Source: Citricoccus sp. K5 (GTDB lineage Bacteria > Actinomycetota > Actinomycetes > Actinomycetales > Micrococcaceae). From it: a DNA stretch of 64,000 bases. Within the stretch, counting starts at the first letter, position 1. Each line of letters begins with the position of its first letter. Below the pieces are notes generated by a model. That model was not told where the DNA came from. It was given only the letters and a program-made list of their open reading frames with translations, and did not search any database. The DNA is taken from contig NZ_LR732817.1 of NCBI RefSeq assembly GCF_902506195.1, positions 3,501,407 to 3,565,406 on the forward strand, given 5' to 3'. Of the stretch, positions 1-64,000 are shown piece after piece. Position numbers and translations under genes: made by a program.

Positions 1-77
1 TGCCGCCTGTTCCTCAAAGAGTCTCGGACGCCCCGCCACTCGCATCAGCTCCCGCCTGCTTTATCAACCAGGACAGT

Positions 78-121
78 TTGACACGGCGGGCCGCCACGGT
101 GAAACTGGATCAATCGATCCA
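78..121 (+). promoter_or_regulatory. Putative promoter with overlapping palindrome
   Basis: A perfect -35 hexamer TTGACA lies at 78-83; 17 bases downstream is GAAACT (101-106), a weak -10. The near-perfect palindrome TGGATCAATCGATCCA (106-121, 14 of 16 positions symmetric) sits directly after the -10, where a repressor would block transcription of the oxidoreductase starting at 165. Its core resembles the CAATCGATTG element at 6710-6719 in front of the asparaginase operon, so the same LacI-type protein could bind both; this is inference. Confidence 0.35.
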
Positions 122-164
122 CTATTGCGAACCGGGTGGATCTGGTCGAACCGAGAGGACTGCC

Positions 165-1304
165 ATGACTGCGACGCCTGCGAGCGAAGCCACGCTGAAC
201 GCGCCCTATGGACTGCGGGGGCTTGACCTGCCCAACCGGGCGGTCCTGGCCCCGATGACGCGGATCAGCGCGCACGGTGACGGCCGGGCGACGGAGAGGA
301 TGCGGGACTACTACCGGTCCTTCGCCGAGGGCGGTTTCGGCCTGCTCGTGACGGAGGGGATCTACCCGGACACCGCCTACAGCCAGGGGTACCTGGACCA
401 GCCGGGTCTGGCGACGCCCGAGCACGTGGAGTCCTGGGTCCCCGTCACGGCGGCCGTCCACGAGCACGGCGCCTCGATCATCGCGCAGCTGATGCACGCC
501 GGCCCCCAGGGCCAGGGCAATCCCCATGTCTCGGGATTGCGCTCCGCCTCGGCGGTCCGTGCCCGCGGGCAGCAGGCCGGCATGTACCGGGGCAGCGGAC
601 CGTACGAGCAGCCGGAGGCGCTGAGTGTGGAGGAGATCGGCGAGGTGATCTCATCCTTCGCCGCAGCCGCCGTGCGGGCCCGAGATGCCGGCTTCGACGG
701 TGTGGAGATCCACGGTGCCAACGGCTACCTCGTGGACGCGTTCCTGACGGACTACCTCAACGAGCGGACGGACGGCTATGGCGGTTCGCCGATGGCGCGG
801 ACCCGCGTGGCGCGGGAGATCATCGAGGCCGTCCGCGCCGCCGTCGGGAACGACTTCGTGGTGGGGATCCGCATCTCGCAGGGCAAGGTCAGCGACGCCA
901 CCCACCGGTGGTCTGGGGGAGTGGCGGAGGCCGAGACGGTCTTCGGTGCCCTCGCCGGTGCCCCCGTGGATTACCTCCACACCACCGAGTGGAAGGCCAA
1001 TGCGCCCGCGTTCCCGGACGAGGACGCCCGCTCACTGGCCCAACTGGCCCGCGAGTTCGCCCCGGGGCTGACCGTCATCGCCAACGGTCACCTGGACACC
1101 GGCGCCGAGGCGGCACAGGGCCTCGTCGAGGGAGGTGCTGACCTCGTCGCGATCGGCAAGGCGGCCCTGGCCCAGCACGATTGGCCGCGGCGAGTGCAGC
1201 AGGGTCGCCAGCTGCTCGACCCCCTGGCGCCGAGCGCCTTCGGGGAACTGGCGACCATCCAGGACTGGGAATTGCGGGTGGCCGAGCCGGTTCCAACGAG
1301 CTGA
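165..1304 (+). CDS. NADH:flavin oxidoreductase / Old Yellow Enzyme family protein
   Basis: A 379-residue FMN-dependent ene-reductase-type TIM barrel. Family marks are LPNRAVLAPMTR near the N terminus (FMN-binding strand 1), the HGANGYLVDAFLTDYLNERT segment in the middle (substrate/FMN site, His-x-Ala-Asn) and a C-terminal GGADLVAIGKAALA phosphate-binding stretch. Such enzymes reduce activated C=C bonds of enones, maleimides or nitro compounds with NAD(P)H. I chose ATG 165 because GAGAGGA precedes it at good spacing; the frame is open upstream to 78 but that part covers the promoter. It converges on the minus-strand operon ending at 1378, with a hairpin between. The substrate is unknown; the neighbouring imidase- and amidase-like genes make a maleimide-type substrate possible. 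Confidence 0.9.
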   Translation: MTATPASEATLNAPYGLRGLDLPNRAVLAPMTRISAHGDGRATERMRDYYRSFAEGGFGLLVTEGIYPDTAYSQGYLDQPGLATPEHVESWVPVTAAVHEHGASIIAQLMHAGPQGQGNPHVSGLRSASAVRARGQQAGMYRGSGPYEQPEALSVEEIGEVISSFAAAAVRARDAGFDGVEIHGANGYLVDAFLTDYLNERTDGYGGSPMARTRVAREIIEAVRAAVGNDFVVGIRISQGKVSDATHRWSGGVAEAETVFGALAGAPVDYLHTTEWKANAPAFPDEDARSLAQLAREFAPGLTVIANGHLDTGAEAAQGLVEGGADLVAIGKAALAQHDWPRRVQQGRQLLDPLAPSAFGELATIQDWELRVAEPVPTS

Positions 1305-1313
1305 TAGACCGCA

Positions 1314-1353
1314 GGCCGGCCGGTGGACGATGTTCATCATCCACCGGCCGGCC
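1314..1353. terminator. Bidirectional hairpin terminator
   Basis: A 14-bp perfect inverted repeat (1314-1327 with 1340-1353, GC-rich) has a second 4-bp pairing (GATG/CATC) inside its loop. It sits between the convergent oxidoreductase (stop 1304) and the small minus-strand gene (stop 1378), so it can serve both. There is no T-run. Confidence 0.65.
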
Positions 1354-1377
1354 AGCGGCGGTTGGGGAAAAACGGGC

Positions 1378-1677
1378 TCACCTGGCCCGGGTGAGCAGGC
1401 GCCGGACAAGGGCCCGCGGCGTCTCGGCCCCGGTCCAGTCCGCGCTGGTGCCCGCCTCCGGCGAGTCCAAGGAATCGAGCAGCTGCTCCACGTCCGCGAA
1501 GACATCCTGGCGCCCGGTCCGGCGCCGCAGGGTCCAGCCGTCACCCATCAGGGTGAGCGAACAGCCAGGAGCCAGCCCGCGGCGCAACTCTGCCAGCGCC
1601 TGGCGCTTGCGCCCGAGCCGGTTGAGGGTAGCCGTGGTGTGAGACACCGTGGTGCCACCGGGGCATGCTCCGCACAT
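1378..1677 (-). CDS. Small MCGACPG-type hypothetical protein
   Basis: A 99-residue protein of unknown function. It begins MCGACPGG, has a third Cys in APGCSL around residue 38, and is otherwise basic with a GDGWTLRR segment. GGGGGT lies 5 bases before the ATG, and the start is only 9 bp after the stop of the upstream SDR gene, so it is probably the last gene of the operon. The CxxCP start could bind metal or form a disulfide; this is not established. Overlapping frames in this GC-rich stretch are also open, so confidence is moderate. Confidence 0.55.
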   Translation of the reverse strand: MCGACPGGTTVSHTTATLNRLGRKRQALAELRRGLAPGCSLTLMGDGWTLRRRTGRQDVFADVEQLLDSLDSPEAGTSADWTGAETPRALVRRLLTRAR

Positions 1678-1686
1678 GGTGACCCC

Positions 1687-2436
1687 CTACGGCATCACGT
1701 CGCCGCTGTTGGGCCCGAGCGTCTGGCCCACGTAGATGTCCCCGCCCGGAGAGGACGCCAGCAGCAGGGCCGTCGGCGCGATCTCCTCGGCCGTGCCGAA
1801 GCGGCCCAGCGGCAGTTCGGCACGCTTGGCCGCCTTCCATTCCTCGGTCACGCCGTTCAGCAGGGGCGTGTCGATGGGGCCGGGGGCGATGGCGTTCACC
1901 AGGATCCCCTCGGGGGCCAGCTCCAGGGCCATCGCCTTGGTCATGCCAATCACGCCGGCCTTCGCCGCCACATAGTGCACCAGCCCGGTGCCGCCCTTGA
2001 TGCCCAGCTGGGATGCGATGTTGATGATGCGGCCGCCCCCTCGTGACTGCAGGTGCGGCAGGGCCCACCGGCCGGCGAGGAACACTCCCTTGAGGTCGAT
2101 GTCCACCGTCCGGTCGAAGTCCTGCTCCGTCATCTCGGCCATCGGCTTCTCGTCCAGGATGCCGGCGGCGGTCACCAGGATGTCGATCCCGCCCAGCTGC
2201 TCGGCCACGGAGTCCATGGCCTGCCGGACCGAATCCGAGCTGGTCACGTCGACTTCCGCGAACAGCGCCGTGGCGCCGGTCTCGGTCAGATGCCCGACGA
2301 CGGCCGCGCCGGCCGCCGCGTCACGGTCCAGCACGGCGATGGCCGCGCCGTTCTCTGCGTACAGCCCGGCGATGGCCGCCCCGATCCCGCTGGCGCCGCC
2401 GGTGATGACGGCGACCTTGTCCTTCAGCGCTTCCAT
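1687..2436 (-). CDS. SDR family oxidoreductase
   Basis: A 249-residue classical short-chain dehydrogenase/reductase, cytoplasmic and NAD(P)-dependent. Visible motifs are TGGASGIG (dinucleotide loop, residues ~13-20), TAAG in place of NNAG, a catalytic Ser in NIASQLG, and YVAAK with catalytic Tyr/Lys. Asp in VLDRDA after strand 2 suggests NAD(H) preference. AGAAGGAG lies 8 bases before ATG. It follows another SDR and an MFS carrier in one minus-strand operon, so it probably oxidises or reduces a hydroxy/keto intermediate of the imported compound. The substrate cannot be named. Confidence 0.9.
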   Translation of the reverse strand: MEALKDKVAVITGGASGIGAAIAGLYAENGAAIAVLDRDAAAGAAVVGHLTETGATALFAEVDVTSSDSVRQAMDSVAEQLGGIDILVTAAGILDEKPMAEMTEQDFDRTVDIDLKGVFLAGRWALPHLQSRGGGRIINIASQLGIKGGTGLVHYVAAKAGVIGMTKAMALELAPEGILVNAIAPGPIDTPLLNGVTEEWKAAKRAELPLGRFGTAEEIAPTALLLASSPGGDIYVGQTLGPNSGDVMP

Positions 2437-2486
2437 GCGCCTGCTCCTTCTCTCATGTGGTGACTGTCGATTCTGAAGTGGGTGGC

Positions 2487-3272
2487 TCAGCTGGGCCAGC
2501 GGATGGTCAGTCCGCCGTCCACGATGAGTTCTTGACCGGTGACGTAGGCGGAATCATCACTGGTGAGGAAGCGGATGGTGCGGGCGGTCTCGTCCACGGT
2601 GCCCACGCGGCCGGCGGGGATGATCTTCCCGGCGGCCTTCAGCCCCTCATCACCCAGGGAGTTCTTCTCATCCTCGGACTGCGGGCTGCGGATCAGCCCC
2701 GGGATCACCGCGTTCACGCGGATCCCGCGCGGGGCCAGTTCCACGGCCAAGGAGCGGCACAGGCCCAGCACGCCGGACTTCGCCGCGGCATAGTGCGCGT
2801 GCTCCTCCCAGCCGTACACCCCTCCGGCGATCGATGACGTCGCGACCATCGCGCCGCCGTCGGTCATTGTGGCGGCGGCCGAGCGGAAGATGCGCATCAC
2901 ACCGGTGAGGTCCACGTCCAGCATGTCCTCCCACGCCTGGTCCGTCATCTCGCCCAGCGGGTTGCGCCGGAGGATGCCGGCAGCGGCCACAGCGATGTCC
3001 AACCGGCCGAACTCGGCCATGGCGGCCTCGGCCATCGCGTCACAGTCCTCGGTCCTACGGACGTCGGCGGCCACGGCGATGCACCGTCCGCCGGCGGCCT
3101 CCACGGCCCGCACCGTCTCCTGGGAGTCGTGCGGATCACCGGGGAAATAGTTGACCACGCTGTGCGCACCGGCCCGGGCGTAGGCCACCGCCAATGCCTG
3201 GCCGATCCCGCTGGCGCCGCCGGAGATCAGCGCGACCTTGCCGGCCAGTCCGTCGTCTCGTTGAGTGCTCAT
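2487..3272 (-). CDS. SDR family oxidoreductase
   Basis: A 261-residue classical SDR. SGGASGIG forms the cofactor loop, AAAG replaces NNAG, TSSIAGG carries the catalytic Ser and YAAAK the catalytic Tyr/Lys pair. NYFPGDPHDS after strand 2 departs from the usual Asp, so the cofactor is uncertain. GAGGTGG precedes the ATG. The start overlaps the stop of the MFS gene (TGATG arrangement), so translation is coupled. Two different SDRs side by side suggest two successive redox steps or two stereoisomers in the same pathway. Confidence 0.9.
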   Translation of the reverse strand: MSTQRDDGLAGKVALISGGASGIGQALAVAYARAGAHSVVNYFPGDPHDSQETVRAVEAAGGRCIAVAADVRRTEDCDAMAEAAMAEFGRLDIAVAAAGILRRNPLGEMTDQAWEDMLDVDLTGVMRIFRSAAATMTDGGAMVATSSIAGGVYGWEEHAHYAAAKSGVLGLCRSLAVELAPRGIRVNAVIPGLIRSPQSEDEKNSLGDEGLKAAGKIIPAGRVGTVDETARTIRFLTSDDSAYVTGQELIVDGGLTIRWPS

Positions 3273-4660
3273 CAGAGGACCACCTCGTCCTTCTCCGCGC
3301 CGGGGTGGTTGCCATGTCCCAGCATGTCAGCCGGGGTGTCAGGGGCACCGGGGCCCTCGATCTTTCGGGTGCCCATCATGCACAGCCCAGCCAGGGCCAA
3401 CCCGAGGGTCCCGGAGAGGATGGCGGCGGCGGTCATGGACAGCCCGGCGAAGAGCAGCGCGCTGAGCAGGCCGGAGCCCACGATCCCGCCCACCGGCGCC
3501 ATCACGTGGGCCACGTTGGTGCCCATGCCGCGGGCATGCGCCGGGAAGGACTCGCCCATGTAGTACAGCAGTGCTGCGAAGGGCCCGGTCAGGAAGAACA
3601 GGGTCAGGCCGTACATGGCGATGATGAACCAGGTTGCCCCCGGGATGAGCAGCATGCCCAGACTGGAGACGGCACCGGCCAACCAGCCGAGGATCACGGT
3701 GCGCTGACGGCCGATCCGATCCCCGAGCCAGCCGTGGAACAGGTAGCCGACGAAGCCCACGGCATTGGCGCCGATGAGGATGACCAGGGCGTTCTCGAAG
3801 GAGACGCCCTTGGCCTCCACCAGCACCGTGGTGCCCAGCACGGAGAAGACCTGGATGCCGATCCAGCTGAACAGCCAGGCCAGGGAGAGCAGGATGGTGT
3901 GCCGGCGCAGCGCCGGGGAGAAGACCTCTTTGAGGCCACCCTGGGTCTCGCTGTCCATCTCGAGGCGGTGCTGGTCGATCAGGACCTGGGCGCCGGCGTC
4001 GTCCCCCACGGACTGGCGACGGCGCGCCTCACGGATGGCGGCGAAGGTGGGCGATTCGGGAAGGCGGGTGGCCACCAGGGCCACCGCGATGGCCAGCACG
4101 CCGGCGATCACGAAGGACCAGCGCCACCCGATGACCGGCAGCAGCAGGGCGGACATGCCGGCGGCCACCAGCGCGCCGATCGGGTAGCCGGCCTGCACCA
4201 CGGAATAGAAGAAGCCCTTGTTCTTGACGTCCTTGTAGATCTCGGAGAGGTAGACCGCGTTGACGACCTCCTCGGAGAGGGACAGTCCGGTGAAGGACCG
4301 CACCAGGATGATCGAGACGGCGCCGATCGCCATGCCGGTGAAGCCGGCGGCCAGGCCGCCGCCGATCATGAGGATCACCAGGGCGTTGCGCCGGCCCAGG
4401 CGGTCGATGATCGGCCCGACGATCAGCGAGACGATGAACACGCCCACGTGGGCCAGCGTGTTGATCATCGTGGACTGGGCGGTGCTCCACCCGAAGTCCT
4501 CGGCGATCACCGGCAGCAGCGTGCCGAAGAGGGTGAAGTCGTAGACGGAGATGACCCAGGCCAGGAAGCAGACGATCGAGACCTTGCGGATCATGCCCGG
4601 CGTGACGGGGACGTCCCAGGGGGCTATGGGCCCGGTCGAGGCGGTGCGAGGAGAGGACAT
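3272..4660 (-). CDS. MFS transporter, sugar/organic acid type
   Basis: A 462-residue integral membrane carrier with about 12 hydrophobic segments. The loop 2-3 signature DRLGRRNALV and the matching second-half DRIGRQRT show the major facilitator fold; the spacing is that of sialate/aromatic-acid-type proton symporters. A soluble insert (SIVxx...HRLEMDSETQGGLKEVF) links the two halves. It lies inside the catabolic operon between the deacetylase-like hydrolase and the SDRs, so it very likely imports the substrate handled by these enzymes. The ribosome binding site is weak. Confidence 0.88.
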   Translation of the reverse strand: MSSPRTASTGPIAPWDVPVTPGMIRKVSIVCFLAWVISVYDFTLFGTLLPVIAEDFGWSTAQSTMINTLAHVGVFIVSLIVGPIIDRLGRRNALVILMIGGGLAAGFTGMAIGAVSIILVRSFTGLSLSEEVVNAVYLSEIYKDVKNKGFFYSVVQAGYPIGALVAAGMSALLLPVIGWRWSFVIAGVLAIAVALVATRLPESPTFAAIREARRRQSVGDDAGAQVLIDQHRLEMDSETQGGLKEVFSPALRRHTILLSLAWLFSWIGIQVFSVLGTTVLVEAKGVSFENALVILIGANAVGFVGYLFHGWLGDRIGRQRTVILGWLAGAVSSLGMLLIPGATWFIIAMYGLTLFFLTGPFAALLYYMGESFPAHARGMGTNVAHVMAPVGGIVGSGLLSALLFAGLSMTAAAILSGTLGLALAGLCMMGTRKIEGPGAPDTPADMLGHGNHPGAEKDEVVL

Positions 4661-4741
4661 GGTGGACTTTCGTGTGAGGGGACCGCCCGGCCCGGTGGGC
4701 CGGGCGATCCGTCCAAAGGGGGATGGTGGCCGGTGAGCCGA

Positions 4742-5629
4742 TCAGGCCTGCGGGCGGGGGTGGCGCTGGGCGAAGTCCCGGGCGACGTCCTCCATGAAGG
4801 CGAACTCGACGCCGTCGTGGCCCTGGATGTGGTCGAACAGCCGCTCGAGCATGAGCAGGTTCTGCGGACGGCCGGAGACGTCCGGGTGGATGGTGATGGG
4901 GAAGACGGCGTAGTCCATCTCGCGGTAGACCCAGTCGAACTGGTCCTTCCAGAGCTGCTCCACGTCCCGCGGGGAGACGAAGCCGTGGCTGTTGGGGCTG
5001 GACTTGATGAACATCATCGGGGGCAGGTCGTCCAGGTACCAGGACGCCGGGATCTCGATGAGGTCGGTCTCCTCGCCGCGCACCAGCGGCTTCATCCAGT
5101 CATGGGCCGAGTTGGCGGAGTAGTCGATCTTGGTCCAGGTGTCCCCCACGCGCACGTAGTACGGGGTGTGGTCGTCATGCATCAGGGAGTGGTCGTAGAG
5201 GAAGCCACGCTCGAGCAGGATCTCGTTGGTGACCTTGGAGAACTCCCACCACGGGGCCACGTAGCCCACCGGCTTCTTGCCGGAGCGCCGCTCGATCAGA
5301 TCGGTGCAATAGTCCAGGATCTCGGTCTCCTGGGTGCGAGTCATGGCAATCGGGTTCTCGTGCGAGTAGCCGTGCACGCCGATCTCGTGGCCGGCGGCGA
5401 CGACCTCGTCGAACTGCTGCGGGAAGGTCTCCACAGAGTGGCCCGGCCAGAACCAGGTCACGGGGATCTCCCGGCGCTGGGCCAGCTGCAGCAGGCGCGG
5501 CACGCCCACCTCGCCGGCGAACAGCCCACGGGAGATGTCACCGGGGGAGTCCTCACCACCGTAGGAGCCGAGCCAGCCGCCCACGGCGTCGACGTCGATT
5601 CCCACGGACACGTAGATCTTCTTGGTCAT
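4742..5629 (-). CDS. Polysaccharide deacetylase-fold hydrolase (PuuE / cyclic imidase type)
   Basis: A 295-residue NodB-fold protein without signal peptide, so it acts in the cytoplasm, unlike secreted sugar deacetylases. The metal-binding pieces are [10 protein letters not shown] at the N terminus (Asp) and HGYSHENP (His-x3-His). This length and these motifs are typical of the PuuE allantoinase / HpPgdA / cyclic-imide hydrolase branch, which opens cyclic ureides or imides. AAAGGAA lies 6 bases before ATG, 18 bp after the asparaginase-like gene. Coupling of an imide-opening enzyme with an amidohydrolase supports an imide to half-amide to diacid route (inference). A role in glycan deacetylation is the alternative. 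Confidence 0.85.
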
Positions 5630-5647
5630 GTTCGTTCCTTTCAGTGG

Positions 5648-6661
5648 TCAGCGCAGTTCGCTGAACAGGGTGGTGAATTCGGTGATGGAGGGATTCCCGG
5701 ACAGCAGCGCCGCCGCGAGGATCCGTGCTTGGAAGGGGTTCAGGTGTCCGGCGCTGACGGCGCCGGCCGCGATCAGGTCCACGCCGCCGCCGTTGCCGTA
5801 GATCGGCACCATGGGACCGCCCGGCACGCGGGTGCTCAGCACCACGGGGATCCCTGAGGAGACCAGATCCGCCACGGCGTCGGCATGCCCCGGCCCCGCG
5901 TTCCCGACGCCGGTGCCCGCCAGGACCGCGCCCGCAGCGCCGCTCTGCGCTGCGTATCGCAGCGCGTCAGGTGAGGAGCCTGGGTAGGCCGTGATGACAT
6001 CCACCCGGGTCGTGCCGAACTCGGGGCTGGGAAGGGGGAGGGTACGGGGACGGGCTGGCCGGGCGACGAGGTCGAGCTCGTCATTGCGGAACAGGCCCAC
6101 GGTGGCGCCGCCGTCGAAGGGCTGGCTGGCGGTGGTGTGTGCCTTTCGGGCGCCCCGGGCAGTCTGGACCCGGCCGTCGAACGCGATCAGGGAGCCCATG
6201 CCGCGGAATCGCGGATCAGCTGCCACCGTCAAGGCCTGGCGGAGGTTGCGGGGGCCGTCTGAGTCCGGCTGGTCGGCCGCACGCTGGGCGCCGGTGAACA
6301 CCACCGTGGTGTCCGTGCCGTTCACCAGGTCCACCAGGAACGCAGTCTCCTCGAGGGTGTCGGTGCCATGGGTGACGATCACGCCGTCCACCGCCGCCTC
6401 GGCAGCGCGGGCGAGCGCGGCCGCGGTGATCTCCAGGATCTCCGGCAGGCCCAGGCGGTAGCTGCCCAGGGTCATGACGTCCTCGGTGGTGATCTGGAGG
6501 GCCCCATTGGCCGCGGCCGCCGGAGACGAGGTGACGAGGTCGTCGATCGTGTCCGAGGCGACCGAGCCGTCAACGTGGTCCGTGCCCTCCCCACCCGCTC
6601 CCGTCTGCCCGGAGCGGGACGCGATGGTCCCGCCGGTGCCGATGATGTGGACTCTGGCCAA
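5648..6661 (-). CDS. Asparaginase family amidohydrolase
   Basis: About 337 residues from the TTG at 6661, which has GAGG upstream; the frame is open further up to 6787 but that part covers the operators. Type I/II asparaginase marks are present: IIGTGGTIAS (first catalytic Thr), GVIVTHGTDTLEETA (second Thr, Asp, Lys region) and VVFTGAQR. There is no signal peptide, so it is cytoplasmic. It is the first gene of the operon 6661-1378. In the family it hydrolyses Asn/Gln or related half-amides to acid and ammonia; here a succinamate-like half-amide is possible from context. Divergent LacI-type control is likely. Confidence 0.88.
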   Translation of the reverse strand: MARVHIIGTGGTIASRSGQTGAGGEGTDHVDGSVASDTIDDLVTSSPAAAANGALQITTEDVMTLGSYRLGLPEILEITAAALARAAEAAVDGVIVTHGTDTLEETAFLVDLVNGTDTTVVFTGAQRAADQPDSDGPRNLRQALTVAADPRFRGMGSLIAFDGRVQTARGARKAHTTASQPFDGGATVGLFRNDELDLVARPARPRTLPLPSPEFGTTRVDVITAYPGSSPDALRYAAQSGAAGAVLAGTGVGNAGPGHADAVADLVSSGIPVVLSTRVPGGPMVPIYGNGGGVDLIAAGAVSAGHLNPFQARILAAALLSGNPSITEFTTLFSELR

Positions 6662-6709
6662 TCCGTACCGCCTCAGATGCAAGTCGGGAAATGATCGGAA
6701 GCGTTGCCC

Positions 6710-6734
6710 CAATCGATTGCCACAAACGTTTGTG
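6710..6734. promoter_or_regulatory. Tandem CG-centred palindromes, likely LacI-family operators
   Basis: Two adjacent perfect palindromes, CAATCGATTG (6710-6719) and CACAAACGTTTGTG (6721-6734), both with the central CG step typical of LacI/GalR operators. They lie about 50-75 bp upstream of the asparaginase TTG and 140 bp upstream of the divergent LacI-type gene, so one protein could control both directions. Confidence 0.65.
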
Positions 6735-6874
6735 TAAAGTGATGTGATGCATATTAGAGTAGGAATCGACGTGATGCAAGACTCCATGTTCGGCCCGTAG
6801 ACTGACGGCGCTCCCTCCCGCCCTGCGGGGCGAGTCAGGCGTCCGTCAGCACCCGACCACCATCGAAGGCCACC

Positions 6875-7876
6875 GTGAGCAAGAGATCATCCGTCACCCT
6901 GAAGGGGCTGGCCCAGGAGCTCGGCCTCAGTCCGTCCACGGTGTCGCGCGTGCTGAATGATGCGGCGGGCGAGGAATCGCGCTGGGCCTCCCCGGAAACC
7001 AGCCGGCGCATCCTGGCCCTGGCCCACGAGGTCGGCTACGCCAAGAACCCCTACGCCGCTTCCCTGCGCACGGCCCGGTCGCGGTTGATCGGGGTGGTGG
7101 TGCCGCGGTTGCAGGACTACGTGCTCGCCACCATCTACGAGGGCATCGACGAGGCCGCGGCCGAACGCGGCTACGTGGCGGTGGTGGCGAACTCCCTGGA
7201 CAATCCGGCGTCCCATGCGGCCCGCGTCCGGAAGCTGATGGACCGGCGCATCGACGGCCTGATCCTCGGGGACACCCCGTTCGACGGCTCCACCCTGACC
7301 GCGATCGAACAGGAGGACGTCCCCTTCGTGCTGGTCAACCGCCGGTCTCCGGGATACCCCTCCGTAACCTGTAACGACTACCTGGGTGGGCAGCTCGCCG
7401 GGGAGCATCTGGCCGGACTGGGAATGGAGAAGATCTTCCTACTGGCCGGTAAGGACCGCATGTCCACCTCGATCGACCGCACGGCCGGATTCACCGAACG
7501 GCTGGCCGAGCACGGCATCCACGTGCCCGCCGAGCACATCGCCACCGGCGGATTCGACGCCGAGGCCGGCGAGGAGGCCACCCGGCACCTGCTGGACACC
7601 GTCGGTGTGCCGGACGCCCTGTTCGCCGTCAACGACTTCGCGGCCATCGGCGCCCTGGGCGTCCTGGCAGAGCGGGGGCTGTCCGTCCCTGAGGACGTCA
7701 GGATCGTCGGGTATAACGACACCCCCTTGGCTAGCGGGGTGGGGTTGACCACGGTGCGCTCGCCGATGCACCAGATCGGGCGCCAGGGGCTGGAACTGCT
7801 CTTGGAGCGGATGGACGGCAAGGATGTGGAGAGCCGGCAGCTTGATCCAGAGCTGGTGGTCCGGGCCTCGGCGTAG
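6875..7876 (+). CDS. LacI family transcriptional regulator
   Basis: A 333-residue repressor-type protein. The N-terminal HTH reads TLKGLAQELGLSPSTVSRVL (residues ~8-27), followed by a hinge helix with NPYAASLRT and a periplasmic-binding-protein-like ligand domain (IGVVVPRL, FVLVNR, AVNDFAAIGALG, VGYNDTPLA). The GTG start has AAGG in front. It is divergent from the asparaginase operon and is probably its ligand-responsive repressor; the two palindromes between them are the candidate operators. The ligand is unknown. Confidence 0.92.
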   Translation: MSKRSSVTLKGLAQELGLSPSTVSRVLNDAAGEESRWASPETSRRILALAHEVGYAKNPYAASLRTARSRLIGVVVPRLQDYVLATIYEGIDEAAAERGYVAVVANSLDNPASHAARVRKLMDRRIDGLILGDTPFDGSTLTAIEQEDVPFVLVNRRSPGYPSVTCNDYLGGQLAGEHLAGLGMEKIFLLAGKDRMSTSIDRTAGFTERLAEHGIHVPAEHIATGGFDAEAGEEATRHLLDTVGVPDALFAVNDFAAIGALGVLAERGLSVPEDVRIVGYNDTPLASGVGLTTVRSPMHQIGRQGLELLLERMDGKDVESRQLDPELVVRASA

Positions 7877-7879
7877 GGG

Positions 7880-9475
7880 TCACCCCACCCGGAACCTCTC
7901 GAACACCGTGTACATGTAGTCCGTCCCGGTCTTCAGTGCCTCCACGAAGATCCGTTCGTCGTCGCCATGCATCCCGATCAGTTGCTCGTTGGACAGCACG
8001 TAGGGGTAGACGCCATATCCGGGGATGCCCTGGGCGCGCCAGGGGGCCAGGGAGGTTCCGGCCTCGAACAGGGCCGGAGCGAAGGCAGCATCCGGGTAGG
8101 TCTCCTCAGCCGCTCCGGACAGCGCGTGGAACAGATCGGTGTCGATGTCCGCCGGGGGAGCACCCCACGTCTGGTCCAACTCGTTGAGGTAGTCCTCCTC
8201 GCCCGTCCCCTCCGGGGCGGCGATGCTGACCTCCACGTCCCGCCGGGCCAACAGGGCTCGCACCTGTTTCAGGAATTCCCGGGGTTTCTGCCCTCCGGGA
8301 ACCGCGCGGCAGTTCAGCCGGGCCGTGGCACTGGAGGGGATCACGTTCTCCTTGTACCCGGCCTCCTGGATCACGAAGGCATGCGTGGTCCGCAGCAGGG
8401 CGCGGTGCAGGTAGGGGTAGTCGGAGCGGGAGACCACGAGCTTCTCGGCTCGTTCCCGCATCTTGGCGGACCGTGCCGAGAGCAGCATCCGGATGGCCTG
8501 GGCGAAACGTCGGTCATCGGTGGATGCGGCCAGGGCCTTGAAGTACTCGCGGGTCACATCGGTCAGGTGGACGGGTGCCTCCCAGTCGCCCAGGTCGGCC
8601 AGCGCCCGGGACAGCGTGACCATGGCCGCGTCCGGCATCGGCTTGGACGAATGTGTGGCGGTGCCGTCCGCGGTGATGTCCAGGTTGAAGTAGACCTTGT
8701 CCTGGCGGGTGGCCGTGATGAGCATCGGGGTGGTCGCGTCTCCCTGGGCCAGGAACCAGCCGCCCTCGGTCAGGACCGAACCGGCGTTGATCTTGTCCCA
8801 GTGGTTCTCGGCCAGCCACCGGGAGCCGAAGGATCCGGCCTCCTCATCGCAGTCCGTGAGGACGATGATGTCCCGATCGAATCGGGCTCCTTCCTGGAGG
8901 TGGCGCAGCAGGGCGCTGATGCTCGCGGCGTTCGCGCCCTTCATGTCCAGGGCGCCACGGCCGTACACCTCTCCGTCCCTCACCTCGCCGGAGAAGGGGT
9001 CCGCTGACCAGTTCTCCAGCTCCACGGGCACCACGTCCGAGTGTCCGAGCAGCAGCAGGGGCTCCGCGGCGCCGGTGCCGGCGATCCGCGCGATCAGGTG
9101 CACGTTGTCCGGTTGGGGCGTCTCGATGATCTCCGCATCCACGCCCGCCCGGTCCCAGACCGCTTTGAGCATCTCGGCATGCGGCCGGGTCTTGCCGCCC
9201 TGCCCGGAGTTCTGGGTGTCGAACGAGAGCATGCGTTGCAGCAGGTTCAGCGGATCTCTGTCCTCGGCCGGAATGGTCACGGCGGCGTTGGCGCGGGAGC
9301 TGGAGGTCAGCCCCGTGAGTGCTCCGGTGCCGATGGCCGTCGCCCCGAAAGCGGCGGCGCCCACCCCCAAGAACGTACGACGCCGGATGGCCGGCTTGGG
9401 CGCGACGGTCGCCGTTGCGGTCGAGTCACCGCCGGAGGTGGGAGTCGGGTCGGAGGATGCGGGTGATGGGCTCAT
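7880..9475 (-). CDS. Tat-exported M20 family metallopeptidase
   Basis: A 531-residue zinc peptidase. The N terminus carries RRRTFLGVGAAAFGATAIG, a twin-arginine signal with a hydrophobic stretch, ending near ANA. M20 marks follow: LLLGHSDVVPVE (metal His and Asp), GRGALDMKG (bridging Asp), DCDEEAGS (catalytic and metal Glu) and a dimerisation domain with HSSKPMPDAA. GAGGAGA precedes ATG. Members cleave dipeptides or N-acyl amino acids, so extracellular amide hydrolysis feeding the neighbouring amidohydrolase operon is plausible. It ends 3 bp from the stop of the LacI-type gene, convergently. Confidence 0.88.
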   Translation of the reverse strand: MSPSPASSDPTPTSGGDSTATATVAPKPAIRRRTFLGVGAAAFGATAIGTGALTGLTSSSRANAAVTIPAEDRDPLNLLQRMLSFDTQNSGQGGKTRPHAEMLKAVWDRAGVDAEIIETPQPDNVHLIARIAGTGAAEPLLLLGHSDVVPVELENWSADPFSGEVRDGEVYGRGALDMKGANAASISALLRHLQEGARFDRDIIVLTDCDEEAGSFGSRWLAENHWDKINAGSVLTEGGWFLAQGDATTPMLITATRQDKVYFNLDITADGTATHSSKPMPDAAMVTLSRALADLGDWEAPVHLTDVTREYFKALAASTDDRRFAQAIRMLLSARSAKMRERAEKLVVSRSDYPYLHRALLRTTHAFVIQEAGYKENVIPSSATARLNCRAVPGGQKPREFLKQVRALLARRDVEVSIAAPEGTGEEDYLNELDQTWGAPPADIDTDLFHALSGAAEETYPDAAFAPALFEAGTSLAPWRAQGIPGYGVYPYVLSNEQLIGMHGDDERIFVEALKTGTDYMYTVFERFRVG

Positions 9476-9531
9476 GGTGTCTCCTCAGGGTGGTGCAGAG
9501 GTGAGACGGCGAGGGATCAACACATGAGACG

Positions 9532-9551
9532 GATGTGGGATGAGTCACATC
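9532..9551. promoter_or_regulatory. Inverted repeat in divergent intergenic region
   Basis: GATGTG (9532-9537) and CACATC (9546-9551) form an interrupted 6-bp inverted repeat in the 204-bp gap between the divergent M20 peptidase and YdeI-like genes. It could be an operator or chance; nothing else in the gap stands out. Confidence 0.2.
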
Positions 9552-9679
9552 TTTGCATGACCTGCGGGGGGACTCAACGGGTACTTCTGCGGCCTCGCGG
9601 GGATCACCGTGACCTCGGTGCTCGTACGGTGGTGCCTGAGTAGGATGGCGAAGAATCAGACCGGCCACTAAGGACCTAC

Positions 9680-10276
9680 ATGAAGAACACGTCTGCAGTC
9701 GAGGAACCCGAGGTCCTGATCGTGGAGGACGTTGCGGCCTGGCGGGAGTGGCTGGATGCGCACGAGGAGAGTTCGGACGGCATCTGGCTGATGCTGGCCA
9801 AGAAGGGGGCGACCTCCCCGACGTCGCTGACCTACCAGCAGGCCCTGCGGGAAGCGTTGTGCAGCGGCTGGATCGACGGCCAGTCCAAGTCCATCGACGC
9901 CACCACCTACCGTCAGCGGTACACGCCGCGCCGCAAGGCCTCGATGTGGTCCCAGCGCAATGTCACGCTCGTGGCCGAGCTGATCGAGCAGGGGCGGATG
10001 CGGCCCCGGGGCCAGGCCGAGATTGACCGGGCGAAGACCGATGGCCGGTGGGACCGCGCCTACGCGGGCCCAGCCACGGCTGAGGTCCCGGAGGATCTGG
10101 CCGCCATGCTTGCCGCGTCACCGGCGGCTGCCGCCACCTTCGCCACCCTCAACGGCCAGAACCGGTACGCCATCCTGCATCGGGTCCTCACCGCGCCGAG
10201 CCCGACGAGCCGGACCAATCGGCTGGCCAAGCTGGTCGGCATGCTCGAACGCGGCGAGACGCCGTACCCGCAATAA
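9680..10276 (+). CDS. YdeI/OmpD-associated family protein
   Basis: A 198-residue cytoplasmic protein of the YdeI (bacteriocin-protection) family. The N-terminal half holds WREWLDAHEESSDGIWLML and the conserved YQQALREALCSGWIDGQSK; the C-terminal part is the short helical repeat with LPxDLAAxL-like and ARLAKLVGMLERG-like elements. Function in Actinobacteria is not established; it has been linked to antimicrobial tolerance. AAGGA stands 7 bases before ATG. It is a single gene, convergent with the hypothetical gene at 10382. Confidence 0.85.
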   Translation: MKNTSAVEEPEVLIVEDVAAWREWLDAHEESSDGIWLMLAKKGATSPTSLTYQQALREALCSGWIDGQSKSIDATTYRQRYTPRRKASMWSQRNVTLVAELIEQGRMRPRGQAEIDRAKTDGRWDRAYAGPATAEVPEDLAAMLAASPAAAATFATLNGQNRYAILHRVLTAPSPTSRTNRLAKLVGMLERGETPYPQ

Positions 10277-10381
10277 CGACACGTCCTCGGCAAACGTTGC
10301 GAGAAGGGGCCGCGCGGCGTCTCCGGAGTGACGGGCCGGCCGTCAGGGTGGTGATCAGGACTTGAGGCGCCAGCGCCCGCG

Positions 10382-11014
10382 TCAGCGGGGCAGGCGGACG
10401 GTGCTCGTCAGGGTCGTCAGGCTCGGCTGGGGCGGAGTGGAGCTGAAGCCGAACTCCGCCGGCGGATCCAGATCTGCCAGCCTGCCCAAGTCCTTTCCCG
10501 CCCAGGCGGCGGTGGAAGCCGTGATCCGGTGCAGGTCGCGAGCGGCGTACCACTCGAGGCGGTCGTTCCCCGCGCTGCCCAGAGTCCGGACGCCGGGCAT
10601 AGTCCATCGGGCCACCCGGTCGGTGATCCGCGCCATGGCCAGGCTGCGTCCCACCGGTCCGGGAACGGCACGCAGCATGTGGCCCAGCGGCGTCCGGCCA
10701 CCCACCTGGAAGGCCCACTCCAGGGGGCCGGCGGTGATGTGCCAGCGGGAGCCGGCGGCAGCGCCGGCGTCGGGCACCTGGACCTGGACCGGCACCTGAC
10801 GTACCTCGTCGAAGGTGTAGGTGGCCGCCACGAACTCGGCCACCCAGGCGTCCGGAGCGAGCAGGATCCGGTGGCCGTCCGGGCGCTGGACCATCACGTC
10901 CGCGAACGGCCCGTGCGGGGAACTCTCCCAGCGTCCGAGGACCAGCCGGGTCCCGCCCGTGGTGCCGGCGCCGGCGATGTGGCCGGTGAAGCGCAGCCGC
11001 GCCTGCCCCTTCAT
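10382..11014 (-). CDS. Hypothetical protein, actinobacterial
   Basis: A 210-residue soluble protein I do not recognise. It has no signal peptide or membrane segment. Features are a beta-rich first half with many aromatic residues (GRWESSPHGPFADVMVQ), GPVGRSLAMARITDRVARW in the middle, and a Pro-rich C-terminal tail. GAGAGGA lies 6 bases before ATG. It stands alone between the convergent YdeI-like gene and the peroxide operon. Confidence 0.7.
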   Translation of the reverse strand: MKGQARLRFTGHIAGAGTTGGTRLVLGRWESSPHGPFADVMVQRPDGHRILLAPDAWVAEFVAATYTFDEVRQVPVQVQVPDAGAAAGSRWHITAGPLEWAFQVGGRTPLGHMLRAVPGPVGRSLAMARITDRVARWTMPGVRTLGSAGNDRLEWYAARDLHRITASTAAWAGKDLGRLADLDPPAEFGFSSTPPQPSLTTLTSTVRLPR

Positions 11015-11082
11015 GGGAGTCCTCTCATGGTCCGCTCTCGGTGGCTCCGCATGCTCCTCTGTGGGCCCACCTTCTCACCTGA

Positions 11083-11568
11083 TCACTGCTCAGCGAGTGC
11101 CTTCTCGATCGCGCCGCGCATCTTCTCGGGGGCGGTGGTCGGAGCGAAGCGCTCGAGGACGGTCCCGTCCCGGCCGATCAGGAACTTGGTGAAGTTCCAC
11201 TTGACCGCGCCGCCGAGCAGCCCCGAGGTCTCCTGCCGCAACCAGGCGAACAGCGGGTGCGCGCCGGAGCCGTTGACCTCCACCTTGGCGAACATGGGGA
11301 AGTCGACGCCGTAGTTCAGCTGGCAGAACTCACTGGCCTCGGCGTCCGTGCCCGGCTCCTGGTGGGCGAATTGATTGCAGGGGAAGCCGAGTGTCACCAG
11401 CCCGCGGTCCCGGTAGTCGGAGTAGAGCTCCTGCAGACCCTCGAACTGCGGGGTCAGACCGCACTGGCTGGCCGTGTTGACCACGAGCACCACCTGCCCC
11501 GCGTAGTCGGACAGCGGCCGATCCTCGCCGGTAGCCGTGCGGGCCGTGAAGTCGGAGAGCGAGGGCAT
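11083..11568 (-). CDS. Glutathione peroxidase-type thiol peroxidase
   Basis: A 161-residue Cys-type GPx. The peroxidatic Cys is Cys36 in NTASQCGLTP, the family's second conserved region is GFPCNQFAHQEPG (Cys64, Gln66), and WNFTKFLI supplies the Trp/Asn of the active-site tetrad. Bacterial Cys-GPx enzymes usually take electrons from thioredoxin rather than glutathione, which actinobacteria lack. Start and ohr stop overlap, so it is the last gene of an ohrR-ohr-gpx operon and adds a second peroxidase to the same response. Confidence 0.92.
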   Translation of the reverse strand: MPSLSDFTARTATGEDRPLSDYAGQVVLVVNTASQCGLTPQFEGLQELYSDYRDRGLVTLGFPCNQFAHQEPGTDAEASEFCQLNYGVDFPMFAKVEVNGSGAHPLFAWLRQETSGLLGGAVKWNFTKFLIGRDGTVLERFAPTTAPEKMRGAIEKALAEQ

Positions 11569-11990
11569 CAGTCCTGCACCACGTTCACGGTGACATCAAT
11601 GTTCCCGCGGGTGGCATTGGAATAGGGGCAGACCTGGTGGGCCTTGTCCGCCAAGGTTTGCGCCTCGTCCCGAGGAAGGTCCGGGATGACCACCTCGAGG
11701 GTGACCTCCAGGCTGTAGCCGCCGTCGTCATTCGACCCGATGCCCACGCGGGCACCGACGCTGGACTCGCCGAGGTCCTTCTTCGCCTGGCGGGCCACTC
11801 CCTGCAAGGCCGAATGGAAACAGGCAGCGTAGCCGGCGGCGAAGAGTTGTTCCGGGTTGGCGCCGTCACCGGTGCCGCCCATCTCCTTCGGGGTGGCGAG
11901 GTCCAGGCTGATCGTGCCGTCGGCGGTCTGGGTGTGGCCGTTGCGGCCACTTCCGGTGGAGAGGGCTTCTGCGGTGTACACGGTCTTCAT
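11568..11990 (-). CDS. ohr: Organic hydroperoxide resistance protein Ohr
   Basis: A 140-residue OsmC/Ohr peroxidase that reduces organic hydroperoxides with lipoyl or dithiol reductants. The two active-site cysteines are Cys57 in YAACFHSAL and Cys121 in VCPYSN; the start MKTVYTAEALSTGSGRNGH and ANPEQLFAAGYAACF are classical Ohr. AAGGAGA precedes ATG. It lies 37 bp downstream of ohrR and overlaps gpx, hence induction by loss of OhrR binding at 12478-12504 is expected. Confidence 0.95.
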   Translation of the reverse strand: MKTVYTAEALSTGSGRNGHTQTADGTISLDLATPKEMGGTGDGANPEQLFAAGYAACFHSALQGVARQAKKDLGESSVGARVGIGSNDDGGYSLEVTLEVVIPDLPRDEAQTLADKAHQVCPYSNATRGNIDVTVNVVQD

Positions 11991-12027
11991 GGGGTCTCCT
12001 TGGGGTGAGGTTGGGTTGAGGTCGAGG

Positions 12028-12468
12028 TCAGGCGTCCGAGCCGGCGAACCGGCGGGAGAGATCCCGGAGGGTCATCAGGTCCTTCGGGGACAGCGCCACG
12101 GCGTCCTGTAGGCAGCCCTGGATCTCGGCGGCGCGCGAGCGGAGGGCTTGGCCTGCGGCGGTCAGGTGCACGGCGACCCGGCGGGCATCCGTCGACTGGC
12201 GCTCGCGGGTGATGAGGCCGTGCTCGTCCAGGCGCCGCAACAGTGGGGACAGCGTGCCGCTGTCCAGGTGCAGCCGATCACCGAGGGCGGAGACGGTCTG
12301 CCCGTCCTGCTCCCAGAGCACCAACAGCACGAGGTACTGCGGGTAGGTCAGGCCAAGCTCATCCAACAGGGGGCGGTAGGCCTGCTGAGCCGCCCGGGCG
12401 GCCGCATACAGGGCGAAGCACACCTGGTCCTCCAGGCGGACGGTGTCTTCCGGGGATGTGATGCTCAT
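12028..12468 (-). CDS. ohrR: MarR family regulator OhrR
   Basis: A 146-residue organic peroxide sensor. The reactive Cys is Cys17 in LEDQVCFALYAA, and the two Tyr in YRPLLDELGLTYPQYLVLLVLWE are those that normally hydrogen-bond it. The winged helix follows (LGDRLHLDSGTLSPLLRRL, DARRVAVHLT). ATG 12468 is preferred over ATG 12486, since the latter lies inside the operator palindrome; neither has a strong Shine-Dalgarno, so a short-leader transcript is possible. It heads the ohrR-ohr-gpx operon and should autorepress. Confidence 0.92.
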   Translation of the reverse strand: MSITSPEDTVRLEDQVCFALYAAARAAQQAYRPLLDELGLTYPQYLVLLVLWEQDGQTVSALGDRLHLDSGTLSPLLRRLDEHGLITRERQSTDARRVAVHLTAAGQALRSRAAEIQGCLQDAVALSPKDLMTLRDLSRRFAGSDA

Positions 12469-12477
12469 GGCGAAAGC

Positions 12478-12504
12478 ATTGCGCACTATTCAATTGTGCG
12501 CAAT
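12478..12504. promoter_or_regulatory. OhrR operator
   Basis: A 27-bp near-perfect palindrome: 9-bp arms ATTGCGCAC (12478-12486) and GTGCGCAAT (12496-12504) around TATTCAATT. The centre is of the CAATTGAAT type seen in OhrR sites. It lies 10 bp before the ohrR ATG and about 145 bp before the divergent alcohol dehydrogenase. Confidence 0.75.
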
Positions 12505-12647
12505 AGGCTGGGTGCGGCAGCACTGCCCACCGGCCAGCGATGTGCTTAGGGTTGGACGTGCGCCAGCCACCATCGTGGCGCCGGGGCGGTCCCCGCCTCG
12601 TCACTCACCACCGATGCACCACAAACGCATCACAGAGAGGTTGATTC

Positions 12648-13607
12648 ATGAAGGCCTGGCAGTTCGTTGGTACAGACAAGCCCCTGGAACTCAATGATGT
12701 CGCGGAGCCGAAGGCGGGTCCCGGGCAGGTCGTCGTGGACGTCAAGGCGTCCGGCGTCTGCCACTCCGATGTCACCACGATCGATGACCCGGGTTGGATG
12801 GCCCTCTTCCGGCACGGCCTGCCCCGCACCATGGGCCACGAATCCGCCGGCGTGATCAGCGAGGTCGGCGAGGGCATGGACCACTGGAAGGTCGGGGACC
12901 GCGTGGGCCTGGCCCCGGTGATGTCCGACGGCGACGCCCTGGGCTACGGCAAGTGGGACGGTGGCTTCGCCCCCCGAATGCTCGCCACGGACGACAACCT
13001 GGTCGCTCTCCCGGACGAGGTCGCCTTCGACCTCGGGGCCATGGCCACCGACGCCGGCCTGACCTCCTACCACGCGATGATGGCCGTCGGCGGCGCGAAG
13101 AAGGGTATGAAGGTCGGCGTCATCGGCCTGGGCGGACTGGGGTACATCGGGGCGCGCGCGGCGGCGCTGGTGGGCGCGGAGGTCTACGGGGCGGAGATCA
13201 ACCCGGAGACCCGGAAGCTCGCCGACGAGATCGGTCTGGCCGGCGTGGCCGACTCGATCGACACCTTCAAGGACCTGGGCCTCGACCTCATCGTCGACTA
13301 CGCCGGTTTCGGCACCACCACCTCGGCGGCCATCGAGACGCTGGCGGAGTTCGGCACCCTGGTCCAGGTCGGCATGGGCCGGCTCGAATCGACCATCAAC
13401 ACCTACCCGCTGATCGTCAATCAGCTGTCCATCAAGGGCTCCAAGTCCGGAACCAAGGAGGACCTGGCGGGCATCTACGAGCTGATGCGCTCCGGCCAGC
13501 TCAACCCGCCGATCAACCACATCACCCACGCCGACATCCCCGAAGCGATCGACAAGCTCCGCGTGGGCGGTGTGGTCGGCCGCTTCATCGCCATGTACGA
13601 GGACTGA
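12648..13607 (+). CDS. Zinc-binding alcohol dehydrogenase, MDR family
   Basis: A 319-residue medium-chain dehydrogenase. Catalytic zinc ligands are Cys38 in GVCHSD and His64-Glu65 in MGHESAG; the Rossmann motif is GLGGLG around residue 160. It oxidises alcohols or reduces aldehydes with NAD(P). Unlike AdhP-type enzymes (about 340 residues), it has no four-Cys structural zinc lobe: the region after GDRVGLAP reads through a Cys-free glycine-rich loop. AGAGAGG precedes ATG. It is divergent from the peroxide operon and convergent with the LuxR-type gene, 20 bp away. The substrate is unknown. Confidence 0.88.
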   Translation: MKAWQFVGTDKPLELNDVAEPKAGPGQVVVDVKASGVCHSDVTTIDDPGWMALFRHGLPRTMGHESAGVISEVGEGMDHWKVGDRVGLAPVMSDGDALGYGKWDGGFAPRMLATDDNLVALPDEVAFDLGAMATDAGLTSYHAMMAVGGAKKGMKVGVIGLGGLGYIGARAAALVGAEVYGAEINPETRKLADEIGLAGVADSIDTFKDLGLDLIVDYAGFGTTTSAAIETLAEFGTLVQVGMGRLESTINTYPLIVNQLSIKGSKSGTKEDLAGIYELMRSGQLNPPINHITHADIPEAIDKLRVGGVVGRFIAMYED

Positions 13608-13627
13608 GGCGCGGCCGGGCGCGATCC

Positions 13628-16600
13628 TCAGGGTGCGCTCGGACGGTTCTGGTCTGCCGGGACGCCGTCCTCGGGGCCGGCCCCGGACAGTGCCGGGACC
13701 AGCAGGGTCAGGGTGGCCGGCTGCAGAGCCTTTCGCAGTTCCACGCGACTGGTCATCCCGAGCTTCTCGAGGCAATTGCCGACGTGGTACTCCACCGTGC
13801 GCACGCTGAGGAACAGCTCGGTGGCGATCTCGCGATCGGCCTTGCCTTCAGCGACCGCGACGGCGATCTGCCGCTCGCGGGTGGAGAGCTCGGCCATCAA
13901 CCGGAATGCAGCCTGTGCCGGAGCCGAGACCGGTTCATGGGCGCGTTCTGCCCCTTGGCCCGCCGCCGGCCCGGTGGCTGTGTCCTCCTGCCGCTTCCGC
14001 AGGCCGGTGACGACTTCCTCCGCCGCACCCTGGAGTGGCATCGCGCCGCACCGCAGGAAGAAGTCGGCGGCCTGGCGGGCCCACCGGCCGGCGTCGCGCA
14101 TTCCTTCCTCGGGGCGCTCGCCGGTGCCCGTGCCGTCCATGGCGAGCCGGGACAGGTCCAGGGCCAGGAAGGCCCGGACCAGGGCATGGCCCCCACCGGG
14201 CGGGACATCCGGACCGATGCCGGCCACGTACGCAACCGGCTCGGCGTCCAGGGCGGCCAGGGCCTCCACCAACTGCTCCCGTGCCTCGTCCGGTTGAGCC
14301 CGCGCCCGGTACAGGGCGCCGAGCGTGGCCGCCTCCACAGCACGCAGGACGCCCTCCGGGGCGGAGTCCATGCCCTCCGTGGCGTGGACGGCGAGGGCCT
14401 GCAGGCGGTCCATCTGGCCGGTCTCCGCCAGGGCCCGCGCGTACAGGCAGACCGTGGTGAACCCGGCAGTGGCCCACCCCACCCGGGTGGACTCGATGAG
14501 CTGGAACTGACGCGCGGCCTCCGGGTGGTCACTGGCGAAGGTGGCGCCCATGGCGCGGGCGAAGGCCACGGCGCAGTCCACCACCTCACTGGTGGTGCCG
14601 GCGTCGGCCACCGCTCGCTGGAGCAATTGGCGGCCGGCCTGCTGTTCGCCACGGGCCAACGGCACCAGCGCTGCCGTGGCATAGGCGGAGCGGACCCCGG
14701 AATCGAGCGGTTGCATCAGGCAGCTGTCCACGGCCTGCGTGGCATGCTCCAGCGCACGGTCCCAGGCTCCCTGGTGGAAGGCCAACTGACTCAGGGTGGT
14801 CTCCAGGAACACCCGCTGCTCGCGGGGAACCTGGGCGTCCTGGGCTGTGGCATCGAGGATCCGGGAGGCGGCGGCCACCTCCCCTTGGGCGCGGAGGCGC
14901 GAGCCGATCACCGCCGAGATCACGCTCCGCACAGGTTTGGTTCCCGGGACGGGACGCAGGTCCTCCAGCAGGGATGTCATCTGTTCGGTGAACTCTCCCA
15001 CGCGGCTGCGGTCGCCATGCCGCAGGCCGGACCAGAGGGCGAGCAGGGCCTCCACGGAGCGCGCCTCACTCACCTGGCGCAGAGCCTGGGGGTCCTGCCG
15101 GGCAGCGTGCTCGAACTCGCGGCGCACCGGCACCAGCTCCGCCAACAGGGCATCGATGGTGCTGCCCACGGCGCCGAACCGCGCGGTGGCATAAGCGGTA
15201 CGTCCGGCAGCGGCCAGGGCATGGCCGAGCAGGAGCAGGCCGGCCCGCCCGGGATCGTCCTCCGGCAGGTGGAGGCCCTGCCGAATCTGGTCCACCGCCC
15301 CCTCCAGGTCCTCCGAGGCGAGCAGATCCCAGGCACGTGCCGCGCACCCTGAGCGGCTCTGGGGCAACCCGGCCAGGACATCCCGCAACTCGAGCACCAG
15401 GTCCGGCCTGCGGGCCAGAATGGTGGCGCGCAGCGCCAGAGTCAGGGCGACCGGATCCCCGGTCAACCGCAGGGCCTGATGGAAGTGGCCGAAGGCCGCC
15501 ACCCCGTCTCCGCGGCCCAGTGCCTCTCCTCCGTACTGCATCAGCGTCCGGACGAGCAGCGGCGTCTCCGCCGGCTCCGGGTCAAGCCGCTGTGCCTGGA
15601 CCCGGTGCCCGAGGGCCACCGGCCCGTTCAGGATCGGGGCGAGGATCCGGTGCAGTTCCGCACGACGCCTGGTCGGAAGCTGGGCCGCCACGAGCGTGGC
15701 CAGGTGCGGGTGGGACAGGGACACCGTGCCCGCGGTGTGCGTGATGCGTACCTGGTCGGAGTCCAGCAGACCATGATCCGGCAGGCCCGGGTACCCCAGC
15801 TCCACCAACGCGCCGCTCAGGTGCACGATGTGGAGTGGCTCGCCGGCCACCGCCAGCAGGCTGAGCGTGTCCCGCAGATGGTGTGAGACCGCCTCCAACG
15901 AGGACTGCAGGGCACGGCCGAACAGGCGCTGGGACGCATTCTGGCCCGTGCTCAGAGCCGCCATGGCATCCTGCAGGCGGCGGTGTCCCGGCGGGGCCTG
16001 GTCCAGCCACGCTGCCACCGCGCCCACCAGCAGGGGGACCCCGCCCGTGCCGCCGTGGACCTTGCGGGCGAAGTCCTCGGACACGGGGATACCCAGCCGC
16101 TCCCGCAGGACCTGCCGGCAGTCCGTGGCTCCCAACGGGTCCAGCTGAAGGTGGGTACCGCGGCGCCCTGAGGCCAGGAAGTGCTCGATGCCGACGGTGA
16201 GCTCGGAGGCCTGCGGGCGGAAGGTCAGGATGATCATGAAGGGCGCCGAGATCATGGCCTGGGCGCACCGCAACAGCACCTCGGCGGAGAACCGGTCCGC
16301 CCATTGGAGGTCCTCCACCACGGTGATCACCGACCCATCGGCCGTCTCCCCGAGCGTCTGGATGGTGTCGAGGACCACCTGCACGTAGTCCTCCACCGCA
16401 GTGGGCCACTGGGCCCGGTACTGGCCGGTGATGGTGGACAACAGACGCTGGATCAGCGCCCCGGGGACGTCCGCATCGGTGGGATACACCTCCACCGCCG
16501 GCAGCACATTGCGCTTGCCGTTGAGGAAGGTCTCCACCAGGGTGGTCTTGCCCATGCCGGCGGGGCCTTCGACGGCGACGAACTGGGGGACGCCGGTCTG

Positions 16601-16687
16601 CACCCGTTCCCACACGGCGTTCAAGCGCTGCAGGTCCGCCGTGCGGCCCGGCAACGTCTTGGACTGACCGTGTGGGTGCTGCGTCAT
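13628..16687 (-). CDS. Large AAA/LuxR-type (LAL) transcriptional regulator
   Basis: About 1019 residues from ATG 16687, which has AGGGG 8 bases upstream (the frame is open to 16798). An N-terminal AAA domain carries Walker A GPAGMGKTT and a Walker B-like VVEDLQWAD; the middle 600 residues are helical repeats of the MalT/TPR kind; the C terminus is a LuxR HTH (LSTRERQIAVAVAEGKADRE, then SVRTVEYHVGNCLEKLG). LAL regulators are ATP-dependent activators responding to metabolites. The target is not visible; the 30-bp palindrome at 16791 in front of it may be autoregulatory. Confidence 0.9.
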   Translation of the reverse strand: MTQHPHGQSKTLPGRTADLQRLNAVWERVQTGVPQFVAVEGPAGMGKTTLVETFLNGKRNVLPAVEVYPTDADVPGALIQRLLSTITGQYRAQWPTAVEDYVQVVLDTIQTLGETADGSVITVVEDLQWADRFSAEVLLRCAQAMISAPFMIILTFRPQASELTVGIEHFLASGRRGTHLQLDPLGATDCRQVLRERLGIPVSEDFARKVHGGTGGVPLLVGAVAAWLDQAPPGHRRLQDAMAALSTGQNASQRLFGRALQSSLEAVSHHLRDTLSLLAVAGEPLHIVHLSGALVELGYPGLPDHGLLDSDQVRITHTAGTVSLSHPHLATLVAAQLPTRRRAELHRILAPILNGPVALGHRVQAQRLDPEPAETPLLVRTLMQYGGEALGRGDGVAAFGHFHQALRLTGDPVALTLALRATILARRPDLVLELRDVLAGLPQSRSGCAARAWDLLASEDLEGAVDQIRQGLHLPEDDPGRAGLLLLGHALAAAGRTAYATARFGAVGSTIDALLAELVPVRREFEHAARQDPQALRQVSEARSVEALLALWSGLRHGDRSRVGEFTEQMTSLLEDLRPVPGTKPVRSVISAVIGSRLRAQGEVAAASRILDATAQDAQVPREQRVFLETTLSQLAFHQGAWDRALEHATQAVDSCLMQPLDSGVRSAYATAALVPLARGEQQAGRQLLQRAVADAGTTSEVVDCAVAFARAMGATFASDHPEAARQFQLIESTRVGWATAGFTTVCLYARALAETGQMDRLQALAVHATEGMDSAPEGVLRAVEAATLGALYRARAQPDEAREQLVEALAALDAEPVAYVAGIGPDVPPGGGHALVRAFLALDLSRLAMDGTGTGERPEEGMRDAGRWARQAADFFLRCGAMPLQGAAEEVVTGLRKRQEDTATGPAAGQGAERAHEPVSAPAQAAFRLMAELSTRERQIAVAVAEGKADREIATELFLSVRTVEYHVGNCLEKLGMTSRVELRKALQPATLTLLVPALSGAGPEDGVPADQNRPSAP

Positions 16688-16790
16688 GGCGTATCCCCTG
16701 CTGGTTGATCGGACCACCCAGGACCCGGGCGCGCGTGAGCCACGGCGTGGGTTCGTCTGCGGCCATGATAGGTGCATCGCCGGGCGGCGT

Positions 16791-16820
16791 CCGGCCACGT
16801 CAGGTTGATGACGTGGCCGG
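16791..16820. promoter_or_regulatory. 30-bp palindrome between divergent genes
   Basis: Perfect 12-bp arms CCGGCCACGTCA (16791-16802) and TGACGTGGCCGG (16809-16820) with a 6-base spacer. It lies between the LAL regulator (start 16687, minus) and the GNAT gene (start 16884, plus), so it is not at a transcript end and is better explained as an operator. Confidence 0.5.
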
Positions 16821-16883
16821 CTCTGGGCAATCCGACCGCGGGCACGCTGGCCGAGGGTGCGTGACCCGGGAGACTATAGACCC

Positions 16884-17342
16884 ATGGTGACGATGCGAGC
16901 GGGACCCGCCCAGGCCGGCGTCGTGGGCCGGCTGTTGCACGATTTCAACACGGAGTTCGGCTCGCCCACGCCCTCCGCGGAGGACTTCGCGGCGCGCTTC
17001 GGCACGCTGCTGGTGGGCGACGACGTGCTCGTGCTGCTCTCGGGCAGCACCACGGCGCCGACGGGTTTCGCGTTCCTGACCCTGCGCCCGACGCCGTACG
17101 GCGACGGACCGTTGGCACAGCTCGAGGAGCTGTACGTGCGGCCGGGGCAGCGGGGACGGGGCATCGGCACCGAACTGCTGCTGGACGCCATCGAGCAGGT
17201 CAGGGCGCGAGGCAGCGAGGAGATGCACATCAACGTGGATGAGATCGACGAGGACACCCGGCGCTTCTACGAACGGCACGGGTTCACGAACATCCAGCCC
17301 GGCGAGGACTACCGCATGCTCTGTTACCTGCGGGAGTTCTGA
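16884..17342 (+). CDS. GNAT family N-acetyltransferase
   Basis: A 152-residue acetyl-CoA-dependent acetyltransferase. The acetyl-CoA loop is LEELYVRPGQRGRGIGTELL (Q/RxxGxG/A type) and the fold ends with EDTRRFYERHGF, the usual Tyr-containing helix. ATG 16884 is preferred; GACTAT 6-12 bases upstream could be a -10 of a leaderless transcript, while GGGAG is rather distant. It acts on an unknown small amine or protein N terminus. Confidence 0.85.
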   Translation: MVTMRAGPAQAGVVGRLLHDFNTEFGSPTPSAEDFAARFGTLLVGDDVLVLLSGSTTAPTGFAFLTLRPTPYGDGPLAQLEELYVRPGQRGRGIGTELLLDAIEQVRARGSEEMHINVDEIDEDTRRFYERHGFTNIQPGEDYRMLCYLREF

Positions 17343-17367
17343 GGTCCGGGCCGGCGGCAGGGTTCTC

Positions 17368-17523
17368 TTACCCCAGCAGGTGCAGGACTACTTCAAAGAC
17401 GCCGACGGCGGCGGCCGCGGAGATGATGCCCGTGACAGCCCAGAACGTGACGCGCTCGGTGGTGGCCGAGTAGGTGCCCGTGGTGGGGATTTCGGACGTG
17501 GAAAGAGACAGCGGAGTGGACAT
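17368..17523 (-). CDS. 51-residue single-span membrane protein
   Basis: A very short gene with strong support: GGAGGA stands 6 bases before ATG 17523 and the frame ends with TAA at 17368. The predicted 51-residue product has a Ser/Thr-rich N terminus (MSTPLSLSTSEIPTTGTYS), then TERVTFWAVTGIISAAAAVG and VFEVVLHLLG, about 27 hydrophobic residues forming one membrane helix. Codon use fits its neighbours. Function unknown; it stands alone between the GNAT gene (stop 17342, convergent) and the GntR gene. Confidence 0.7.
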   Translation of the reverse strand: MSTPLSLSTSEIPTTGTYSATTERVTFWAVTGIISAAAAVGVFEVVLHLLG

Positions 17524-17766
17524 GATGTCCTCCAAATGAGGGGATTCCGGGTCTGCCCAGAGCGGGCATCGGGCAGGACACTATCGCTGAAACCACGCGG
17601 ACGAAAACGCCACGCCGAACGACACGCCGAACGGGTTCCGTCCGGAGGCTGCGGGTCCGAAAACATGGCGACTGACCAGCGGAAACCTCTCAACCGGGCG
17701 GCCCGGTGTGCGCTCCCGCCGGTGCCGTCAGGCAGCCCGGCCAGTCGGTGCCGTCTGCCGGTGCCG

Positions 17767-18411
17767 TCAGCCCATGGCGTGGCTGAGCATCCTCAGCCGC
17801 AGGGCCCGGGCCGTGGACATGTGGGCCCGCATGGCCTCACGCGCGCCGGCGGCTTCGTGCTCCCGGATGCAGCGGATGATCTCCGCGTGTTCATCCAGGG
17901 ACTGCTCCCAGCGTCCCGGTGTGGTGAGGGTGGAGGTCGGCGCATGGATCTGGTGGGTGGAGAGCCGGTCCAGCAGATCACGCAGGATGGGGTTCCGGGC
18001 GGCCGACCACAGCGCCTCGTGGAACTCGATGTTGGTGTCCAGCCGGGTGGCGTTGTCCGGGTCCGTGAGGGCCTGGTCCCGGGAGAGGAGCCCCTCCAGC
18101 CGGACCAGATCCAGCTCCGTCCGGGCGGAGGCGGCCTCTTCGGCGGCCTGTCCCTCCAGCAGGATGCGGAGGTCATAGACCTGCATGAGCTGTTCGGGGT
18201 CCAGGCGCCGTACCTGCAGTCCCCGGGTCCCGCGCTCGAGCAGGCCCTCCTGCTGCAGCCGGCCCAGGGCCTCGCGCACCGGGGTTCGGGAGACCCCGAA
18301 CCGCTCGGCCAGGGCCACTTCGCGGAAGGGGGTGCCGGGGGAGTGCTCGCCGCGGAGGATCTCCGCCTTGAGCTCGCCGTGCATCGCGGCGGCGTCCATC
18401 TTCCCTGCCAC
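17767..18411 (-). CDS. GntR family regulator (FCD/FadR type)
   Basis: A 214-residue regulator. The winged helix is VALAERFGVSRTPVREALGR, followed by LQQEGLLERGTRGLQVR. The all-helical FCD ligand domain has the metal-binding pattern Asp in DTNIEFHEAL with later His residues (SLDEHAEI, AMRAHMSTA). The GTG at 18411 has AAGGGG in front; ATG 18399 is a less likely start. It lies directly downstream of the TcuA-like gene behind a strong hairpin, so it probably senses a di- or tricarboxylate and controls that gene. Confidence 0.9.
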   Translation of the reverse strand: MAGKMDAAAMHGELKAEILRGEHSPGTPFREVALAERFGVSRTPVREALGRLQQEGLLERGTRGLQVRRLDPEQLMQVYDLRILLEGQAAEEAASARTELDLVRLEGLLSRDQALTDPDNATRLDTNIEFHEALWSAARNPILRDLLDRLSTHQIHAPTSTLTTPGRWEQSLDEHAEIIRCIREHEAAGAREAMRAHMSTARALRLRMLSHAMG

Positions 18412-18438
18412 AGGTGTCCCCTTCGTCCGCTCTCAGCG

Positions 18439-18485
18439 GTGCCGGCCGGCGTCGGGAGAATCCTTCTCCCGACGCCGGCCGGCAC
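18439..18485 (-). terminator. 22-bp stem hairpin after the flavoprotein gene
   Basis: A perfect 22-bp inverted repeat (18439-18460 with 18464-18485) has a 3-base loop. It lies 12 bp after the stop of the flavoprotein gene and before the GntR start, so it should end that transcript. No T-run follows. Confidence 0.75.
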
Positions 18486-18496
18486 GCCTTCCGATA

Positions 18497-20014
18497 TCAG
18501 GCCAGCGTACCGGCGCGTCGACCGAAGACCACGCCCGCGGCCAGGCCGGAACCGCCGGGGTAGTTGCCGGCAAACAGGCCGCCGAGCATCTCACCGCAGA
18601 CGTACAACCCGGAGATGTGCTCGCCCTCGGCGTCCAGGACGCGGCCGTGGGTGTCCGACTTCAGGCCGCCGAAGGTGAACGTGATGCCACAGGTGACCGC
18701 GTAGGCGTAGAAGGGTCCCTCCGTCAGGGGCGTGGCCCAGTTGGATTTGACCGGGGTGGTCTCGGCGCGGCGGCCGTCCTTGACGGTGGGGTCCCAGGGG
18801 ATGGTGGTGTCGATGGACCCGTTGTAGTCCTGGACGGTCCCGGTGAGGGCCTCCGGGGCGATCCCGATCTTCTCGGCCAACTCCTCGAGGGTGTCTGCCT
18901 CGGCCACGGTGATGCCGGGCATCTCATACTCCTCGGACCGCAGCATGGCCCGCAGGGGGGCGTCGAAGATCTGGTAGGCGACCGAGCCCGGCTGCTGGAG
19001 GATCTCCCGGCCGAACTTCGCGTAGGTGTAGTTGCGGAAGTCCTCGCCCTCGTCCACGAAGCGCTGGCCTTCGGTGTTGACGATGATCCCCAGCGGGTAG
19101 GACTGGCGCGTCAAGCGGTTGGTGAGTTCCCGATTGGACTCGTTGTTCGGGGTGAAGGCATCCCACTGCGTGGAGTGGCAGGTGGCCCAATGCCCGGCCT
19201 TCTGCGCGCCGATCTCGAGGCCGGCGGCGATCATGTCCCCGTTGTTGAAGGGGGTGCCGCGGACCTTGGCGTTCTCCCAGCCCTCGCCGAGGTGCTCGCG
19301 GCGCCACTCGGCATTGGACTCGAAGCCGCCGGCGCCCAGGATCACGGACTCGGCTCGCAGCTCCTGCAGGGACCCGTCCTCCTGGCGGACGGTGACGCCC
19401 CGGACCTGGCCCTCCTCGACGACCAGCCCGGTCACGTCCTGTCCGTAGCGGACCTCGGTGCCCAGCTGCTCGGCCACGCGGACGTGGTCATGCATGAGGC
19501 CCTCGCCGCCGCCGACGTTGCCCACGTGCAGACCGCCCCAGAACAGGTAGCTGCCGTCTTCGCGCTGGTAGGCCTGGCGCTCGTACATCAGGCGGTACTT
19601 CAACCCCAGCGACTGCAGCCACCGCAGGTTCGGTGCGGCCTCGTGCACCAGGACCTCGGTCAGCTCGGGGTCGTTGCGGCCGTCGGTGACCCGGACGAGG
19701 TCCGCGGCGTAGTCCTCAGCGGAGTACGGGGGGACCTCGGTGGCGGCGTGGCGCTCGTCCGGCTCGATGAAGTCCTTCAAGTCCTCGATGCCGGCATGGG
19801 CGATGCGCGTGGCGCCGGCGGTGTAGTAGCTGTTGCCGCCGAAGGCGCCGCGGGGGGCCTTCTCCAGCAGGAGCACCCTCCGGCCCCGCTCGGCTGCTGC
19901 GTGGGCGGCGGTGAACGCCGCGTTGCCGCCGCCGACGACGATGACGTCGGCATCCAGGCCGGCGCCGGTCTGGATGCCGCCGGTGCGGGCGTCCGGGGTG
20001 GGGGAGGTGGTCAT
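18497..20014 (-). CDS. tcuA: FAD-dependent tricarballylate dehydrogenase-like flavoprotein
   Basis: A 505-residue fumarate-reductase-family flavoprotein. The FAD loop is VIVVGGGNAAFTAAHAA and the later FAD contacts include ILGAGGFESN and GGLFAGNYPGGSGLAAG; a capping-domain Arg lies in the RNDPELTEVL region. Length and motifs match TcuA, which oxidises tricarballylate to cis-aconitate. AAAGGGA precedes ATG. The neighbouring CitA/CitB-type sensor and TctCBA importer support a tricarboxylate role. The usual TcuB electron-transfer partner is absent from the window, so the electron acceptor is open. Other 3-carboxylate or ketosteroid substrates cannot be excluded. Confidence 0.85.
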   Translation of the reverse strand: MTTSPTPDARTGGIQTGAGLDADVIVVGGGNAAFTAAHAAAERGRRVLLLEKAPRGAFGGNSYYTAGATRIAHAGIEDLKDFIEPDERHAATEVPPYSAEDYAADLVRVTDGRNDPELTEVLVHEAAPNLRWLQSLGLKYRLMYERQAYQREDGSYLFWGGLHVGNVGGGEGLMHDHVRVAEQLGTEVRYGQDVTGLVVEEGQVRGVTVRQEDGSLQELRAESVILGAGGFESNAEWRREHLGEGWENAKVRGTPFNNGDMIAAGLEIGAQKAGHWATCHSTQWDAFTPNNESNRELTNRLTRQSYPLGIIVNTEGQRFVDEGEDFRNYTYAKFGREILQQPGSVAYQIFDAPLRAMLRSEEYEMPGITVAEADTLEELAEKIGIAPEALTGTVQDYNGSIDTTIPWDPTVKDGRRAETTPVKSNWATPLTEGPFYAYAVTCGITFTFGGLKSDTHGRVLDAEGEHISGLYVCGEMLGGLFAGNYPGGSGLAAGVVFGRRAGTLA

Positions 20015-20060
20015 GAGGGTCCCTTTCAGTCGGCTCGCCGGTCCGCCCGACGACTGTGCA

Positions 20061-20076
20061 CGAATGTATACAAATG
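20061..20076. promoter_or_regulatory. Candidate GntR/FCD operator upstream of tcuA
   Basis: TGTATACA (20065-20072) is a perfect palindrome within AATGTATACAAATG. FCD-type GntR sites often have TNGTNNNACNA symmetry with an AT-rich centre; this is the only AT-rich stretch in front of tcuA (start 20014), 50 bp upstream. Confidence 0.4.
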
Positions 20077-20128
20077 TGGACAGAGGTGCAAGGGGTGCTC
20101 GGAAAAGGGGTATGAGGTCGTCCGGGCC

Positions 20129-20932
20129 TCAGCCGATCCAGGCGTACCGGTGTTCCGGTCGCCCGGTGGCACCGTAGCGCGGGCGCAGCTCGGATCGGCC
20201 GCGATCGGTCAGCAGCTCGAGATAGCGGCGGGCGCTGACCCGGGAGATCCCGCAGGCCGCCGCCACCTCTCGTGCCGAGAGGTCGACGCCTGCCCCGGCC
20301 TCCCGCAACGCGGTTTCCACCAGGTTCAGCGTGGGGGCCGAGTAGCCCTTGGGCAGGCGGTCCGGGGGTCCGCTCGGTGGCGCCCCGGGGCCCGACTGCG
20401 CCGCTGTGCTGGACCACGACGCTGAGCTGGACTTCGCCGGCCGACCCACGTTGCCCGGGGCCCGGCCGGATGCGCCCCGGACCAACCGGTCGATCTCGGT
20501 CTGGTCCAGTTCAGGGGTGCTGCCGGCGCCCTGGCCGGAGCCACCGTGGGCGGCCAGGAGGGCGGCGAACTCCCGGAGGCGCCCATTGAACTCCTCGCGG
20601 CTGAACGGCTTGACCAGGTACCCGTCCACGCCATGGCCCACCGCCCGGCGGACGGTGTCCCGCTCGCTGGCGGCAGTCACCATGATCACCGCGACATCGT
20701 TGCCCGCGGCCCGCAGATCCTCCAGCACCTGGACGCCGCCCCGGTCCGGCAGGTGTACGTCCAGCAGCACGAGGTCCACCTCGTGCCGAGCCAGGAACTC
20801 CGCCACCGGCAGACCGCGTTCCAGGACTCCGACCACCTCGAAACCGTCGAGGGCCTCTACGAAGCGCCGGTGCATCCCCGCGACCGCGAAGTCGTCATCC
20901 ACCACGAGTGTCCTGATCAACGGATGTCCCAT
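20129..20932 (-). CDS. Response regulator, CitB/DcuR type
   Basis: A 267-residue two-component regulator. The receiver has VVDDDF acidic residues, phospho-acceptor Asp58 in LVLLDVHLP, Thr in MVTAAS and Lys in YLVKPF. After a Pro/Ser-rich linker, the C terminus has the HTH AREVAAACGISRVSARRYLE typical of the CitB/DpiA/DcuR family. Its start overlaps the kinase gene by 16 bp, so both are co-translated. It probably activates the divergent tctCBA genes in response to citrate-like ligands. Confidence 0.92.
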   Translation of the reverse strand: MGHPLIRTLVVDDDFAVAGMHRRFVEALDGFEVVGVLERGLPVAEFLARHEVDLVLLDVHLPDRGGVQVLEDLRAAGNDVAVIMVTAASERDTVRRAVGHGVDGYLVKPFSREEFNGRLREFAALLAAHGGSGQGAGSTPELDQTEIDRLVRGASGRAPGNVGRPAKSSSASWSSTAAQSGPGAPPSGPPDRLPKGYSAPTLNLVETALREAGAGVDLSAREVAAACGISRVSARRYLELLTDRGRSELRPRYGATGRPEHRYAWIG

Positions 20933-22650
20933 CTGTCCTCGGTGTTCGGTGTCCCGGTGTCGTTTCGCCCGATGTCAGCGTCGTCCCCGGTTCCGGTGCC
21001 TGTTCCGGTGTCGGCGGACGCCGGCCAGGCGGCCCGGAACCGAGCCCCGCCCCACGGTGACGGGGTGACCTCCACCCGGCCGTGCCGGCGTCGCGCGATC
21101 CGGTCCACCAGGGCGAGGCCGATGCCACGGCCTCCGGCGGGACGAGATGACGCGGGGCCGGTGTCCTTGGTGGAGGCGCCCCACCGGAACAGCGTCTGCG
21201 CCGAGCCCGGGTCCAGCCCGGGACCCGAATCGTCCACCTGGACCGCGAATCCGGCGGCCCCGGCGGTCACCTCCAGCATCACCCGGCCGCCGTCCCCGGC
21301 CGCCTCGATGGCATTCGTCAGCAGATTGGCCACCACCGTGAGGGCGTCATCGTCCGCATGCCAGTCCTCCTCGACCGAGCCGTCGGCAGTCAGCTCCAGC
21401 ACGACGCCGGCCTCCCGGGCGAGCGCGGATTTCGCGCCGACCAGCGCGGACAGGGAGGCATCGGAGAGATCGTGCTGGAAGGGGCCGCCGGCCAGGCCCG
21501 TCAGGCCCCGGATGTACTCCTGCGCCTCCTCGGTCTCGCCAAGGGACAGCAGACCGGAGATCACGTGGAGCCGGTTCGAGAACTCGTGGGTCTGTGACCG
21601 CAGGGTCTCGGTCAGGCTGCGCTGGCCCTCCAACTCGCGCAGGCTGGACTCCAGCTCGGTGCGGTCCTGCACGGTCAGGGTCCGGCCGATCTGCCGGCCC
21701 TGAGCCCGCGCCGGCCGCACCCGGGCCAGCAGGATGCGTTCGCCGGCCAGGGCGAAGGTCGTCAGGTCCCAGTCGGCCTCGTCCGCGCGTGGGCCGGACG
21801 AGCCCTGTGTGGGGGAGGGTGCCAGGAGTGCGGCCAGGTCCGCGTCCAGCACCTCGGCGGCCGGGCGGCCCTCGACGTCCGGCCCCACCCCGAGCAGTCG
21901 GGTGGCCTCATCGTTCACGAGGGTGATGGTGCCGTCCTCGTCCACGCCGATGACGCCGTCTCCGACGCTGTGCAGCAGTGCCTGGCGGGACTGGTGCAGT
22001 CCGGCCATCTCCTCCGGGCCGGCCCCGTAGATCCTCGTGCGCACATAGCGTGAGGCCCAGGCGGCCCCGGCGGTGCCGAGACCGGCGGCCAGCAGGACCC
22101 AGGGGGCGAAGCCGAGGACGACTTCGAGCAGGTCGGCGCGGATCTCGCTCTGCAGCAGGCCCACCGAGACGGTGCCCACCACCTCGTCGCCGTCCCAAAT
22201 AGGTACCTTGGAGCGCAGCGACACCCCCAGGGGGCCCTCTTCGGTGCCTCGGAAGGTCTCACCGGCGCGGATCAGGGCGTGGTCCGAGGAGACCGGCTGG
22301 CCGATCTGCGCCGGGTCGGGGTGGGCCACCCGGATGCCGTCCTGGTCCGCGACGACCACGAACTCGACCCCAGCGGCCCGTTCTGCCAGATGGGCGATGG
22401 GCTGGATTCTCTCCACCGCATCCGGTGCGTTCACCGTGGCGATCACCTCGGGGACGCTGGCGATCTCGGTGGCCACGGTGTGGACCTCCTCGAAGGCGAG
22501 GTCCCGGGTGCGCAGTTCCTCGAAGCGCAGCACGATGGCCGCCACGGCCAGCACCGTCAGCAGCACGATGGCCAGCTGCAGGGTGATCAGTTGCAGGCGG
22601 AACCGGCGGCGGGGCCGGGGCCCGTGCAGGCGGGGCGGGGGATGAAACAC
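20917..22650 (-). CDS. Sensor histidine kinase, CitA/DcuS type
   Basis: About 577 residues from GTG 22650, chosen because AGGAG stands 9 bases upstream; the frame is open to 22770 but that stretch contains the 8-bp repeats. Order: one membrane helix (LITLQLAIVLLTVLAVAAIV), an extracytoplasmic PAS/Cache-like domain with AGVEFVVVADQDGIRVAHPD, a second helix (LGFAPWVLLAAGLGTAGAAW), a cytoplasmic PAS, the His box LRSQTHEFSNRLHVISGLLS, and an ATPase domain (VANLLTNAIEAAG, DSGPGLD, GRGIGLALV). This architecture is that of citrate/C4-dicarboxylate sensors. Confidence 0.92.
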   Translation of the reverse strand: MFHPPPRLHGPRPRRRFRLQLITLQLAIVLLTVLAVAAIVLRFEELRTRDLAFEEVHTVATEIASVPEVIATVNAPDAVERIQPIAHLAERAAGVEFVVVADQDGIRVAHPDPAQIGQPVSSDHALIRAGETFRGTEEGPLGVSLRSKVPIWDGDEVVGTVSVGLLQSEIRADLLEVVLGFAPWVLLAAGLGTAGAAWASRYVRTRIYGAGPEEMAGLHQSRQALLHSVGDGVIGVDEDGTITLVNDEATRLLGVGPDVEGRPAAEVLDADLAALLAPSPTQGSSGPRADEADWDLTTFALAGERILLARVRPARAQGRQIGRTLTVQDRTELESSLRELEGQRSLTETLRSQTHEFSNRLHVISGLLSLGETEEAQEYIRGLTGLAGGPFQHDLSDASLSALVGAKSALAREAGVVLELTADGSVEEDWHADDDALTVVANLLTNAIEAAGDGGRVMLEVTAGAAGFAVQVDDSGPGLDPGSAQTLFRWGASTKDTGPASSRPAGGRGIGLALVDRIARRRHGRVEVTPSPWGGARFRAAWPASADTGTGTGTGDDADIGRNDTGTPNTEDRWDIR

Positions 22651-22718
22651 CGTGTCGGACTCCTGGGGGATCAAGGGGCTGTCTTGGGTGCGGATGGACG
22701 AACGTGCGGTGGTGCGGT

Positions 22719-22750
22719 GCAGCGGTGCAGCGATGCAGCGTTGCAGCGTT
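22719..22750. repeat. Four tandem 8-bp repeats in the regulatory gap
   Basis: GCAGCGGT, GCAGCGAT, GCAGCGTT, GCAGCGTT follow one another at 22719-22750, between the kinase GTG (22650) and tctC (22885). They could be stacked binding sites for the response regulator or a slippage-prone simple repeat. Confidence 0.6.
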
Positions 22751-22884
22751 GTCAGAAGTTTCTTAACCACCCCTTATGACCACAACCATGATTCCGCTGT
22801 GCCATGGATCACGTTTCTGTCAACGTGGAGGATCGGCCACGGCTTAAGTGGTCCGAATCACTGACGTAGAGAGTACGGAAGACC

Positions 22885-23868
22885 ATGAGTTCACGCACCT
22901 TCACCAAGGCCGCCCTCGGCGTGGCAGCCGCCGGCGTCGTCGGCCTTGCCTTGGTCAACGCCGCCGCTGGCGGAGGCGAGGCCACCGCCCGATCCAAGCT
23001 GGTGCTGATGGCACCGGCGGCACCCGGCGGCGGTTGGGACGGCTTCGCCCGCGAATCCCAGCAGGCCATCAAATCCGATGGCATCTCCAACAATGTCCAG
23101 GTCGTCAACGTCCCCGGAGCCGGTGGCACCATCGGCCTGGGACAGTTCGCCCAGATGGAGGGCCGCTCGGACATGATGATGGTCACCGGCGGAGTGATGG
23201 TCGGCGCGGTTGAGCTGGCGGACTCCGGGGTCTCCATGGACGATGTCGAGCCGCTGGTCCGGCTGGCTGACGACTACGCCGCCCTCGTGGTGCCCGCCGA
23301 CTCGCCGTACGAGACCCTGGACGACTTCATCGAAGCGTGGAAGCAGGACCCGGGTGGAACCTCCATCTCCGGCGGTTCGCTCGGCTCGATCGATCACCTG
23401 CTGACCGGCCTCGTGGCGGAGAAGGTGGGGATCGACCCGTCGAAGACCAACTACATCGCCTACTCCGGCGGTGGTGAGGCCCTGACGTCCATGCTCTCCG
23501 GCACCACCGTGGCCGGCATGTCCGGCTACAACGAGGTGGCGGACCAGATCGAGGCCGGAAACCTGCGGGCCCTGGCCATCTCCTCGAAGGAGCGGCTGCC
23601 CGGCGTGGACGTGCCCACCTTCCTGGAGCAGGGCGTGGACGCCGAGATGGCCAACTGGCGCGGCCTGGCGGCAGCGCCCGGCGTCTCCGAGGAGGACCGG
23701 GGCGAACTGCTGGAGATCGTGGAGGAGTACCGCCAGACGGAGCACTGGCAGGACGCCCTCGAACGCAACAGCTGGACGGACAGCTACATGACGGGCGACG
23801 AGTTCGAGGCATTCCTCGACGAGGAGATCTCCCGGACCGAAGACATCGTGGAAGGACTCGGACTGTGA
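22885..23868 (+). CDS. tctC: Tripartite tricarboxylate transporter substrate-binding protein
   Basis: A 327-residue exported binding protein of the TctC/Bug family. The N-terminal signal has FTKAALGVAAAGVVGLALVN and no lipobox Cys, which is unusual for a Gram-positive binding protein that must stay at the membrane. Bug-fold marks: MAPAAPGGGWDGFAR (the P-G-G-x-D/W ligand loop), NVPGAGGTIGL and YSGGGEALTSMLSG. GGAAG precedes ATG. It heads the tctCBA operon, divergent from the CitAB-type genes, and should deliver tricarboxylates to TctAB. Confidence 0.9.
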   Translation: MSSRTFTKAALGVAAAGVVGLALVNAAAGGGEATARSKLVLMAPAAPGGGWDGFARESQQAIKSDGISNNVQVVNVPGAGGTIGLGQFAQMEGRSDMMMVTGGVMVGAVELADSGVSMDDVEPLVRLADDYAALVVPADSPYETLDDFIEAWKQDPGGTSISGGSLGSIDHLLTGLVAEKVGIDPSKTNYIAYSGGGEALTSMLSGTTVAGMSGYNEVADQIEAGNLRALAISSKERLPGVDVPTFLEQGVDAEMANWRGLAAAPGVSEEDRGELLEIVEEYRQTEHWQDALERNSWTDSYMTGDEFEAFLDEEISRTEDIVEGLGL

Positions 23869-24563
23869 GCCAGCAGCAGACTGTACCCCCGGCCGGAAAT
23901 CCGGCTGAGACGGCCGGAACCGCCGGCGGACCGCAGGGCCCGACGTCGGCCGTTCCCCGGGGCGGGACCGCGCGCCGCGGGTTCTGGGCCGGCCGCAGCG
24001 AACTGATCATGCCCCTGCTGGTCGCCATCATCGCCACCTGGCTCGCCATCGAGACGGCGACCATGAACGTCATGGGCGACTCCGTGCCGGGGCCCCAGTT
24101 CTTCCCGACGATCGTCTGCATCGTGCTCTACGCCGTCGCACTCGTCCACGCCATCCAGCTGTTGCGCAATCCGCGGCTGCCGGACCTCACCGACGATGCG
24201 GTGAACGCGGACACGTCCTCAGACCTGCTCGGCGACCTGGCCTCCGCCTCCGAGCGCGGCCGGGAGCGGATCGCGGGCCGCACCCCGGGCGCCACGCTGC
24301 CCCAGGGCTGGAAGACGTACACCGACTGGAAGACCGTGGGACTGATCGTCGGCGGGATCGCCGTGTTCATCCTCGTGCTGCCCATCCTGGGCTGGGTGCT
24401 CTCCGCGGCCGGCCTGTTCTGGGTGGTCTGCAAGGCCCTGGGCAGCCAGCGGCCACTGTTCGACCTCATCATCTCGCTGGTGTTCTCCTCGGTCATCCAG
24501 CTGGCCTTCAACGCCGGACTCGGGTTGAACCTGCCCGGCGGCTTCCTGGAAGGACTGATCTGA
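23865..24563 (+). CDS. tctB: Tripartite tricarboxylate transporter small membrane subunit
   Basis: A 232-residue membrane protein whose GTG start overlaps the tctC stop (GTGA). After a soluble, Pro/Gly-rich 45-residue head it has about four membrane helices (LIMPLLVAIIATWLAIETAT, FFPTIVCIVLYAVALVHAIQ, TVGLIVGGIAVFILVLPILG, LIISLVFSSVIQLAFNAGLG). The soluble loop between helices 2 and 3 is acidic. In the family it supports the large subunit TctA; it ends with a hydrophobic GGFLEGLI. Confidence 0.9.
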   Translation: MSQQQTVPPAGNPAETAGTAGGPQGPTSAVPRGGTARRGFWAGRSELIMPLLVAIIATWLAIETATMNVMGDSVPGPQFFPTIVCIVLYAVALVHAIQLLRNPRLPDLTDDAVNADTSSDLLGDLASASERGRERIAGRTPGATLPQGWKTYTDWKTVGLIVGGIAVFILVLPILGWVLSAAGLFWVVCKALGSQRPLFDLIISLVFSSVIQLAFNAGLGLNLPGGFLEGLI

Positions 24564-24564
24564 C

Positions 24565-26244
24565 ATGGACCAGTTGAACCTCCTGCTCGAGGGCTTCGGT
24601 GCCGCCCTCACCCCGATCAACCTGCTGTGGGTGCTGATCGGCGCCCTGCTGGGCACCGCCGTGGGCGTGCTGCCCGGCCTGGGTTCCTCGATGGCCGTGG
24701 CCTTGCTGCTGCCCATCACCTTCACCCTGGACCCGACTGCCGCGTTCATCATGTTCGCCGGTGTCTACTTCGGTGGCCTCTTCGGCGACTCCACCGCCGG
24801 CATCCTGCTGAACACCCCCGGCAACTCCGCGGCGATCGCCGGCTCGTTCGAAGGCCATCGGATGGCCAAGGACGGCCGGGCCGCCAAGGCTCTGGCGACC
24901 GCCGCCGTCGGCGCCTTCGTGGGCGGGCTGATCGCCACCACCCTGGTGGTGTTCTTCGCGCCCCTCCTGGTCAAGATGGCCACCGCGTTCGGCCCGGCCG
25001 AGTACTTCGCGCTGGCCGTGTTCGCCTTCCTGGCCATCTCCTCCGTGGTCTCCGAGTCCGTGGTGAAGGGACTGGGCGCCCTCGGCATCGGCCTGGTCCT
25101 GGCCATGGTGGGCGTGGACGGGCCCTCCGGCACCGTCCGGTACACCCTGGGGATGCCGCAGCTGTTCGACGGCATCTCGATCGTGGTCATCACCGTGGGC
25201 CTGCTGGCCCTCGGAGAGGTGCTGCACATCGCCGGCCGCATCCACCGGGATCCCGCCATGGAGCGGATCGGCACCAACGGCCGGGCCCGGCTGGAACGCT
25301 CGGACGTCCGCAAGGCCCTGCCGGCCTGGCTGCGCGGAACGGCATTCGGTGTGCCCTTCGGCATCATCCCCGCCGGCGGTGCCGAGGTCCCGACGTTCCT
25401 GGCCTACGGCACCGAGAAGCGCCTGGCCAAGCGCCGCGGGGACAAGGAATTCGGCTCGACCGGCTCCATCCGCGGTGTGGCCGCTCCCGAGGCTGCGGGC
25501 AACGCGACCGCCGGCACCGCCATGGGCGCACTGCTCGCGCTCGGCCTGCCCACCTCCGCCACGGCGGCGATCATGCTGGCCGCCTTCCAGCAGTACGGCA
25601 TGCAGCCCGGCCCCCTGCTCTTCGAGCGCAGCGGTGAACTGGTCTGGACCCTGCTGGCCTCACTGTTCATCGGCCTGGTGGTCCTGGTCATCCTGAACAT
25701 GCAGTTCGCGGTGGTGTGGGCCAAGCTGCTGCTGATCCCGCGCCATTACCTCTACGCGGGCATCACGGTGCTGGCCATGCTGGGCGTGTACGCCATCAGC
25801 TCCTCGACCCTGGACCTCTGGGTCCTCCTGGTGATCGGCGTGCTGGGCTTCGTGATGCGGCGCTACCAGTTCCCGCTGGCCCCCGTGTTGATCGCCGTGG
25901 TCCTCGGGCCGCTGGCCGAGACCGAACTGCGCCGCGCGCTGACCGTCTCCGAGGGTGACGTGTCCGTCCTGGTCTCCAGCCCGGTCACCGTGATCCTGTA
26001 CTCCGTGCTGGTCCTGGCCCTCGTGGTCAGCGCCCTGCAGCACCTGCGTCACCGTCGCCAGAAGGCGGCCGCCGCTTTGGGCGGCACCGGGGAGGGTCCC
26101 GACGGCGGTTCCGGCGGGCCAGGCGGTTCTGGCGGCGGAGAGCCTGTGGATCCTTCGGGACCGGCCGGTTCGACGGCTGCGACCGTTACCTCCGGGCCGT
26201 CCGGCACCGTCGGCGAGAGTGAGAAGATGGCGACCCGGCTGTAG
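24565..26244 (+). CDS. tctA: Tripartite tricarboxylate transporter large membrane subunit
   Basis: A 559-residue permease starting 1 bp after tctB. The family hallmark GGLFGDSTAGILLNTPGNSA and a second copy-like GIIPAGGAEVPTFLAYGTEK, then GVAAPEAAGNATAGTAMGAL, show the inverted two-fold TctA fold with about 12 helices. The C-terminal 50 residues are a disordered Gly/Pro/Ser tail (GGSGGPGGSGGGEP) not usual for the family. It catalyses ion-driven uptake of substrates handed over by TctC. Confidence 0.92.
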   Translation: MDQLNLLLEGFGAALTPINLLWVLIGALLGTAVGVLPGLGSSMAVALLLPITFTLDPTAAFIMFAGVYFGGLFGDSTAGILLNTPGNSAAIAGSFEGHRMAKDGRAAKALATAAVGAFVGGLIATTLVVFFAPLLVKMATAFGPAEYFALAVFAFLAISSVVSESVVKGLGALGIGLVLAMVGVDGPSGTVRYTLGMPQLFDGISIVVITVGLLALGEVLHIAGRIHRDPAMERIGTNGRARLERSDVRKALPAWLRGTAFGVPFGIIPAGGAEVPTFLAYGTEKRLAKRRGDKEFGSTGSIRGVAAPEAAGNATAGTAMGALLALGLPTSATAAIMLAAFQQYGMQPGPLLFERSGELVWTLLASLFIGLVVLVILNMQFAVVWAKLLLIPRHYLYAGITVLAMLGVYAISSSTLDLWVLLVIGVLGFVMRRYQFPLAPVLIAVVLGPLAETELRRALTVSEGDVSVLVSSPVTVILYSVLVLALVVSALQHLRHRRQKAAAALGGTGEGPDGGSGGPGGSGGGEPVDPSGPAGSTAATVTSGPSGTVGESEKMATRL

Positions 26245-26283
26245 CCGCCGTCCCCTTCCGGCAGTCTCCGCATGCCGTGCGCC

Positions 26284-26318
26284 ACTGCGCCCCTCCGGGT
26301 TCCCCGGTGGGGCGCAGT
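26284..26318 (+). terminator. Hairpin after tctCBA
   Basis: ACTGCGCCCC (26284-26293) and GGGGCGCAGT (26309-26318) form a 10-bp perfect stem with a 15-base loop, 40 bp after the tctA stop. CGTCTTCG follows instead of a T-run. Confidence 0.6.
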
Positions 26319-26412
26319 CGCGTCTTCGATCCGGTGGCCGGCAGACAGGGTCAGGGTGGTGCGGAACGCCGGCAAGCGTGATGCCGGGTGAATCGGGTGA
26401 TAGGTTCCCGCA

Positions 26413-26445
26413 CAGGGTCCGGAAATACCCAGCCAGGGTCCGGAA
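26413..26445. promoter_or_regulatory. Two 12-bp direct repeats upstream of the serine hydrolase pair
   Basis: CAGGGTCCGGAA occurs at 26413-26424 and 26434-26445, 21 bp (two helical turns) apart, about 65 bp before the start of the hydrolase gene. This spacing suits a dimer of an activator binding the same face of DNA. Confidence 0.4.
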
Positions 26446-26509
26446 GTCACCAGCGCGCCACCTGGACCCGGACCGCGCGTGGCAGCACGAGAGAACACCA
26501 GGAGGAGCG

Positions 26510-27502
26510 GTGGACACATCACTGCTGAGTCAGGATCGCCGCTCCGCGGTGGAGCGCCGCCTCGGCCCTCTCCTGCGAGACCAGCCCTTCTCCGTGTCCT
26601 GGCGCGTTGTTCCGATCGGTGGAGTCGTCCCGGCCGGCGGCGCGCACGCCATCGGTGACGGCGCGGACTCGGTGGTGCCCTCTTTCTCCACGCGCAAGGT
26701 GAGCATCCTCTGCGCGGTGCTCGCGCTCGCCCGTGCCGGCCGGCTGGACCTCGACCAGCGGCACACGATTACCGAGGCGCACCGGGACGGCGTCCAGGCC
26801 GGCATCATGCGCACCCTCAGCGCCGGGCTCGAGCTGACCCTGGCGGACTGCCTGACGCAGATGATGTGCACCTCGGACAACATCTGCACCCAGCTGGTCT
26901 TCGAGGCGATCGGTGCAGCCGTGGGCGGCGGCGCGGCGGACAGCGAGACTGCCCGCCGAGTCACCGGCGCGACGGCCGAACGTGAGGCGCTGCAATACGT
27001 CAACGACTACTGCGCCTGGGCCGGGATGCGCTCCACCCTCCACCGTGAGGTCTTCCCGCGCACCGGTGGACTCGCCTGGCACCACCCGATCGACGGGCTC
27101 ACCGTCACCACCGCCGCCGACCAGGCCCATCTGCTGGCGCTGATCGGCTCCGGCGCTCGCGAGGGGTCAGCGTCCGTCGGCGCCGCCGCCCGACTCCAGC
27201 TCCTCCCCGAGGACTGCCGACGGATCATCGGCCTCATGCAGGGCATCTACACCCCGCGCCTCGGGGCCGCGACCACGCGCATCAGCTTCGCGGAGAAGAA
27301 CGGACGGGGCCTGCGCTCGCTGTCCCAGGTGGGGCTGGCGCTGGGCGCGCACGGGGCGCCGCTGGCCGCCGTCGCTGTCTATGCCGAGACCATCCCCACC
27401 GCCCTGCCGGACGGGATTCCGGGCCGCAACGCCGTCTTCACCGCTTTCGCCGAGGTCGGCCGCGCGATCGAGGACTGGGCCGTGCCGGTGGTCACCGCGT
27501 GA
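26510..27502 (+). CDS. Class A beta-lactamase-like serine hydrolase
   Basis: About 330 residues from GTG 26510, just after GGAGGA. Penicillin-recognising fold motifs: Ser60-Thr-Arg-Lys63 in PSFSTRKVS (SxxK), Ser122-Asp-Asn in MCTSDNICTQ (SDN) and Lys263-Asn-Gly in FAEKNGRG (KTG position). No signal peptide is seen, so unlike true beta-lactamases it appears cytoplasmic. Proteins of this type hydrolyse amide or ester bonds; the substrate may relate to the tricarboxylate island upstream. Its stop overlaps the next gene (GTGA), a paralogue that has lost these residues. Confidence 0.85.
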   Translation: MDTSLLSQDRRSAVERRLGPLLRDQPFSVSWRVVPIGGVVPAGGAHAIGDGADSVVPSFSTRKVSILCAVLALARAGRLDLDQRHTITEAHRDGVQAGIMRTLSAGLELTLADCLTQMMCTSDNICTQLVFEAIGAAVGGGAADSETARRVTGATAEREALQYVNDYCAWAGMRSTLHREVFPRTGGLAWHHPIDGLTVTTAADQAHLLALIGSGAREGSASVGAAARLQLLPEDCRRIIGLMQGIYTPRLGAATTRISFAEKNGRGLRSLSQVGLALGAHGAPLAAVAVYAETIPTALPDGIPGRNAVFTAFAEVGRAIEDWAVPVVTA

Positions 27503-28371
27503 GCCGGGTGCCTGCCGTGCGTGCCCTGCGCCTCGGTGACATCCCGGCGGCGTATCCACAGTTGCGCTTCGCCGTCCGGTTCTCGGACGGCAGGGAGTCC
27601 TCTCACGACGCCGGCGCCCGCCATCCGCTCGCTGGCACCGGCATGCTGGTGCTCGCCGCGGCGGTGGCCCGGCTGGCCGAGTCCGATCCCGGGCTGCTGG
27701 GGGAGCGACTCACCTTGACCGCCGACCACCGCAGGGCGTCCCGGACGGGGACCCTGCGGAGGATGGACAGCGAGCTGCAGCTGACGGTGGACGACGCGCT
27801 GTCCCTCCTCGTGGGGACCGGCGATGGGGCGTGCCTCCAGGCGGTGCTCGAGTTCTTAGCGGGCCGGGGTGTCGACCTGCTGGACGTGGCCCGCACCGTG
27901 GTCACCGATGGGAACCTGGCGGATACCGAGGTCACGGGGTTCGAGCCGGAGGCCGGTGTGACGACGCCGGCTGACCTGTGCACCGCGCTGTCCCGGCTGC
28001 CCGAACCGGTACTGGGCTGGATGGGCCAGGTCTTCGAGCCGGCCGGCCTGGCCAGCGCGCTGCCGGGCTTCGGACCACGGACGGTGCCGCACCACACCGT
28101 GGCCGGGTGGGAGCCGGCCGGCGCACTGAGCGGCGAACCGACCGGAGACCTGTCTCAGACGGGGTTCGCCTCGGTCCTCGTCCTGCCCGGTGCCGCCGTC
28201 GTCGCGGCCTATCTTCCGGCGCTCCACCAGGACGGGACCGCCGTCACTCCCCTGGAGGTCTCCACCGACTTCGGCACGCTGGGGCTGTCCGTCTGGCGGG
28301 CCTGGACGGGGCCGGGGCATCCGCCGTCCACTCCACTGGCCCCTCCACCGTCCACCCCGCACTCCACCTGA
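27499..28371 (+). CDS. Catalytically degenerate paralogue of the serine hydrolase
   Basis: A 290-residue protein that aligns by eye to its upstream neighbour: PLAGTGMLVLAAAVARLAES corresponds to FSTRKVSILCAVLALARAG, and LVGTGDGACLQAVLEF to MMCTSDNICTQLVFEA. In these alignments the SxxK Ser and Lys are Ala45 and Gly48 and SDN becomes Gly-Asp-Gly, so it should be inactive. The start overlaps the hydrolase stop by 4 bp, so equal synthesis and a heterodimer are plausible. The C terminus is a Pro/Ser/Thr tail. I infer a pseudoenzyme partner, not a decaying copy, as the frame is intact. Confidence 0.75.
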   Translation: MSRVPAVRALRLGDIPAAYPQLRFAVRFSDGRESSHDAGARHPLAGTGMLVLAAAVARLAESDPGLLGERLTLTADHRRASRTGTLRRMDSELQLTVDDALSLLVGTGDGACLQAVLEFLAGRGVDLLDVARTVVTDGNLADTEVTGFEPEAGVTTPADLCTALSRLPEPVLGWMGQVFEPAGLASALPGFGPRTVPHHTVAGWEPAGALSGEPTGDLSQTGFASVLVLPGAAVVAAYLPALHQDGTAVTPLEVSTDFGTLGLSVWRAWTGPGHPPSTPLAPPPSTPHST

Positions 28372-28456
28372 CGGGGAACTGGCAAGGACCTGTGCATCCG
28401 CCGTCTCACCGGCAGGCCGTTTGACGCGACCGCCCCGGCGCGGAAGCCTCGAAGGA

Positions 28457-29146
28457 ATGACCAAAAGTACTGAGGTGAAGACCCCCGAGGAACGCGCCGC
28501 CGAGGCCCTGGCTGCCAGGAGCGGACACGAGGAGCCCCGCGGCGTCGAGTGGCAACGGGCGGGAGGGCCCTTCCGCCCTGCGGCCAGTGGCTCCACGCCT
28601 TCCGCCTCCGCCACGCCGTCCGCCTCCGCCGCGCCGTCCGCCTCGTCCTCCCGGTCGTCCGCCGCCACCCCCTCCAGAGCGAGGACCCACGACACGAACG
28701 CCAGCATGGTCCCCGTCCCGCAGCTGATCCGGGATGCGGTGCTGCTCCTGGCGCGGCTGGTCCTCGGCGTGGTGCTGGTGGCCCATGGGATGCAGAAGGT
28801 CCTCCAGGGCGTGTCCGCCACCGCCCAGGGATTTGGAGGGATGGGCATTCCGCTCCCGGAGGCCGCGGCCGTGATCACGATGGCCGTGGAGATCGGCGGC
28901 GGCGTGCTGCTCATCCTGGGCCTGCTGACGCCGATCGCCGGAGTGCTGGCCGGACTCGTGTTGGCCGGGGCCGTGGTGTTCGCCCACCTCAGCAATGGTC
29001 TCTTCGCCGCTGACGGCGGGTGGGAACTGCCGGCCGGACTGGGCGTCAGCGCCCTGGTGCTGGCCGTCGTCGGACCGGGCCGGTTCAGCCTGGACCGGCT
29101 GCTGCTCCGCCGTCTGCGCGGACCGGAAGCCCCGGCAGCACCGTGA
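28457..29146 (+). CDS. DoxX family membrane protein
   Basis: About 229 residues from ATG 28457 (GAAGGA just upstream; the frame is open further 5'). A 90-residue hydrophilic head rich in Ser/Ala/Pro (PSASATPSASAAPSASSSRS) precedes a DoxX domain of four helices: LIRDAVLLLARLVLGVVLVA with HGMQK, EAAAVITMAVEIGGGVLLIL, PIAGVLAGLVLAGAVVFAHL and a last segment. DoxX proteins act in redox balance and thiosulfate or thiol stress responses; the long low-complexity head is unusual. Confidence 0.85.
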   Translation: MTKSTEVKTPEERAAEALAARSGHEEPRGVEWQRAGGPFRPAASGSTPSASATPSASAAPSASSSRSSAATPSRARTHDTNASMVPVPQLIRDAVLLLARLVLGVVLVAHGMQKVLQGVSATAQGFGGMGIPLPEAAAVITMAVEIGGGVLLILGLLTPIAGVLAGLVLAGAVVFAHLSNGLFAADGGWELPAGLGVSALVLAVVGPGRFSLDRLLLRRLRGPEAPAAP

Positions 29147-29243
29147 GGGCAGAGTGAGCCGTGCGCAGGCACCACCCCGGTGGGGTTGAGCCGGCACAGC
29201 ACAGGCACCGAGAATGCGCTGGTAGCAGGCCAGAGGGCGGAGT

Positions 29244-29909
29244 TCAGTCCTCGATCACCAGGGGGAAGACGCTGAGGTAGAGACGGACCCGGCGGGTCTC
29301 CTCGCCGTCCGCGGTCTGCCCGGAGAGGGCGTCCGGGGCCGGCTCCGCATGGTCCAGCGCCTGCTCGTGGCGCTCGATCACGGACATCAGCTCCTCGCTC
29401 AGGGCCCGCGCCTGCCGGGCGGTCATGGTGCGGGTGCTGGAGGAGTCGATGGAGGCCCTGACCCATTCGGGGTCGGCGCGGTTCTCCACGCTCAACCACC
29501 GTCCGAGGGCTTGCGCCCGCTGGTTGAGGGTCGTCTGGAACAGGGCCTGGATGGCAGGGCGGTTGGACTCGTCCTGCGAGAGCTCGTAGGTCGGCACCGC
29601 GAACCCCACGGGCTTCCACCAACGCTCCCGGCCGGAGCCCCGCCCGGTGTCCTCCTCCACGAAGCCGTGCTTCTCCAGCTGACGCAGGTGGTAGCTGGTC
29701 TGCCCGGTGCTCTCGTTCAGGTGCTGGGCCATCGAGGTGGCCGTGGCCGTGCCACGGTCCGTGAGGTAGGAGTACATCGCCATCCGCAGCGGGTGGGCGA
29801 ACGCCTTCATGGCGCGGGCGTCGAGCGCCCGGGATGCCACCCCAGGCATGGCGTCCTTGCCGACCACGGGATCGGGGGAATCGTGCGCGGAGGTCTTGTC
29901 AGCGGCCAT
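29244..29909 (-). CDS. Winged-helix (ArsR-like) transcriptional regulator
   Basis: About 221 residues from ATG 29909. The N-terminal HTH_20-type domain reads MKAFAHPLRMAMYSYLTDRG, SMAQHLNESTGQTSYHLRQL and EKHGFVEEDTGRGSGRERWW. The remaining 130 residues are a helical domain with RQARALSEELMSVIERHEQA. No metal-binding Cys set is seen, so a non-metal signal is likely. The frame is open up to 29957 but that segment contains the inverted repeat at 29939-29956, which favours the later start. Homologues often regulate a divergent exporter; here only a short ORF remains on the other side. Confidence 0.85.
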   Translation of the reverse strand: MAADKTSAHDSPDPVVGKDAMPGVASRALDARAMKAFAHPLRMAMYSYLTDRGTATATSMAQHLNESTGQTSYHLRQLEKHGFVEEDTGRGSGRERWWKPVGFAVPTYELSQDESNRPAIQALFQTTLNQRAQALGRWLSVENRADPEWVRASIDSSSTRTMTARQARALSEELMSVIERHEQALDHAEPAPDALSGQTADGEETRRVRLYLSVFPLVIED

Positions 29910-29920
29910 GAGCAGAGCTA

Positions 29921-29957
29921 CCTTTGCATAGACATCTTTGCAGAGAAACCTCTGCAT
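29921..29957. promoter_or_regulatory. Inverted repeat, likely operator of the winged-helix regulator
   Basis: TGCAGAG (29939-29945) and CTCTGCA (29950-29956) form a perfect 7-bp inverted repeat; a third related TTTGCATA lies at 29923-29930. The cluster sits 12-48 bp before the regulator ATG and 27 bp before the plus-strand short ORF, so it could control both directions. Confidence 0.5.
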
Positions 29958-29983
29958 AAACTTCTTGGCATCAGTCTACGGAG

Positions 29984-30184
29984 ATGATGAGCATGCTGCG
30001 CTCCACCCCGAACACCCCGCTCCCTCGGGCCGGCCGGTCCGAGCTGCGGCCCACGCCGGATGCATCCACGGTGGCCCCGGCCGCGGCCCCGGCTCCGTCG
30101 TGGCGGGACCTGCGCTCCGCGGCCCCGACGATCCAGCGGGTGCTGCGTGCCGGCGTCGTCGGTGGGGGACCGGGACTGCGATGA
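29984..30184 (+). CDS. Short ORF, possible remnant of a divergent gene
   Basis: A 66-residue frame starting with tandem ATGs after GGAG. It is Pro/Ala-rich (PRAGRSELRPTPDASTVAPA), then SWRDLRSAAPTIQRVLRAG. It is divergent from the winged-helix regulator and shares its putative operator. This resembles the cytoplasmic head of a transporter whose body is missing, but no similarity can be shown, and it may be non-coding. Confidence 0.25.
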   Translation: MMSMLRSTPNTPLPRAGRSELRPTPDASTVAPAAAPAPSWRDLRSAAPTIQRVLRAGVVGGGPGLR

Positions 30185-30241
30185 CGGGGACGGCGATGAT
30201 CAGGGCGGCGATGAGGTCTGCGCCGGGGCGGCCGGCACAGT

Positions 30242-30268
30242 GATCCTCAACCGCAGATCCTCAACCGC
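30242..30268. repeat. Tandem 14-bp duplication at a stop codon
   Basis: GATCCTCAACCGC occurs at 30242-30254 and again at 30256-30268. The second copy contains the stop codon of the cyclodeaminase-like gene (30261-30263), so its C terminus has been touched by a small duplication. Confidence 0.6.
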
Positions 30269-30854
30269 GGATCCGCTGGCGAGTGCGGCCGATGAGATCG
30301 TCGGCGAGGCCGGTCAGCCGGTCTGCCTCGCGGATGTCCGTGCTGACCTGCGCGCTCGCGTCTTCGTCCTGCAGCGGGGCCAGGTCCGTCTCCAGGGTCA
30401 CCGCCGCAGCCACCAGCGTCCCACGCACACAGCCGATCCCGGCCCCCACGTCGCTGAGCACGTTCGCGTTGCAGTCCGCCAACACGTCCTCCGCGATCCG
30501 CAGGGCGTCGCCAGAGGCCTCCACCAGGTCCCGCGGTGGCACGGCGGCTGCCCGGATCGCCTCCTGGATCCGGCGGGACCGCTCCTGGCGGTCCGCGTCC
30601 GTCTCCTTCGGCAGGCCGAAGGCCTCGGAGACCCGGGCGAAGGCCTGCTCGTCGTCATCGGACAGGGCGAGGGCGCGCGAGGCCAGCGTTGCGGCCCGCT
30701 TCGCCAGCTCCTCGTGGTCACTGAACCGCGCAGCCATGGCCAGCAGGCCGACCCCCTGGGCCAGCAGCAGGGCGCCGGTGGCCCCTCCTCCCGGCGTGGG
30801 CTCGCCGGAGGCCAGCCGTTCCACGTATCCCTCGATGCTCTCGTCTCGGATCAT
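30261..30854 (-). CDS. Cyclodeaminase/cyclohydrolase family protein (FTCD_C)
   Basis: A 197-residue all-helical protein matching the C-terminal domain of formiminotransferase-cyclodeaminase, here as a stand-alone unit. Family marks are YVERLASGEPTPGGGATGAL at the N terminus, ADRQERSRRIQEAIRAA and CNANVLSDVGAG, where NANxxSDxG is typical. Members convert formimino- or methenyl-tetrahydrofolate. No folate or histidine gene is adjacent. The C terminus is short (TRQRIRG) and adjoins a 14-bp tandem duplication. Confidence 0.88.
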   Translation of the reverse strand: MIRDESIEGYVERLASGEPTPGGGATGALLLAQGVGLLAMAARFSDHEELAKRAATLASRALALSDDDEQAFARVSEAFGLPKETDADRQERSRRIQEAIRAAAVPPRDLVEASGDALRIAEDVLADCNANVLSDVGAGIGCVRGTLVAAAVTLETDLAPLQDEDASAQVSTDIREADRLTGLADDLIGRTRQRIRG

Positions 30855-30976
30855 GGTCCGAGGGTAACCGGGCCCTGCGGCGCTGTCAGCCGTCCCGGCT
30901 CCGGGTGCTTCTCAGGGTGGGATTCAGGGCCCTCCCTGACAGCATCTTGTCCGGGGGCCGCCGTAGACTCTCGGAC

Positions 30977-32302
30977 GTGGACACTGCAGATGCCTCCGGC
31001 ATGACCCCCGAGACCAGTTCGCACCGCGTGTGGCCGCGATTCCTGGTGATCGTGCTGTGCCTGGCCGGCCTGGTCATCACGCTGCAATTCGTGCAGGGCC
31101 TCCAGACCATCATCGGTCCCGTGTTCCTCGGCCTCAACCTGGTGATCATCGCCTATCCGCTGCAGTCCTGGCTCATCAAGAAGGGCGTGCACCGCTTCAT
31201 CGGCGCCGCGGTCACCGTGCTGGTGGTCGTCGTCGTGCTGCTGGTGTTCATGGCGCTGATCCTGTGGTCAGCCTCCGAACTCGTCATGGCCCTGCCCGAG
31301 TACGGGCAGCAGTTCAACGAGATCTACAACAGCATGATCACCTGGATCGGCAGCTTCGGCGTCACCCCGGACATGATGATCGAGCAGCTCTCCGGCCTCA
31401 ACATGTCCACCGTGGTCTCCACGGCCACCGGGATCGTCACCGCGCTGCTCTCCAACGTCACCGCCATCCTGGGGCTGCTGGCCACCGTGATCATGGCCGT
31501 CTTCTTCCTCGCCATGGACTCCGTGGCCGTGGACCGCCGCATGGCCCTGCTGAACACCGCCAAGTATGAGCTCGGCGCCGCCCTCACCGCCTTCGCCTAC
31601 GGGGTGCGGCGGTACTGGGTCGTCACCACCCTCTTCGGGTTGATCGTGGCCGGACTGGACATCGTGGCCCTGGCGATCATCGGGGTGCCCATGATCTGGG
31701 TCTGGGGCGTGCTGAGCTTCCTGACGAACTACATCCCAAACATCGGCTTCATCATCGGCATGATCCCGCCGGCCCTGCTCGGACTGGTCGAGGGTGGCTG
31801 GGGTGCGTTCTTCGCCGTGGTGGCCTCCTACTCGGTGCTGAACTTCGTCATCCAATCCATCATCCAGCCCAAGTTCACCGGTGATGCCGTGGGCGTGATC
31901 CCCACCGTCTCCTTCCTGTCCCTGCTGTTCTGGGCGTGGATCCTCGGACCACTCGGCGCCATCCTGGCCCTGCCTGCCACGCTGCTGCTGAAGGCCATCA
32001 TGATCGACGCCGATCCCCAGTCACGGTGGATCAACTCCTTCATCGCCTCTGACCTGAAGGGCATGGAGTCCCGGCACCAGAGGGCCAGGACTGCGACGGC
32101 GGCGCCGGCCCAGGCCGGGGGTGGGACCGGAGCCGTCGACGGTTCGGACCAGGGGACCGGTGGCGTGATCGGTGGTGACGGTGCAGCCTCGGGTCAGCCG
32201 GGAGACTCCGGCGACGGAGCCGCCGTCGCCCTTGGGGCCGATGGCCGGGCCGGTGCCAGAACGGACGCTGAAGGCCCCGCACGGCCTGTGGAGAGCGGCT
32301 GA
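30977..32302 (+). CDS. AI-2E family transporter
   Basis: About 441 residues from GTG 30977. TAGACT at 30965-30970 stands 6 bases before the GTG, the arrangement of a leaderless actinobacterial transcript; ATG 31001 is an alternative. Seven to eight hydrophobic segments include FLVIVLCLAGLVITLQFVQG, FIGAAVTVLVVVVVLLVFMA and the family C-terminal PxxxGxxxxxPP-like region NYIPNIGFIIGMIPPALLGL and LSLLFWAWILGPLGAILALP. A 75-residue Gly/Ala/Asp tail is cytoplasmic. Members export AI-2 or act as Na+/H+ antiporters; the substrate here is not determined. Confidence 0.88.
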   Translation: MDTADASGMTPETSSHRVWPRFLVIVLCLAGLVITLQFVQGLQTIIGPVFLGLNLVIIAYPLQSWLIKKGVHRFIGAAVTVLVVVVVLLVFMALILWSASELVMALPEYGQQFNEIYNSMITWIGSFGVTPDMMIEQLSGLNMSTVVSTATGIVTALLSNVTAILGLLATVIMAVFFLAMDSVAVDRRMALLNTAKYELGAALTAFAYGVRRYWVVTTLFGLIVAGLDIVALAIIGVPMIWVWGVLSFLTNYIPNIGFIIGMIPPALLGLVEGGWGAFFAVVASYSVLNFVIQSIIQPKFTGDAVGVIPTVSFLSLLFWAWILGPLGAILALPATLLLKAIMIDADPQSRWINSFIASDLKGMESRHQRARTATAAPAQAGGGTGAVDGSDQGTGGVIGGDGAASGQPGDSGDGAAVALGADGRAGARTDAEGPARPVESG

Positions 32303-32333
32303 CCGTGTCCGTGGGCCGTGAAACGATGGAGGG

Positions 32334-35300
32334 ATGAGCAGTTCCCCCTCCTATCCCTATGTCGCCGACCAGGACATCGCCCGGCTGGTGGGCGCCCAGG
32401 CGGCCGAGCGCGGCAAGAAATACGCGCGCCAGGGAGCGGTCTCGGGGCTGCTGTGGGAGCCGACTGACGGCGACTCCGGACCTGGCCGCGCAAAGGAACC
32501 GGCACCGAACTCCCCGCGCACGTTGTTCGGGCAGGTGCAGGGCAATGACCCGCTGCCGTATGACACGTTCACGATCCTGGTGCCGGGCCGTGCCTCCTCA
32601 GAGTCCCTGCCGCGCCAATGGACCCCGCTGCGGGGCGGGTGCAGCTGCCCGGTCCGTAACGACTGCAAGCATGCCGCCGCCCTGCTCTATGCGGCCACCA
32701 CCCTGGCGATCCGGGATCACCTGCGGCCGCCGGCTCCCGGGGCTCCGCTGGCCGGGATGTTCGATCCGAATGCTGCTCCGCCGGCCCAGGGCTGGGGCGA
32801 GGTGGACCGCTTCACGGACGGTGCCGGCGTCGGGAACCGGGCATCACCGCACGGCGGTAGCGCCCAGGCTGCTTCAACGGCGGGCGACTGGCGGGCCGTG
32901 CTCGGCGAGCTGACCGGGCAGGAGGCCGTCACGCACGCCGAGGAGCCGGTGGGGATCGGCGTAGAGTTGCTGGCCGAGCCGCGCAGTGAGATGCGCCGGC
33001 GCTGGGGTGCCAACGAGGCATCGGTGGCGGACGTCCAGGAGGGGGCGCCGCTGCATGTCCAATTGCGGCCGATGCGCCGGGGAACCCGGGACAACTGGAT
33101 CAAGGGCGGGCTGACCTGGAAGAAGTTCCAGTATGGCGGCCTGCGGCACCAGTTGCGCGGGGATCACGTGGACCTGCTCGGACAGCTCTACCGCCTCTAC
33201 CTCGCCGAGCGGCCGCACGCCTACGGCAATGACGAGACCCTGCGGTTGGACTCCCTGTCCGGACCGGCGGCCTGGCAACTCCTGCTGAGGGCACAGGACA
33301 TGGGCGTCGAGTTCGTGGGCCAAGGCATCCTCAGTGAAGTGGTCTTCACCGGGCCGGCCACCGTGCGGCTGGACGTCAGTGGGCCGGACCAGGGACTGGA
33401 AGTGGCGCCGATCGTGGAGTCCGCAGGGGAGGTCATCCCCGGGGCCCGGGCCGCCGGTACCGGCGGGTTCGTGGCCACCGAGATCCTCGACGACGCCCCG
33501 CGCCATCTCGCGCCGGTGCGCCTGACGCTCGCGCCGGCGTCGGCGGCCATCCCCCGCCCGGTGCTGGACCTGTTGCAGCGGCCGGAACCGTTGCGGATCC
33601 CGCAGGAGGAGTCCGAGGAGTTCTTCTACGACGTCTACCCGCGGCTGTCCCGCATCATGGACGTGGACAGCGCTGATGGGACCGTGGAGTTCCCCGAGGT
33701 TCCGGCCCCGGAGCTGTGGCTCGAGGTGGACCACCGGAAGAACCATGAGACCGCCCTGGAGTGGTACTGGCTGTACTGGGGGCCGCGGCGTGAGCTGCCC
33801 GTGGAACACCGGCGCGCCCACACCCGTGGAGGCTGGTCCCCGACCGGCTATTCCGGCCGGGCCCGCGGGGTGGATGTGGACCGGGATGTGGAACACGAGG
33901 ACGCGGTGCTGGAAGCGGTCCGCGCGGCCGCCGAGGAAGCCACGGACGGCGTGGCCGTGCTTCCCGGAACCATCCGCAACACGCACCTGCACGGAGCGGA
34001 CACCGCCCGGTTCGTCGAATATGTGCTGCCGATGCTCTCGACACTGGACCACGTCAAGGTCGTCGAACACGGCAAGCGCCCGGACTACCGCGAGCTGACG
34101 GACGATCCCCAGGTCCGCGTCACCCAGGTCGAGGCGGCGAATCCACGGGACAACGACTGGTTCGACCTCGGCTTCGAGATCACCGTCGGCGGCCAGCTCA
34201 TCCCGTTCACCGCGGTCTTCAAAGCGCTGGCCCAGGGCAAGAAGACCCTGATGCTGAACGACGGCAGCTACTTCTCCCTCGACCACCCCGGGCTGAACCG
34301 CCTGCGCGAGCTCATCTCCGAGGCCGAGTCCATGAGCGAGTGGAAGTCCGATGCGCCGCGGATCAACAAGTACGACGTCGCGCTCTGGGAGGAGTTCGAG
34401 GACCTCGCGGACGAGTCCGAGGAGGCGGTCGCCTGGCGTGAGTCCGTCGGTGCGCTCAAGGACCTCGCCGAGATCCCGACGCCGGCCGTCCCGGCAGGCC
34501 TGGACGCCACCTTGCGTCCATATCAGCTTGAAGGCTTTGCCTGGTTGTCCTTCCTCTACGACCACCACCTCGGCGGGGTCCTGGCCGATGACATGGGGCT
34601 GGGCAAGACGATCCAGACCTTGGCGCTGATGCTCCGGGCGCGCCAGTTGAGCGAGCCCGGCCCCAGCGAGCACATACATGACGCCATGGCCGCCCAGTAC
34701 GCCCAGCTCCACGGCGAACCTGAGCCTGCACCCCTGGTGGCGCCGCCGTTCCTGGTGGTCGCGCCGTCGTCGGTCCTCTCCGTCTGGAAGGAGGAGGCCG
34801 AGCGCTTCGCGCCGGGACTGGACCTGCGCGTGCTGGACACCACGGCGGCCAAGCGGGGCACGCGCGTCGTCGCCGAAGTGGCCGGGGCCGACGTCGTGGT
34901 CACCAGCTACACCCTGCTGCGCCTGGACTCGGATCAGTTCACGGACCTGGAGTGGGACGGGCTGGTGCTGGACGAGGCGCAGTTCGTGAAGAACCGGGCC
35001 GCGAAGGCGCACCAGGCGGCCAAGGCCATCCGGGCGCCGTTCCGGTTGGCGATCACGGGCACGCCCATGGAGAACTCCCTGTCCGACCTGTGGGCGCTGC
35101 TCTCTCTGACGGCCTCGGGCCTGTTCCCCTCGCCGACGGTGTTCCGCTCCGAATACACCAAGCCGATCGAGCAGCCGGACTCCTCCGAGGACGGGCGGCG
35201 GTTCGCAGCGAAGCGCATGGCGCGGCTGCGGCGGCGGATCCGGCCGTTCATGCTCCGGCGCACCAAGGACCTCGTGGCCTCCGACCTGCCGCCGAAGCAG

Positions 35301-36014
35301 GAGCAGGTCAGCCACGTGGAGCTCGTGCCGAAGCACCGCCGGCTCTACGACCAGGTGCTCCAGCGCGAGCGGCAGAAGGTCCTGGGGCTGCTGGAGAACA
35401 TGGAGGAGAACCGCTTCATCATCTTCAAGTCGCTGACCCTGCTGCGCATGCTGGCGTTGGATCCGGCGATCGTGGACGAGAAGTACGCCTCCGTGCCGTC
35501 CTCCAAGATGGAGGCGCTCATGGGCCAACTCGAGGAGATCGTCTCCGAGGGTCACCGGGTGATCATCTTCAGCCAGTTCACCTCCTTCCTGACGCGCGTG
35601 GGGGACGCTCTGGCGGACCGCAGCGTGGCCTTCGCGTACCTGGACGGGTCCACGCGGAACCGTTCGAAGGTGATCGAGGGGTTCAAGGCCGGGACGGCAC
35701 CGGCCTTCCTCATCAGCCTCAAGGCCGGTGGCTTCGGCCTGACCCTGACCGAGGCCGACTACGTGTTCCTGCTGGACCCGTGGTGGAACCCCGCCACTGA
35801 GGCCCAGGCCGTGGACCGCGCCCACCGCATCGGGCAGGACCGGACCGTGATGGTCTACCGCATGGTGGCCGAGGGCACGATCGAGGAGAAGGTGCTCGCG
35901 CTGCAACAGAAGAAGGCGGCCCTGTTCTCCTCGCTGACCGACGGGGACGCCGCCTTCTCCTCCACCATCACCGCCGACGACGTCCGCGAGCTGTTCACCC
36001 CCGACACCGACTGA
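32334..36014 (+). CDS. SWIM zinc finger SNF2 family helicase
   Basis: A 1226-residue ATP-dependent DNA translocase. The SWIM finger CSCPVRNDCKHAAAL lies near residue 105 (CxC-x-n-CxH). The SNF2 ATPase occupies the C-terminal 520 residues: LADDMGLGKTIQTLAL (Walker A), VLDEAQFVKN (DEAQ in place of DEAH), TGTPMENSLSDLW (motif III), IIFSQFTSFLTRV, LKAGGFGLTLTEAD and DRAHRIGQDR (motif VI). GGAGGG is directly before ATG. Such proteins remodel protein-DNA complexes; some belong to DNA repair or defence loci, and here a broken AbiEi-like gene follows. Confidence 0.93.
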   Translation: MSSSPSYPYVADQDIARLVGAQAAERGKKYARQGAVSGLLWEPTDGDSGPGRAKEPAPNSPRTLFGQVQGNDPLPYDTFTILVPGRASSESLPRQWTPLRGGCSCPVRNDCKHAAALLYAATTLAIRDHLRPPAPGAPLAGMFDPNAAPPAQGWGEVDRFTDGAGVGNRASPHGGSAQAASTAGDWRAVLGELTGQEAVTHAEEPVGIGVELLAEPRSEMRRRWGANEASVADVQEGAPLHVQLRPMRRGTRDNWIKGGLTWKKFQYGGLRHQLRGDHVDLLGQLYRLYLAERPHAYGNDETLRLDSLSGPAAWQLLLRAQDMGVEFVGQGILSEVVFTGPATVRLDVSGPDQGLEVAPIVESAGEVIPGARAAGTGGFVATEILDDAPRHLAPVRLTLAPASAAIPRPVLDLLQRPEPLRIPQEESEEFFYDVYPRLSRIMDVDSADGTVEFPEVPAPELWLEVDHRKNHETALEWYWLYWGPRRELPVEHRRAHTRGGWSPTGYSGRARGVDVDRDVEHEDAVLEAVRAAAEEATDGVAVLPGTIRNTHLHGADTARFVEYVLPMLSTLDHVKVVEHGKRPDYRELTDDPQVRVTQVEAANPRDNDWFDLGFEITVGGQLIPFTAVFKALAQGKKTLMLNDGSYFSLDHPGLNRLRELISEAESMSEWKSDAPRINKYDVALWEEFEDLADESEEAVAWRESVGALKDLAEIPTPAVPAGLDATLRPYQLEGFAWLSFLYDHHLGGVLADDMGLGKTIQTLALMLRARQLSEPGPSEHIHDAMAAQYAQLHGEPEPAPLVAPPFLVVAPSSVLSVWKEEAERFAPGLDLRVLDTTAAKRGTRVVAEVAGADVVVTSYTLLRLDSDQFTDLEWDGLVLDEAQFVKNRAAKAHQAAKAIRAPFRLAITGTPMENSLSDLWALLSLTASGLFPSPTVFRSEYTKPIEQPDSSEDGRRFAAKRMARLRRRIRPFMLRRTKDLVASDLPPKQEQVSHVELVPKHRRLYDQVLQRERQKVLGLLENMEENRFIIFKSLTLLRMLALDPAIVDEKYASVPSSKMEALMGQLEEIVSEGHRVIIFSQFTSFLTRVGDALADRSVAFAYLDGSTRNRSKVIEGFKAGTAPAFLISLKAGGFGLTLTEADYVFLLDPWWNPATEAQAVDRAHRIGQDRTVMVYRMVAEGTIEEKVLALQQKKAALFSSLTDGDAAFSSTITADDVRELFTPDTD

Positions 36015-36030
36015 CGTGGGAGCGCCCTGC

Positions 36031-36053
36031 GCCTGCTGCCTGCTGCCTGCTGC
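36031..36053. repeat. Three tandem 7-bp repeats
   Basis: GCCTGCT is repeated three times from 36031 and followed by GCC, right after the stop of the SNF2 gene. It resembles polymerase slippage. Confidence 0.6.
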
Positions 36054-36070
36054 CTACGCTGATTGTGCTC

Positions 36071-36141
36071 CGATTCCCGCCGATCGTGAGGATTCCCCAT
36101 GATGATGACGGGGACTAATCACTATCGTCGGGAATCCTCGA
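36071..36141. repeat. REP-like palindromic element, left copy
   Basis: An imperfect palindrome that opens CGATTCCCGCCGATCGTGA and closes with TCGGGAATCC around 36131-36140. Its first 43 bases match about 35 of 43 positions of the reverse complement of 37458-37500. The two copies bracket the AbiEi-like gene in inverted orientation. Confidence 0.6.
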
Positions 36142-36190
36142 AGTGTGGGTCGCTGCGCCGTCTGCTGCGGACGGCTGGCGAGTATCTCAG

Positions 36191-36228
36191 CAGTATTCAG
36201 TACTCAGTACTCAGTACTCAGTATTCAG
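36191..36228. repeat. Five tandem 7-bp repeats (CAGTAYT)
   Basis: CAGTATT, CAGTACT x3, CAGTATT and a final CAG run from 36191 to 36228, overlapping the last codons of the minus-strand AbiEi-like gene (stop at 36225). The AT-rich unit contains AGTACT, itself palindromic. There are no unique spacers, so it is not CRISPR. Confidence 0.7.
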
Positions 36229-37330
36229 CGACGCGGGACGCCGGCGCGCAGCAGCTTGGCCTCCAGTTGACGAGGCGACGTCAGGTCATCCCACATCCAG
36301 CGGACGAAGCGAACGCCTTCTTCCTGGATACGTTCCGATCTCAGCTTCTCCTCCAGGATCACTGGATCGACGTCGCGCCCCGAGTAGCTGTTGCCGCCGG
36401 CATACTTCCGCTTGCCGTCGAACTCGCCGGCAAGCCGCAACCCCTTCCACCAGAAGTCGAGGATGCCCAGGAGCCGACCGTCGGCAGTCCGTACTTGATG
36501 CTGGAGTTCTGGGGGTTCGAAGCCAAGCCGGTCTATGACCACTCGGCTCCACGATTCGCCGGGGGAGCCGGACAAGGTCGAGGCGAAGGCCGAGATCTGA
36601 CGAAGGCGGTGGGCGGCTTTCTGGGTGGAGTTCGTGTTCGCCAAAGAGATGAGGTCCTGCGCGGTCCACGGCGTGGCAACCACCGCCGGCATGGTGGTCG
36701 GCGAGTTCCGCAGTCCGCTCAACAGTGCGTCTGCCACCACTATTGCGTCTTCCCACGGGAGTCGCGGCAAGGTGTCGGACAGGCAGAGTCGGAGGTTCTC
36801 AAGCACCAGCGAGGTTCCGGACAACAGACGCTGTCGGAACGGGTGTAGCTGTTCTGCGGACAGGTCACGCCACGCCCGGGGCATGGAAATCCTCCGCTCG
36901 CCGAAGAGCGGCCAGGATGCCCCTTGGGCTTGGCACGCTTGACGGAGCCGGCCATGCTGGTGCTTGAGGCCCGCAGGGTCAGGACTGCTGGCCTATTGAT
37001 GAGTGGCAACCCATACAGCAGGAGGGCCGTTTCCCGGCAGAAGACGGGGTCGGTCCGGCTGGTCAGGGCGAGAGCCGTCGCGGAAGCGCCGAAGCGGTCG
37101 TCGCGCGATGCCTTGTTCCACGGCTCGGCAGGGGCGAAGACACCGGGACGGACTCTGATGAGTTCCCCGGATCTGGCCTTTCTGAACACCATGGGCGCGT
37201 CATCCGTCGGTACACCGTCCTCGGTGGTTCGGCGCAGGGGGATCCCCCAGGCGGTGACGTCCTGCGGGGAGGTCGCCTCGAGTGGAAGCTGGAGATCCGG
37301 GGCTGAGAATCTTGTCGAGGCTGCCGTCAT
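36225..37330 (-). pseudogene. AbiEi/DUF559-like protein gene with a frameshift
   Basis: Two frames together make one protein of about 365 residues. The N-terminal part (from ATG 37330, MTAASTRFSAPDLQL) has the AbiEi-antitoxin-like segment FRKARSGELIRVRPGVFAPA and FCRETALLLYGLPL. The C-terminal part (36225-36884) has a restriction-nuclease-like core, Asp in RLLGILDFWW and Glu-x-Asp-Gly-Lys in LAGEFDGKRKY. Adding one G to the GGGG run (CCCC at 36920-36923 on the plus strand) restores a continuous reading through ASWPLFGERRISMPRAW. So this is a single-base frameshift in a homopolymer: mutation, phase variation or sequencing error. Confidence 0.75.
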
Positions 37331-37436
37331 GCCAGTCAGGACATCACAAGCGGGAGGCCCCGAACGGTCAGCTGGACGGGCGATGTGGACCGTTGTGGGC
37401 ATCTCGCCGGCTGTGGAGGATCAGCCGATGCGGCTT

Positions 37437-37503
37437 TTCCCGCTCATCATGAGGAATCCCGGTCATTGTCACCGGGAATGTTCACGATCGGCGGGAATCG
37501 TGG
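37437..37503. repeat. REP-like palindromic element, right copy
   Basis: The inverted partner of 36071-36141: it ends TCACGATCGGCGGGAATCG (37482-37500), the exact reverse complement of the start of the left copy over 19 bases. Internally it pairs GGAATCCCGG with CCGGGAATG. It lies between the AbiEi-like gene and the deiminase gene. Confidence 0.6.
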
Positions 37504-37549
37504 TGCAGAACGTGAGCGCGGGTGCCGCAGCCGGCACACACCCCTCGGT

Positions 37550-38668
37550 CTAGGCTGGCGCCTTCCGCGAGGGCTGCGCCAGGGCGACCTGGCGGATGCC
37601 GACGCCGCGTCGGTACAGCCGCTGTGCCGGGATGGGCACGATCTTGCGCCCCGGGTAGGCGGCCCGCAGCAGCTGGTGAGCGCCGTCGTCGTGCGGGTCC
37701 TCGAAGGAGGGGACCACCACGGCTCCGTTGACGGGCAGGACGTTGACGTAGGACCAGGCGAGGGGGCCGCGGTCATCCTGTCCGGCCAGGGGTGCGGTCA
37801 GGGTGGCCACGTTCAGGGGCCGGCCCTGGGCGTCGGTCTCGTGCTGGAGGATGGACAGGGCGCGGGCGGAGACGGCATGGTCCGGGTGGGCCGGGTTCTC
37901 CTGCCAGTGCAGCAGCAGCACGGTGGGGGAGGCGAAGGTGACGAGCTGGTCGATGTGCCCGCCCAGGCCGAACTGCCCCTGGTTGCGGGTGAGGCCGCCG
38001 GGCAGCCAGATGATCTTGCGGATGTCCGTGTAGCGGGTGAACTCGGCCTCGACGTGCTCGCGGGACCAGCCACCGTTGCGCGCCGGATCCAGCAGGACGG
38101 ACTCGGAGGCGATCAGCGTGCCCTCACCGTCCGTGATGAAGGCACCGCCCTCATTGACCATGAGGGAGAGCTGGCGCCGGGCGTTGGTGAGATCGGAGAT
38201 GGTGCCGCCCACCACGTCGTCCAGGCGGTACTCGAATCCGGGCCGGCGGCCGAAACCGTTGAAGACCCAGTCGATCATGCCGAGCTGGCGCTGGCCCGTG
38301 TCCGGATCCACGTCACCAGTGGTGAAGGTCGGCCCGGTCAGGCCGAGGAAGGGGTTGTCCATGGCCAGCGGCACGATGGGGAACATGGGATCCACGTAGG
38401 TGTGCACGATCTGCCGGTCCGCTGGATCCACCAGCAGGGTCACCGGCTCGTAGTCCATGACCGCGTGCGCCACCCGTGTCCAGGCGCGGCGGGCCCCGGA
38501 CAGCTCCCACGTGGAGGTGCCCATCTGCGCATAGTCGCGGGGGAAGGCCATCCACAGCCGTTCCTGCGGCTCGGTGTCCGCGGGCAGGTGCCACACCGCT
38601 GTTGACGTGTCCGTGGACAGGTCCGTCGCGACCCCGCCGAGCGGCAGTGCCTGCGGATCCTGGCGCAT
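37550..38668 (-). CDS. Agmatine deiminase family protein lacking the catalytic Cys
   Basis: A 372-residue pentein-fold protein. It keeps LWMAFPRDYAQMG, DNPFLGLTGPTF, NEGGAFITDGEGT, GHIDQLVTFASPTVLL (catalytic His) and VNGAVVVPSFED of agmatine deiminases. At the C terminus, where the family reads GGxIHCxTQQxP, this protein has RRGVGIRQVALAQP: the nucleophilic Cys is Gln and the preceding His is Arg. It should not perform the normal thiol-based hydrolysis of agmatine to N-carbamoylputrescine. Either a different chemistry or a binding role is likely. AAAGGGA precedes ATG. It follows a LysR-type gene on the same strand (145 bp gap). Confidence 0.85.
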   Translation of the reverse strand: MRQDPQALPLGGVATDLSTDTSTAVWHLPADTEPQERLWMAFPRDYAQMGTSTWELSGARRAWTRVAHAVMDYEPVTLLVDPADRQIVHTYVDPMFPIVPLAMDNPFLGLTGPTFTTGDVDPDTGQRQLGMIDWVFNGFGRRPGFEYRLDDVVGGTISDLTNARRQLSLMVNEGGAFITDGEGTLIASESVLLDPARNGGWSREHVEAEFTRYTDIRKIIWLPGGLTRNQGQFGLGGHIDQLVTFASPTVLLLHWQENPAHPDHAVSARALSILQHETDAQGRPLNVATLTAPLAGQDDRGPLAWSYVNVLPVNGAVVVPSFEDPHDDGAHQLLRAAYPGRKIVPIPAQRLYRRGVGIRQVALAQPSRKAPA

Positions 38669-38813
38669 GGGTCCCTTTCGTCAGGTGCTTCACGGGCATC
38701 GAGTGCGTCGGTCCTGACGTGGGCAGGGCTGCGAACATCTGGTCACCGACTCCCCCATGGTATGCGAGTGCGCAACCCCACGGCCCTGTTCCGCGCCGGT
38801 CGCGACCTGTTCG

Positions 38814-39776
38814 TTATCCGCCGGGTCCACGGTCAGTGTCGTTCCCGGCATCCAGCGGCCGTGCCACCTCCTCCAGGGCGGCACGGACGGCGACGACGGC
38901 CGGAGACCGAGCCGACGAGGACCGGATGGACGTGAAGACGGTGCGTAACGGCCGCCCGGACAGGGATATGCGGCGCAGCCGCTGAGGGTGGTTCACCAGG
39001 GTCAGGCCGGGCAGCAGTGCCACCGCGTTGCCGGACTCGACGAGCTTCACGTGGGACTGCAGGTCCGCCGAGACGAAGCGGACGTCCGGCTCATGGCCGG
39101 CAGACCGGATCAGCTGCTCGGCCCAGTGCCGGGTGGCCGTGCCCCGTGGCTCCATGACCCAGGGCAGCGGCCGGTGCTGCAGCAGGGTGGCCAGTTCCTC
39201 CCCGGCCGGCAGCGGCTGGCCGTCGATCGTGAGCGCGGCGGGCACGGCGAGCTGCAGCTCGTCCCGCACCAGCTGACGGCGGTCCAGTCCTGGCCAGTGC
39301 GGTGCGGAGTGTCCGGGGTACTGTTCGGCGACGACCACATCGAAGTCCCGTGCCCACGTCTCATGCAGTGCGCGCTCCGGTTCGTACTGGACCATCTCCA
39401 GCCGCAGAGCGGGATGGCGCTCGCGCAAGAGGGACAGGGCCGGCGGAATCAGGACGAGGGCCGCGGACTGGAACACCGCCAGGCGCACACGCCCACTGAT
39501 GGCACCGCCGGCCGATCCGGCTGAGATGAGCGCGGTCTCGGCTTCCTCGAGGGCATCGAGGATCGGCTCCACCTGCTCCACGAGGGCCATCGCCGCCTCC
39601 GTGAGCTGCACGTTCCGGCCGACTCGGCGCAACAGCTTGGTCTTGGTCTCCCGCTCCAGCAGGGACAACTGCTCCGAGACGGAGGAGGGAGCCAGGTTCA
39701 TGGCGCGGGCCACCGCGGAGATCGTGCCCCGGATGGACAGCTCGCGCAGCAGGACCAGGCGGCGGACGTCCAGCAT
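38814..39776 (-). CDS. LysR family transcriptional regulator
   Basis: A 320-residue regulator. The N-terminal HTH is GTISAVARAMNLAPSSVSEQ followed by LSLLERETKTKLLRRVGRN; the rest is the two-lobed co-inducer domain (GRVRLAVFQSAALVLIPPAL start). It is divergent from putA with an 88-bp gap that holds a 17-bp palindrome, so it probably controls putA and itself, with proline or a related compound as ligand (inference). Confidence 0.9.
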   Translation of the reverse strand: MLDVRRLVLLRELSIRGTISAVARAMNLAPSSVSEQLSLLERETKTKLLRRVGRNVQLTEAAMALVEQVEPILDALEEAETALISAGSAGGAISGRVRLAVFQSAALVLIPPALSLLRERHPALRLEMVQYEPERALHETWARDFDVVVAEQYPGHSAPHWPGLDRRQLVRDELQLAVPAALTIDGQPLPAGEELATLLQHRPLPWVMEPRGTATRHWAEQLIRSAGHEPDVRFVSADLQSHVKLVESGNAVALLPGLTLVNHPQRLRRISLSGRPLRTVFTSIRSSSARSPAVVAVRAALEEVARPLDAGNDTDRGPGG

Positions 39777-39790
39777 GGTTCAGGCCCTTC

Positions 39791-39807
39791 GTTCGGTTCA
39801 ACCGAAC
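39791..39807. promoter_or_regulatory. 17-bp palindrome, putative LysR-type operator
   Basis: GTTCGGTTCAACCGAAC is a perfect odd palindrome 14 bp upstream of the LysR start and 57 bp before putA. It contains the T-N11-A spacing typical of LysR sites. Confidence 0.6.
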
Positions 39808-39864
39808 AATACTCTGCGGAAACGTTCGCTAGTCACGCACAGTGCGAGGGAGAACAATGACAGG

Positions 39865-42800
39865 ATGACGACCCACCCCGTTGATCGCTCCGCCCAGCCC
39901 GCAAGCCCAGCCATTCAGGATCCCGAGGAATTGCGCGCATTGGCCCCGGCCGCCGTCGAGCAGGTCCGGACCTGGCTCCGGGAGGCCCGGAAGCATCCCT
40001 CGAACTTCTCGGCCAAGCAGCTGGCGGGCGTGCTGAAGGACCCGGCGGGACTGGACTTCACGGTCGGCTTCGTGGACCGGGTGGTGCGCCCCGAGGACCA
40101 CCGGATCGCGGCGGAGGCGCTCGCGGACCTGGCGCCCCAGACGCCCGGCTTCCTGCCGTGGTACATGAAGTCGGCCATGAGCCTGGGCGGCCGGCTGGCC
40201 CCCGCCGTGGCCCCGATCGCCGTGCCGGCGGCCCGCAAGGTCCTGCGCGAGCTGGTCTCCCACCTGATCGTGGACGCCACGGACGCCAAGCTCGGCCCGG
40301 CCATCGCCAAGCTGAAGACCGAGGGCATCCGCCTGAACATCAACCTGCTCGGCGAGGCCATCCTCGGCCAGCGGGAGGCCGACCGCCGGATGGACGGCAT
40401 CCGCCGCCTGATCGAGCGGGATGACGTGGACTACGTCTCCGTCAAGGTCTCCGCCGCCACCGCCCCGCACAGCGCCTGGGCGTTCAACGAGGCGGTCGAG
40501 GAGGTCACCGTCCACCTCCTGCCGCTCTACGAGCTCGCCGCCTCCCAGGGTGCTGCCGATGGACCCACCGGCACCGGCCCCACGTTCATCAACCTGGACA
40601 TGGAGGAGTATCACGACCTGGATATGACCCTGGCCGTGTTCATGCGCCTGATGGACACCCCGGCGCTCCAGAACCTCGAGGCTGGGATCGTGCTGCAGGC
40701 CTACCTGCCGGACGCCCTCGACGCCATGATCCGCCTGCAGGAGTTCGCCGCCCGTCGCGTGGCCGCCGGCGGTGCCCCGCTCAAGGTCCGCGTGGTCAAG
40801 GGCGCCAACCTGCCCATGGAGCAGGTCCAGGCCTCCGTCACCGGTTGGCCCGCCGCCACAGTGCTCTCCAAGCAGGCCGCGGACACCAATTACAAGCGCG
40901 TCCTGAACTACGCCCTCACGCCCGAGCGCACCCGCAGCGTGCGGATCGGCGTGGCCGGGCACAACCTGTTCGACATCGCGCTGGCCTGGCTGCTCGTGCA
41001 GGAACGCGGGCTCACGACCCAGTGGGAGGAGGGTGGCCGCAGCCCGGACGTCGAATTCGAGATGCTGCTGGGCATGGCCACCGGCCAGGCGGAGGCGGTC
41101 CGGCAGGACGTCGGCTCGCTGCTGCTCTACACCCCCGTGGTCCACCCGCACGAGTTCGACGTGGCCATCTCCTACCTGATCCGCCGCCTCGAGGAGGGGG
41201 CCAGCCAGGAGAACTTCATGTCCGCCGTCTTCGAACTGGACACGGACCCGGCGCTCTTCGCCCGTGAGCAGGAGCGCTTCGTGGCCTCGCTCGAGGACCT
41301 GGACACCGCCATCCCGACGCCGGCCCGCACCCAGAACCGGCAACTCGCCTCCTCGCCGGGAGACCTCCCGGCGTCCCGCGGGCCGGTCCCTGAACCCGTG
41401 GACGGTTTCGCCAACACCCCGGACACCGACCCCTCCCTGGCGGCGAATCGCGACTGGGGGCGGTCCATCACCGCCAACATCCCGGGCTCAACGCTCGGCA
41501 CCGAGACCGTGGCCGCCGCCACGGTGACCTCACCGGACCAGGTGCAGGCCGCCGTCGGGAAGGCTGTTGCGGCGGGCAAGGCGTGGGCGAGCCTGACCGG
41601 GGCCGAGCGGGAGCGCGTGTTGGGCGCCGTGGCCGATTCCCTCGAGACGCACCGCGCGGAGCTGCTCGAGGTGGCGGCCGCCGAGACCGGCAAGACGCTG
41701 GACCAGGGTGATCCGGAGGTCTCCGAGGCCATCGACTTCGCGCGGTACTACGGCCGGCTGGCCCGCGGGCTGGACGAGGTCCCCGGGGCGCAGTTCCACC
41801 CGTCCAAGCTGGTGCTCGTCATCCCCCCGTGGAACTTCCCCGTGGCCATCCCGACGGGCGGCGTGCTCGCCGGACTGGCCTCCGGGGCGCCCGTGGTGTT
41901 CAAGCCGGCCCCGCAGTCGGTCCGGACCGGGGCCGTCGTCTTCGAAGCCATCCGTGAGGGCCTCGTGGCCGGACTCACTGCGCTGGACGGCGTCAGTGCC
42001 GACGAGGCGGGGGCGCTCGCCTCCGACGTGGTCAGTTTCATCAGCATCGACCCGGAGCAGGAGGCCGAGCTCGGTGAGGGACTCATCGCGCACCCGGACG
42101 TGGAACGGGTCGTCCTGACCGGCGGCTACGAGACGGCGATGCTGTTCCGGTCCTTCCGTCCGGACCTGCCGCTGCTGGCCGAGACCTCCGGCAAGAACGC
42201 GGTCATCGTGACCCCGAGCGCCGACCTGGACCTGGCCGCCAAGGACGTGGTCAACTCCGCCTTCGGCCATGCCGGGCAGAAGTGCTCGGCGTCCTCCCTG
42301 GTGATCCTCGTCGGCTCTGTGGCCACCTCCCCGCGCTTCCACCGCCAGCTGGTGGACGCCGCCAACTCCCTGACCGTGGGCTACCCGGAGGATCCGCGCT
42401 CGCAGATGGGCCCCGTGATCGAGGTCCCGGGGGAGAAGCTGCAGCGAGGGCTGACCGAACTGGGCACCGGAGAGACCTGGGCGCTGGAACCGCGTCAGCT
42501 GGACGGATCCGGGCGGCTCTGGAGTCCCGGCATCCGTGCCGGGGTCCGCCCAGGATCGGACGCGCACCTCACCGAGTACTTCGGGCCCGTGCTCGGCGTG
42601 ATGACCGCCGAGACGCTCGAGGACGCCATCGAACTCGTCAACGCCGTGGACTACGGCCTCACCTCGGGCATCCACTCCCTGGACCCGGACGAGATCGGGA
42701 CCTGGCTGGAGACGGTGAACGCCGGCAACCTCTACGTGAACCGCGGCATCACCGGCGCGATCGTCCGGCGACAGCCCTTCGGCGGCTGGAAGCGCTCCGC

Positions 42801-43551
42801 CGTCGGCGCCGGCACCAAGGCCGGTGGCCCGCACTACCTGCATGGGCTCGGCACCTGGACTGACGCGCCCGTGGCCCACGACGACGGCCCCGCGCCGTCC
42901 GCTGACGGCTTCACCGGGATGGGCCACCACCTCGCGAACGGTGCGGACCTCAAGGAGGGAGACCGCCGCTGGCTGGTCAACGCTGACTGGCTGGACGAGT
43001 CGGCCTGGGACACCACTTTCGGCGTGGCCACGGATATCTCCGGGCTGATGGCCGAGCGCAACGTACTGCGCCACCGCCCGGTCCCGGTGACCATCCGGTG
43101 GGAGTCGGGCCCGCTCGTGCACCTGCTGCGCGTGATCATGGCCGGCCTCCGGGCCGGAGCACCGCTCACGGTGAGCGTGGCCGAGGGGCTGCCGGCCGGC
43201 GTCGAGCAGGTCCTGGCGGGCGATCCGCAGGTGGAGGTAAGGGTGGAGGACACGGCGGCGTTCCACGCCCGGGCCGCGCAGCTGACCCAGCTGCCGCCGT
43301 CTGCGCCTTCCGGCGGGGACCCGCGCATTCGCCTGGTGCTGGACTGGTCGGCGGACGAGGCTCAGGTATCCCGTGCGGCCGTGCTGGCCCTGCATGAGGC
43401 GCTCGACGGTTCCCCGGACGTGGCCGTCTACGCGAATCCGGTGGTCTCGGCGGGGGACGTGGAGCTGCTGCCCTTCGTGCACGAGCAGGCCATCTCGATC
43501 ACGGCACACCGCTTCGGCACCCCGGATCACCTGACCGACCACCTGCTCTGA
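39865..43551 (+). CDS. putA: Bifunctional proline dehydrogenase / glutamate-semialdehyde dehydrogenase
   Basis: About 1228 residues from ATG 39865 (GAGGGAG upstream; the frame is open further 5'). The N-terminal 450 residues form the FAD-dependent proline dehydrogenase barrel (VDYVSVKVSA, INLDMEEYHDLDMTL, GIVLQAYLPDAL, VRVVKGANLPMEQ). The aldehyde dehydrogenase follows: IPPWNFPVAIPTGG, LLAETSGKNAVIV (Glu region) and FGHAGQKCSASS with the catalytic Cys. A C-terminal 200-residue extra domain is present. No DNA-binding RHH is seen at the N terminus, so control by the LysR-type protein is likely. It degrades proline to glutamate. Confidence 0.94.
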   Translation: MTTHPVDRSAQPASPAIQDPEELRALAPAAVEQVRTWLREARKHPSNFSAKQLAGVLKDPAGLDFTVGFVDRVVRPEDHRIAAEALADLAPQTPGFLPWYMKSAMSLGGRLAPAVAPIAVPAARKVLRELVSHLIVDATDAKLGPAIAKLKTEGIRLNINLLGEAILGQREADRRMDGIRRLIERDDVDYVSVKVSAATAPHSAWAFNEAVEEVTVHLLPLYELAASQGAADGPTGTGPTFINLDMEEYHDLDMTLAVFMRLMDTPALQNLEAGIVLQAYLPDALDAMIRLQEFAARRVAAGGAPLKVRVVKGANLPMEQVQASVTGWPAATVLSKQAADTNYKRVLNYALTPERTRSVRIGVAGHNLFDIALAWLLVQERGLTTQWEEGGRSPDVEFEMLLGMATGQAEAVRQDVGSLLLYTPVVHPHEFDVAISYLIRRLEEGASQENFMSAVFELDTDPALFAREQERFVASLEDLDTAIPTPARTQNRQLASSPGDLPASRGPVPEPVDGFANTPDTDPSLAANRDWGRSITANIPGSTLGTETVAAATVTSPDQVQAAVGKAVAAGKAWASLTGAERERVLGAVADSLETHRAELLEVAAAETGKTLDQGDPEVSEAIDFARYYGRLARGLDEVPGAQFHPSKLVLVIPPWNFPVAIPTGGVLAGLASGAPVVFKPAPQSVRTGAVVFEAIREGLVAGLTALDGVSADEAGALASDVVSFISIDPEQEAELGEGLIAHPDVERVVLTGGYETAMLFRSFRPDLPLLAETSGKNAVIVTPSADLDLAAKDVVNSAFGHAGQKCSASSLVILVGSVATSPRFHRQLVDAANSLTVGYPEDPRSQMGPVIEVPGEKLQRGLTELGTGETWALEPRQLDGSGRLWSPGIRAGVRPGSDAHLTEYFGPVLGVMTAETLEDAIELVNAVDYGLTSGIHSLDPDEIGTWLETVNAGNLYVNRGITGAIVRRQPFGGWKRSAVGAGTKAGGPHYLHGLGTWTDAPVAHDDGPAPSADGFTGMGHHLANGADLKEGDRRWLVNADWLDESAWDTTFGVATDISGLMAERNVLRHRPVPVTIRWESGPLVHLLRVIMAGLRAGAPLTVSVAEGLPAGVEQVLAGDPQVEVRVEDTAAFHARAAQLTQLPPSAPSGGDPRIRLVLDWSADEAQVSRAAVLALHEALDGSPDVAVYANPVVSAGDVELLPFVHEQAISITAHRFGTPDHLTDHLL

Positions 43552-43581
43552 CCACTCCTGGCAACTCCACTCCTGGCAACT
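43552..43581. repeat. 15-bp tandem duplication
   Basis: CCACTCCTGGCAACT occurs twice in a row (43552-43566, 43567-43581), beginning immediately after the putA stop codon. It marks the edge of the rearranged region to the right. Confidence 0.7.
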
Positions 43582-43671
43582 GGAGGTCGAATCCGCACCG
43601 TCTACCCGCGAGTGCCCTCTCTGTCAACCTCGGTGTGAGCCACCACTGGGGTGGCGCCGAGGGAGGCAGTG

Positions 43672-43746
43672 ATGGTGGGTTTCACGGCAGTTGAAAGGCG
43701 TGGCTTCGTGTTGGAGTACCTGGATCTACCGCATGGGTCGAGTGGG
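43672..43746 (+). pseudogene. Transposase N-terminal remnant (IS3 OrfA-like)
   Basis: ATG 43672, preceded by GAGGGAGG, opens [20 protein letters not shown] and HGSSG before the reading meets the reversed end of the P-type ATPase. The ERxxFVxEYxxLPxGxxG pattern resembles the first helix region of actinobacterial IS3-type OrfA proteins. No inverted repeats or second ORF remain. The insertion point coincides with the 3' truncation of the ATPase. Confidence 0.35.
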
Positions 43747-44917
43747 CTGATTGCGGGTCAGGGTGCCGGTCTTGTCCACGGCGAGGTGGCGGACCCCGCC
43801 GAGGCGTTCGAAGGCCGCCCCGGACTTGATGACGACCCCGAACCGGCTGGCCGCGCCGATCGCCGAGACCACCGTGACCGGCACGGCGATGGCCAGGGCG
43901 CAGGGCGAGGCGGCCACCAGCACCACCAGGGCACGGGTGATCCACAGTTCCGGGTCCCCGAACAGGGACCCCAGGGCCGCGACGAGCACGGCCAGGATCA
44001 GCACCCCCGGCACCAGGGGCTTCGCGATCCGATCGGCCAGCCGGGCCCGTTGGCCTTTCTCGGCCTGGGCCTGTTCGACCAGGTGCACGATGGTGGTCAG
44101 GGAGTTGTCGGTGCCGGCGGCGGTGGCCTGAATCTCCAGGGCCCCGGAGGTGTTGATCGACCCGGCCGAGACCGCATCCCCGGGGCCAACCTCGACCGGG
44201 ATGGACTCCCCGGTAATCGCGGAGGTGTCCAGGGAACTGCGCCCGGTGCGCACGGTCCCGTCGGTGGCGACCCGTTCCCCGGGCCGGACCACGAGCACCT
44301 GCCCAACCCGCAGGTCCTTGGCCTCGACGTCGATCGTGGCCGCGCCCTGGCGGATGGTGGCGGTCTCGGGCACGAGGCTCAGCAGGGCGCGCAGCCCGGC
44401 CCGGGCCCGGTCCATGGCCTTGTCCTCCAGGGCCTCGGCGATGGAGTACAAAAACGCCAGGGCGGCGGCCTCTTCGATGTAGCCCAGGATCACCGCGCCG
44501 ATGGCGCTGATCGTCATCAGCAGCCCGATGCCCAGCCGGCCGCGGGTGAACAGCCCGCGCAGTGCACCGGGCACGAAGGTCCAGGCGCCGAGCAGCAGCC
44601 CGACCCAGAACACCACCGTGGCCGCGACGCCGGCCCCGGACCACTCCAGGACCAGCCCGGTCAGGAAGGCCACCCCGGAGAGCACCGGGAGCAGGATGGC
44701 CGCATCTCGCCACCACGGCCGGTGGCCCGACCCAGAACACCACCGTGGCCGCGACGCCGGCCCCGGACCACTCCAGGACCAGCCCGGTCAGGAAGGCCAC
44801 CCCGGAGAGCACCGGGAGCAGGATGGCCGCATCTCGCCACCACGGCCGGTGGCCCTCGTGCTCCTCCGGTGCCCCGGAAGTGGGGGACGGGGCCTCGCAG
44901 CCGCAGGCGGCGCTCAC
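43726..44917 (-). pseudogene. P1B-type heavy metal ATPase, disrupted and 3'-truncated
   Basis: Starts GTG 44917, overlapping the cmtR stop (GTGA). The Cys-bearing head [20 protein letters not shown] leads into membrane helices. The frame is broken by an exact 127-bp tandem duplication (44598-44724, 44725-44851), then continues: actuator loop [26 protein letters not shown] in the transport helix (Ser-Pro-Cys, P1B-4-like rather than Cys-Pro-Cys) and the phosphorylation site [12 protein letters not shown], after which the sequence ends in PMR at 43726. The nucleotide-binding domain and last helices are missing, so it cannot pump. If the duplication is an assembly artefact, only the 3' truncation is real. 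Confidence 0.8.
44598..44851. repeat. Exact 127-bp tandem repeat
   Basis: 44598-44724 and 44725-44851 are identical 127-bp blocks starting GCCCGACCC and ending CCGGTG. The same block recurs at 46289-46415 with different flanks on both sides. 127 is not a multiple of 3, so the duplication breaks the ATPase frame. 127 is also a standard largest k-mer of short-read assemblers. Confidence 0.9.
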
Positions 44918-45276
44918 GAGGCCACCTGCACCGTGTCGCAGCACCCGGGCACCGAGCAGCCCGGGTCCATGCACGGGGCGGAGGCATCCACGGCCAGGGT
45001 CACCTCGACCAGGGCTGTCAGCGCGCGGGTCAGGTGTGCATCGGCGATCGCGTACCGGGTGCGGCGCCCCTCGGGCGCGACGGCCACGATCCCGCAGTCC
45101 CGCAGGCAGGCCAGGTGGTTCGACACGTTCGACCGGCTCAGCTCCAGATCCCGGGCCAGCTCGGCCGGGTACCCGGGCCCCTGAAGCAGGGAGAGCAGGA
45201 TCCGGGACCGGGTGGGGTCGGCCATCGCCCGGCCCAGCCGGTGCATCACGTCCAACCGTGTGGAAATAGTCAGCAT
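44914..45276 (-). CDS. cmtR: CmtR-type ArsR/SmtB metal sensor (copy 1)
   Basis: A 120-residue repressor. Cys57 and Cys61 (HLACLRDCG, in the recognition helix) and Cys102 (PCMDPG) match the numbering of the Cd/Pb sites of mycobacterial CmtR; an extra CSVPGCC cluster follows. The winged helix includes [20 protein letters not shown]. It precedes and overlaps the P1B-ATPase gene, as in the cmtR-cmtA pair, and is divergent from the ccdA genes. Metal binding should release the operator at 45284-45307. Confidence 0.92.
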
Positions 45277-45283
45277 GCGCTGA

Positions 45284-45307
45284 ACTATACACCCCGTGCT
45301 GTAGCGT
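45284..45307. promoter_or_regulatory. Candidate CmtR operator, copy 1
   Basis: ACTATACA (45284-45291), 8-base spacer, TGTAGCGT (45300-45307): an imperfect inverted repeat 8 bp before the cmtR ATG. The same arrangement is at 46845-46868 in copy 2 although the spacer differs, which supports function. Confidence 0.6.
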
Positions 45308-45367
45308 ATTTGCGGGTTTCACCCGGACTTCGGTGGCCCCGACCCGTTGACCTAGTGAGGACCCTCC

Positions 45368-45433
45368 GTGACTGCCCGTTGCCGCCCCACCTGTCCGCGC
45401 CGCCCCGTCCGGGGCCGGGGAGGACGGGCATGA
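45368..45433 (+). CDS. 21-residue upstream ORF coupled to ccdA (copy 1)
   Basis: GTG 45368 with GAGG 7 bases upstream encodes [18 protein letters not shown] plus GRA and stops at TGA 45431-45433, overlapping the ccdA ATG (ATGA). A matching tiny ORF of 23 codons sits at the same place in copy 2 although the DNA between has diverged. It is Arg/Pro-rich with two Cys. A leader for translational coupling or ribosome stalling is possible. Confidence 0.5.
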
Positions 45434-46179
45434 ACTTGGGCGGGTTCTTCGCTGAAATGGTCCAGTCTGGGGCACTGCTGGTGGCGATGCCGCTGGCCGC
45501 GGTCGCCGGCCTGGTGTCCTTCCTCTCCCCGTGCATCCTGCCGCTGGTGCCCGGATACCTGGGCTACGTCTCCGGGCTGGCCGATCCGCGCCGGGAAGAC
45601 AACCGGCGCCGGGTGATGACCGGGGTGGGACTGTTCATCCTCGGATTCGCCGCGGTCTTCACCGCCTACGGGGCCGCCTTCGGAGTGATCGGTGGCTGGC
45701 TGCTGCAGTGGCAGGACCTGCTGATCCGGATCCTGGGGGTATTCGTCGTGCTCATGGGCCTGGTGTTGGTCGGCTGGCTGCCCTTTCTGCAGGGCACCAA
45801 GAAGATGTCCTTCCAGCCGAAGACCGGCATCGCCGGCGCCCCGCTGCTCGGAGTGGTCTTCGGCCTCGGCTGGACCCCCTGCATGGGCCCCACCCTGAGC
45901 GCCGTGCTGGCATTGAGCACCACCACCGGAGACCCCTGGCGCGGGGCCCTGCTGGGTTTCCTCTACTGCCTGGGCCTGGGCATCCCCTTCGTCCTGGTCG
46001 CGATGGGCCTGGACTGGGTCACCCGCACCCTGGGCTTCGTCCGCCGCCACATCCGGGCCTTCAACATCATCGGCGGGATCCTGCTGGTGCTCGTCGGGGT
46101 CCTGATGGTCACCGGGATCTGGACCCTGTGGATCTACCAGCTGCAGAACCTCGCCGGCACCTTCACCACCCCCGTCTAA
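45430..46179 (+). CDS. ccdA: Cytochrome c biogenesis protein CcdA/DsbD-type (copy 1)
   Basis: A 249-residue six-helix membrane protein that carries reducing equivalents from thioredoxin across the membrane. The two reactive cysteines are in [20 protein letters not shown] (helix 1) and [17 protein letters not shown] (helix 4). GGAGG is 7-8 bases before ATG 45430. The following DsbA-like gene is only a 22-codon stub in this copy. Almost all residues are identical to copy 2 except at the extreme N terminus. Confidence 0.92.
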
Positions 46180-46220
46180 ACCCCTGCCCCTGACTCCCGA
46201 CCCCACGGATTGGACCGACC

Positions 46221-46288
46221 ATGACTCCCACCGACCCCACCCCGACCAAGGCCGACTCCGCCCCGTCCCGGCAGCGCCGGGCCAAGAT
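46221..46288 (+). pseudogene. 5' fragment of the DsbA-like gene
   Basis: ATG 46221 starts MTPTDPTPTKADSAPSRQRR and AK, nearly identical to the first 22 codons of the intact gene at 47789, and breaks at 46288 exactly where the 127-bp ATPase block begins in reverse orientation. No membrane anchor or CxxC domain remains. Confidence 0.85.
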
Positions 46289-46415
46289 GCCCGACCCAGA
46301 ACACCACCGTGGCCGCGACGCCGGCCCCGGACCACTCCAGGACCAGCCCGGTCAGGAAGGCCACCCCGGAGAGCACCGGGAGCAGGATGGCCGCATCTCG
46401 CCACCACGGCCGGTG
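46289..46415. repeat. Third copy of the exact 127-bp block
   Basis: Identical to 44725-44851. It is preceded by the DsbA stub and followed by diverged DNA (CGCCTCGG instead of GCCCTCGTG). The identity starts and stops precisely at 127 bp on both comparisons. Confidence 0.9.
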
Positions 46416-46478
46416 CGCCTCGGCCTCCTCGGATGCGCCCCCAGTGGTCTCCGCGGCGCTGCAGCATGCATCACTCAC
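46289..46478 (-). pseudogene. 5' fragment of a second P1B-type ATPase gene
   Basis: GTG 46478 overlaps the stop of cmtR copy 2, as in copy 1. The 63-codon fragment reads VSDACCSAAETTGGASEEAE, then the shared [17 protein letters not shown] segment and helix [10 protein letters not shown], and is cut at 46289 by the junction with the DsbA stub. The Cys-rich head differs from copy 1, so the two ATPases were already diverged paralogues. Confidence 0.8.
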
Positions 46479-46837
46479 GAGGCCGCCTGCGCTGCGTCGC
46501 AGCACCCGGGCACCGAGCAGCCCGGGTCCATGCACGGGGCGGAGGCATCCACGGCCAGGGTCACCTCGACTAGGGCGGTCAGCGCGCGGGTCAGGTGTGC
46601 ATCGGCGATCGCGTACCGGGTGCGGCGCCCCTCGGGCGCGACGGCCACGATCCCGCAGTCCCGCAGGCAGGTCAGGTGGTTGGACACGTTCGACCGACTC
46701 AACCCCAGATCCCGGGCCAACTCCGCCGGATATCCCGGGCACTCCAGCAGGGACAGTAGAATCCGGGACCGAGTGGGATCGGCCATCGCCCGCCCCAGCC
46801 GGTGCATCACATCCAGTCGCGTGGCAATAGTCAGCAT
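46475..46837 (-). CDS. cmtR: CmtR-type ArsR/SmtB metal sensor (copy 2)
   Basis: A 120-residue paralogue of the sensor at 44914, with the same Cys57, Cys61 and Cys102 plus CSVPGCC tail. It differs at about ten positions, among them CPG for GPG, DLGLSRS for DLELSRS, HLTCLRDCG and the last residues DAAQAAS. Its own ATPase partner is only a fragment here, so this regulator may now act mainly on the divergent ccdA-dsbA-VKOR operon. Confidence 0.92.
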   Translation of the reverse strand: MLTIATRLDVMHRLGRAMADPTRSRILLSLLECPGYPAELARDLGLSRSNVSNHLTCLRDCGIVAVAPEGRRTRYAIADAHLTRALTALVEVTLAVDASAPCMDPGCSVPGCCDAAQAAS

Positions 46838-46844
46838 GCGCTGA

Positions 46845-46868
46845 ACTATACAGCACCTGATGTAGTGT
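46845..46868. promoter_or_regulatory. Candidate CmtR operator, copy 2
   Basis: ACTATACA (46845-46852), 8-base spacer, TGTAGTGT (46861-46868), located 8 bp before cmtR copy 2 in the same position as 45284-45307. The half-sites match 6 of 8 positions in symmetry. Confidence 0.6.
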
Positions 46869-46924
46869 CGTGCGGGGCCCCGGCCGATGCGGAGCCCCGC
46901 ACGCCGTAGCAGAGAGGACCGTAC

Positions 46925-46996
46925 GTGACCGCCTGTCACCGACGCCCCCCACTTCATCCTGGTCTCCGGAGGACGCCCCTCGGGAGGGCAGCATGA
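46925..46996 (+). CDS. 23-residue upstream ORF coupled to ccdA (copy 2)
   Basis: GTG 46925, with GAGGACC upstream, encodes [20 protein letters not shown] plus RAA; its TGA (46994-46996) overlaps the ccdA ATG at 46993. It begins MTA like copy 1 and also has an early Cys, while the rest differs. Same position, start type and overlap suggest selection for the arrangement rather than the exact peptide. Confidence 0.5.
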
Positions 46997-47742
46997 GCAT
47001 CGGCGGATTCTTTGCCGAAACGGTCCAGTCCGGGGCCCTGCTGGTCGCCATGCCACTGGCCGCGGTGGCCGGCCTGGTCTCCTTCCTCTCCCCCTGCATT
47101 CTTCCCCTGGTCCCCGGCTACCTCGGCTACGTCTCCGGGTTAGCCGACCCGCGCCGGGAAGACAACCGGCGCCGGGTGATGACCGGGGTGGGACTGTTTA
47201 TCCTCGGTTTCGCCGCGGTCTTCACCGCCTACGGGGCCGCCTTCGGAGTGATCGGTGGTTGGCTGCTGCAGTGGCAGGACCTGCTGATCCGGATCCTGGG
47301 GGTATTCGTCGTTCTCATGGGCCTGGTGTTGGTCGGCTGGCTGCCCTTTCTGCAGGGCACCAAGAAGATGTCCTTCCAGCCGAAGACCGGCATCGCCGGC
47401 GCTCCGCTGCTCGGAGTGGTCTTCGGCCTCGGCTGGACCCCCTGCATGGGCCCCACCCTGAGCGCCGTGCTGGCATTGAGCACCACCACCGGGGACCCCT
47501 GGCGCGGGGCCCTGCTGGGCTTCCTCTACTGCCTCGGGTTGGGCATCCCCTTCGTGCTGGTCGCGATGGGCCTGGACTGGGTCACCCGCACCCTGGGCTT
47601 CGTCCGCCGTCACATCCGGGCCTTCAACATCATCGGCGGAATCCTGCTGGTGCTCGTCGGGGTCCTGATGGTCACCGGGATCTGGACCCTGTGGATCTAC
47701 CAGCTGCAGAACCTCGCCGGCACCTTCACCACCCCCGTCTAA
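46993..47742 (+). CDS. ccdA: Cytochrome c biogenesis protein CcdA/DsbD-type (copy 2)
   Basis: A 249-residue membrane protein, identical to copy 1 except for the first residues ([12 protein letters not shown] versus [12 protein letters not shown]). Reactive Cys in [14 protein letters not shown] and GWTPCMGP. Here the downstream DsbA-like and VKOR genes are intact, so this copy is the functional operon: CcdA brings electrons outward while VKOR removes them, both meeting at the DsbA-like protein. Confidence 0.92.
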
Positions 47743-47788
47743 ACCCCTCCCTACTCTCGAGACCACACCCGACCGGATAGGACCGACC

Positions 47789-48526
47789 ATGACTTCCACC
47801 GACCCCACCCCGACCAAGGCCGACTCCGCCCCGTCCCGGCAGCGCCGGGCCAAGATCGTGGTCTGGGTCCTGCTGGCCCTGGTCATCGTCGGCGGCACCA
47901 TCGGCTATTTCGTGGCCCGCGGCGCCACCACCACCCCACCGCAAGACGCCAGCGCGTCCACCGGTCAGGAATCCGGACAACCGAGCCAAGAGGGCGGGCA
48001 GCTGGTCCGGGAGAACAGCCGGGTGCTCTCCCAGGCGCCGAACGAGAAGGCCGTGCTGGTGGAGTTCCTGGACTTCGAATGTGAGGGCTGCGCCGCGGCC
48101 TATCCCTTTGTCGAGGAGTTACGGGCGGAGTATGCGGACACCGTCACCTTCGTGAACCGTTACTTCCCGCTGCCGGGCCACCCGAACTCGGTCACCGCGG
48201 CCGTGGCTGTGGAGGCCGCTGCCCAGCAGGATGCTTACGAGCCGATGTATCAGCGGATGTTCGAGACCCAGACCGAGTGGAGCCACACCACGGAGGACCG
48301 CAGCGATGTGTTCCGCGGCTATGCCGAGGACCTCGGCCTGGACATGGCTGCCTACGATGCCGCCGTGGCGGATCCGGCGACCCGGGAACGTGTTGAGCTT
48401 GATGTCGCCGACGGCACCGCCTTGGGAGTCTCCGGGACCCCGACGTTCTACCTCGACGGCGAGCAGCTCGCCCCGTCCACCCTGGAAGAGTTCACCGCCG
48501 CCGTTGAAGCCGCTGTCCAGGACTAG
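47789..48526 (+). CDS. DsbA family thioredoxin-fold protein, membrane-anchored
   Basis: A 245-residue protein: cytoplasmic head with QRRAK, one anchor helix (IVVWVLLALVIVGGTIGYFV), a disordered Gln/Ser linker, and an extracytoplasmic thioredoxin fold with active site Cys-Glu-Gly-Cys in DFECEGCAAAYPF and cis-Pro in GVSGTPTFYLDG. It acts as a thiol oxidase or isomerase outside the membrane. It starts 46 bp after ccdA and is followed by VKOR, which would re-oxidise it. A 22-codon stub of the same gene is at 46221. Confidence 0.92.
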   Translation: MTSTDPTPTKADSAPSRQRRAKIVVWVLLALVIVGGTIGYFVARGATTTPPQDASASTGQESGQPSQEGGQLVRENSRVLSQAPNEKAVLVEFLDFECEGCAAAYPFVEELRAEYADTVTFVNRYFPLPGHPNSVTAAVAVEAAAQQDAYEPMYQRMFETQTEWSHTTEDRSDVFRGYAEDLGLDMAAYDAAVADPATRERVELDVADGTALGVSGTPTFYLDGEQLAPSTLEEFTAAVEAAVQD

Positions 48527-48586
48527 GTGGCTTGCCGCCGGCAACGCCTTCTGACCGTGGACCGAGACCAGAAAAAGCCCTCCACC

Positions 48587-49243
48587 ATGACCGAACGCTC
48601 GACCATTTCCACCCATCCCTCGAAGCCATCCCCCTCGCCAGCAGCGATGGCACCCGCCCGGGCCTGGTTCGCCGACCATCGGACCTTCGGGCTGATCCTG
48701 TTGGTCACCGGAGCCGTGGGCTGGATCGCCTCGGCCATCCTCGTGCTCGAGCGCCTGGCCCTGTACGAGAACCCTGGCCACGTCACCAGTTGTGACATCA
48801 ACCCCTGGGTGTCCTGCGGGCGGGTGATGGGCACCTGGCAGTCCGAGCTATTCGGGTTCCCCAACCCGCTGATCGGCATCGTCGCTTTCGCCGTGGTCCT
48901 GGCCACCGCGATGGTGGTGCTCTCCGGGGCCCGACCCGGCCGGTGGTACTGGGCCGGACTGCAGGCCGGGGTCACCCTAGGGATGGCCTTCGTGACCTGG
49001 CTCTGGTTCCAAGCCCTGTACGAGATCTACATCCTGTGCCTGTACTGCATGATCGTCTGGGCGGCCATGATCCCGCTGTTCATCCTGCTCACCGCCCGCA
49101 ACCTCGCCCACGGCGTGATCCCCGCCCCGCCGGCGGTGGCCCGGTTCGCCACCGGCTGGGCCGGGACCCTCATCGCCGTCGTCTACGTCGGCGTCGCCGG
49201 CTCCGTCTTCATCCAGTTCCTCCCCGCCTTCACCGGCCCCTGA
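48587..49243 (+). CDS. Vitamin K epoxide reductase family protein
   Basis: A 218-residue membrane protein with about four to five helices. It carries the loop pair Cys...Cys in HVTSCDINPWVSCG and the quinone-site CLYC in IYILCLYCMIVWA. VKOR passes electrons from DsbA-type proteins to quinone. ATG 48587 is chosen; the frame is open to 48527 without a good site. It is the last gene of the ccdA-dsbA-VKOR operon and resembles the second VKOR at 57338. Confidence 0.92.
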   Translation: MTERSTISTHPSKPSPSPAAMAPARAWFADHRTFGLILLVTGAVGWIASAILVLERLALYENPGHVTSCDINPWVSCGRVMGTWQSELFGFPNPLIGIVAFAVVLATAMVVLSGARPGRWYWAGLQAGVTLGMAFVTWLWFQALYEIYILCLYCMIVWAAMIPLFILLTARNLAHGVIPAPPAVARFATGWAGTLIAVVYVGVAGSVFIQFLPAFTGP

Positions 49244-49404
49244 CCGGGTCTGATTGAACTGCCAACTCCCGCAGCTTCACCACCCAGTTGATCCTCGTAC
49301 GGAGCACGGCCTCCCGGCTGCGGCAGCCTCCTTCTGGCGATAAAGCTGGGGGCCCTTACCGCCCAGACAAGGAACGCTGACGGGGCCCTCAGCCATGCTG
49401 GTGG

Positions 49405-49773
49405 TCAGGCCTCCGCGGCTTTCCAGCGGCGGGCAGTGACGAACGAGTGGATGCCGAGCGCCACGTACAAGATGAGCAGGGCGAAGGTAATCGTGCTGAT
49501 GAGCACAGCCGTCGGACGCTCCGCGTCGCCGGCGATCAGCGCGCCGAGCTGCAGGACGTTCATCGATGTGCCGAGCACGCCGAGCACGGCGACGGCCAGG
49601 GCAAGGTGGACACCGAGCTTCTGCTTCTTCAAGCTGATAAGACCTGCAATCAAGATCACGACTCCGAGCAAGGCCGGGATCAGTGCTGTCCAGCTGGCGA
49701 ACGACGTGGCGATATAGGCGATGGAACCAATGGCGATGAGAAGGACGCTGAGTCCGAGGGTGAGGCGACGCAT
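49405..49773 (-). CDS. Small four-helix membrane protein
   Basis: A 122-residue hydrophobic protein with four predicted helices (LTLGLSVLLIAIGSIAYIAT, WTALIPALLGVVILIAGLIS, HLALAVAVLGVLGTSMNVLQ, VLISTITFALLILYVALGIH) and a basic C terminus. I do not recognise a family. It is convergent with the VKOR operon. A BlaI/CopY-like inverted repeat lies 31 bp before its start, so expression may be inducible. Confidence 0.75.
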   Translation of the reverse strand: MRRLTLGLSVLLIAIGSIAYIATSFASWTALIPALLGVVILIAGLISLKKQKLGVHLALAVAVLGVLGTSMNVLQLGALIAGDAERPTAVLISTITFALLILYVALGIHSFVTARRWKAAEA

Positions 49774-49803
49774 AGCGCTTCCTTAGGCAGATGATGACCA
49801 AAA

Positions 49804-49825
49804 CTACTTCTACGCAGTGTAGTAG
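49804..49825. promoter_or_regulatory. BlaI/CopY-like inverted repeat
   Basis: CTACTTCTAC...GTGTAGTAG: the ends CTACT (49804-49808) and AGTAG (49821-49825) are perfectly inverted and the inner part is near TACA/TGTA. This resembles BlaI/MecI/CopY sites. No such regulator is in the window. Confidence 0.35.
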
Positions 49826-50105
49826 AACCGGATTTCCGCCCGCCGCCTCGGAGCCTGATGTTGCTTCTCCTGAGGGTCGGCGGCTCCTCCAGCTCTTCGA
49901 CGACTTATGGAATGCCGGGGGCGCCCCACCCCAGTCCCTGATGTCATGCCCGGCGAAGAGGTATCAAGCGACCGGCGACAGGGTATCGCGGCCGCCTTCT
50001 CGAGGGGGTCCTTCGAGAGGCGGGCGAACCCTTTTCATCAGGCGACCAGTACTCAGGGGGCGCGATGGAGGTGCGGTGAATGAGGTGCAGGCAGGAGATC
50101 CAGGC
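49826..50105. other. Intergenic stretch without a convincing gene
   Basis: Between the small membrane protein and the DUF4307-like gene. Open frames here lack start signals and coding character. I see no hairpin terminator or RNA gene. Confidence 0.5.
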
Positions 50106-50582
50106 TCAGACGTCCTGCTCGATCCAGCAGGAGTTGACGCCGCCGTTCACCCCGAGAGAATCGGTGCGCAGGTTGACGTCGTAGTACTGAGACTTGTCCG
50201 AGGGAAGGGAACCGCCTGTGGCATCCTCGACCTTCGCCGGACCGATGGTGACGGTCCGCCAGCCCACGATGGCATAGTTTTCGGAAAGCACTTGAATGGC
50301 GCAGGCCACGGTGTCTTCGAAATCTTTGGTGACTTCGAACGTCACCGAGGCCCGGGTCGGGGAGTCAATGGCGTAGCCGACGTCTTTCCAGGACAGAGAG
50401 TCCTGCGAGGTCGGGAATGCCAACCAGGCAGTAGCGGCCACGGCGAGCACTAGGGCGGTGACGGCAATCCATTTGCCCCAGCGGGACCCGAATGACGGCC
50501 GAGCACGCTGGGTCCGCCCATATCGGTTCGCAAAGCTATCAACCGGCACATGATCCGCCGGCTTCTGGGGTGCTGGATCCAT
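50106..50582 (-). CDS. DUF4307-like membrane-anchored protein
   Basis: About 158 residues from ATG 50582. A hydrophilic head with DSFANRYGRTQRARP (the NRYGR motif is typical of DUF4307) precedes one helix (KWIAVTALVLAVAATAWLAF) and an extracytoplasmic beta-rich domain (TRASVTFEVTKDFEDTVACA, two Cys in total with NSCWIEQDV). Function is unknown; in other actinobacteria DUF4307 genes lie near mycothiol genes. It is divergent from the 50681 gene. Confidence 0.75.
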   Translation of the reverse strand: MDPAPQKPADHVPVDSFANRYGRTQRARPSFGSRWGKWIAVTALVLAVAATAWLAFPTSQDSLSWKDVGYAIDSPTRASVTFEVTKDFEDTVACAIQVLSENYAIVGWRTVTIGPAKVEDATGGSLPSDKSQYYDVNLRTDSLGVNGGVNSCWIEQDV

Positions 50583-50680
50583 AGTGGCCCATGATAGGCC
50601 CGGCCTCCCGGCCGCCTTGTCCCGCGACTGGTACACGACCAGAAGACTCCCGGCTGGGGCATCCGGGAGACAATAAAGTC

Positions 50681-51142
50681 ATGTACGCCCCGATCGACCT
50701 CCAGACCCCACTCGTCACCCAATGGATCGGCACACTCGTGACGATCGCGGGGCTGGCGGTCCTCGCCCACGGGCTGTGGCGCCGCAAACGCTACCAAGCC
50801 CACTTGGATGACGAGGACGCCCGCTACGCCGGGCCGGACCGGATCAAAGACGCCGTCCGCGAGGTGTTCGCGGGTGCAGGCATTCTCGTGCTCGGTCTGG
50901 CGACTCTCGCCTATTCGATCTACGGACACTTCGCCTCGCAGTCCAACATCCAGGAAAATGTCGCCAACAAGTACGGGGTCGAATCAGTCGAAGATAAGGG
51001 CTGGCGCGGCAATGCACTCCGCGCCGACATCACCATGCCGGACGGCACCGTCCATCAGGATGTCCTCATCATCTTCGAGGACTCCGGCGAACCGCAGATC
51101 AATCGCGACCTGAGCGGCGCGGCCACCGACAGCACCGGGTAA
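50681..51142 (+). CDS. Hypothetical membrane protein
   Basis: A 153-residue protein from ATG 50681 (GGGAGA upstream). Two helices (QWIGTLVTIAGLAVLAHGLW and FAGAGILVLGLATLAYSIYG) flank a charged loop; the C-terminal 70 residues outside the membrane contain NKYGVESVEDKGW and VHQDVLIIFEDSGEP. No family recognised. It is divergent from the DUF4307-like gene, whose extracellular domain it might meet. Confidence 0.7.
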   Translation: MYAPIDLQTPLVTQWIGTLVTIAGLAVLAHGLWRRKRYQAHLDDEDARYAGPDRIKDAVREVFAGAGILVLGLATLAYSIYGHFASQSNIQENVANKYGVESVEDKGWRGNALRADITMPDGTVHQDVLIIFEDSGEPQINRDLSGAATDSTG

Positions 51143-51176
51143 CGCTCCGTCGCCCAGGGACGATTACCACCCAGGG

Positions 51177-51515
51177 TCAGGAAACATGTCGCAGCTCGAG
51201 GTACGCAGCGACGGCCTCACGCACGATGTCGGACTCGTCGCGCTGCTCGCGCTCCGCAAGAGCATGCACGCGATCCTTCAGGGCCTGCGGCACGCGGGCC
51301 CGAACGACAGGTGAGGGCCCTCGTTTCGTCCCGGCCGGCGGCCGCCCCACGGCCAGCCGCACGGCCTCCTGTGGGCTTGCCGCTCCAGTTGCTTCCACGA
51401 GAGCGTGGCGCGCATCGGGGCGGGCATCCTCGCCGCGCCGAATGGTGCCCGGCTTCACGGTCAGGTCTCCACGCGCAGCCCGGCCGGCCAGCTCTTCGTA
51501 CGTATCGGCGGTCAT
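51177..51515 (-). CDS. Ribbon-helix-helix antitoxin-like protein
   Basis: A 112-residue protein with a C-terminal RHH-type region: VVRARVPQALKDRVHALAER then DESDIVREAVAAYLELRHVS. The N-terminal half (RGDLTVKPGTIRRGEDARPD) would hold the toxin contact. Its ATG overlaps the stop of the upstream toxin-like gene (ATGA), a toxin-first order. As the toxin frame has a premature stop, the antitoxin may now be solitary. Confidence 0.75.
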   Translation of the reverse strand: MTADTYEELAGRAARGDLTVKPGTIRRGEDARPDARHALVEATGAASPQEAVRLAVGRPPAGTKRGPSPVVRARVPQALKDRVHALAEREQRDESDIVREAVAAYLELRHVS

Positions 51516-51781
51516 GGCGCTTCTCCTTCATGCAATAGGTATCGGAACTGATCGGTGAGGTCCACGACGTGGAAGACGACGACGGTGCGGGGTGGTTAGT
51601 GGGCCGCGATCACTTCGAGGTAGCGCTCAGTCCGCCCATGCGAGTGGCCGATATACACGATGGTCTGATCCCCTGGCTCGCCCTCGATTTCTGCTGTCAC
51701 CTCGGCATGCATCATGGCGCAGAGCGCACCCTCTCGGGTTATCCCGTGCTTGTCAGCGCTACGCGTCCGCTCCACCCCCAT
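51512..51781 (-). pseudogene. Toxin-like gene with an in-frame stop
   Basis: From ATG 51781 the frame reads MGVERTRSADKHGITREGAL, then VYIGHSHGRTERYLEVIAAH, stops at TAA 51596-51598, and continues in the same frame with PPRTVVVFHVVDLTDQFRYL to TGA at 51512, overlapping the antitoxin ATG. The parts fit one roughly 89-residue toxin-like protein (KHGIT near the start, LEVI and VFHVV strands at the end). A CAC-TAA nonsense change has cut off the last 28 residues. TACAGT 6 bases before ATG could give a leaderless transcript. Confidence 0.6.
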
Positions 51782-51860
51782 TCCTAAACTGTAGCACAAA
51801 ATGCGGCTACATAGCCCTCGGGTGGAATTGCCGCCTGCTTACCACATGCACGATTGGCAA

Positions 51861-51876
51861 TCGAACATACTTTCGA
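51861..51876. promoter_or_regulatory. LexA-type SOS box upstream of umuDC
   Basis: TCGAACATACTTTCGA differs by one base from the symmetric actinobacterial/Gram-positive SOS box (TCGAAC-N4-GTTCGA). It lies 19 bp before the umuD-like start. Confidence 0.8.
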
Positions 51877-51894
51877 TTCGCGTGAGGTGAGGGC

Positions 51895-52338
51895 TTGCTG
51901 GCAACCGAGGTCCGGGCTCTCGCCGAAGGGCTCGGGGAGCAGCTGCGAACGCGCGTCAATGACGGCGTGGTGGAGGCCGGCTTCCCCTCGCCGTCCCAGG
52001 ACTACACCACCGCCGAGATTGATCTGACGGATCACCTGATGCCCAACCGGGCCTCGACGTACCTAGTGCGGGCGCGAGGGCACTCCATGACCGGTGCCGG
52101 GATCTGGGACGGCGACGAACTGGTGGTGGACCGCTCGATCCGCCCCCAGCACGGCCACGTGGTGATCGCCGTGCTTGATGGCGAACTGACCGTGAAACGG
52201 CTCAGAATCGAAGCGGACCGGGTGGTGCTCTCCTCGGAGAACCCGGCGTATCCCGACATTGCCGTTCCCTCGCTCTCGGATCTGCGGGTCTGGGGTGTGG
52301 TCACGGTGGCACTGCATCATGTCTCCCGCACCTCGTGA
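51895..52338 (+). CDS. umuD: UmuD-like S24 family self-cleaving protein
   Basis: A 147-residue LexA-fold protein starting at TTG 51895, after GAGGTGAGGG. The cleavage site is Ala-Gly near residue 28 (VVEAGFPSPS), the nucleophile Ser64 in ARGHSMTGAGI and the general base Lys101 in GELTVKRL. RecA-stimulated cleavage yields UmuD', the partner of UmuC. It overlaps umuC by 20 bp and has an SOS box in front. Confidence 0.92.
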   Translation: MLATEVRALAEGLGEQLRTRVNDGVVEAGFPSPSQDYTTAEIDLTDHLMPNRASTYLVRARGHSMTGAGIWDGDELVVDRSIRPQHGHVVIAVLDGELTVKRLRIEADRVVLSSENPAYPDIAVPSLSDLRVWGVVTVALHHVSRTS

Positions 52339-53617
52339 GGCCGTGATCGCTCTGGTGGACTGCGCCAGCTTCTATGCCTCGTGTGAGCGGGTCTTCGACC
52401 CGCGCCTGGAGGACCGCCCGGTGGTGGTGTTGTCCAACAACGACGGCTGCGTGGTGGCCATGTCCCAGGAGGCCAAGGTACTGGGGGTCCCGATGGGGAT
52501 CCCGTGGTTCAAGCTCGAGCCCGTCGCCGCCACCCAGGGGATCGTGGCACGGTCCTCCAACTACGAGCTCTACGGCAGCCTCTCGGCGAGGGTCATGGAG
52601 GTCATCGGCCGGCACGCCGCCTGGCAGGAGGTCTACAGCATCGACGAGTCCTTCATCAGCCTGCGCGGCACCGTCGAAGAGGTGATCCAGGCCGGCCGGC
52701 GTATCCGCGAGGACGTGGCCCGCTGCACCGGGATTCCGGTGCGCGTGGGCATCGCCCCCACCAAGACGTTGGCGAAGGTTGCCCTCCTCGGGGTGAAGCG
52801 TTCCGCCCCGCTGTCCCGGGTCGGAGTGTGTCACTTCGGGGCCTACTCCCCCACCCAACGAGACACCATTCTGGCCAGCATCCCCGTCACTGATCTCTGG
52901 GGCGTGGCCGGCCGGCTGGGCCGCCGCCTAGCGAATCTGAATATCCATACCGCCGCAGACCTCGCCGCCCAAGACCCCGGGCAGATGCGCCGGCGGTTCT
53001 CGGTGGTCCTGGAGCGCACCGTGCGCGAACTGCGCGGCACCCCGTGCATCCCCCTCGAGGAAGAACCTCGCCAGTACAAAGACCAGCTCATCTACTCCCG
53101 ATCCTTCTCGGAACCGGTCACCACCACCCCGGCCATGCGCCAAGTCCTCTCCATCTACGCCCAGCAACTCGCCTCCCGGCTACGCAATGCCGGACAAGAA
53201 GCCCGGGTCCTTACCGCTTGGGCGTCGACCTCGCCGTTCGCCACGGACCAGGAACCCCACTCGCCCCAGATCAGCGCCGTCCTACCCGTGCCCACGGCAG
53301 AGCCAGTGACGATCGCTCGTGGATCCCTGGGCTTGGCCGAGCTGATCCGCCCGGGCACCCGGTACGTGCGGGCTGGCGTCGTGCTCACCGATCTGCGCCC
53401 CGCAGGCCAGGCCGAGACCCTGCCCGGCCTCGGCCCACCCGGGGAGGGCCGCAATCTCGGCCCCACCCTGGACGCCGTGGTGGCCCGCTTCGGGGTCGGG
53501 AGCGTCGGCCTGGGATACGGCGGCCTCGGAACACCGCCGTCGTGGCAGATGCGCCGGGCCATGCTCTCCCCCAGGGCCACCACCCATTGGGACGAGCTCG
53601 TCACTGTCCGCCTGTGA
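52319..53617 (+). CDS. umuC: Y-family DNA polymerase, UmuC subunit
   Basis: A 432-residue translesion polymerase from ATG 52319. Catalytic acidic residues lie in ALVDCASFYASCERV and YSIDESFISL; IGIAPTKTLAKVA and the HhH region (WGVAGRLGRRLANLNIHTAA) follow, then the little-finger domain (YSRSFSEPVTTTPAMRQVLS). It begins inside umuD, so the two are made together under SOS control. Plasmid-borne umuDC pairs are common, consistent with the nearby partition remnants. Confidence 0.94.
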   Translation: MSPAPREAVIALVDCASFYASCERVFDPRLEDRPVVVLSNNDGCVVAMSQEAKVLGVPMGIPWFKLEPVAATQGIVARSSNYELYGSLSARVMEVIGRHAAWQEVYSIDESFISLRGTVEEVIQAGRRIREDVARCTGIPVRVGIAPTKTLAKVALLGVKRSAPLSRVGVCHFGAYSPTQRDTILASIPVTDLWGVAGRLGRRLANLNIHTAADLAAQDPGQMRRRFSVVLERTVRELRGTPCIPLEEEPRQYKDQLIYSRSFSEPVTTTPAMRQVLSIYAQQLASRLRNAGQEARVLTAWASTSPFATDQEPHSPQISAVLPVPTAEPVTIARGSLGLAELIRPGTRYVRAGVVLTDLRPAGQAETLPGLGPPGEGRNLGPTLDAVVARFGVGSVGLGYGGLGTPPSWQMRRAMLSPRATTHWDELVTVRL

Positions 53618-53835
53618 AGGACTCCCGCAGACCCCGGGACCAGTGGTGAGGGGTCTTCGGCTTTGTACTCGGTGCGCCGCAGATTCATGATCCACCAGCC
53701 CTCAGGCACCCGGGCACGCAGCGCGGCAACCCCCGCCTCATAGGACTCGGCCTCAACCGGCAGCTCATCGGCCTGCCGATCTCCACGACCCGTGTCATCG
53801 TCGGGGATAGTCTCGATGGAGGCAGTGATGTTCAT
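53618..53835 (-). CDS. Possible small protein gene next to umuC
   Basis: From ATG 53835 (AAAGG 9 bases upstream) the frame reads MNITASIETIPDDDTGRGDR, then AESYEAGVAALRARVPEGWW and IMNLRRTEYKAED. The YEAxxxALRxxVPEGW pattern looks coding and resembles small proteins beside actinobacterial umuC genes. The frame has no stop before umuC and stays open antisense to 53155, so the true end is unclear; a lost stop or frameshift is possible. It is divergent from the SRAP gene. Confidence 0.35.
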
Positions 53836-53890
53836 CCGTTCGGCCTTTGTGCCCTCGGCCCGCAGGAGCGCGTGCGGCAGACTGGGCCTC

Positions 53891-54661
53891 ATGTGTGGAC
53901 GGTATGTGATGGCCCGAGCCATCGGCGACCTGGTGGCAGATGCCGGTGCGGTCGAGCCCGAGGAAGAGCTGGTGCTTCGACCGAACTGGAACGTCGCACC
54001 GACCAGCGAGGTTCCCATCATCCTAGAACGAGCGATCGAGGACGAGACCCGCCGGGAAATCCACGTGGCCCGATGGGGCCTGGTCCCGCCATGGGCCAAG
54101 GACGTATCCGTCGGCTCGCGGGCCTTCAACGCCCGCTCGGAAACCGTCTCCACGAAACCAACCTTTCGCGCTGCCGTGAAAGCCAAACGGTGCGCGGTCC
54201 CGGTCGACGGGTACTACGAATGGCTCAAACCCCCCGCAGATGCACCCAAGGGCACACCGAAGCGGCCCTTCTTCGTTCACCCCGCAGACGGCTCCCTGAT
54301 TTACTTCGCCGGGCTCTACGAGTGGTGGAAAGACCCGGCTGATGCGGAGGGCGATGAGGGCAGGTGGCTTCTGAGCTGCACCATCCTGACCGGCCCCTCC
54401 CCCAAGACCGGCACCGGCGAGGCCACCTTGGAACAACTGGCCGGCCTGCACGACCGCCTACCCCTGCCCATGGACCGCGACACCATGCACACCTGGCTGA
54501 ACCCCGAGAAGCTAGCCTCCGCAGGCGAAGCCGAAGCACTGGTCGAGCACGTGCGGAACCAGGCCTACCAGACCGCCTCAGCATGGACCCTGACCGAAGT
54601 CGGGACCGCCATAGGCAACGTGCGCAACAACGGACCTGAGCTGATTCAGGGTCTGGGTTAG
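53891..54661 (+). CDS. SOS response-associated peptidase (SRAP/HMCES/YedK family)
   Basis: A 256-residue protein starting exactly MCGRY, where Cys2 is the catalytic residue that crosslinks to abasic sites in single-stranded DNA. Other family marks: NWNVAPTSEVPII (Asn), RWGLVPPWAKD, FNARSETV, CAVPVDGYYEW (Glu) and a His in LAGLHDRLPLP. It protects DNA with abasic sites and fits functionally with the SOS umuDC operon just upstream. Confidence 0.94.
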   Translation: MCGRYVMARAIGDLVADAGAVEPEEELVLRPNWNVAPTSEVPIILERAIEDETRREIHVARWGLVPPWAKDVSVGSRAFNARSETVSTKPTFRAAVKAKRCAVPVDGYYEWLKPPADAPKGTPKRPFFVHPADGSLIYFAGLYEWWKDPADAEGDEGRWLLSCTILTGPSPKTGTGEATLEQLAGLHDRLPLPMDRDTMHTWLNPEKLASAGEAEALVEHVRNQAYQTASAWTLTEVGTAIGNVRNNGPELIQGLG

Positions 54662-54773
54662 CTCGCGTCGGTGATCGCCCGGGCTTCGTCCTCAGCGGCC
54701 CCAGGTAGTTCCCAACTGATGCCGTTGGCGGTGTGGGCGGACTGACGCATCGCGGAAGTCAGCCGTCACAGGA

Positions 54774-55070
54774 TCAGCCGCCGAGGTGGGCGCGGAGCGC
54801 TTCTTCGACGACGGCGCGTTGACTGATGCCGCGACGGTCAGCTTCTGCCGCGACGAGGTCTGCGATGTCCTCAGTGACGCGAACTCCGAGCTGCACGGTG
54901 GCTTGCCCTCGCCGGGTTGTTCGGGCCGACCCTGCCGGGGCCTGCACCTGGGACGGCTGACCTTCACTGGTGCGAACCGTGGGCACGACGGGGTCAACCG
55001 CCTCATCTGGAGCCGGTTGAGGCCGGTTGCGGCGGGGCAAGGTTTCGGGGCGGTCTGGTTGGGTGCTCAT
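54774..55070 (-). CDS. Ribbon-helix-helix partition-type protein
   Basis: A 98-residue protein. A disordered Pro/Gln-rich N terminus precedes the RHH region ATVQLGVRVTEDIADLVAAE and DRRGISQRAVVEEALRAHLG. Its ATG overlaps the stop of the ParA-like fragment, the usual parA-parB order of small plasmid partition systems that use an RHH centromere-binding protein. Confidence 0.75.
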   Translation of the reverse strand: MSTQPDRPETLPRRNRPQPAPDEAVDPVVPTVRTSEGQPSQVQAPAGSARTTRRGQATVQLGVRVTEDIADLVAAEADRRGISQRAVVEEALRAHLGG

Positions 55071-55276
55071 GCGCTGAGGACCTTCCTGGTGATCTCGGTG
55101 TATGCGTCGACGACGGGGCGGCCCTTTCGGTAGTCGCCGTACCAGGAGCGTGCGGTCCTGGCCTCCTGCACGATGGTGCGGTTGGGGATCAACGGGACCA
55201 TCAGCAGTCCGGTGTCGCGGAGTTCGTCAACGCTGGCGGTTTCGGCCCGCGGGGTGACGGTGTCGTGGTAGCCGCC
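55067..55276 (-). pseudogene. parA: C-terminal fragment of a ParA-like ATPase
   Basis: About 69 codons are left: GGYHDTVTPRAETASVDELR, DTGLLMVPLIPNRTIVQEAR and a last segment with GRPVVDAYTEITRKVL. The IPxRxxVxEA region and the Y-x-x-I-x-x-x-VL end are typical of ParA C termini. Upstream coding is cut at the IS5-family element; no N-terminal half is found on the other side of it, where a stop interrupts the frame. Confidence 0.65.
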
Positions 55277-55278
55277 TA

Positions 55279-56217
55279 GGGTGTGTCTCCTAATGGGTGG
55301 CTGGTCGCGTTGACATGCTGGACGAGTGACACGCACTGAAGCCCTGACCGACGAGCAGTGGGCGCTGATCGAGCCATTGATGCCCTCGGCCACCGGGGCG
55401 GGCCGGCCGTTCCGGGACCACCGGGTGGTGGTCGAGGGCATCATCTACCGGTACCGGACCGGGATCGCTTGGCGCGATGTGCCGGAGTGCTTCGGCCCGT
55501 GGCAGACCATCTGGAAGCGCCACCGCCGGTTCAGCGGCGACGGAACCTGGGACGCCATCCTCACCGCGCTGCTCGGGCACGCGGACGCAGCCGGCCTGAT
55601 CGACTGGGAGGTCTCGGTCGACTCGACCATCAACCGCGCGCACCAGCACGCCACGAACCTGACGCGCAGCACAGGGGGACCTGACGAACTACATGAAACA
55701 GCGCCAGGAGCCGCCTGACCACGCGATCGGCCGCTCCCGGGGCGGGCTGAGCACCAAGATCCACCACCTGTGCGACGGGAACATGCGCCCGCTGGTGATA
55801 CTGCTCGGCCCGGGCCAGGGCGGGGACGCCCCGATGTTCGAACACGTCCTGGCCGGCCTGTACGTGCCCCGCACCGGCAGGGGACGGCCCCGGACCACCC
55901 CGGTGCGGGCCCTGGCCGACAAGGCCTACTCCTCCAAGGCCATCCGGGCGCTGCTGCGCCGCAAGGGTGTGCAGGCGGTGATCCCGGAACGGGCCGACCA
56001 GATCGCCAACCGTACCCGCCGCGGTGCCAAGCGCGGACGGCCCGTCGGTTACGACCCCGAGGCCTACAAGCGCCGCAACGTGGTGGAGCGCTCCTTCAAC
56101 GTGTTCAAGCAGTGGCGGGCCTTGGCCACCCGCTATGACAAGCTCGCGCTGACCTACCGCGGCGGCGTGGTACTGCGCGCCATCACCATCTGGCTCAAGG
56201 CATTAGGAGACACGCCC
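55279..56217 (+). mobile_element. Complete IS5-family (IS427-like) insertion sequence
   Basis: A 939-bp element. Terminal inverted repeats are GGGTGTGTCTCCTAATG at 55279-55295 and its complement with one mismatch at 56201-56217. TA (55277-55278, 56218-56219) flanks it as target duplication, within CTA...TAG. The outside bases read AGCCGC-CTAG-GCGGCT when joined, a 16-bp palindrome with the IS in its centre. Two overlapping transposase ORFs need a frameshift, as usual for this group. Confidence 0.92.
55326..55718 (+). CDS. IS5-family transposase, OrfA part
   Basis: A 130-residue frame (GTG start) beginning with the DUF4096-type segment LTDEQWALIEPLMPS, RPFRDHRVVVEGIIYRYRTG and WQTIWKRHRRFS. 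The first catalytic Asp is in VDSTINRAHQH near the end. After a G5 run at 55674-55678 the product must shift into the next frame to join OrfB; the direct continuation ends in an artificial tail. Confidence 0.88.
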   Translation: MTRTEALTDEQWALIEPLMPSATGAGRPFRDHRVVVEGIIYRYRTGIAWRDVPECFGPWQTIWKRHRRFSGDGTWDAILTALLGHADAAGLIDWEVSVDSTINRAHQHATNLTRSTGGPDELHETAPGAA

Positions 56218-56220
56218 TAG
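55693..56220 (+). CDS. IS5-family transposase, OrfB part
   Basis: A 175-residue frame with DHAIGRSRGGLSTKIHHLCD, the second catalytic Asp in LADKAYSSKAIR and the Y-R-E-K signature KRRNVVERSFNVFKQWR. The frame joins OrfA upstream of the ATG through the G5 run (Q-G-D-L-T-N-Y before Met). Its stop TAG uses the TA target duplication, so it lies just outside the right repeat. Confidence 0.88.
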   Translation: MKQRQEPPDHAIGRSRGGLSTKIHHLCDGNMRPLVILLGPGQGGDAPMFEHVLAGLYVPRTGRGRPRTTPVRALADKAYSSKAIRALLRRKGVQAVIPERADQIANRTRRGAKRGRPVGYDPEAYKRRNVVERSFNVFKQWRALATRYDKLALTYRGGVVLRAITIWLKALGDTP

Positions 56221-56282
56221 GCGGCTGCCCAACGCCAGCCCGGGGACTCACGACGCCGTTGCCTGCCCGAGCAGTGCGGCCT

Positions 56283-56852
56283 TCAGGGCTTGACCAACAG
56301 GATCCGAGTGCCGTCGGCTCTACAGCCCGGCGGCATGAAGACGCCTTTGCCGCCCACCTCGCCCAGGACCACCTCGGGGCCTTTGAACCGGACCTGGGCT
56401 CCCACATGCCCGGCCATGACCGGCCCGTCGTTGCGGTCGGCGTCGCCGGCCACAACGTACACCGTGCCCCGCTCGGACACGGAACTGCCCACCGGGACGG
56501 CCACCACCCGGGTCCCACCGCCGGCGGCGGGGGAGTGCCGCAGGGCCAGGCACCCGCCCTCGTGCACGACCAGCGTCCCCGCGCGGGGCGCGCCGACCCG
56601 GCCGGCCCGAGGCTCGAAGACACCCACCGAGAACTGCTCGCCGTGCCCCAGGACCGGTTCCGGGGGCTGCCCCTGGCCGGGCCCAGCGCAGCCGGCGACC
56701 ACCACCGCCAGTCCAGTAGCGGCCAGCAGGGCGCAGACCCGGCGGACCGCCCTCGCCCGACGCGGCCCGCCATGACGGCGGGCGTGACCGGCCATACCGC
56801 CGGCCGACTGCTTGCGGAGGCCGCCACGGGTGCGCGAAAGCCACGCCCTCAT
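56283..56852 (-). CDS. Putative lipoprotein of unknown function
   Basis: A 189-residue protein with GAGGGGG 7 bases before ATG 56852. An unusually long basic head is followed by VCALLAATGLAVVVAGC, a lipoprotein signal with lipobox Cys. The exported part is about 130 residues, Gly/Val-rich with GTLVVHEGGCLALRHSP, GTYVVAGD-like and DGPVMAGHVGAQVRF elements. No family is recognised. It stands between the IS and the second VKOR gene on the same strand. Confidence 0.7.
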   Translation of the reverse strand: MRAWLSRTRGGLRKQSAGGMAGHARRHGGPRRARAVRRVCALLAATGLAVVVAGCAGPGQGQPPEPVLGHGEQFSVGVFEPRAGRVGAPRAGTLVVHEGGCLALRHSPAAGGGTRVVAVPVGSSVSERGTVYVVAGDADRNDGPVMAGHVGAQVRFKGPEVVLGEVGGKGVFMPPGCRADGTRILLVKP

Positions 56853-57337
56853 CCCGATACCCCCTCAGGCTGCGTGGTACACGTCACAGGACCTCATTCT
56901 AGATCCGTGGTCGCCGGCGGGGGCCGTTCGTGTCACCGAGGATCATAGTCAAGTCCCACGTGCACCGATGCCCCGGCAGGGGGCCGCCGCCCTGTAACAC
57001 GGCGTCAGCGGTGGCCTGCAGTAGGCCGAGGCGAGAGGACCGTCCGTCAGTGGGTCGAAACACTCCGCCTCCTGCGACTCGGGCCTCGGCGCCGTCCCCG
57101 GCGCCGGGTGCGTCCAACTTAGCCTCCGGGACACGACTACCGGTGGACACGGCGGCCGCAATCCACGATCCGGCAAGGTCCCTGCAGTCCGGGTGCGCGT
57201 CGTCCCTCCACGGTGGGGACCACCTGCCCAGGGTCATGTCACGACTGTGGGCGCATGCCGGCCAGGGTGAGGGCATGGAGACAGAAGACCGCCAGTTCTT
57301 CAGCTGGCACGTTTTCGCGACGGGGAGGTGCTTCGAT
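56853..57337. other. 485-bp stretch without a convincing gene
   Basis: Open frames on both strands lack recognisable protein features; a 125-codon minus frame (56899-57276) has a Cys/Trp/Arg-rich, non-protein-like composition. GGCGCC repeats around a GTCCCC spacer near 57088 form a small hairpin. This may be decayed DNA between the lipoprotein and VKOR genes. Confidence 0.45.
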
Positions 57338-57964
57338 TTAGAAGAAAGCGTTGGAGAAGCGCAGCATGATCGAGGCCAGCACGCCCACGTAGAGCAGGAC
57401 GATGATCGGCCAGGACCACTCCGCGGCGAACTTCTTAACCCTGGCAGACGCGGGGATCACACCGTGCTGGAGGTTCCGGGACGTCAGCAGGACGAAGAGG
57501 GGGATCATGCCGGCCCAGACGACCATGCAGTACAGGCAGAGGATGTTGATCTCGTAGACGGCCTGGCTCCACAGCCAGACGATGAAGACGAAGCCGGCCA
57601 GGACTCCGAGGTTCATGCCGATCCAGAACCAGCGGGCGAACCGAGCCCGGGCAAAGAGGCCCATGGCGATGGTGATGACGATCGGGAATGCCACCATGCC
57701 GATGAACTGGTTGGGGAAGTTGAACAGCTGGGACTGCCACGTCTTCATGACCTCGCCGCAGGACACCCAGGGATTGAGATCGCAACTGGTGATGTGGTTC
57801 GGATCGTTCCACAGCATCACCCGTTCCATGACCAGCATGAGGGTGCCGTACAGGCCCAGCAGGGCGGTGATCAGCAGCACCCAGGCCGTGCCGAAGGGCC
57901 GGGCGTACCAGCTCAGGGGGCGAGTTGCCTCAGTGCCGGGGGCAACGTCTGCGGGAGAATTCAC
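57338..57964 (-). CDS. Vitamin K epoxide reductase family protein (second copy)
   Basis: A 208-residue membrane protein with the Cys pair of HITSCDLNPWVSCG and the CLYC motif in INILCLYCMVVWAG. It is a clear paralogue of the VKOR at 48587 but too diverged to be part of the recent duplication, and it has no DsbA partner next to it. It should oxidise extracytoplasmic dithiol proteins with quinone. This may be the housekeeping copy. Confidence 0.92.
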   Translation of the reverse strand: MNSPADVAPGTEATRPLSWYARPFGTAWVLLITALLGLYGTLMLVMERVMLWNDPNHITSCDLNPWVSCGEVMKTWQSQLFNFPNQFIGMVAFPIVITIAMGLFARARFARWFWIGMNLGVLAGFVFIVWLWSQAVYEINILCLYCMVVWAGMIPLFVLLTSRNLQHGVIPASARVKKFAAEWSWPIIVLLYVGVLASIMLRFSNAFF

Positions 57965-58200
57965 GGTTCCATAGTAGGTCGTTGGCCCGCACCCCTCGGT
58001 GTCCCGTCATCCGTGTTAGTCCCAATGTGATTGTGGGCTCCTCTCTAACAGCACACTTCCGTCGGCACCGCGAGTGTCTCGAAGGGGTACACCCTCCCGA
58101 CCGGGCTCCAATGGCGACTTCGTCGTGGACCACCTTGTTGCGATCGCGAGGGGCCCGTCCGCTAAACGGTGGGCATGACTCTGAGGTGCTGGCGGTCGGG

Positions 58201-58539
58201 TCAGGAGCGGACGAGACGTGCGATGGCGTCCGAGGCTTCTTTCATCTTGGCTTCGGCTTCGTCTCCGCCGAGCTGGGCGGCATCCACGACGCAGTGCTTC
58301 ATGTGGTCGTCCAGCAGTCCCAATGCGACCCCGCGCAGGGCGGAGGTGAGAGCAGAGACCTGCGTGAGGATGTCGATGCAGTACTTCTCTTCCTCGACCA
58401 TGCGGTGGATGCCGCGGGCCTGTCCTTCGATGCGCCTAAGACGGGCCAGGTACCGGTCCTTGTCGGAGATGTATCCGTGGTGCCCGGCATGGTGCGCGGC
58501 TTCGGTCGCTTCGGCGGGGGTGGTCATGGTGGTCTCCAC
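58201..58539 (-). CDS. csoR: CsoR-type copper-sensing repressor
   Basis: A 112-residue DUF156 four-helix repressor. Copper ligands Cys54 (EKYCIDIL), His79 and Cys83 (DDHMKHCV) give the x-Cys-His-Cys fingerprint of CsoR; a His-rich N terminus (AAHHAGHHGYI) adds metal affinity. RLRRIEGQARGIHRMVEEE is the DNA-binding helix. It is the last gene of the copper operon, and Cu(I) should release it from the two operators upstream of copZ. Confidence 0.93.
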   Translation of the reverse strand: METTMTTPAEATEAAHHAGHHGYISDKDRYLARLRRIEGQARGIHRMVEEEKYCIDILTQVSALTSALRGVALGLLDDHMKHCVVDAAQLGGDEAEAKMKEASDAIARLVRS

Positions 58540-58559
58540 TCGGTCAGGCGTCAGACGTT

Positions 58560-60881
58560 TCAGGTGGTTAGGGCGTGGGCCGGCTGGGATTCCGGCGCTG
58601 GACTGGCGGCCTGCACGGTAGTGCCGGCCTTGCTGGTGAAACCACGTAGCCGGAGGCTGTTGCCGACCACGAAGACGGACGAGAAGGCCATGGCCGCCCC
58701 GGCGAGCATCGGGTTCAGCAGGCCCAGGGCGGCCAGCGGAATCGCAGCGGTGTTGTAGGCGAACGCCCAGAACAGGTTGGTCTTGATCGTACCCAGGGTT
58801 TTGCGGGACAACCTGATCGCGTCCGCGGCGGCACGCAGGTCCCCGCGGACCAGGGTGATGTCGGCGGCCTCGATGGCCGCATCGGTACCGGTGCCCATGG
58901 CCAGGCCCAAATCCGCTTGGGCCAGGGCCGCGGCGTCGTTGACGCCGTCACCGACCATGGCCACGACCTGCCCCCGCTCCTGCAGCTCGGTGATGATGCG
59001 GACCTTGTCCTGGGGCATCACCTCGGCTAGAACTTCCTCGATGCCCACCTGGGCGGCGACCTGTTCGGCCACGGCACGGTTGTCACCGGTCAGCAGGATC
59101 GGCTTCAGGCCCAGGCTGCGGAAGAGGGCGATCGCCTCGGCGCTGGTGGCCTTGAGGGCATCGGCCACCACCAGCACACCGCGGACCTGCCCGTCCCAGG
59201 CCACGACGACGGCCGTCTGACCGGTGTACTCGGCTTGGGCCTTCGTGTCAGCCAGGTCCGCCGGCATGGTCAGGGACCAGTCGGCCAGCATGGTCTCGCG
59301 GCCAACGATGACCAGGTGTCCGTCGACCACGCCCTGCACGCCGCGGCCTTCGTGGTTGGCAAAGGCCTCGGGAACCGGCAGGGCTCCCACGCGTTCGGTG
59401 GCGCCGCGGGCGATGGCCTGGGCGATCGGGTGCTCGGAGGCGTCCTCCACGGCCCCGGCCAGGCGCAACAGCTCGTCCTGGCCGGTCCCGGCAGCGGGGT
59501 GCACGCCCTGCAGGGTCATCTTGCCGGTGGTGACGGTCCCGGTCTTGTCCAACACGATGGTGTCGACCTTGCGGGTCGATTCCAGCACCTCCGGGCCCTT
59601 GATGAGGATGCCCAGCTGGGCGCCGCGACCGGTGCCGACCAGCAGGGCAGTGGGGGTGGCCAGGCCCAGGGCGCAGGGGCAGGCGATGATCAGCACGGCC
59701 ACGGCGGCGGTGAACGCGGCGGCGGCCGGGAACCCGGCACCGAGCCAAGCGGCCAGGGTGGCCACCGCGATGGCGATCACGATGGGCACGAACACCCCGG
59801 AGATCCGGTCGGCCAACCGCTGGATTTCTGCCTTGCCGGTTTGGGCGTCCTCCACCAGCCTGGCCATCTGCGCCAACTGCGTGTCGGAGCCGATGCGGGT
59901 GGCGCGGACCACGAGCCGGCCGCCGGTGTTGACGGTCGCCCCGGTGACCGGGTCGCCCTCGGCGACCTCCACGGGCACGGACTCGCCGGTGAGCATCGAG
60001 GCGTCCACCGCGCTGCGGCCGGTGACCACGACGCCGTCGGTGGCGAACTTCTCCCCGGGACGCACCACGAACTCGTCGCCCACGGCCAGTTGGTCGGTGG
60101 GGATGCGGGTCTCGGCCCCGTCGCGCAGCACGGCCACGTCCTTCGCGCCCAGGTCCAGCAGCGCGCGCAGCGCGGCCCCGGCCTGGCGCTTGGAGCGCTT
60201 CTCGAAGTAGCGGCCGGCCAGGATGAACAGCAGCACCCCGGCGGCGACCTCGAGGTAGATGTTCCCGGCCCCGTCGGTGGGGGCCACGGACAGCTCGAAG
60301 GGGTGTGTCATCCCCGGGGTCCCTGCGGTGCCGAGGAACAGGGCGTAGAGGGACCACAGGAACGCCGCGATGGTGCCCATTGAGATCAGCGTGTCCATGG
60401 TGGCGGTGCCCTGGCGCAAGTTCATCCAGGCGGCCTTGTGGAACGGCCAGCCAGCCCAGACGATCACCGGTCCGGCCAGCGCCAAGGACAACCACTGCCA
60501 GTACTCGAACTGCAGGGCCGGGATCATCGACATGGCGATGACCGGGATGCCCAGCACCGCGGCGCCGATCAGCCGGTGCCGCAGGGACACCAGCTCGGCG
60601 TCGGGGTGGTCGTCTTCCCCGTCTTGGTCCTGCCGGCCGGTGCCGGGCAGTGTGGCGGCGTAGCCGGCCTTCTGAACCTCGGCGACCAGGGACTGGGGGT
60701 CGTAGCCAGCCGGGGCGCTGATCCGGGCTTTCTCGGTGGCGTAGTTCACCGCTGCGGTGACGCCCTCGAGCTTGTTGAGCTTGCGCTCAATCCGGTTCGC
60801 GCACGAGGCACAGGTCATTCCGCCGATCACCAGTTCGACGTCGGTACTGCCCGCCTCAGGCGTGACCAGGGGTGCAGACAT
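58560..60881 (-). CDS. copA: Copper-translocating P1B-type ATPase CopA
   Basis: About 773 residues from ATG 60881 (GAAGGA 8 bases upstream; the frame extends to 60929). One N-terminal HMA domain with Cys24-x-x-Cys27 (GGMTCASC), eight membrane helices, actuator loop [15 protein letters not shown], transport motif Cys-Pro-Cys in [15 protein letters not shown], phosphorylation site [14 protein letters not shown] locus ([10 protein letters not shown]) and [16 protein letters not shown]. It exports Cu(I) from the cytoplasm. It lies between the small membrane protein and csoR in one operon. Confidence 0.95.
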
Positions 60882-60945
60882 GGGGTTCATCCTTCTTCCG
60901 GTGTCGCCGGGAGGTCCGGCCACACTCATTGATCCTTGGCCAGAG

Positions 60946-61167
60946 TCAGAGGTCGTCGTCCGTGTCGGCTGGCTCAGGCGATTCGGCGGGGGCGGGGTGT
61001 TCCTCCTGCCCGTCGGCGGGGTGCTGGTCCATCCGCAGCTCCTCAGCCTGCTGTATCCAGGCTGAGACCGTTTCGTCCGGCACTAGGGCTCCGCCGGCCG
61101 CGAAGGAACCAGCGAAGACCACCGCCAGCCCCGCAGCGTAGGCACCCAGCCGTCCGGCAGTATTCAC
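60946..61167 (-). CDS. Small membrane protein in the copper operon
   Basis: A 73-residue protein with one N-terminal helix ([20 protein letters not shown]) and an exported or cytoplasmic acidic tail ([20 protein letters not shown], ending DTDDDL) that has two His and one Met. Its ATG overlaps the copZ stop (ATGA), so it is made with CopZ. It could present copper to or from CopA, but no family is recognised. Confidence 0.7.
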
Positions 61168-61376
61168 GCCGACCGCACCGCCTGGTAGCCAGCCTCCTGC
61201 ACCGCAGAGATGACCGCGGTTTCATCGACGGGTTCGGCGCCGGTGACCACGAGCGTCCCGTCCTGGTGGCTCACCTCGACCGACTCAACGCCGGGGACCT
61301 CCTCAACCTCTTCGCGCACCGACATCTCGCAATGCCCGCAGGTCATTCCGGTCACCTGAAATTCAGTGGTGTTCAT
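61164..61376 (-). CDS. copZ: Copper chaperone CopZ (HMA domain)
   Basis: A 70-residue single HMA domain protein with Cys13-Gly-His-Cys16 (VTGMTCGHCEMSV) binding Cu(I), and the usual VEVSHQDGTLVVTG strand. It carries copper in the cytoplasm to CopA. First gene of the minus-strand operon copZ - small membrane protein - copA - csoR, directly behind two CsoR-type operators. Confidence 0.93.
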   Translation of the reverse strand: MNTTEFQVTGMTCGHCEMSVREEVEEVPGVESVEVSHQDGTLVVTGAEPVDETAVISAVQEAGYQAVRSA

Positions 61377-61396
61377 GATCTCTCCCGATTGGACTT

Positions 61397-61445
61397 TATA
61401 CCCCAGGGGGGTACGTTACGGTCTTATTTATACCCGCAGGGGGTA
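61397..61445. promoter_or_regulatory. Two CsoR-type operators
   Basis: TATACCCCAGGGGGGTA (61397-61413) and ATACCCGCAGGGGGTA (61430-61445) both fit the CsoR pattern of TAC/TACCC and GGGTA arms around a GC-rich centre. They lie 21-69 bp before the copZ start in AT-richer DNA, so two repressor tetramers could cover the promoter. Confidence 0.8.
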
Positions 61446-61732
61446 TCCCTGTCAAGCACCATCGGGAAAGACAATGGACCAAGCTGGAATCGCCATCCGG
61501 CTCGCGATCGGCAGCGTGGGTGCCGTTGGCACCCACGCACAAAAGTGTCGAGCGTGGATTGCCAGCACGCACACCACTGACCTCAGGAAGAAGGCAAAAC
61601 GACTTGGGCTTGGCAGCCGCGTTCGTCTATGGAGTGATCAGGCTCCAGTCGGATCCGGTTCATGCCGATTACACAGCGCAATGCTGGATACGGGAGATCC
61701 TGAGCACGCATATCGGCAGTGGACGGTGCTTG
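61446..61732. other. Intergenic region with one hairpin
   Basis: No gene is seen. GCGTGGGTGCC (61514-61524) and GGCACCCACGC (61528-61538) form an 11-bp perfect stem with a GTT loop, about 195 bp after the stop of the DUF418-type gene; it may end that minus-strand transcript. Confidence 0.5.
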
Positions 61733-62944
61733 TTACCCGTTCCGTTCGGATGTCGTTTTCCGCGGCGGCAGGCGCAACAGTATCTCCAACGGGCCGGTCT
61801 GGAACCGTCGAGTCCAGAGCCAGGAGAAGACGACCGCTGCGGTGCACAGGACCGCCGTGACCAGGATCCCTTCGGCCAGGGAGCCCGGGCCTGGGCGGAC
61901 GATGACGGCCAGGGCCAGTAGGTGTCCCACGTAGACGGTCAGGGACAGCCGGCCGGTGGCCGCCAACACGGACAGGTGCCGGGACGCGAACCTTTCCCCC
62001 ATCAGGCACAGGCCCAGCACGAACAGCGCGGCACCGGAACTGGAGACCAGCCACAACGGCATCTGGGAATGGGCGGTTGCCGAGACGAGCCGATCTAGCC
62101 CCACGATCCGGCCCGGCGCGCCCAGGACCAGGATGAGGAGCTGCGAGAGCAGGTACGCGCCCACGGCTGCCACTGCACCCCACAACACCAGCCGTCGGTG
62201 CAGGGCCGGGTTCCTCAGGTCGATGCGTCCGAGCAGCATCCCTATCAGGAAGGGGGCCGCCCACACCACCAGCGGGTAAGACCCCGTGAAGAGGATGCCG
62301 CCCAGGATCTCAGCGGGTGGGTCCAGCAGGGTCGGCTCCGTGACCTGGAACGCGTCAGATTCCCTCCGCGCTGCCAGCCAGACCAGCGGGCCGAGGACCA
62401 GGGATGCGCCGGACAGGGCGGCCAGCAACCAGCCGGGTGCCTTCAGCAATGGCAGACAGGCGATAAAAAGGAGCCCATACAGGGGCAGGATCACACTCGC
62501 CTCATGGCCAGCCAACTGCAGGGCCAAGCCGCCGACCAGCAGCAGCGCCGCCCGCCACAGGAGGGTACGCCACGGCATGGACGCACCGCTGGGAGCGCGC
62601 ACGGACCGGGTCATGATGGATGTCCCGACCCCGGCCAAGAGCATGAACAGCAGGGAGGCCCGCCCCAGGGGGAGGTCGTACAGCGTGCCCAGGATGCCGT
62701 CGGCGCCCCGGGGGCCCACGTTGACGGCGATCATCCCGATGATTGCCATCGACCGGGCGACGTCCAGACCGACCAGTCGTCCACCTTGCCCTCTGCCGTC
62801 GGACTGTCCGTCGCTGGCGCGTCCCACGCTGGATCCGTGGGCGTCACGCCCCGGTTGACCGGTTCCGCCGTCGGACGGACGCGGGGTCCGCCGTTCACCG
62901 TCGGGCTGGTCGAAGGAAAAGGGGACAGTGCCCATGGCTGTCAT
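61733..62944 (-). CDS. DUF418/YeiB-like membrane protein
   Basis: A 403-residue membrane protein. A 55-residue hydrophilic, Gly/Ser/Asp-rich head precedes LVGLDVARSMAIIGMIAVNV, the typical start of DUF1624/DUF418 acyltransferase-like proteins, and about nine to ten helices; GRLSLTVYVGHLLALAVIV near the end is also characteristic. GGGAG stands 5 bases before ATG. The start overlaps the gamma-glutamyltransferase stop (ATGA), so the two are co-expressed. The substrate is unknown. Confidence 0.85.
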   Translation of the reverse strand: MTAMGTVPFSFDQPDGERRTPRPSDGGTGQPGRDAHGSSVGRASDGQSDGRGQGGRLVGLDVARSMAIIGMIAVNVGPRGADGILGTLYDLPLGRASLLFMLLAGVGTSIMTRSVRAPSGASMPWRTLLWRAALLLVGGLALQLAGHEASVILPLYGLLFIACLPLLKAPGWLLAALSGASLVLGPLVWLAARRESDAFQVTEPTLLDPPAEILGGILFTGSYPLVVWAAPFLIGMLLGRIDLRNPALHRRLVLWGAVAAVGAYLLSQLLILVLGAPGRIVGLDRLVSATAHSQMPLWLVSSSGAALFVLGLCLMGERFASRHLSVLAATGRLSLTVYVGHLLALAVIVRPGPGSLAEGILVTAVLCTAAVVFSWLWTRRFQTGPLEILLRLPPRKTTSERNG

Positions 62945-64000
62945 TCTGCTCCCGTCCGGGAGTCGGCGATGGCCACGTCTGCTTCCCGGCGGTTGTCCCT
63001 GGCACCGGTAATCTGACCGGTCTCGTAGTTGATCTCCAGGGCCTGCACGGAACCGAAGATCGCTTGGTCACGCTCGGTGCGCTGCAGTTCCCAGTCCCGT
63101 GCCGCGATCAGTTCGGCTAGCTCGGGGGAGGGCTCCTCCTCTACGGCCAGCACGCCGTCCTGCAGGTGGAATCGGGGTGCGTCCACGGCCTCCTGCAGCG
63201 TGGCGTCCCGCAGGCCCCACGCCACCAGCACGCCGGTGAGGATGTTCGGGATCTGGTGCCCGCCCGGGCTACCCAGCCCGAGCACCGGCCGGCCCTGATC
63301 GTCGAGCACCATGCTCGGGGCCGACCAGCTCACGGACTTGCGCCCCGGCTCCGGCTGGTTGGCCTCCGACTCCTCCGTGGCGAACCGGGAGAGTTGATTG
63401 TTGAGGAAGAACCCTCCCACGTACTCCGACTCGCTGCCGCCCCAGAAGCTCGTGAGCGTGTTGGTCATCGACACCGTGAAACCGTCCTGGTCCACCACAG
63501 TCAGGTGCGTCGTGTTCCCAGCCGTCACGGGCTGACCGGTGGCCTGCACCAATGCGTCCCCGGCACCGGGCACGGCGCCCTCGCGGGCGTCCGGCCCCGT
63601 GGAGGCGCTGGCGTCGGCTCCGCCGGCCAGCAGATTCACCTGCTCGGCGATCCGGGCGTTGGCTTCGGGATCCGTGATCCGATCGACGGGAACGTCCACG
63701 AAATCCGGGTCGCCGATCAGGTGCTTCACCGAACCCTCGGCCGCGATCCATGCCTCGGACAGCCGGTCTACGTATCCGGGGCTGCCGGGCTCGTGGCCGT
63801 CGATGCCCAAGGCCTCGGCGAGCTGCAACTGCTGGACCAGGGCCGCACCGGGCAGCGGAGGGGCAGCCGAGAGGACCTCGTAGTCTCCGACGACACCGCC
63901 GACCGGCACGACCTGCTCCGGCTCATAGGCGGCCAGGGAATCGGCGTCCAGACCGTCAACCCTGGTCAACTCCGCAGCCAGGCCGCCGGTATAGAAGGAC
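62941..64000 (-). CDS. ggt: Gamma-glutamyltransferase, C-terminal part (runs off the window)
   Basis: At least 352 residues are visible; the frame is open to the right edge (FYTGGLAAELTRVDGL, the usual FYxGxxA region). The autoprocessing site and nucleophile Thr are in GNTTHLTVVDQDG, and GSPGGHQIPN supplies the oxyanion Gly-Gly. SMTNTLTSFWG and MVLDDQGRPVLGLGSPG are typical. The N terminus with its export signal is outside. It hydrolyses gamma-glutamyl compounds outside the cell. Confidence 0.9.
   Translation of the reverse strand, partial: SFYTGGLAAELTRVDGLDADSLAAYEPEQVVPVGGVVGDYEVLSAAPPLPGAALVQQLQLAEALGIDGHEPGSPGYVDRLSEAWIAAEGSVKHLIGDPDFVDVPVDRITDPEANARIAEQVNLLAGGADASASTGPDAREGAVPGAGDALVQATGQPVTAGNTTHLTVVDQDGFTVSMTNTLTSFWGGSESEYVGGFFLNNQLSRFATEESEANQPEPGRKSVSWSAPSMVLDDQGRPVLGLGSPGGHQIPNILTGVLVAWGLRDATLQEAVDAPRFHLQDGVLAVEEEPSPELAELIAARDWELQRTERDQAIFGSVQALEINYETGQITGARDNRREADVAIADSRTGAE

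Follow-up and report, generated by a model that had tools for sequence, protein, structure and literature searches.

Three identical 127-bp blocks in a metal module of Citricoccus sp. K5: very probably unmerged assembly overlaps around a collapsed ATPase repeat

Is a 127-bp block that occurs three times among broken genes of a metal module a biological repeat or a trace of sequence assembly? The question arises in a 64-kb stretch of the Citricoccus sp. K5 genome (the window, C1:3501407-3565406; genome G000 has 3,879,757 bases in 9 contigs), where positions 44598-44724, 44725-44851 and 46289-46415 hold one and the same sequence. Exact repeat comparison in the window bore out the three identical copies reported in the preliminary description; no fourth exact copy was present on either strand of the window, and a search of K5's own genome found just these three. 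Identity had also been said to end at 127 bp on both sides; this is so in two of the three pairwise comparisons, whereas the tandem copies match over 131 bp owing to four extra bases on the right. Exact repeats of this length are far beyond chance. Since 127 is not divisible by three, the tandem copy disrupts the frame of the ATPase gene, and a DsbA stub (46221-46288) is fused to a reversed ATPase start, both as described earlier. A further break point, 43742-43868, carries a different 127-bp block with partners outside the window. As we argue below from sequence comparisons, the three blocks are almost certainly overlaps of a short-read assembly that were left unmerged, an assembly error and not a biological repeat.

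We saw that the length of 127 bp is common to unrelated junctions of this one assembly. The K5 comparison covered C1:3501407-3744611 gap-free, C1:1-10000, three short C1 stretches, C2, C4, C8 and 20 kb at each end of C3. It gave 22 pairs of exact repeats of at least 60 bp, 11 of them exactly 127 bp long and two more of 130 and 131 bp; the three short C1 stretches were picked for matching joins, so that the share of 127-bp pairs is no random sample (the 243-kb tail of C1 was not so picked). The 11 pairs represent seven distinct blocks of different sequence, and none of the seven lacks a copy at a join, a contig end or a single N. Three of the four single Ns seen (C1:3641634, 2240244 and 2695406) are directly followed by a 127-bp block; the fourth is situated 95 bp beyond the block copy at C1:1768763-1768889. 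At C1:3690110|3690111 two different 127-bp blocks stand back to back.

Some features of the assembly count against an artefact. A 127-bp block is present at three of the ten contig ends inspected (C1 start, C2 end, C8 end); the other seven have no shared 127-mer within the stretches compared, which are a minor part of the genome. Among these seven, the other end of C8 shares 112 bp, not 127, with C1, and the remaining six have no partner in the compared stretches. Also, the joins at 43741, 44724, 46288 and C1:3690110 have no N, whereas other joins have one. A scan for exact tandem repeats with period 60-200 in 332,637 bp of K5 and 212,656 bp of a sister genome (G007) returned just the reported one; tandem pasting is thus uncommon in the DNA scanned. 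Another 127-bp block was observed three times, at C1:1768763 (95 bp from another N), C1:2240245 (directly after a single N) and C1:3690111, and would mark more such joins in the chromosome part.

Between the break points lies segment A (43742-44724, minus strand), 983 bp from the middle of a gene for a cation P-type ATPase; the segment occurs at full length once in the assembly, with two neighbours on each side. Its left end block (43742-43868) is identical to C2:15931-16057, the final 127 bases of contig C2 (16057 long), and to C1:3689984-3690110. Its right end block is the first reported copy (44598-44724); the second copy (44725-44851) opens segment B and the third (46289-46415) opens segment D, none of these end blocks being assigned a strand. 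The left neighbours are C2 and C1:3689984; the right ones are B at 44725 and D at 46289. Flanked on both sides by 127-bp blocks that recur at the ends of other pieces, A has the anatomy of a two-copy repeat collapsed in a de Bruijn graph with k=127. With the 651-residue ATPase of NZ_CP133843.1 as a reference (rows with identity of 55% or less discarded), A corresponds to residues 24-350, C2 to 309-651 and C1:3689080-3690111 to 308-651; B and D begin with sequence that aligns from residue 1 onward (to residues 79 and 89 in the rows obtained, whose ends overrun the joins). By this tiling the pieces are parts of two whole genes, and the identical 983-bp stretch shared by the two is probably real. 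Similarity to two plasmids suggests that the C1:3690110 side belongs with A and B, and C2 with A and D.

The sister genome supplied a second assembly of the same tract. There the outer limits of A are unchanged, but the four contig ends at them (C10, C16, C13 and C14) each hold exactly 111 bp, which C10 has in common with C16 and C13 with C14. The other ends of C10 and C16 also share 111 bp, and C13 and C14 share 109 bp near theirs (at the contig ends or at most 2 bases away). In the G007 stretches compared we found 14 exact pairs of at least 60 bp, three of exactly 111 bp, all at contig ends; a near-identical match to the middle of A was not found in the G007 assembly. With the limits constant and the overlap changing from 127 to 111 bp, the length depends on the assembly and not on the DNA. 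Such a difference would be expected from different values of k, that of G007 being one that we infer. The overlaps of a k=127 graph proposed in the preliminary description thus gain support from the 127-bp blocks at other joins and contig ends, from the 111 bp of the sister assembly and from complete plasmids where the blocks are in single copy.

The two complete Citricoccus plasmids, NZ_CP039426.1 and NZ_CP133843.1, each have every block once and an intact ATPase gene. One of the two plasmid-bearing strains was sequenced with PacBio (PMC6742787), and its plasmid 2 was described as encoding copper and arsenic resistance proteins (PMC6742787); in this relative, too, single copies of the blocks lie within an intact ATPase gene.

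Four pieces have been pasted together to make up the window. Chromosomal DNA ends at 43741; the collapsed A follows at 43742-44724, one half of module 1 occupies 44725-46288, and module 2 starts at 46289. For the chromosome, three of the three relatives searched give the DNA left of 43741 another neighbour, not the metal module: in G007, contig C7 runs from the left side directly into the counterpart of C1:2695179 and downwards (93% over 4.6 kb; 98% over 1.2 kb); in G001 (one contig) and G003:C1 the left piece and this counterpart are ∼2.0 kb and 0.2 kb apart, with partial matches of 71-94%. The final 127 bp of the left piece (43615-43741, no strand assigned) match exactly the reverse complement of C1:2695407-2695533, directly after a single N. 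The 127-bp blocks at 43615-43741, C1:2695179-2695533 and C1:1-127 probably delimit a repeat that in K5 separates the left piece from its genuine neighbour; G007 has both sides of that position directly adjacent.

At the join 44724|44725, the two query halves match G003:C3 with an overlap of exactly 127 bases; this contig gives match positions equal to those of NZ_CP039426.1. The sequence is in single copy in both complete plasmids; the 37-base tandem junction is present in one of eight genomes of the genus, K5 itself. Across the join 46288|46289, module 1 is unbroken on G007:C16, where positions 6944-8491 equal window 46288-44741 (99.9%) and positions 1-6947 equal C1:3648564-3641635 (99.0%), with a 4-bp overlap of the two matches. 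The continuity of this contig places the missing part of module 1 94 kb away in K5, directly after the N at C1:3641634. Segment B (44725-46288, no strand assigned), with the ATPase start, ArsR1, CcdA1 and the DsbA1 stub, thus continues at C1:3641635 onward. B ends in 61 bp of a 184-bp dsbA repeat; a plain k=127 contig would carry 127, so that ∼66 bp are missing there, which again counts against an artefact.

The genes of the modules (ArsR, CcdA/DsbD membrane domain, DsbA-like and VKOR assignments by Pfam) are arranged as follows. Module 1 has an ArsR-family regulator (44914-45276, minus), a CcdA/DsbD-type membrane protein (45430-46179, plus) and the plus-strand DsbA1 stub, ended by the join at 46288 and complete in G007. 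Module 2 has an ArsR-family regulator (46475-46837, minus), a CcdA/DsbD-type membrane protein (46993-47742, plus), a complete DsbA-like thioredoxin protein (47789-48526, plus) and a VKOR family protein (48527-49243, plus). Exact matching showed a 184-bp stretch of dsbA2 (47796-47979, plus) identical to dsbA1 in G007; its initial 61 bp are found again at 46228-46288, and the piece at C1:3641635 begins with its terminal 127 bp (47853-47979). The dsbA1 gene is complete on G007:C16; in K5, with its remainder after the N at C1:3641634, it is presumably whole too. The modules are ∼89% alike over ∼1.58-1.6 kb in direct orientation: 46 of 73 aligned columns agree for the first 70 bases right of A, 332 of 363 in arsR and 713 of 750 in ccdA (up to 95%). 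The left flanks of A in the K5 genome are ∼85% alike.

Beside the cut dsbA1, C1:3641407-3641634 holds an istB-like piece (named from sequence reading alone) that adjoins the N, and the two sides of the cut have the 4 bp AGAT in common, as a target duplication left by an insertion element might. Both features suggest that a mobile element inserted at 46288; this was set aside as the main cause, as C1:3641635-3641761 coincides exactly with the final 127 bp of the 184-bp stretch repeated in dsbA. An insertion may still have taken place.

How could the present order have been produced? The genome carries a pair of similar metal modules (ATPase, ArsR, CcdA, DsbA, VKOR), probably plasmid-borne, and their ATPase genes would not differ for 983 bp. 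A de Bruijn assembler run with k=127 would have collapsed this stretch into the single piece A with two neighbours per side, the terminal 127-mer of A being retained at the start or the end of each neighbour; these common ends are observed, and the assembler is their presumed origin. Later scaffolding or finishing would then have pasted the chromosome end, A, B (the opening portion of module 1) and D (module 2) in a row with the shared ends unmerged, the A|B join giving the tandem copy and the B|D join giving the third copy beside the DsbA stub. As for the number itself, the Unicycler paper gives 127 as the maximum k in SPAdes and describes the SPAdes process as leaving overlapping sequence at contig ends (PMC5481147); in another paper, k is subtracted per contig during cycle layout (PMC9104695).

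One may ask whether K5 underwent a real rearrangement, in which a 127-bp recombination hot spot gave rise to a tandem copy and to a further one next to a truncated dsbA. The sequence as deposited does show this order, and recombination between two modules that are real paralogues, ∼89% alike over 1.6 kb, is plausible. We consider it very improbable nevertheless. A hot spot leaves unexplained the exact 127 bp of six other blocks of different sequence, the contig ends of C2 and C8, and the 111-bp version at identical limits in G007; the K5 genome retains the rest of module 1, at C1:3641635 and adjoining an N; and the novel tandem junction occurs in no second genome among the eight of the genus. 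The hot spot that the preliminary description had named as a source of the three copies is unsupported. As a second alternative, the entire 1564-bp unit might truly have been duplicated in tandem (44725-46288 and 46289-47856, in direct orientation and 89% alike over ∼1.58 kb), with the block as the start of the repeated unit. This is less probable still and was rejected, since G007 carries the two units on separate contigs with different continuations, the block is 100% alike as against 46 of 73 columns in the adjoining 70 bases, and such a duplication would not yield three block copies.

The DNA right of 43742, up to ∼C1:3690110, is most likely plasmid. Complete plasmids bear the module in two Citricoccus strains. 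K5 matches the relaxase family PF03432 just once, at C1:3635980, and both matches in G003 are on its two plasmids; also, part of C1:3605001-3625000 matches plasmid regions carrying a ParA gene. Much of this DNA recurs in G007, where C10 matches C1:3547711-3604411 (the window from 46305 on) with 99.98% over 56.7 kb and C1:3605798-3637095 with 97.7% over ∼31 kb, and C14 matches C1:3654618-3690094 with 99.94% over 35.5 kb. The chromosomes of K5 and G007 (listed as another species) left of the join are ∼93% alike. The near-identical common DNA would probably reflect a recent plasmid exchange. NZ_BMLQ01000010.1 (Citricoccus zhacaiensis) matches the window's DsbA2 at 100%.

Artefactual as the 127-bp copies appear, they may still mark a real event. 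The 983-bp ATPase tract (approximately residues 24-350 of 651) shows no difference between the modules and has sharp limits, which coincide between two genomes listed under different species names; a few differences within it could be masked by assembly collapse. The modules are ∼85% alike to its left and 89% to its right, and there is the identical 184-bp dsbA stretch as well. One could speculate, and on these comparisons we lean slightly that way, that gene conversion took place between the two modules before near-identical plasmid DNA spread between hosts.

The consequences for users of this genome are practical. The 3.7-Mb sequence joins the chromosome to DNA that is most likely plasmid and splits module 1 in two, so that anyone reading gene order, pseudogenes or 'chromosomal' metal resistance from it would be misled. 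On the other hand, the length of a block at the same limits in two assemblies offers a cheap test, requiring no reads, to tell k-mer overlaps from biological repeats. A literature search for papers describing internal k-length repeats of this kind gave no direct match.

Compared with known systems, the K5 modules resemble those of NZ_CP039426.1 and NZ_CP133843.1 in the gene order ATPase-ArsR-CcdA, followed by a DsbA-like protein (annotated in NZ_CP133843.1 only, not in NZ_CP039426.1) and VKOR, with 82-93% over the aligned pieces; they differ in that the plasmid stretches examined have one module and K5 has two. The blocks themselves resemble the k-mer overlaps of de Bruijn assemblers of the SPAdes class, with k up to 127, in that one exact length is shared at the branches of a collapsed repeat. 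Unlike ordinary overlaps at contig ends, the K5 pieces were pasted without overlap removal inside a 3.7-Mb sequence, and thus the overlap resembles a biological repeat.
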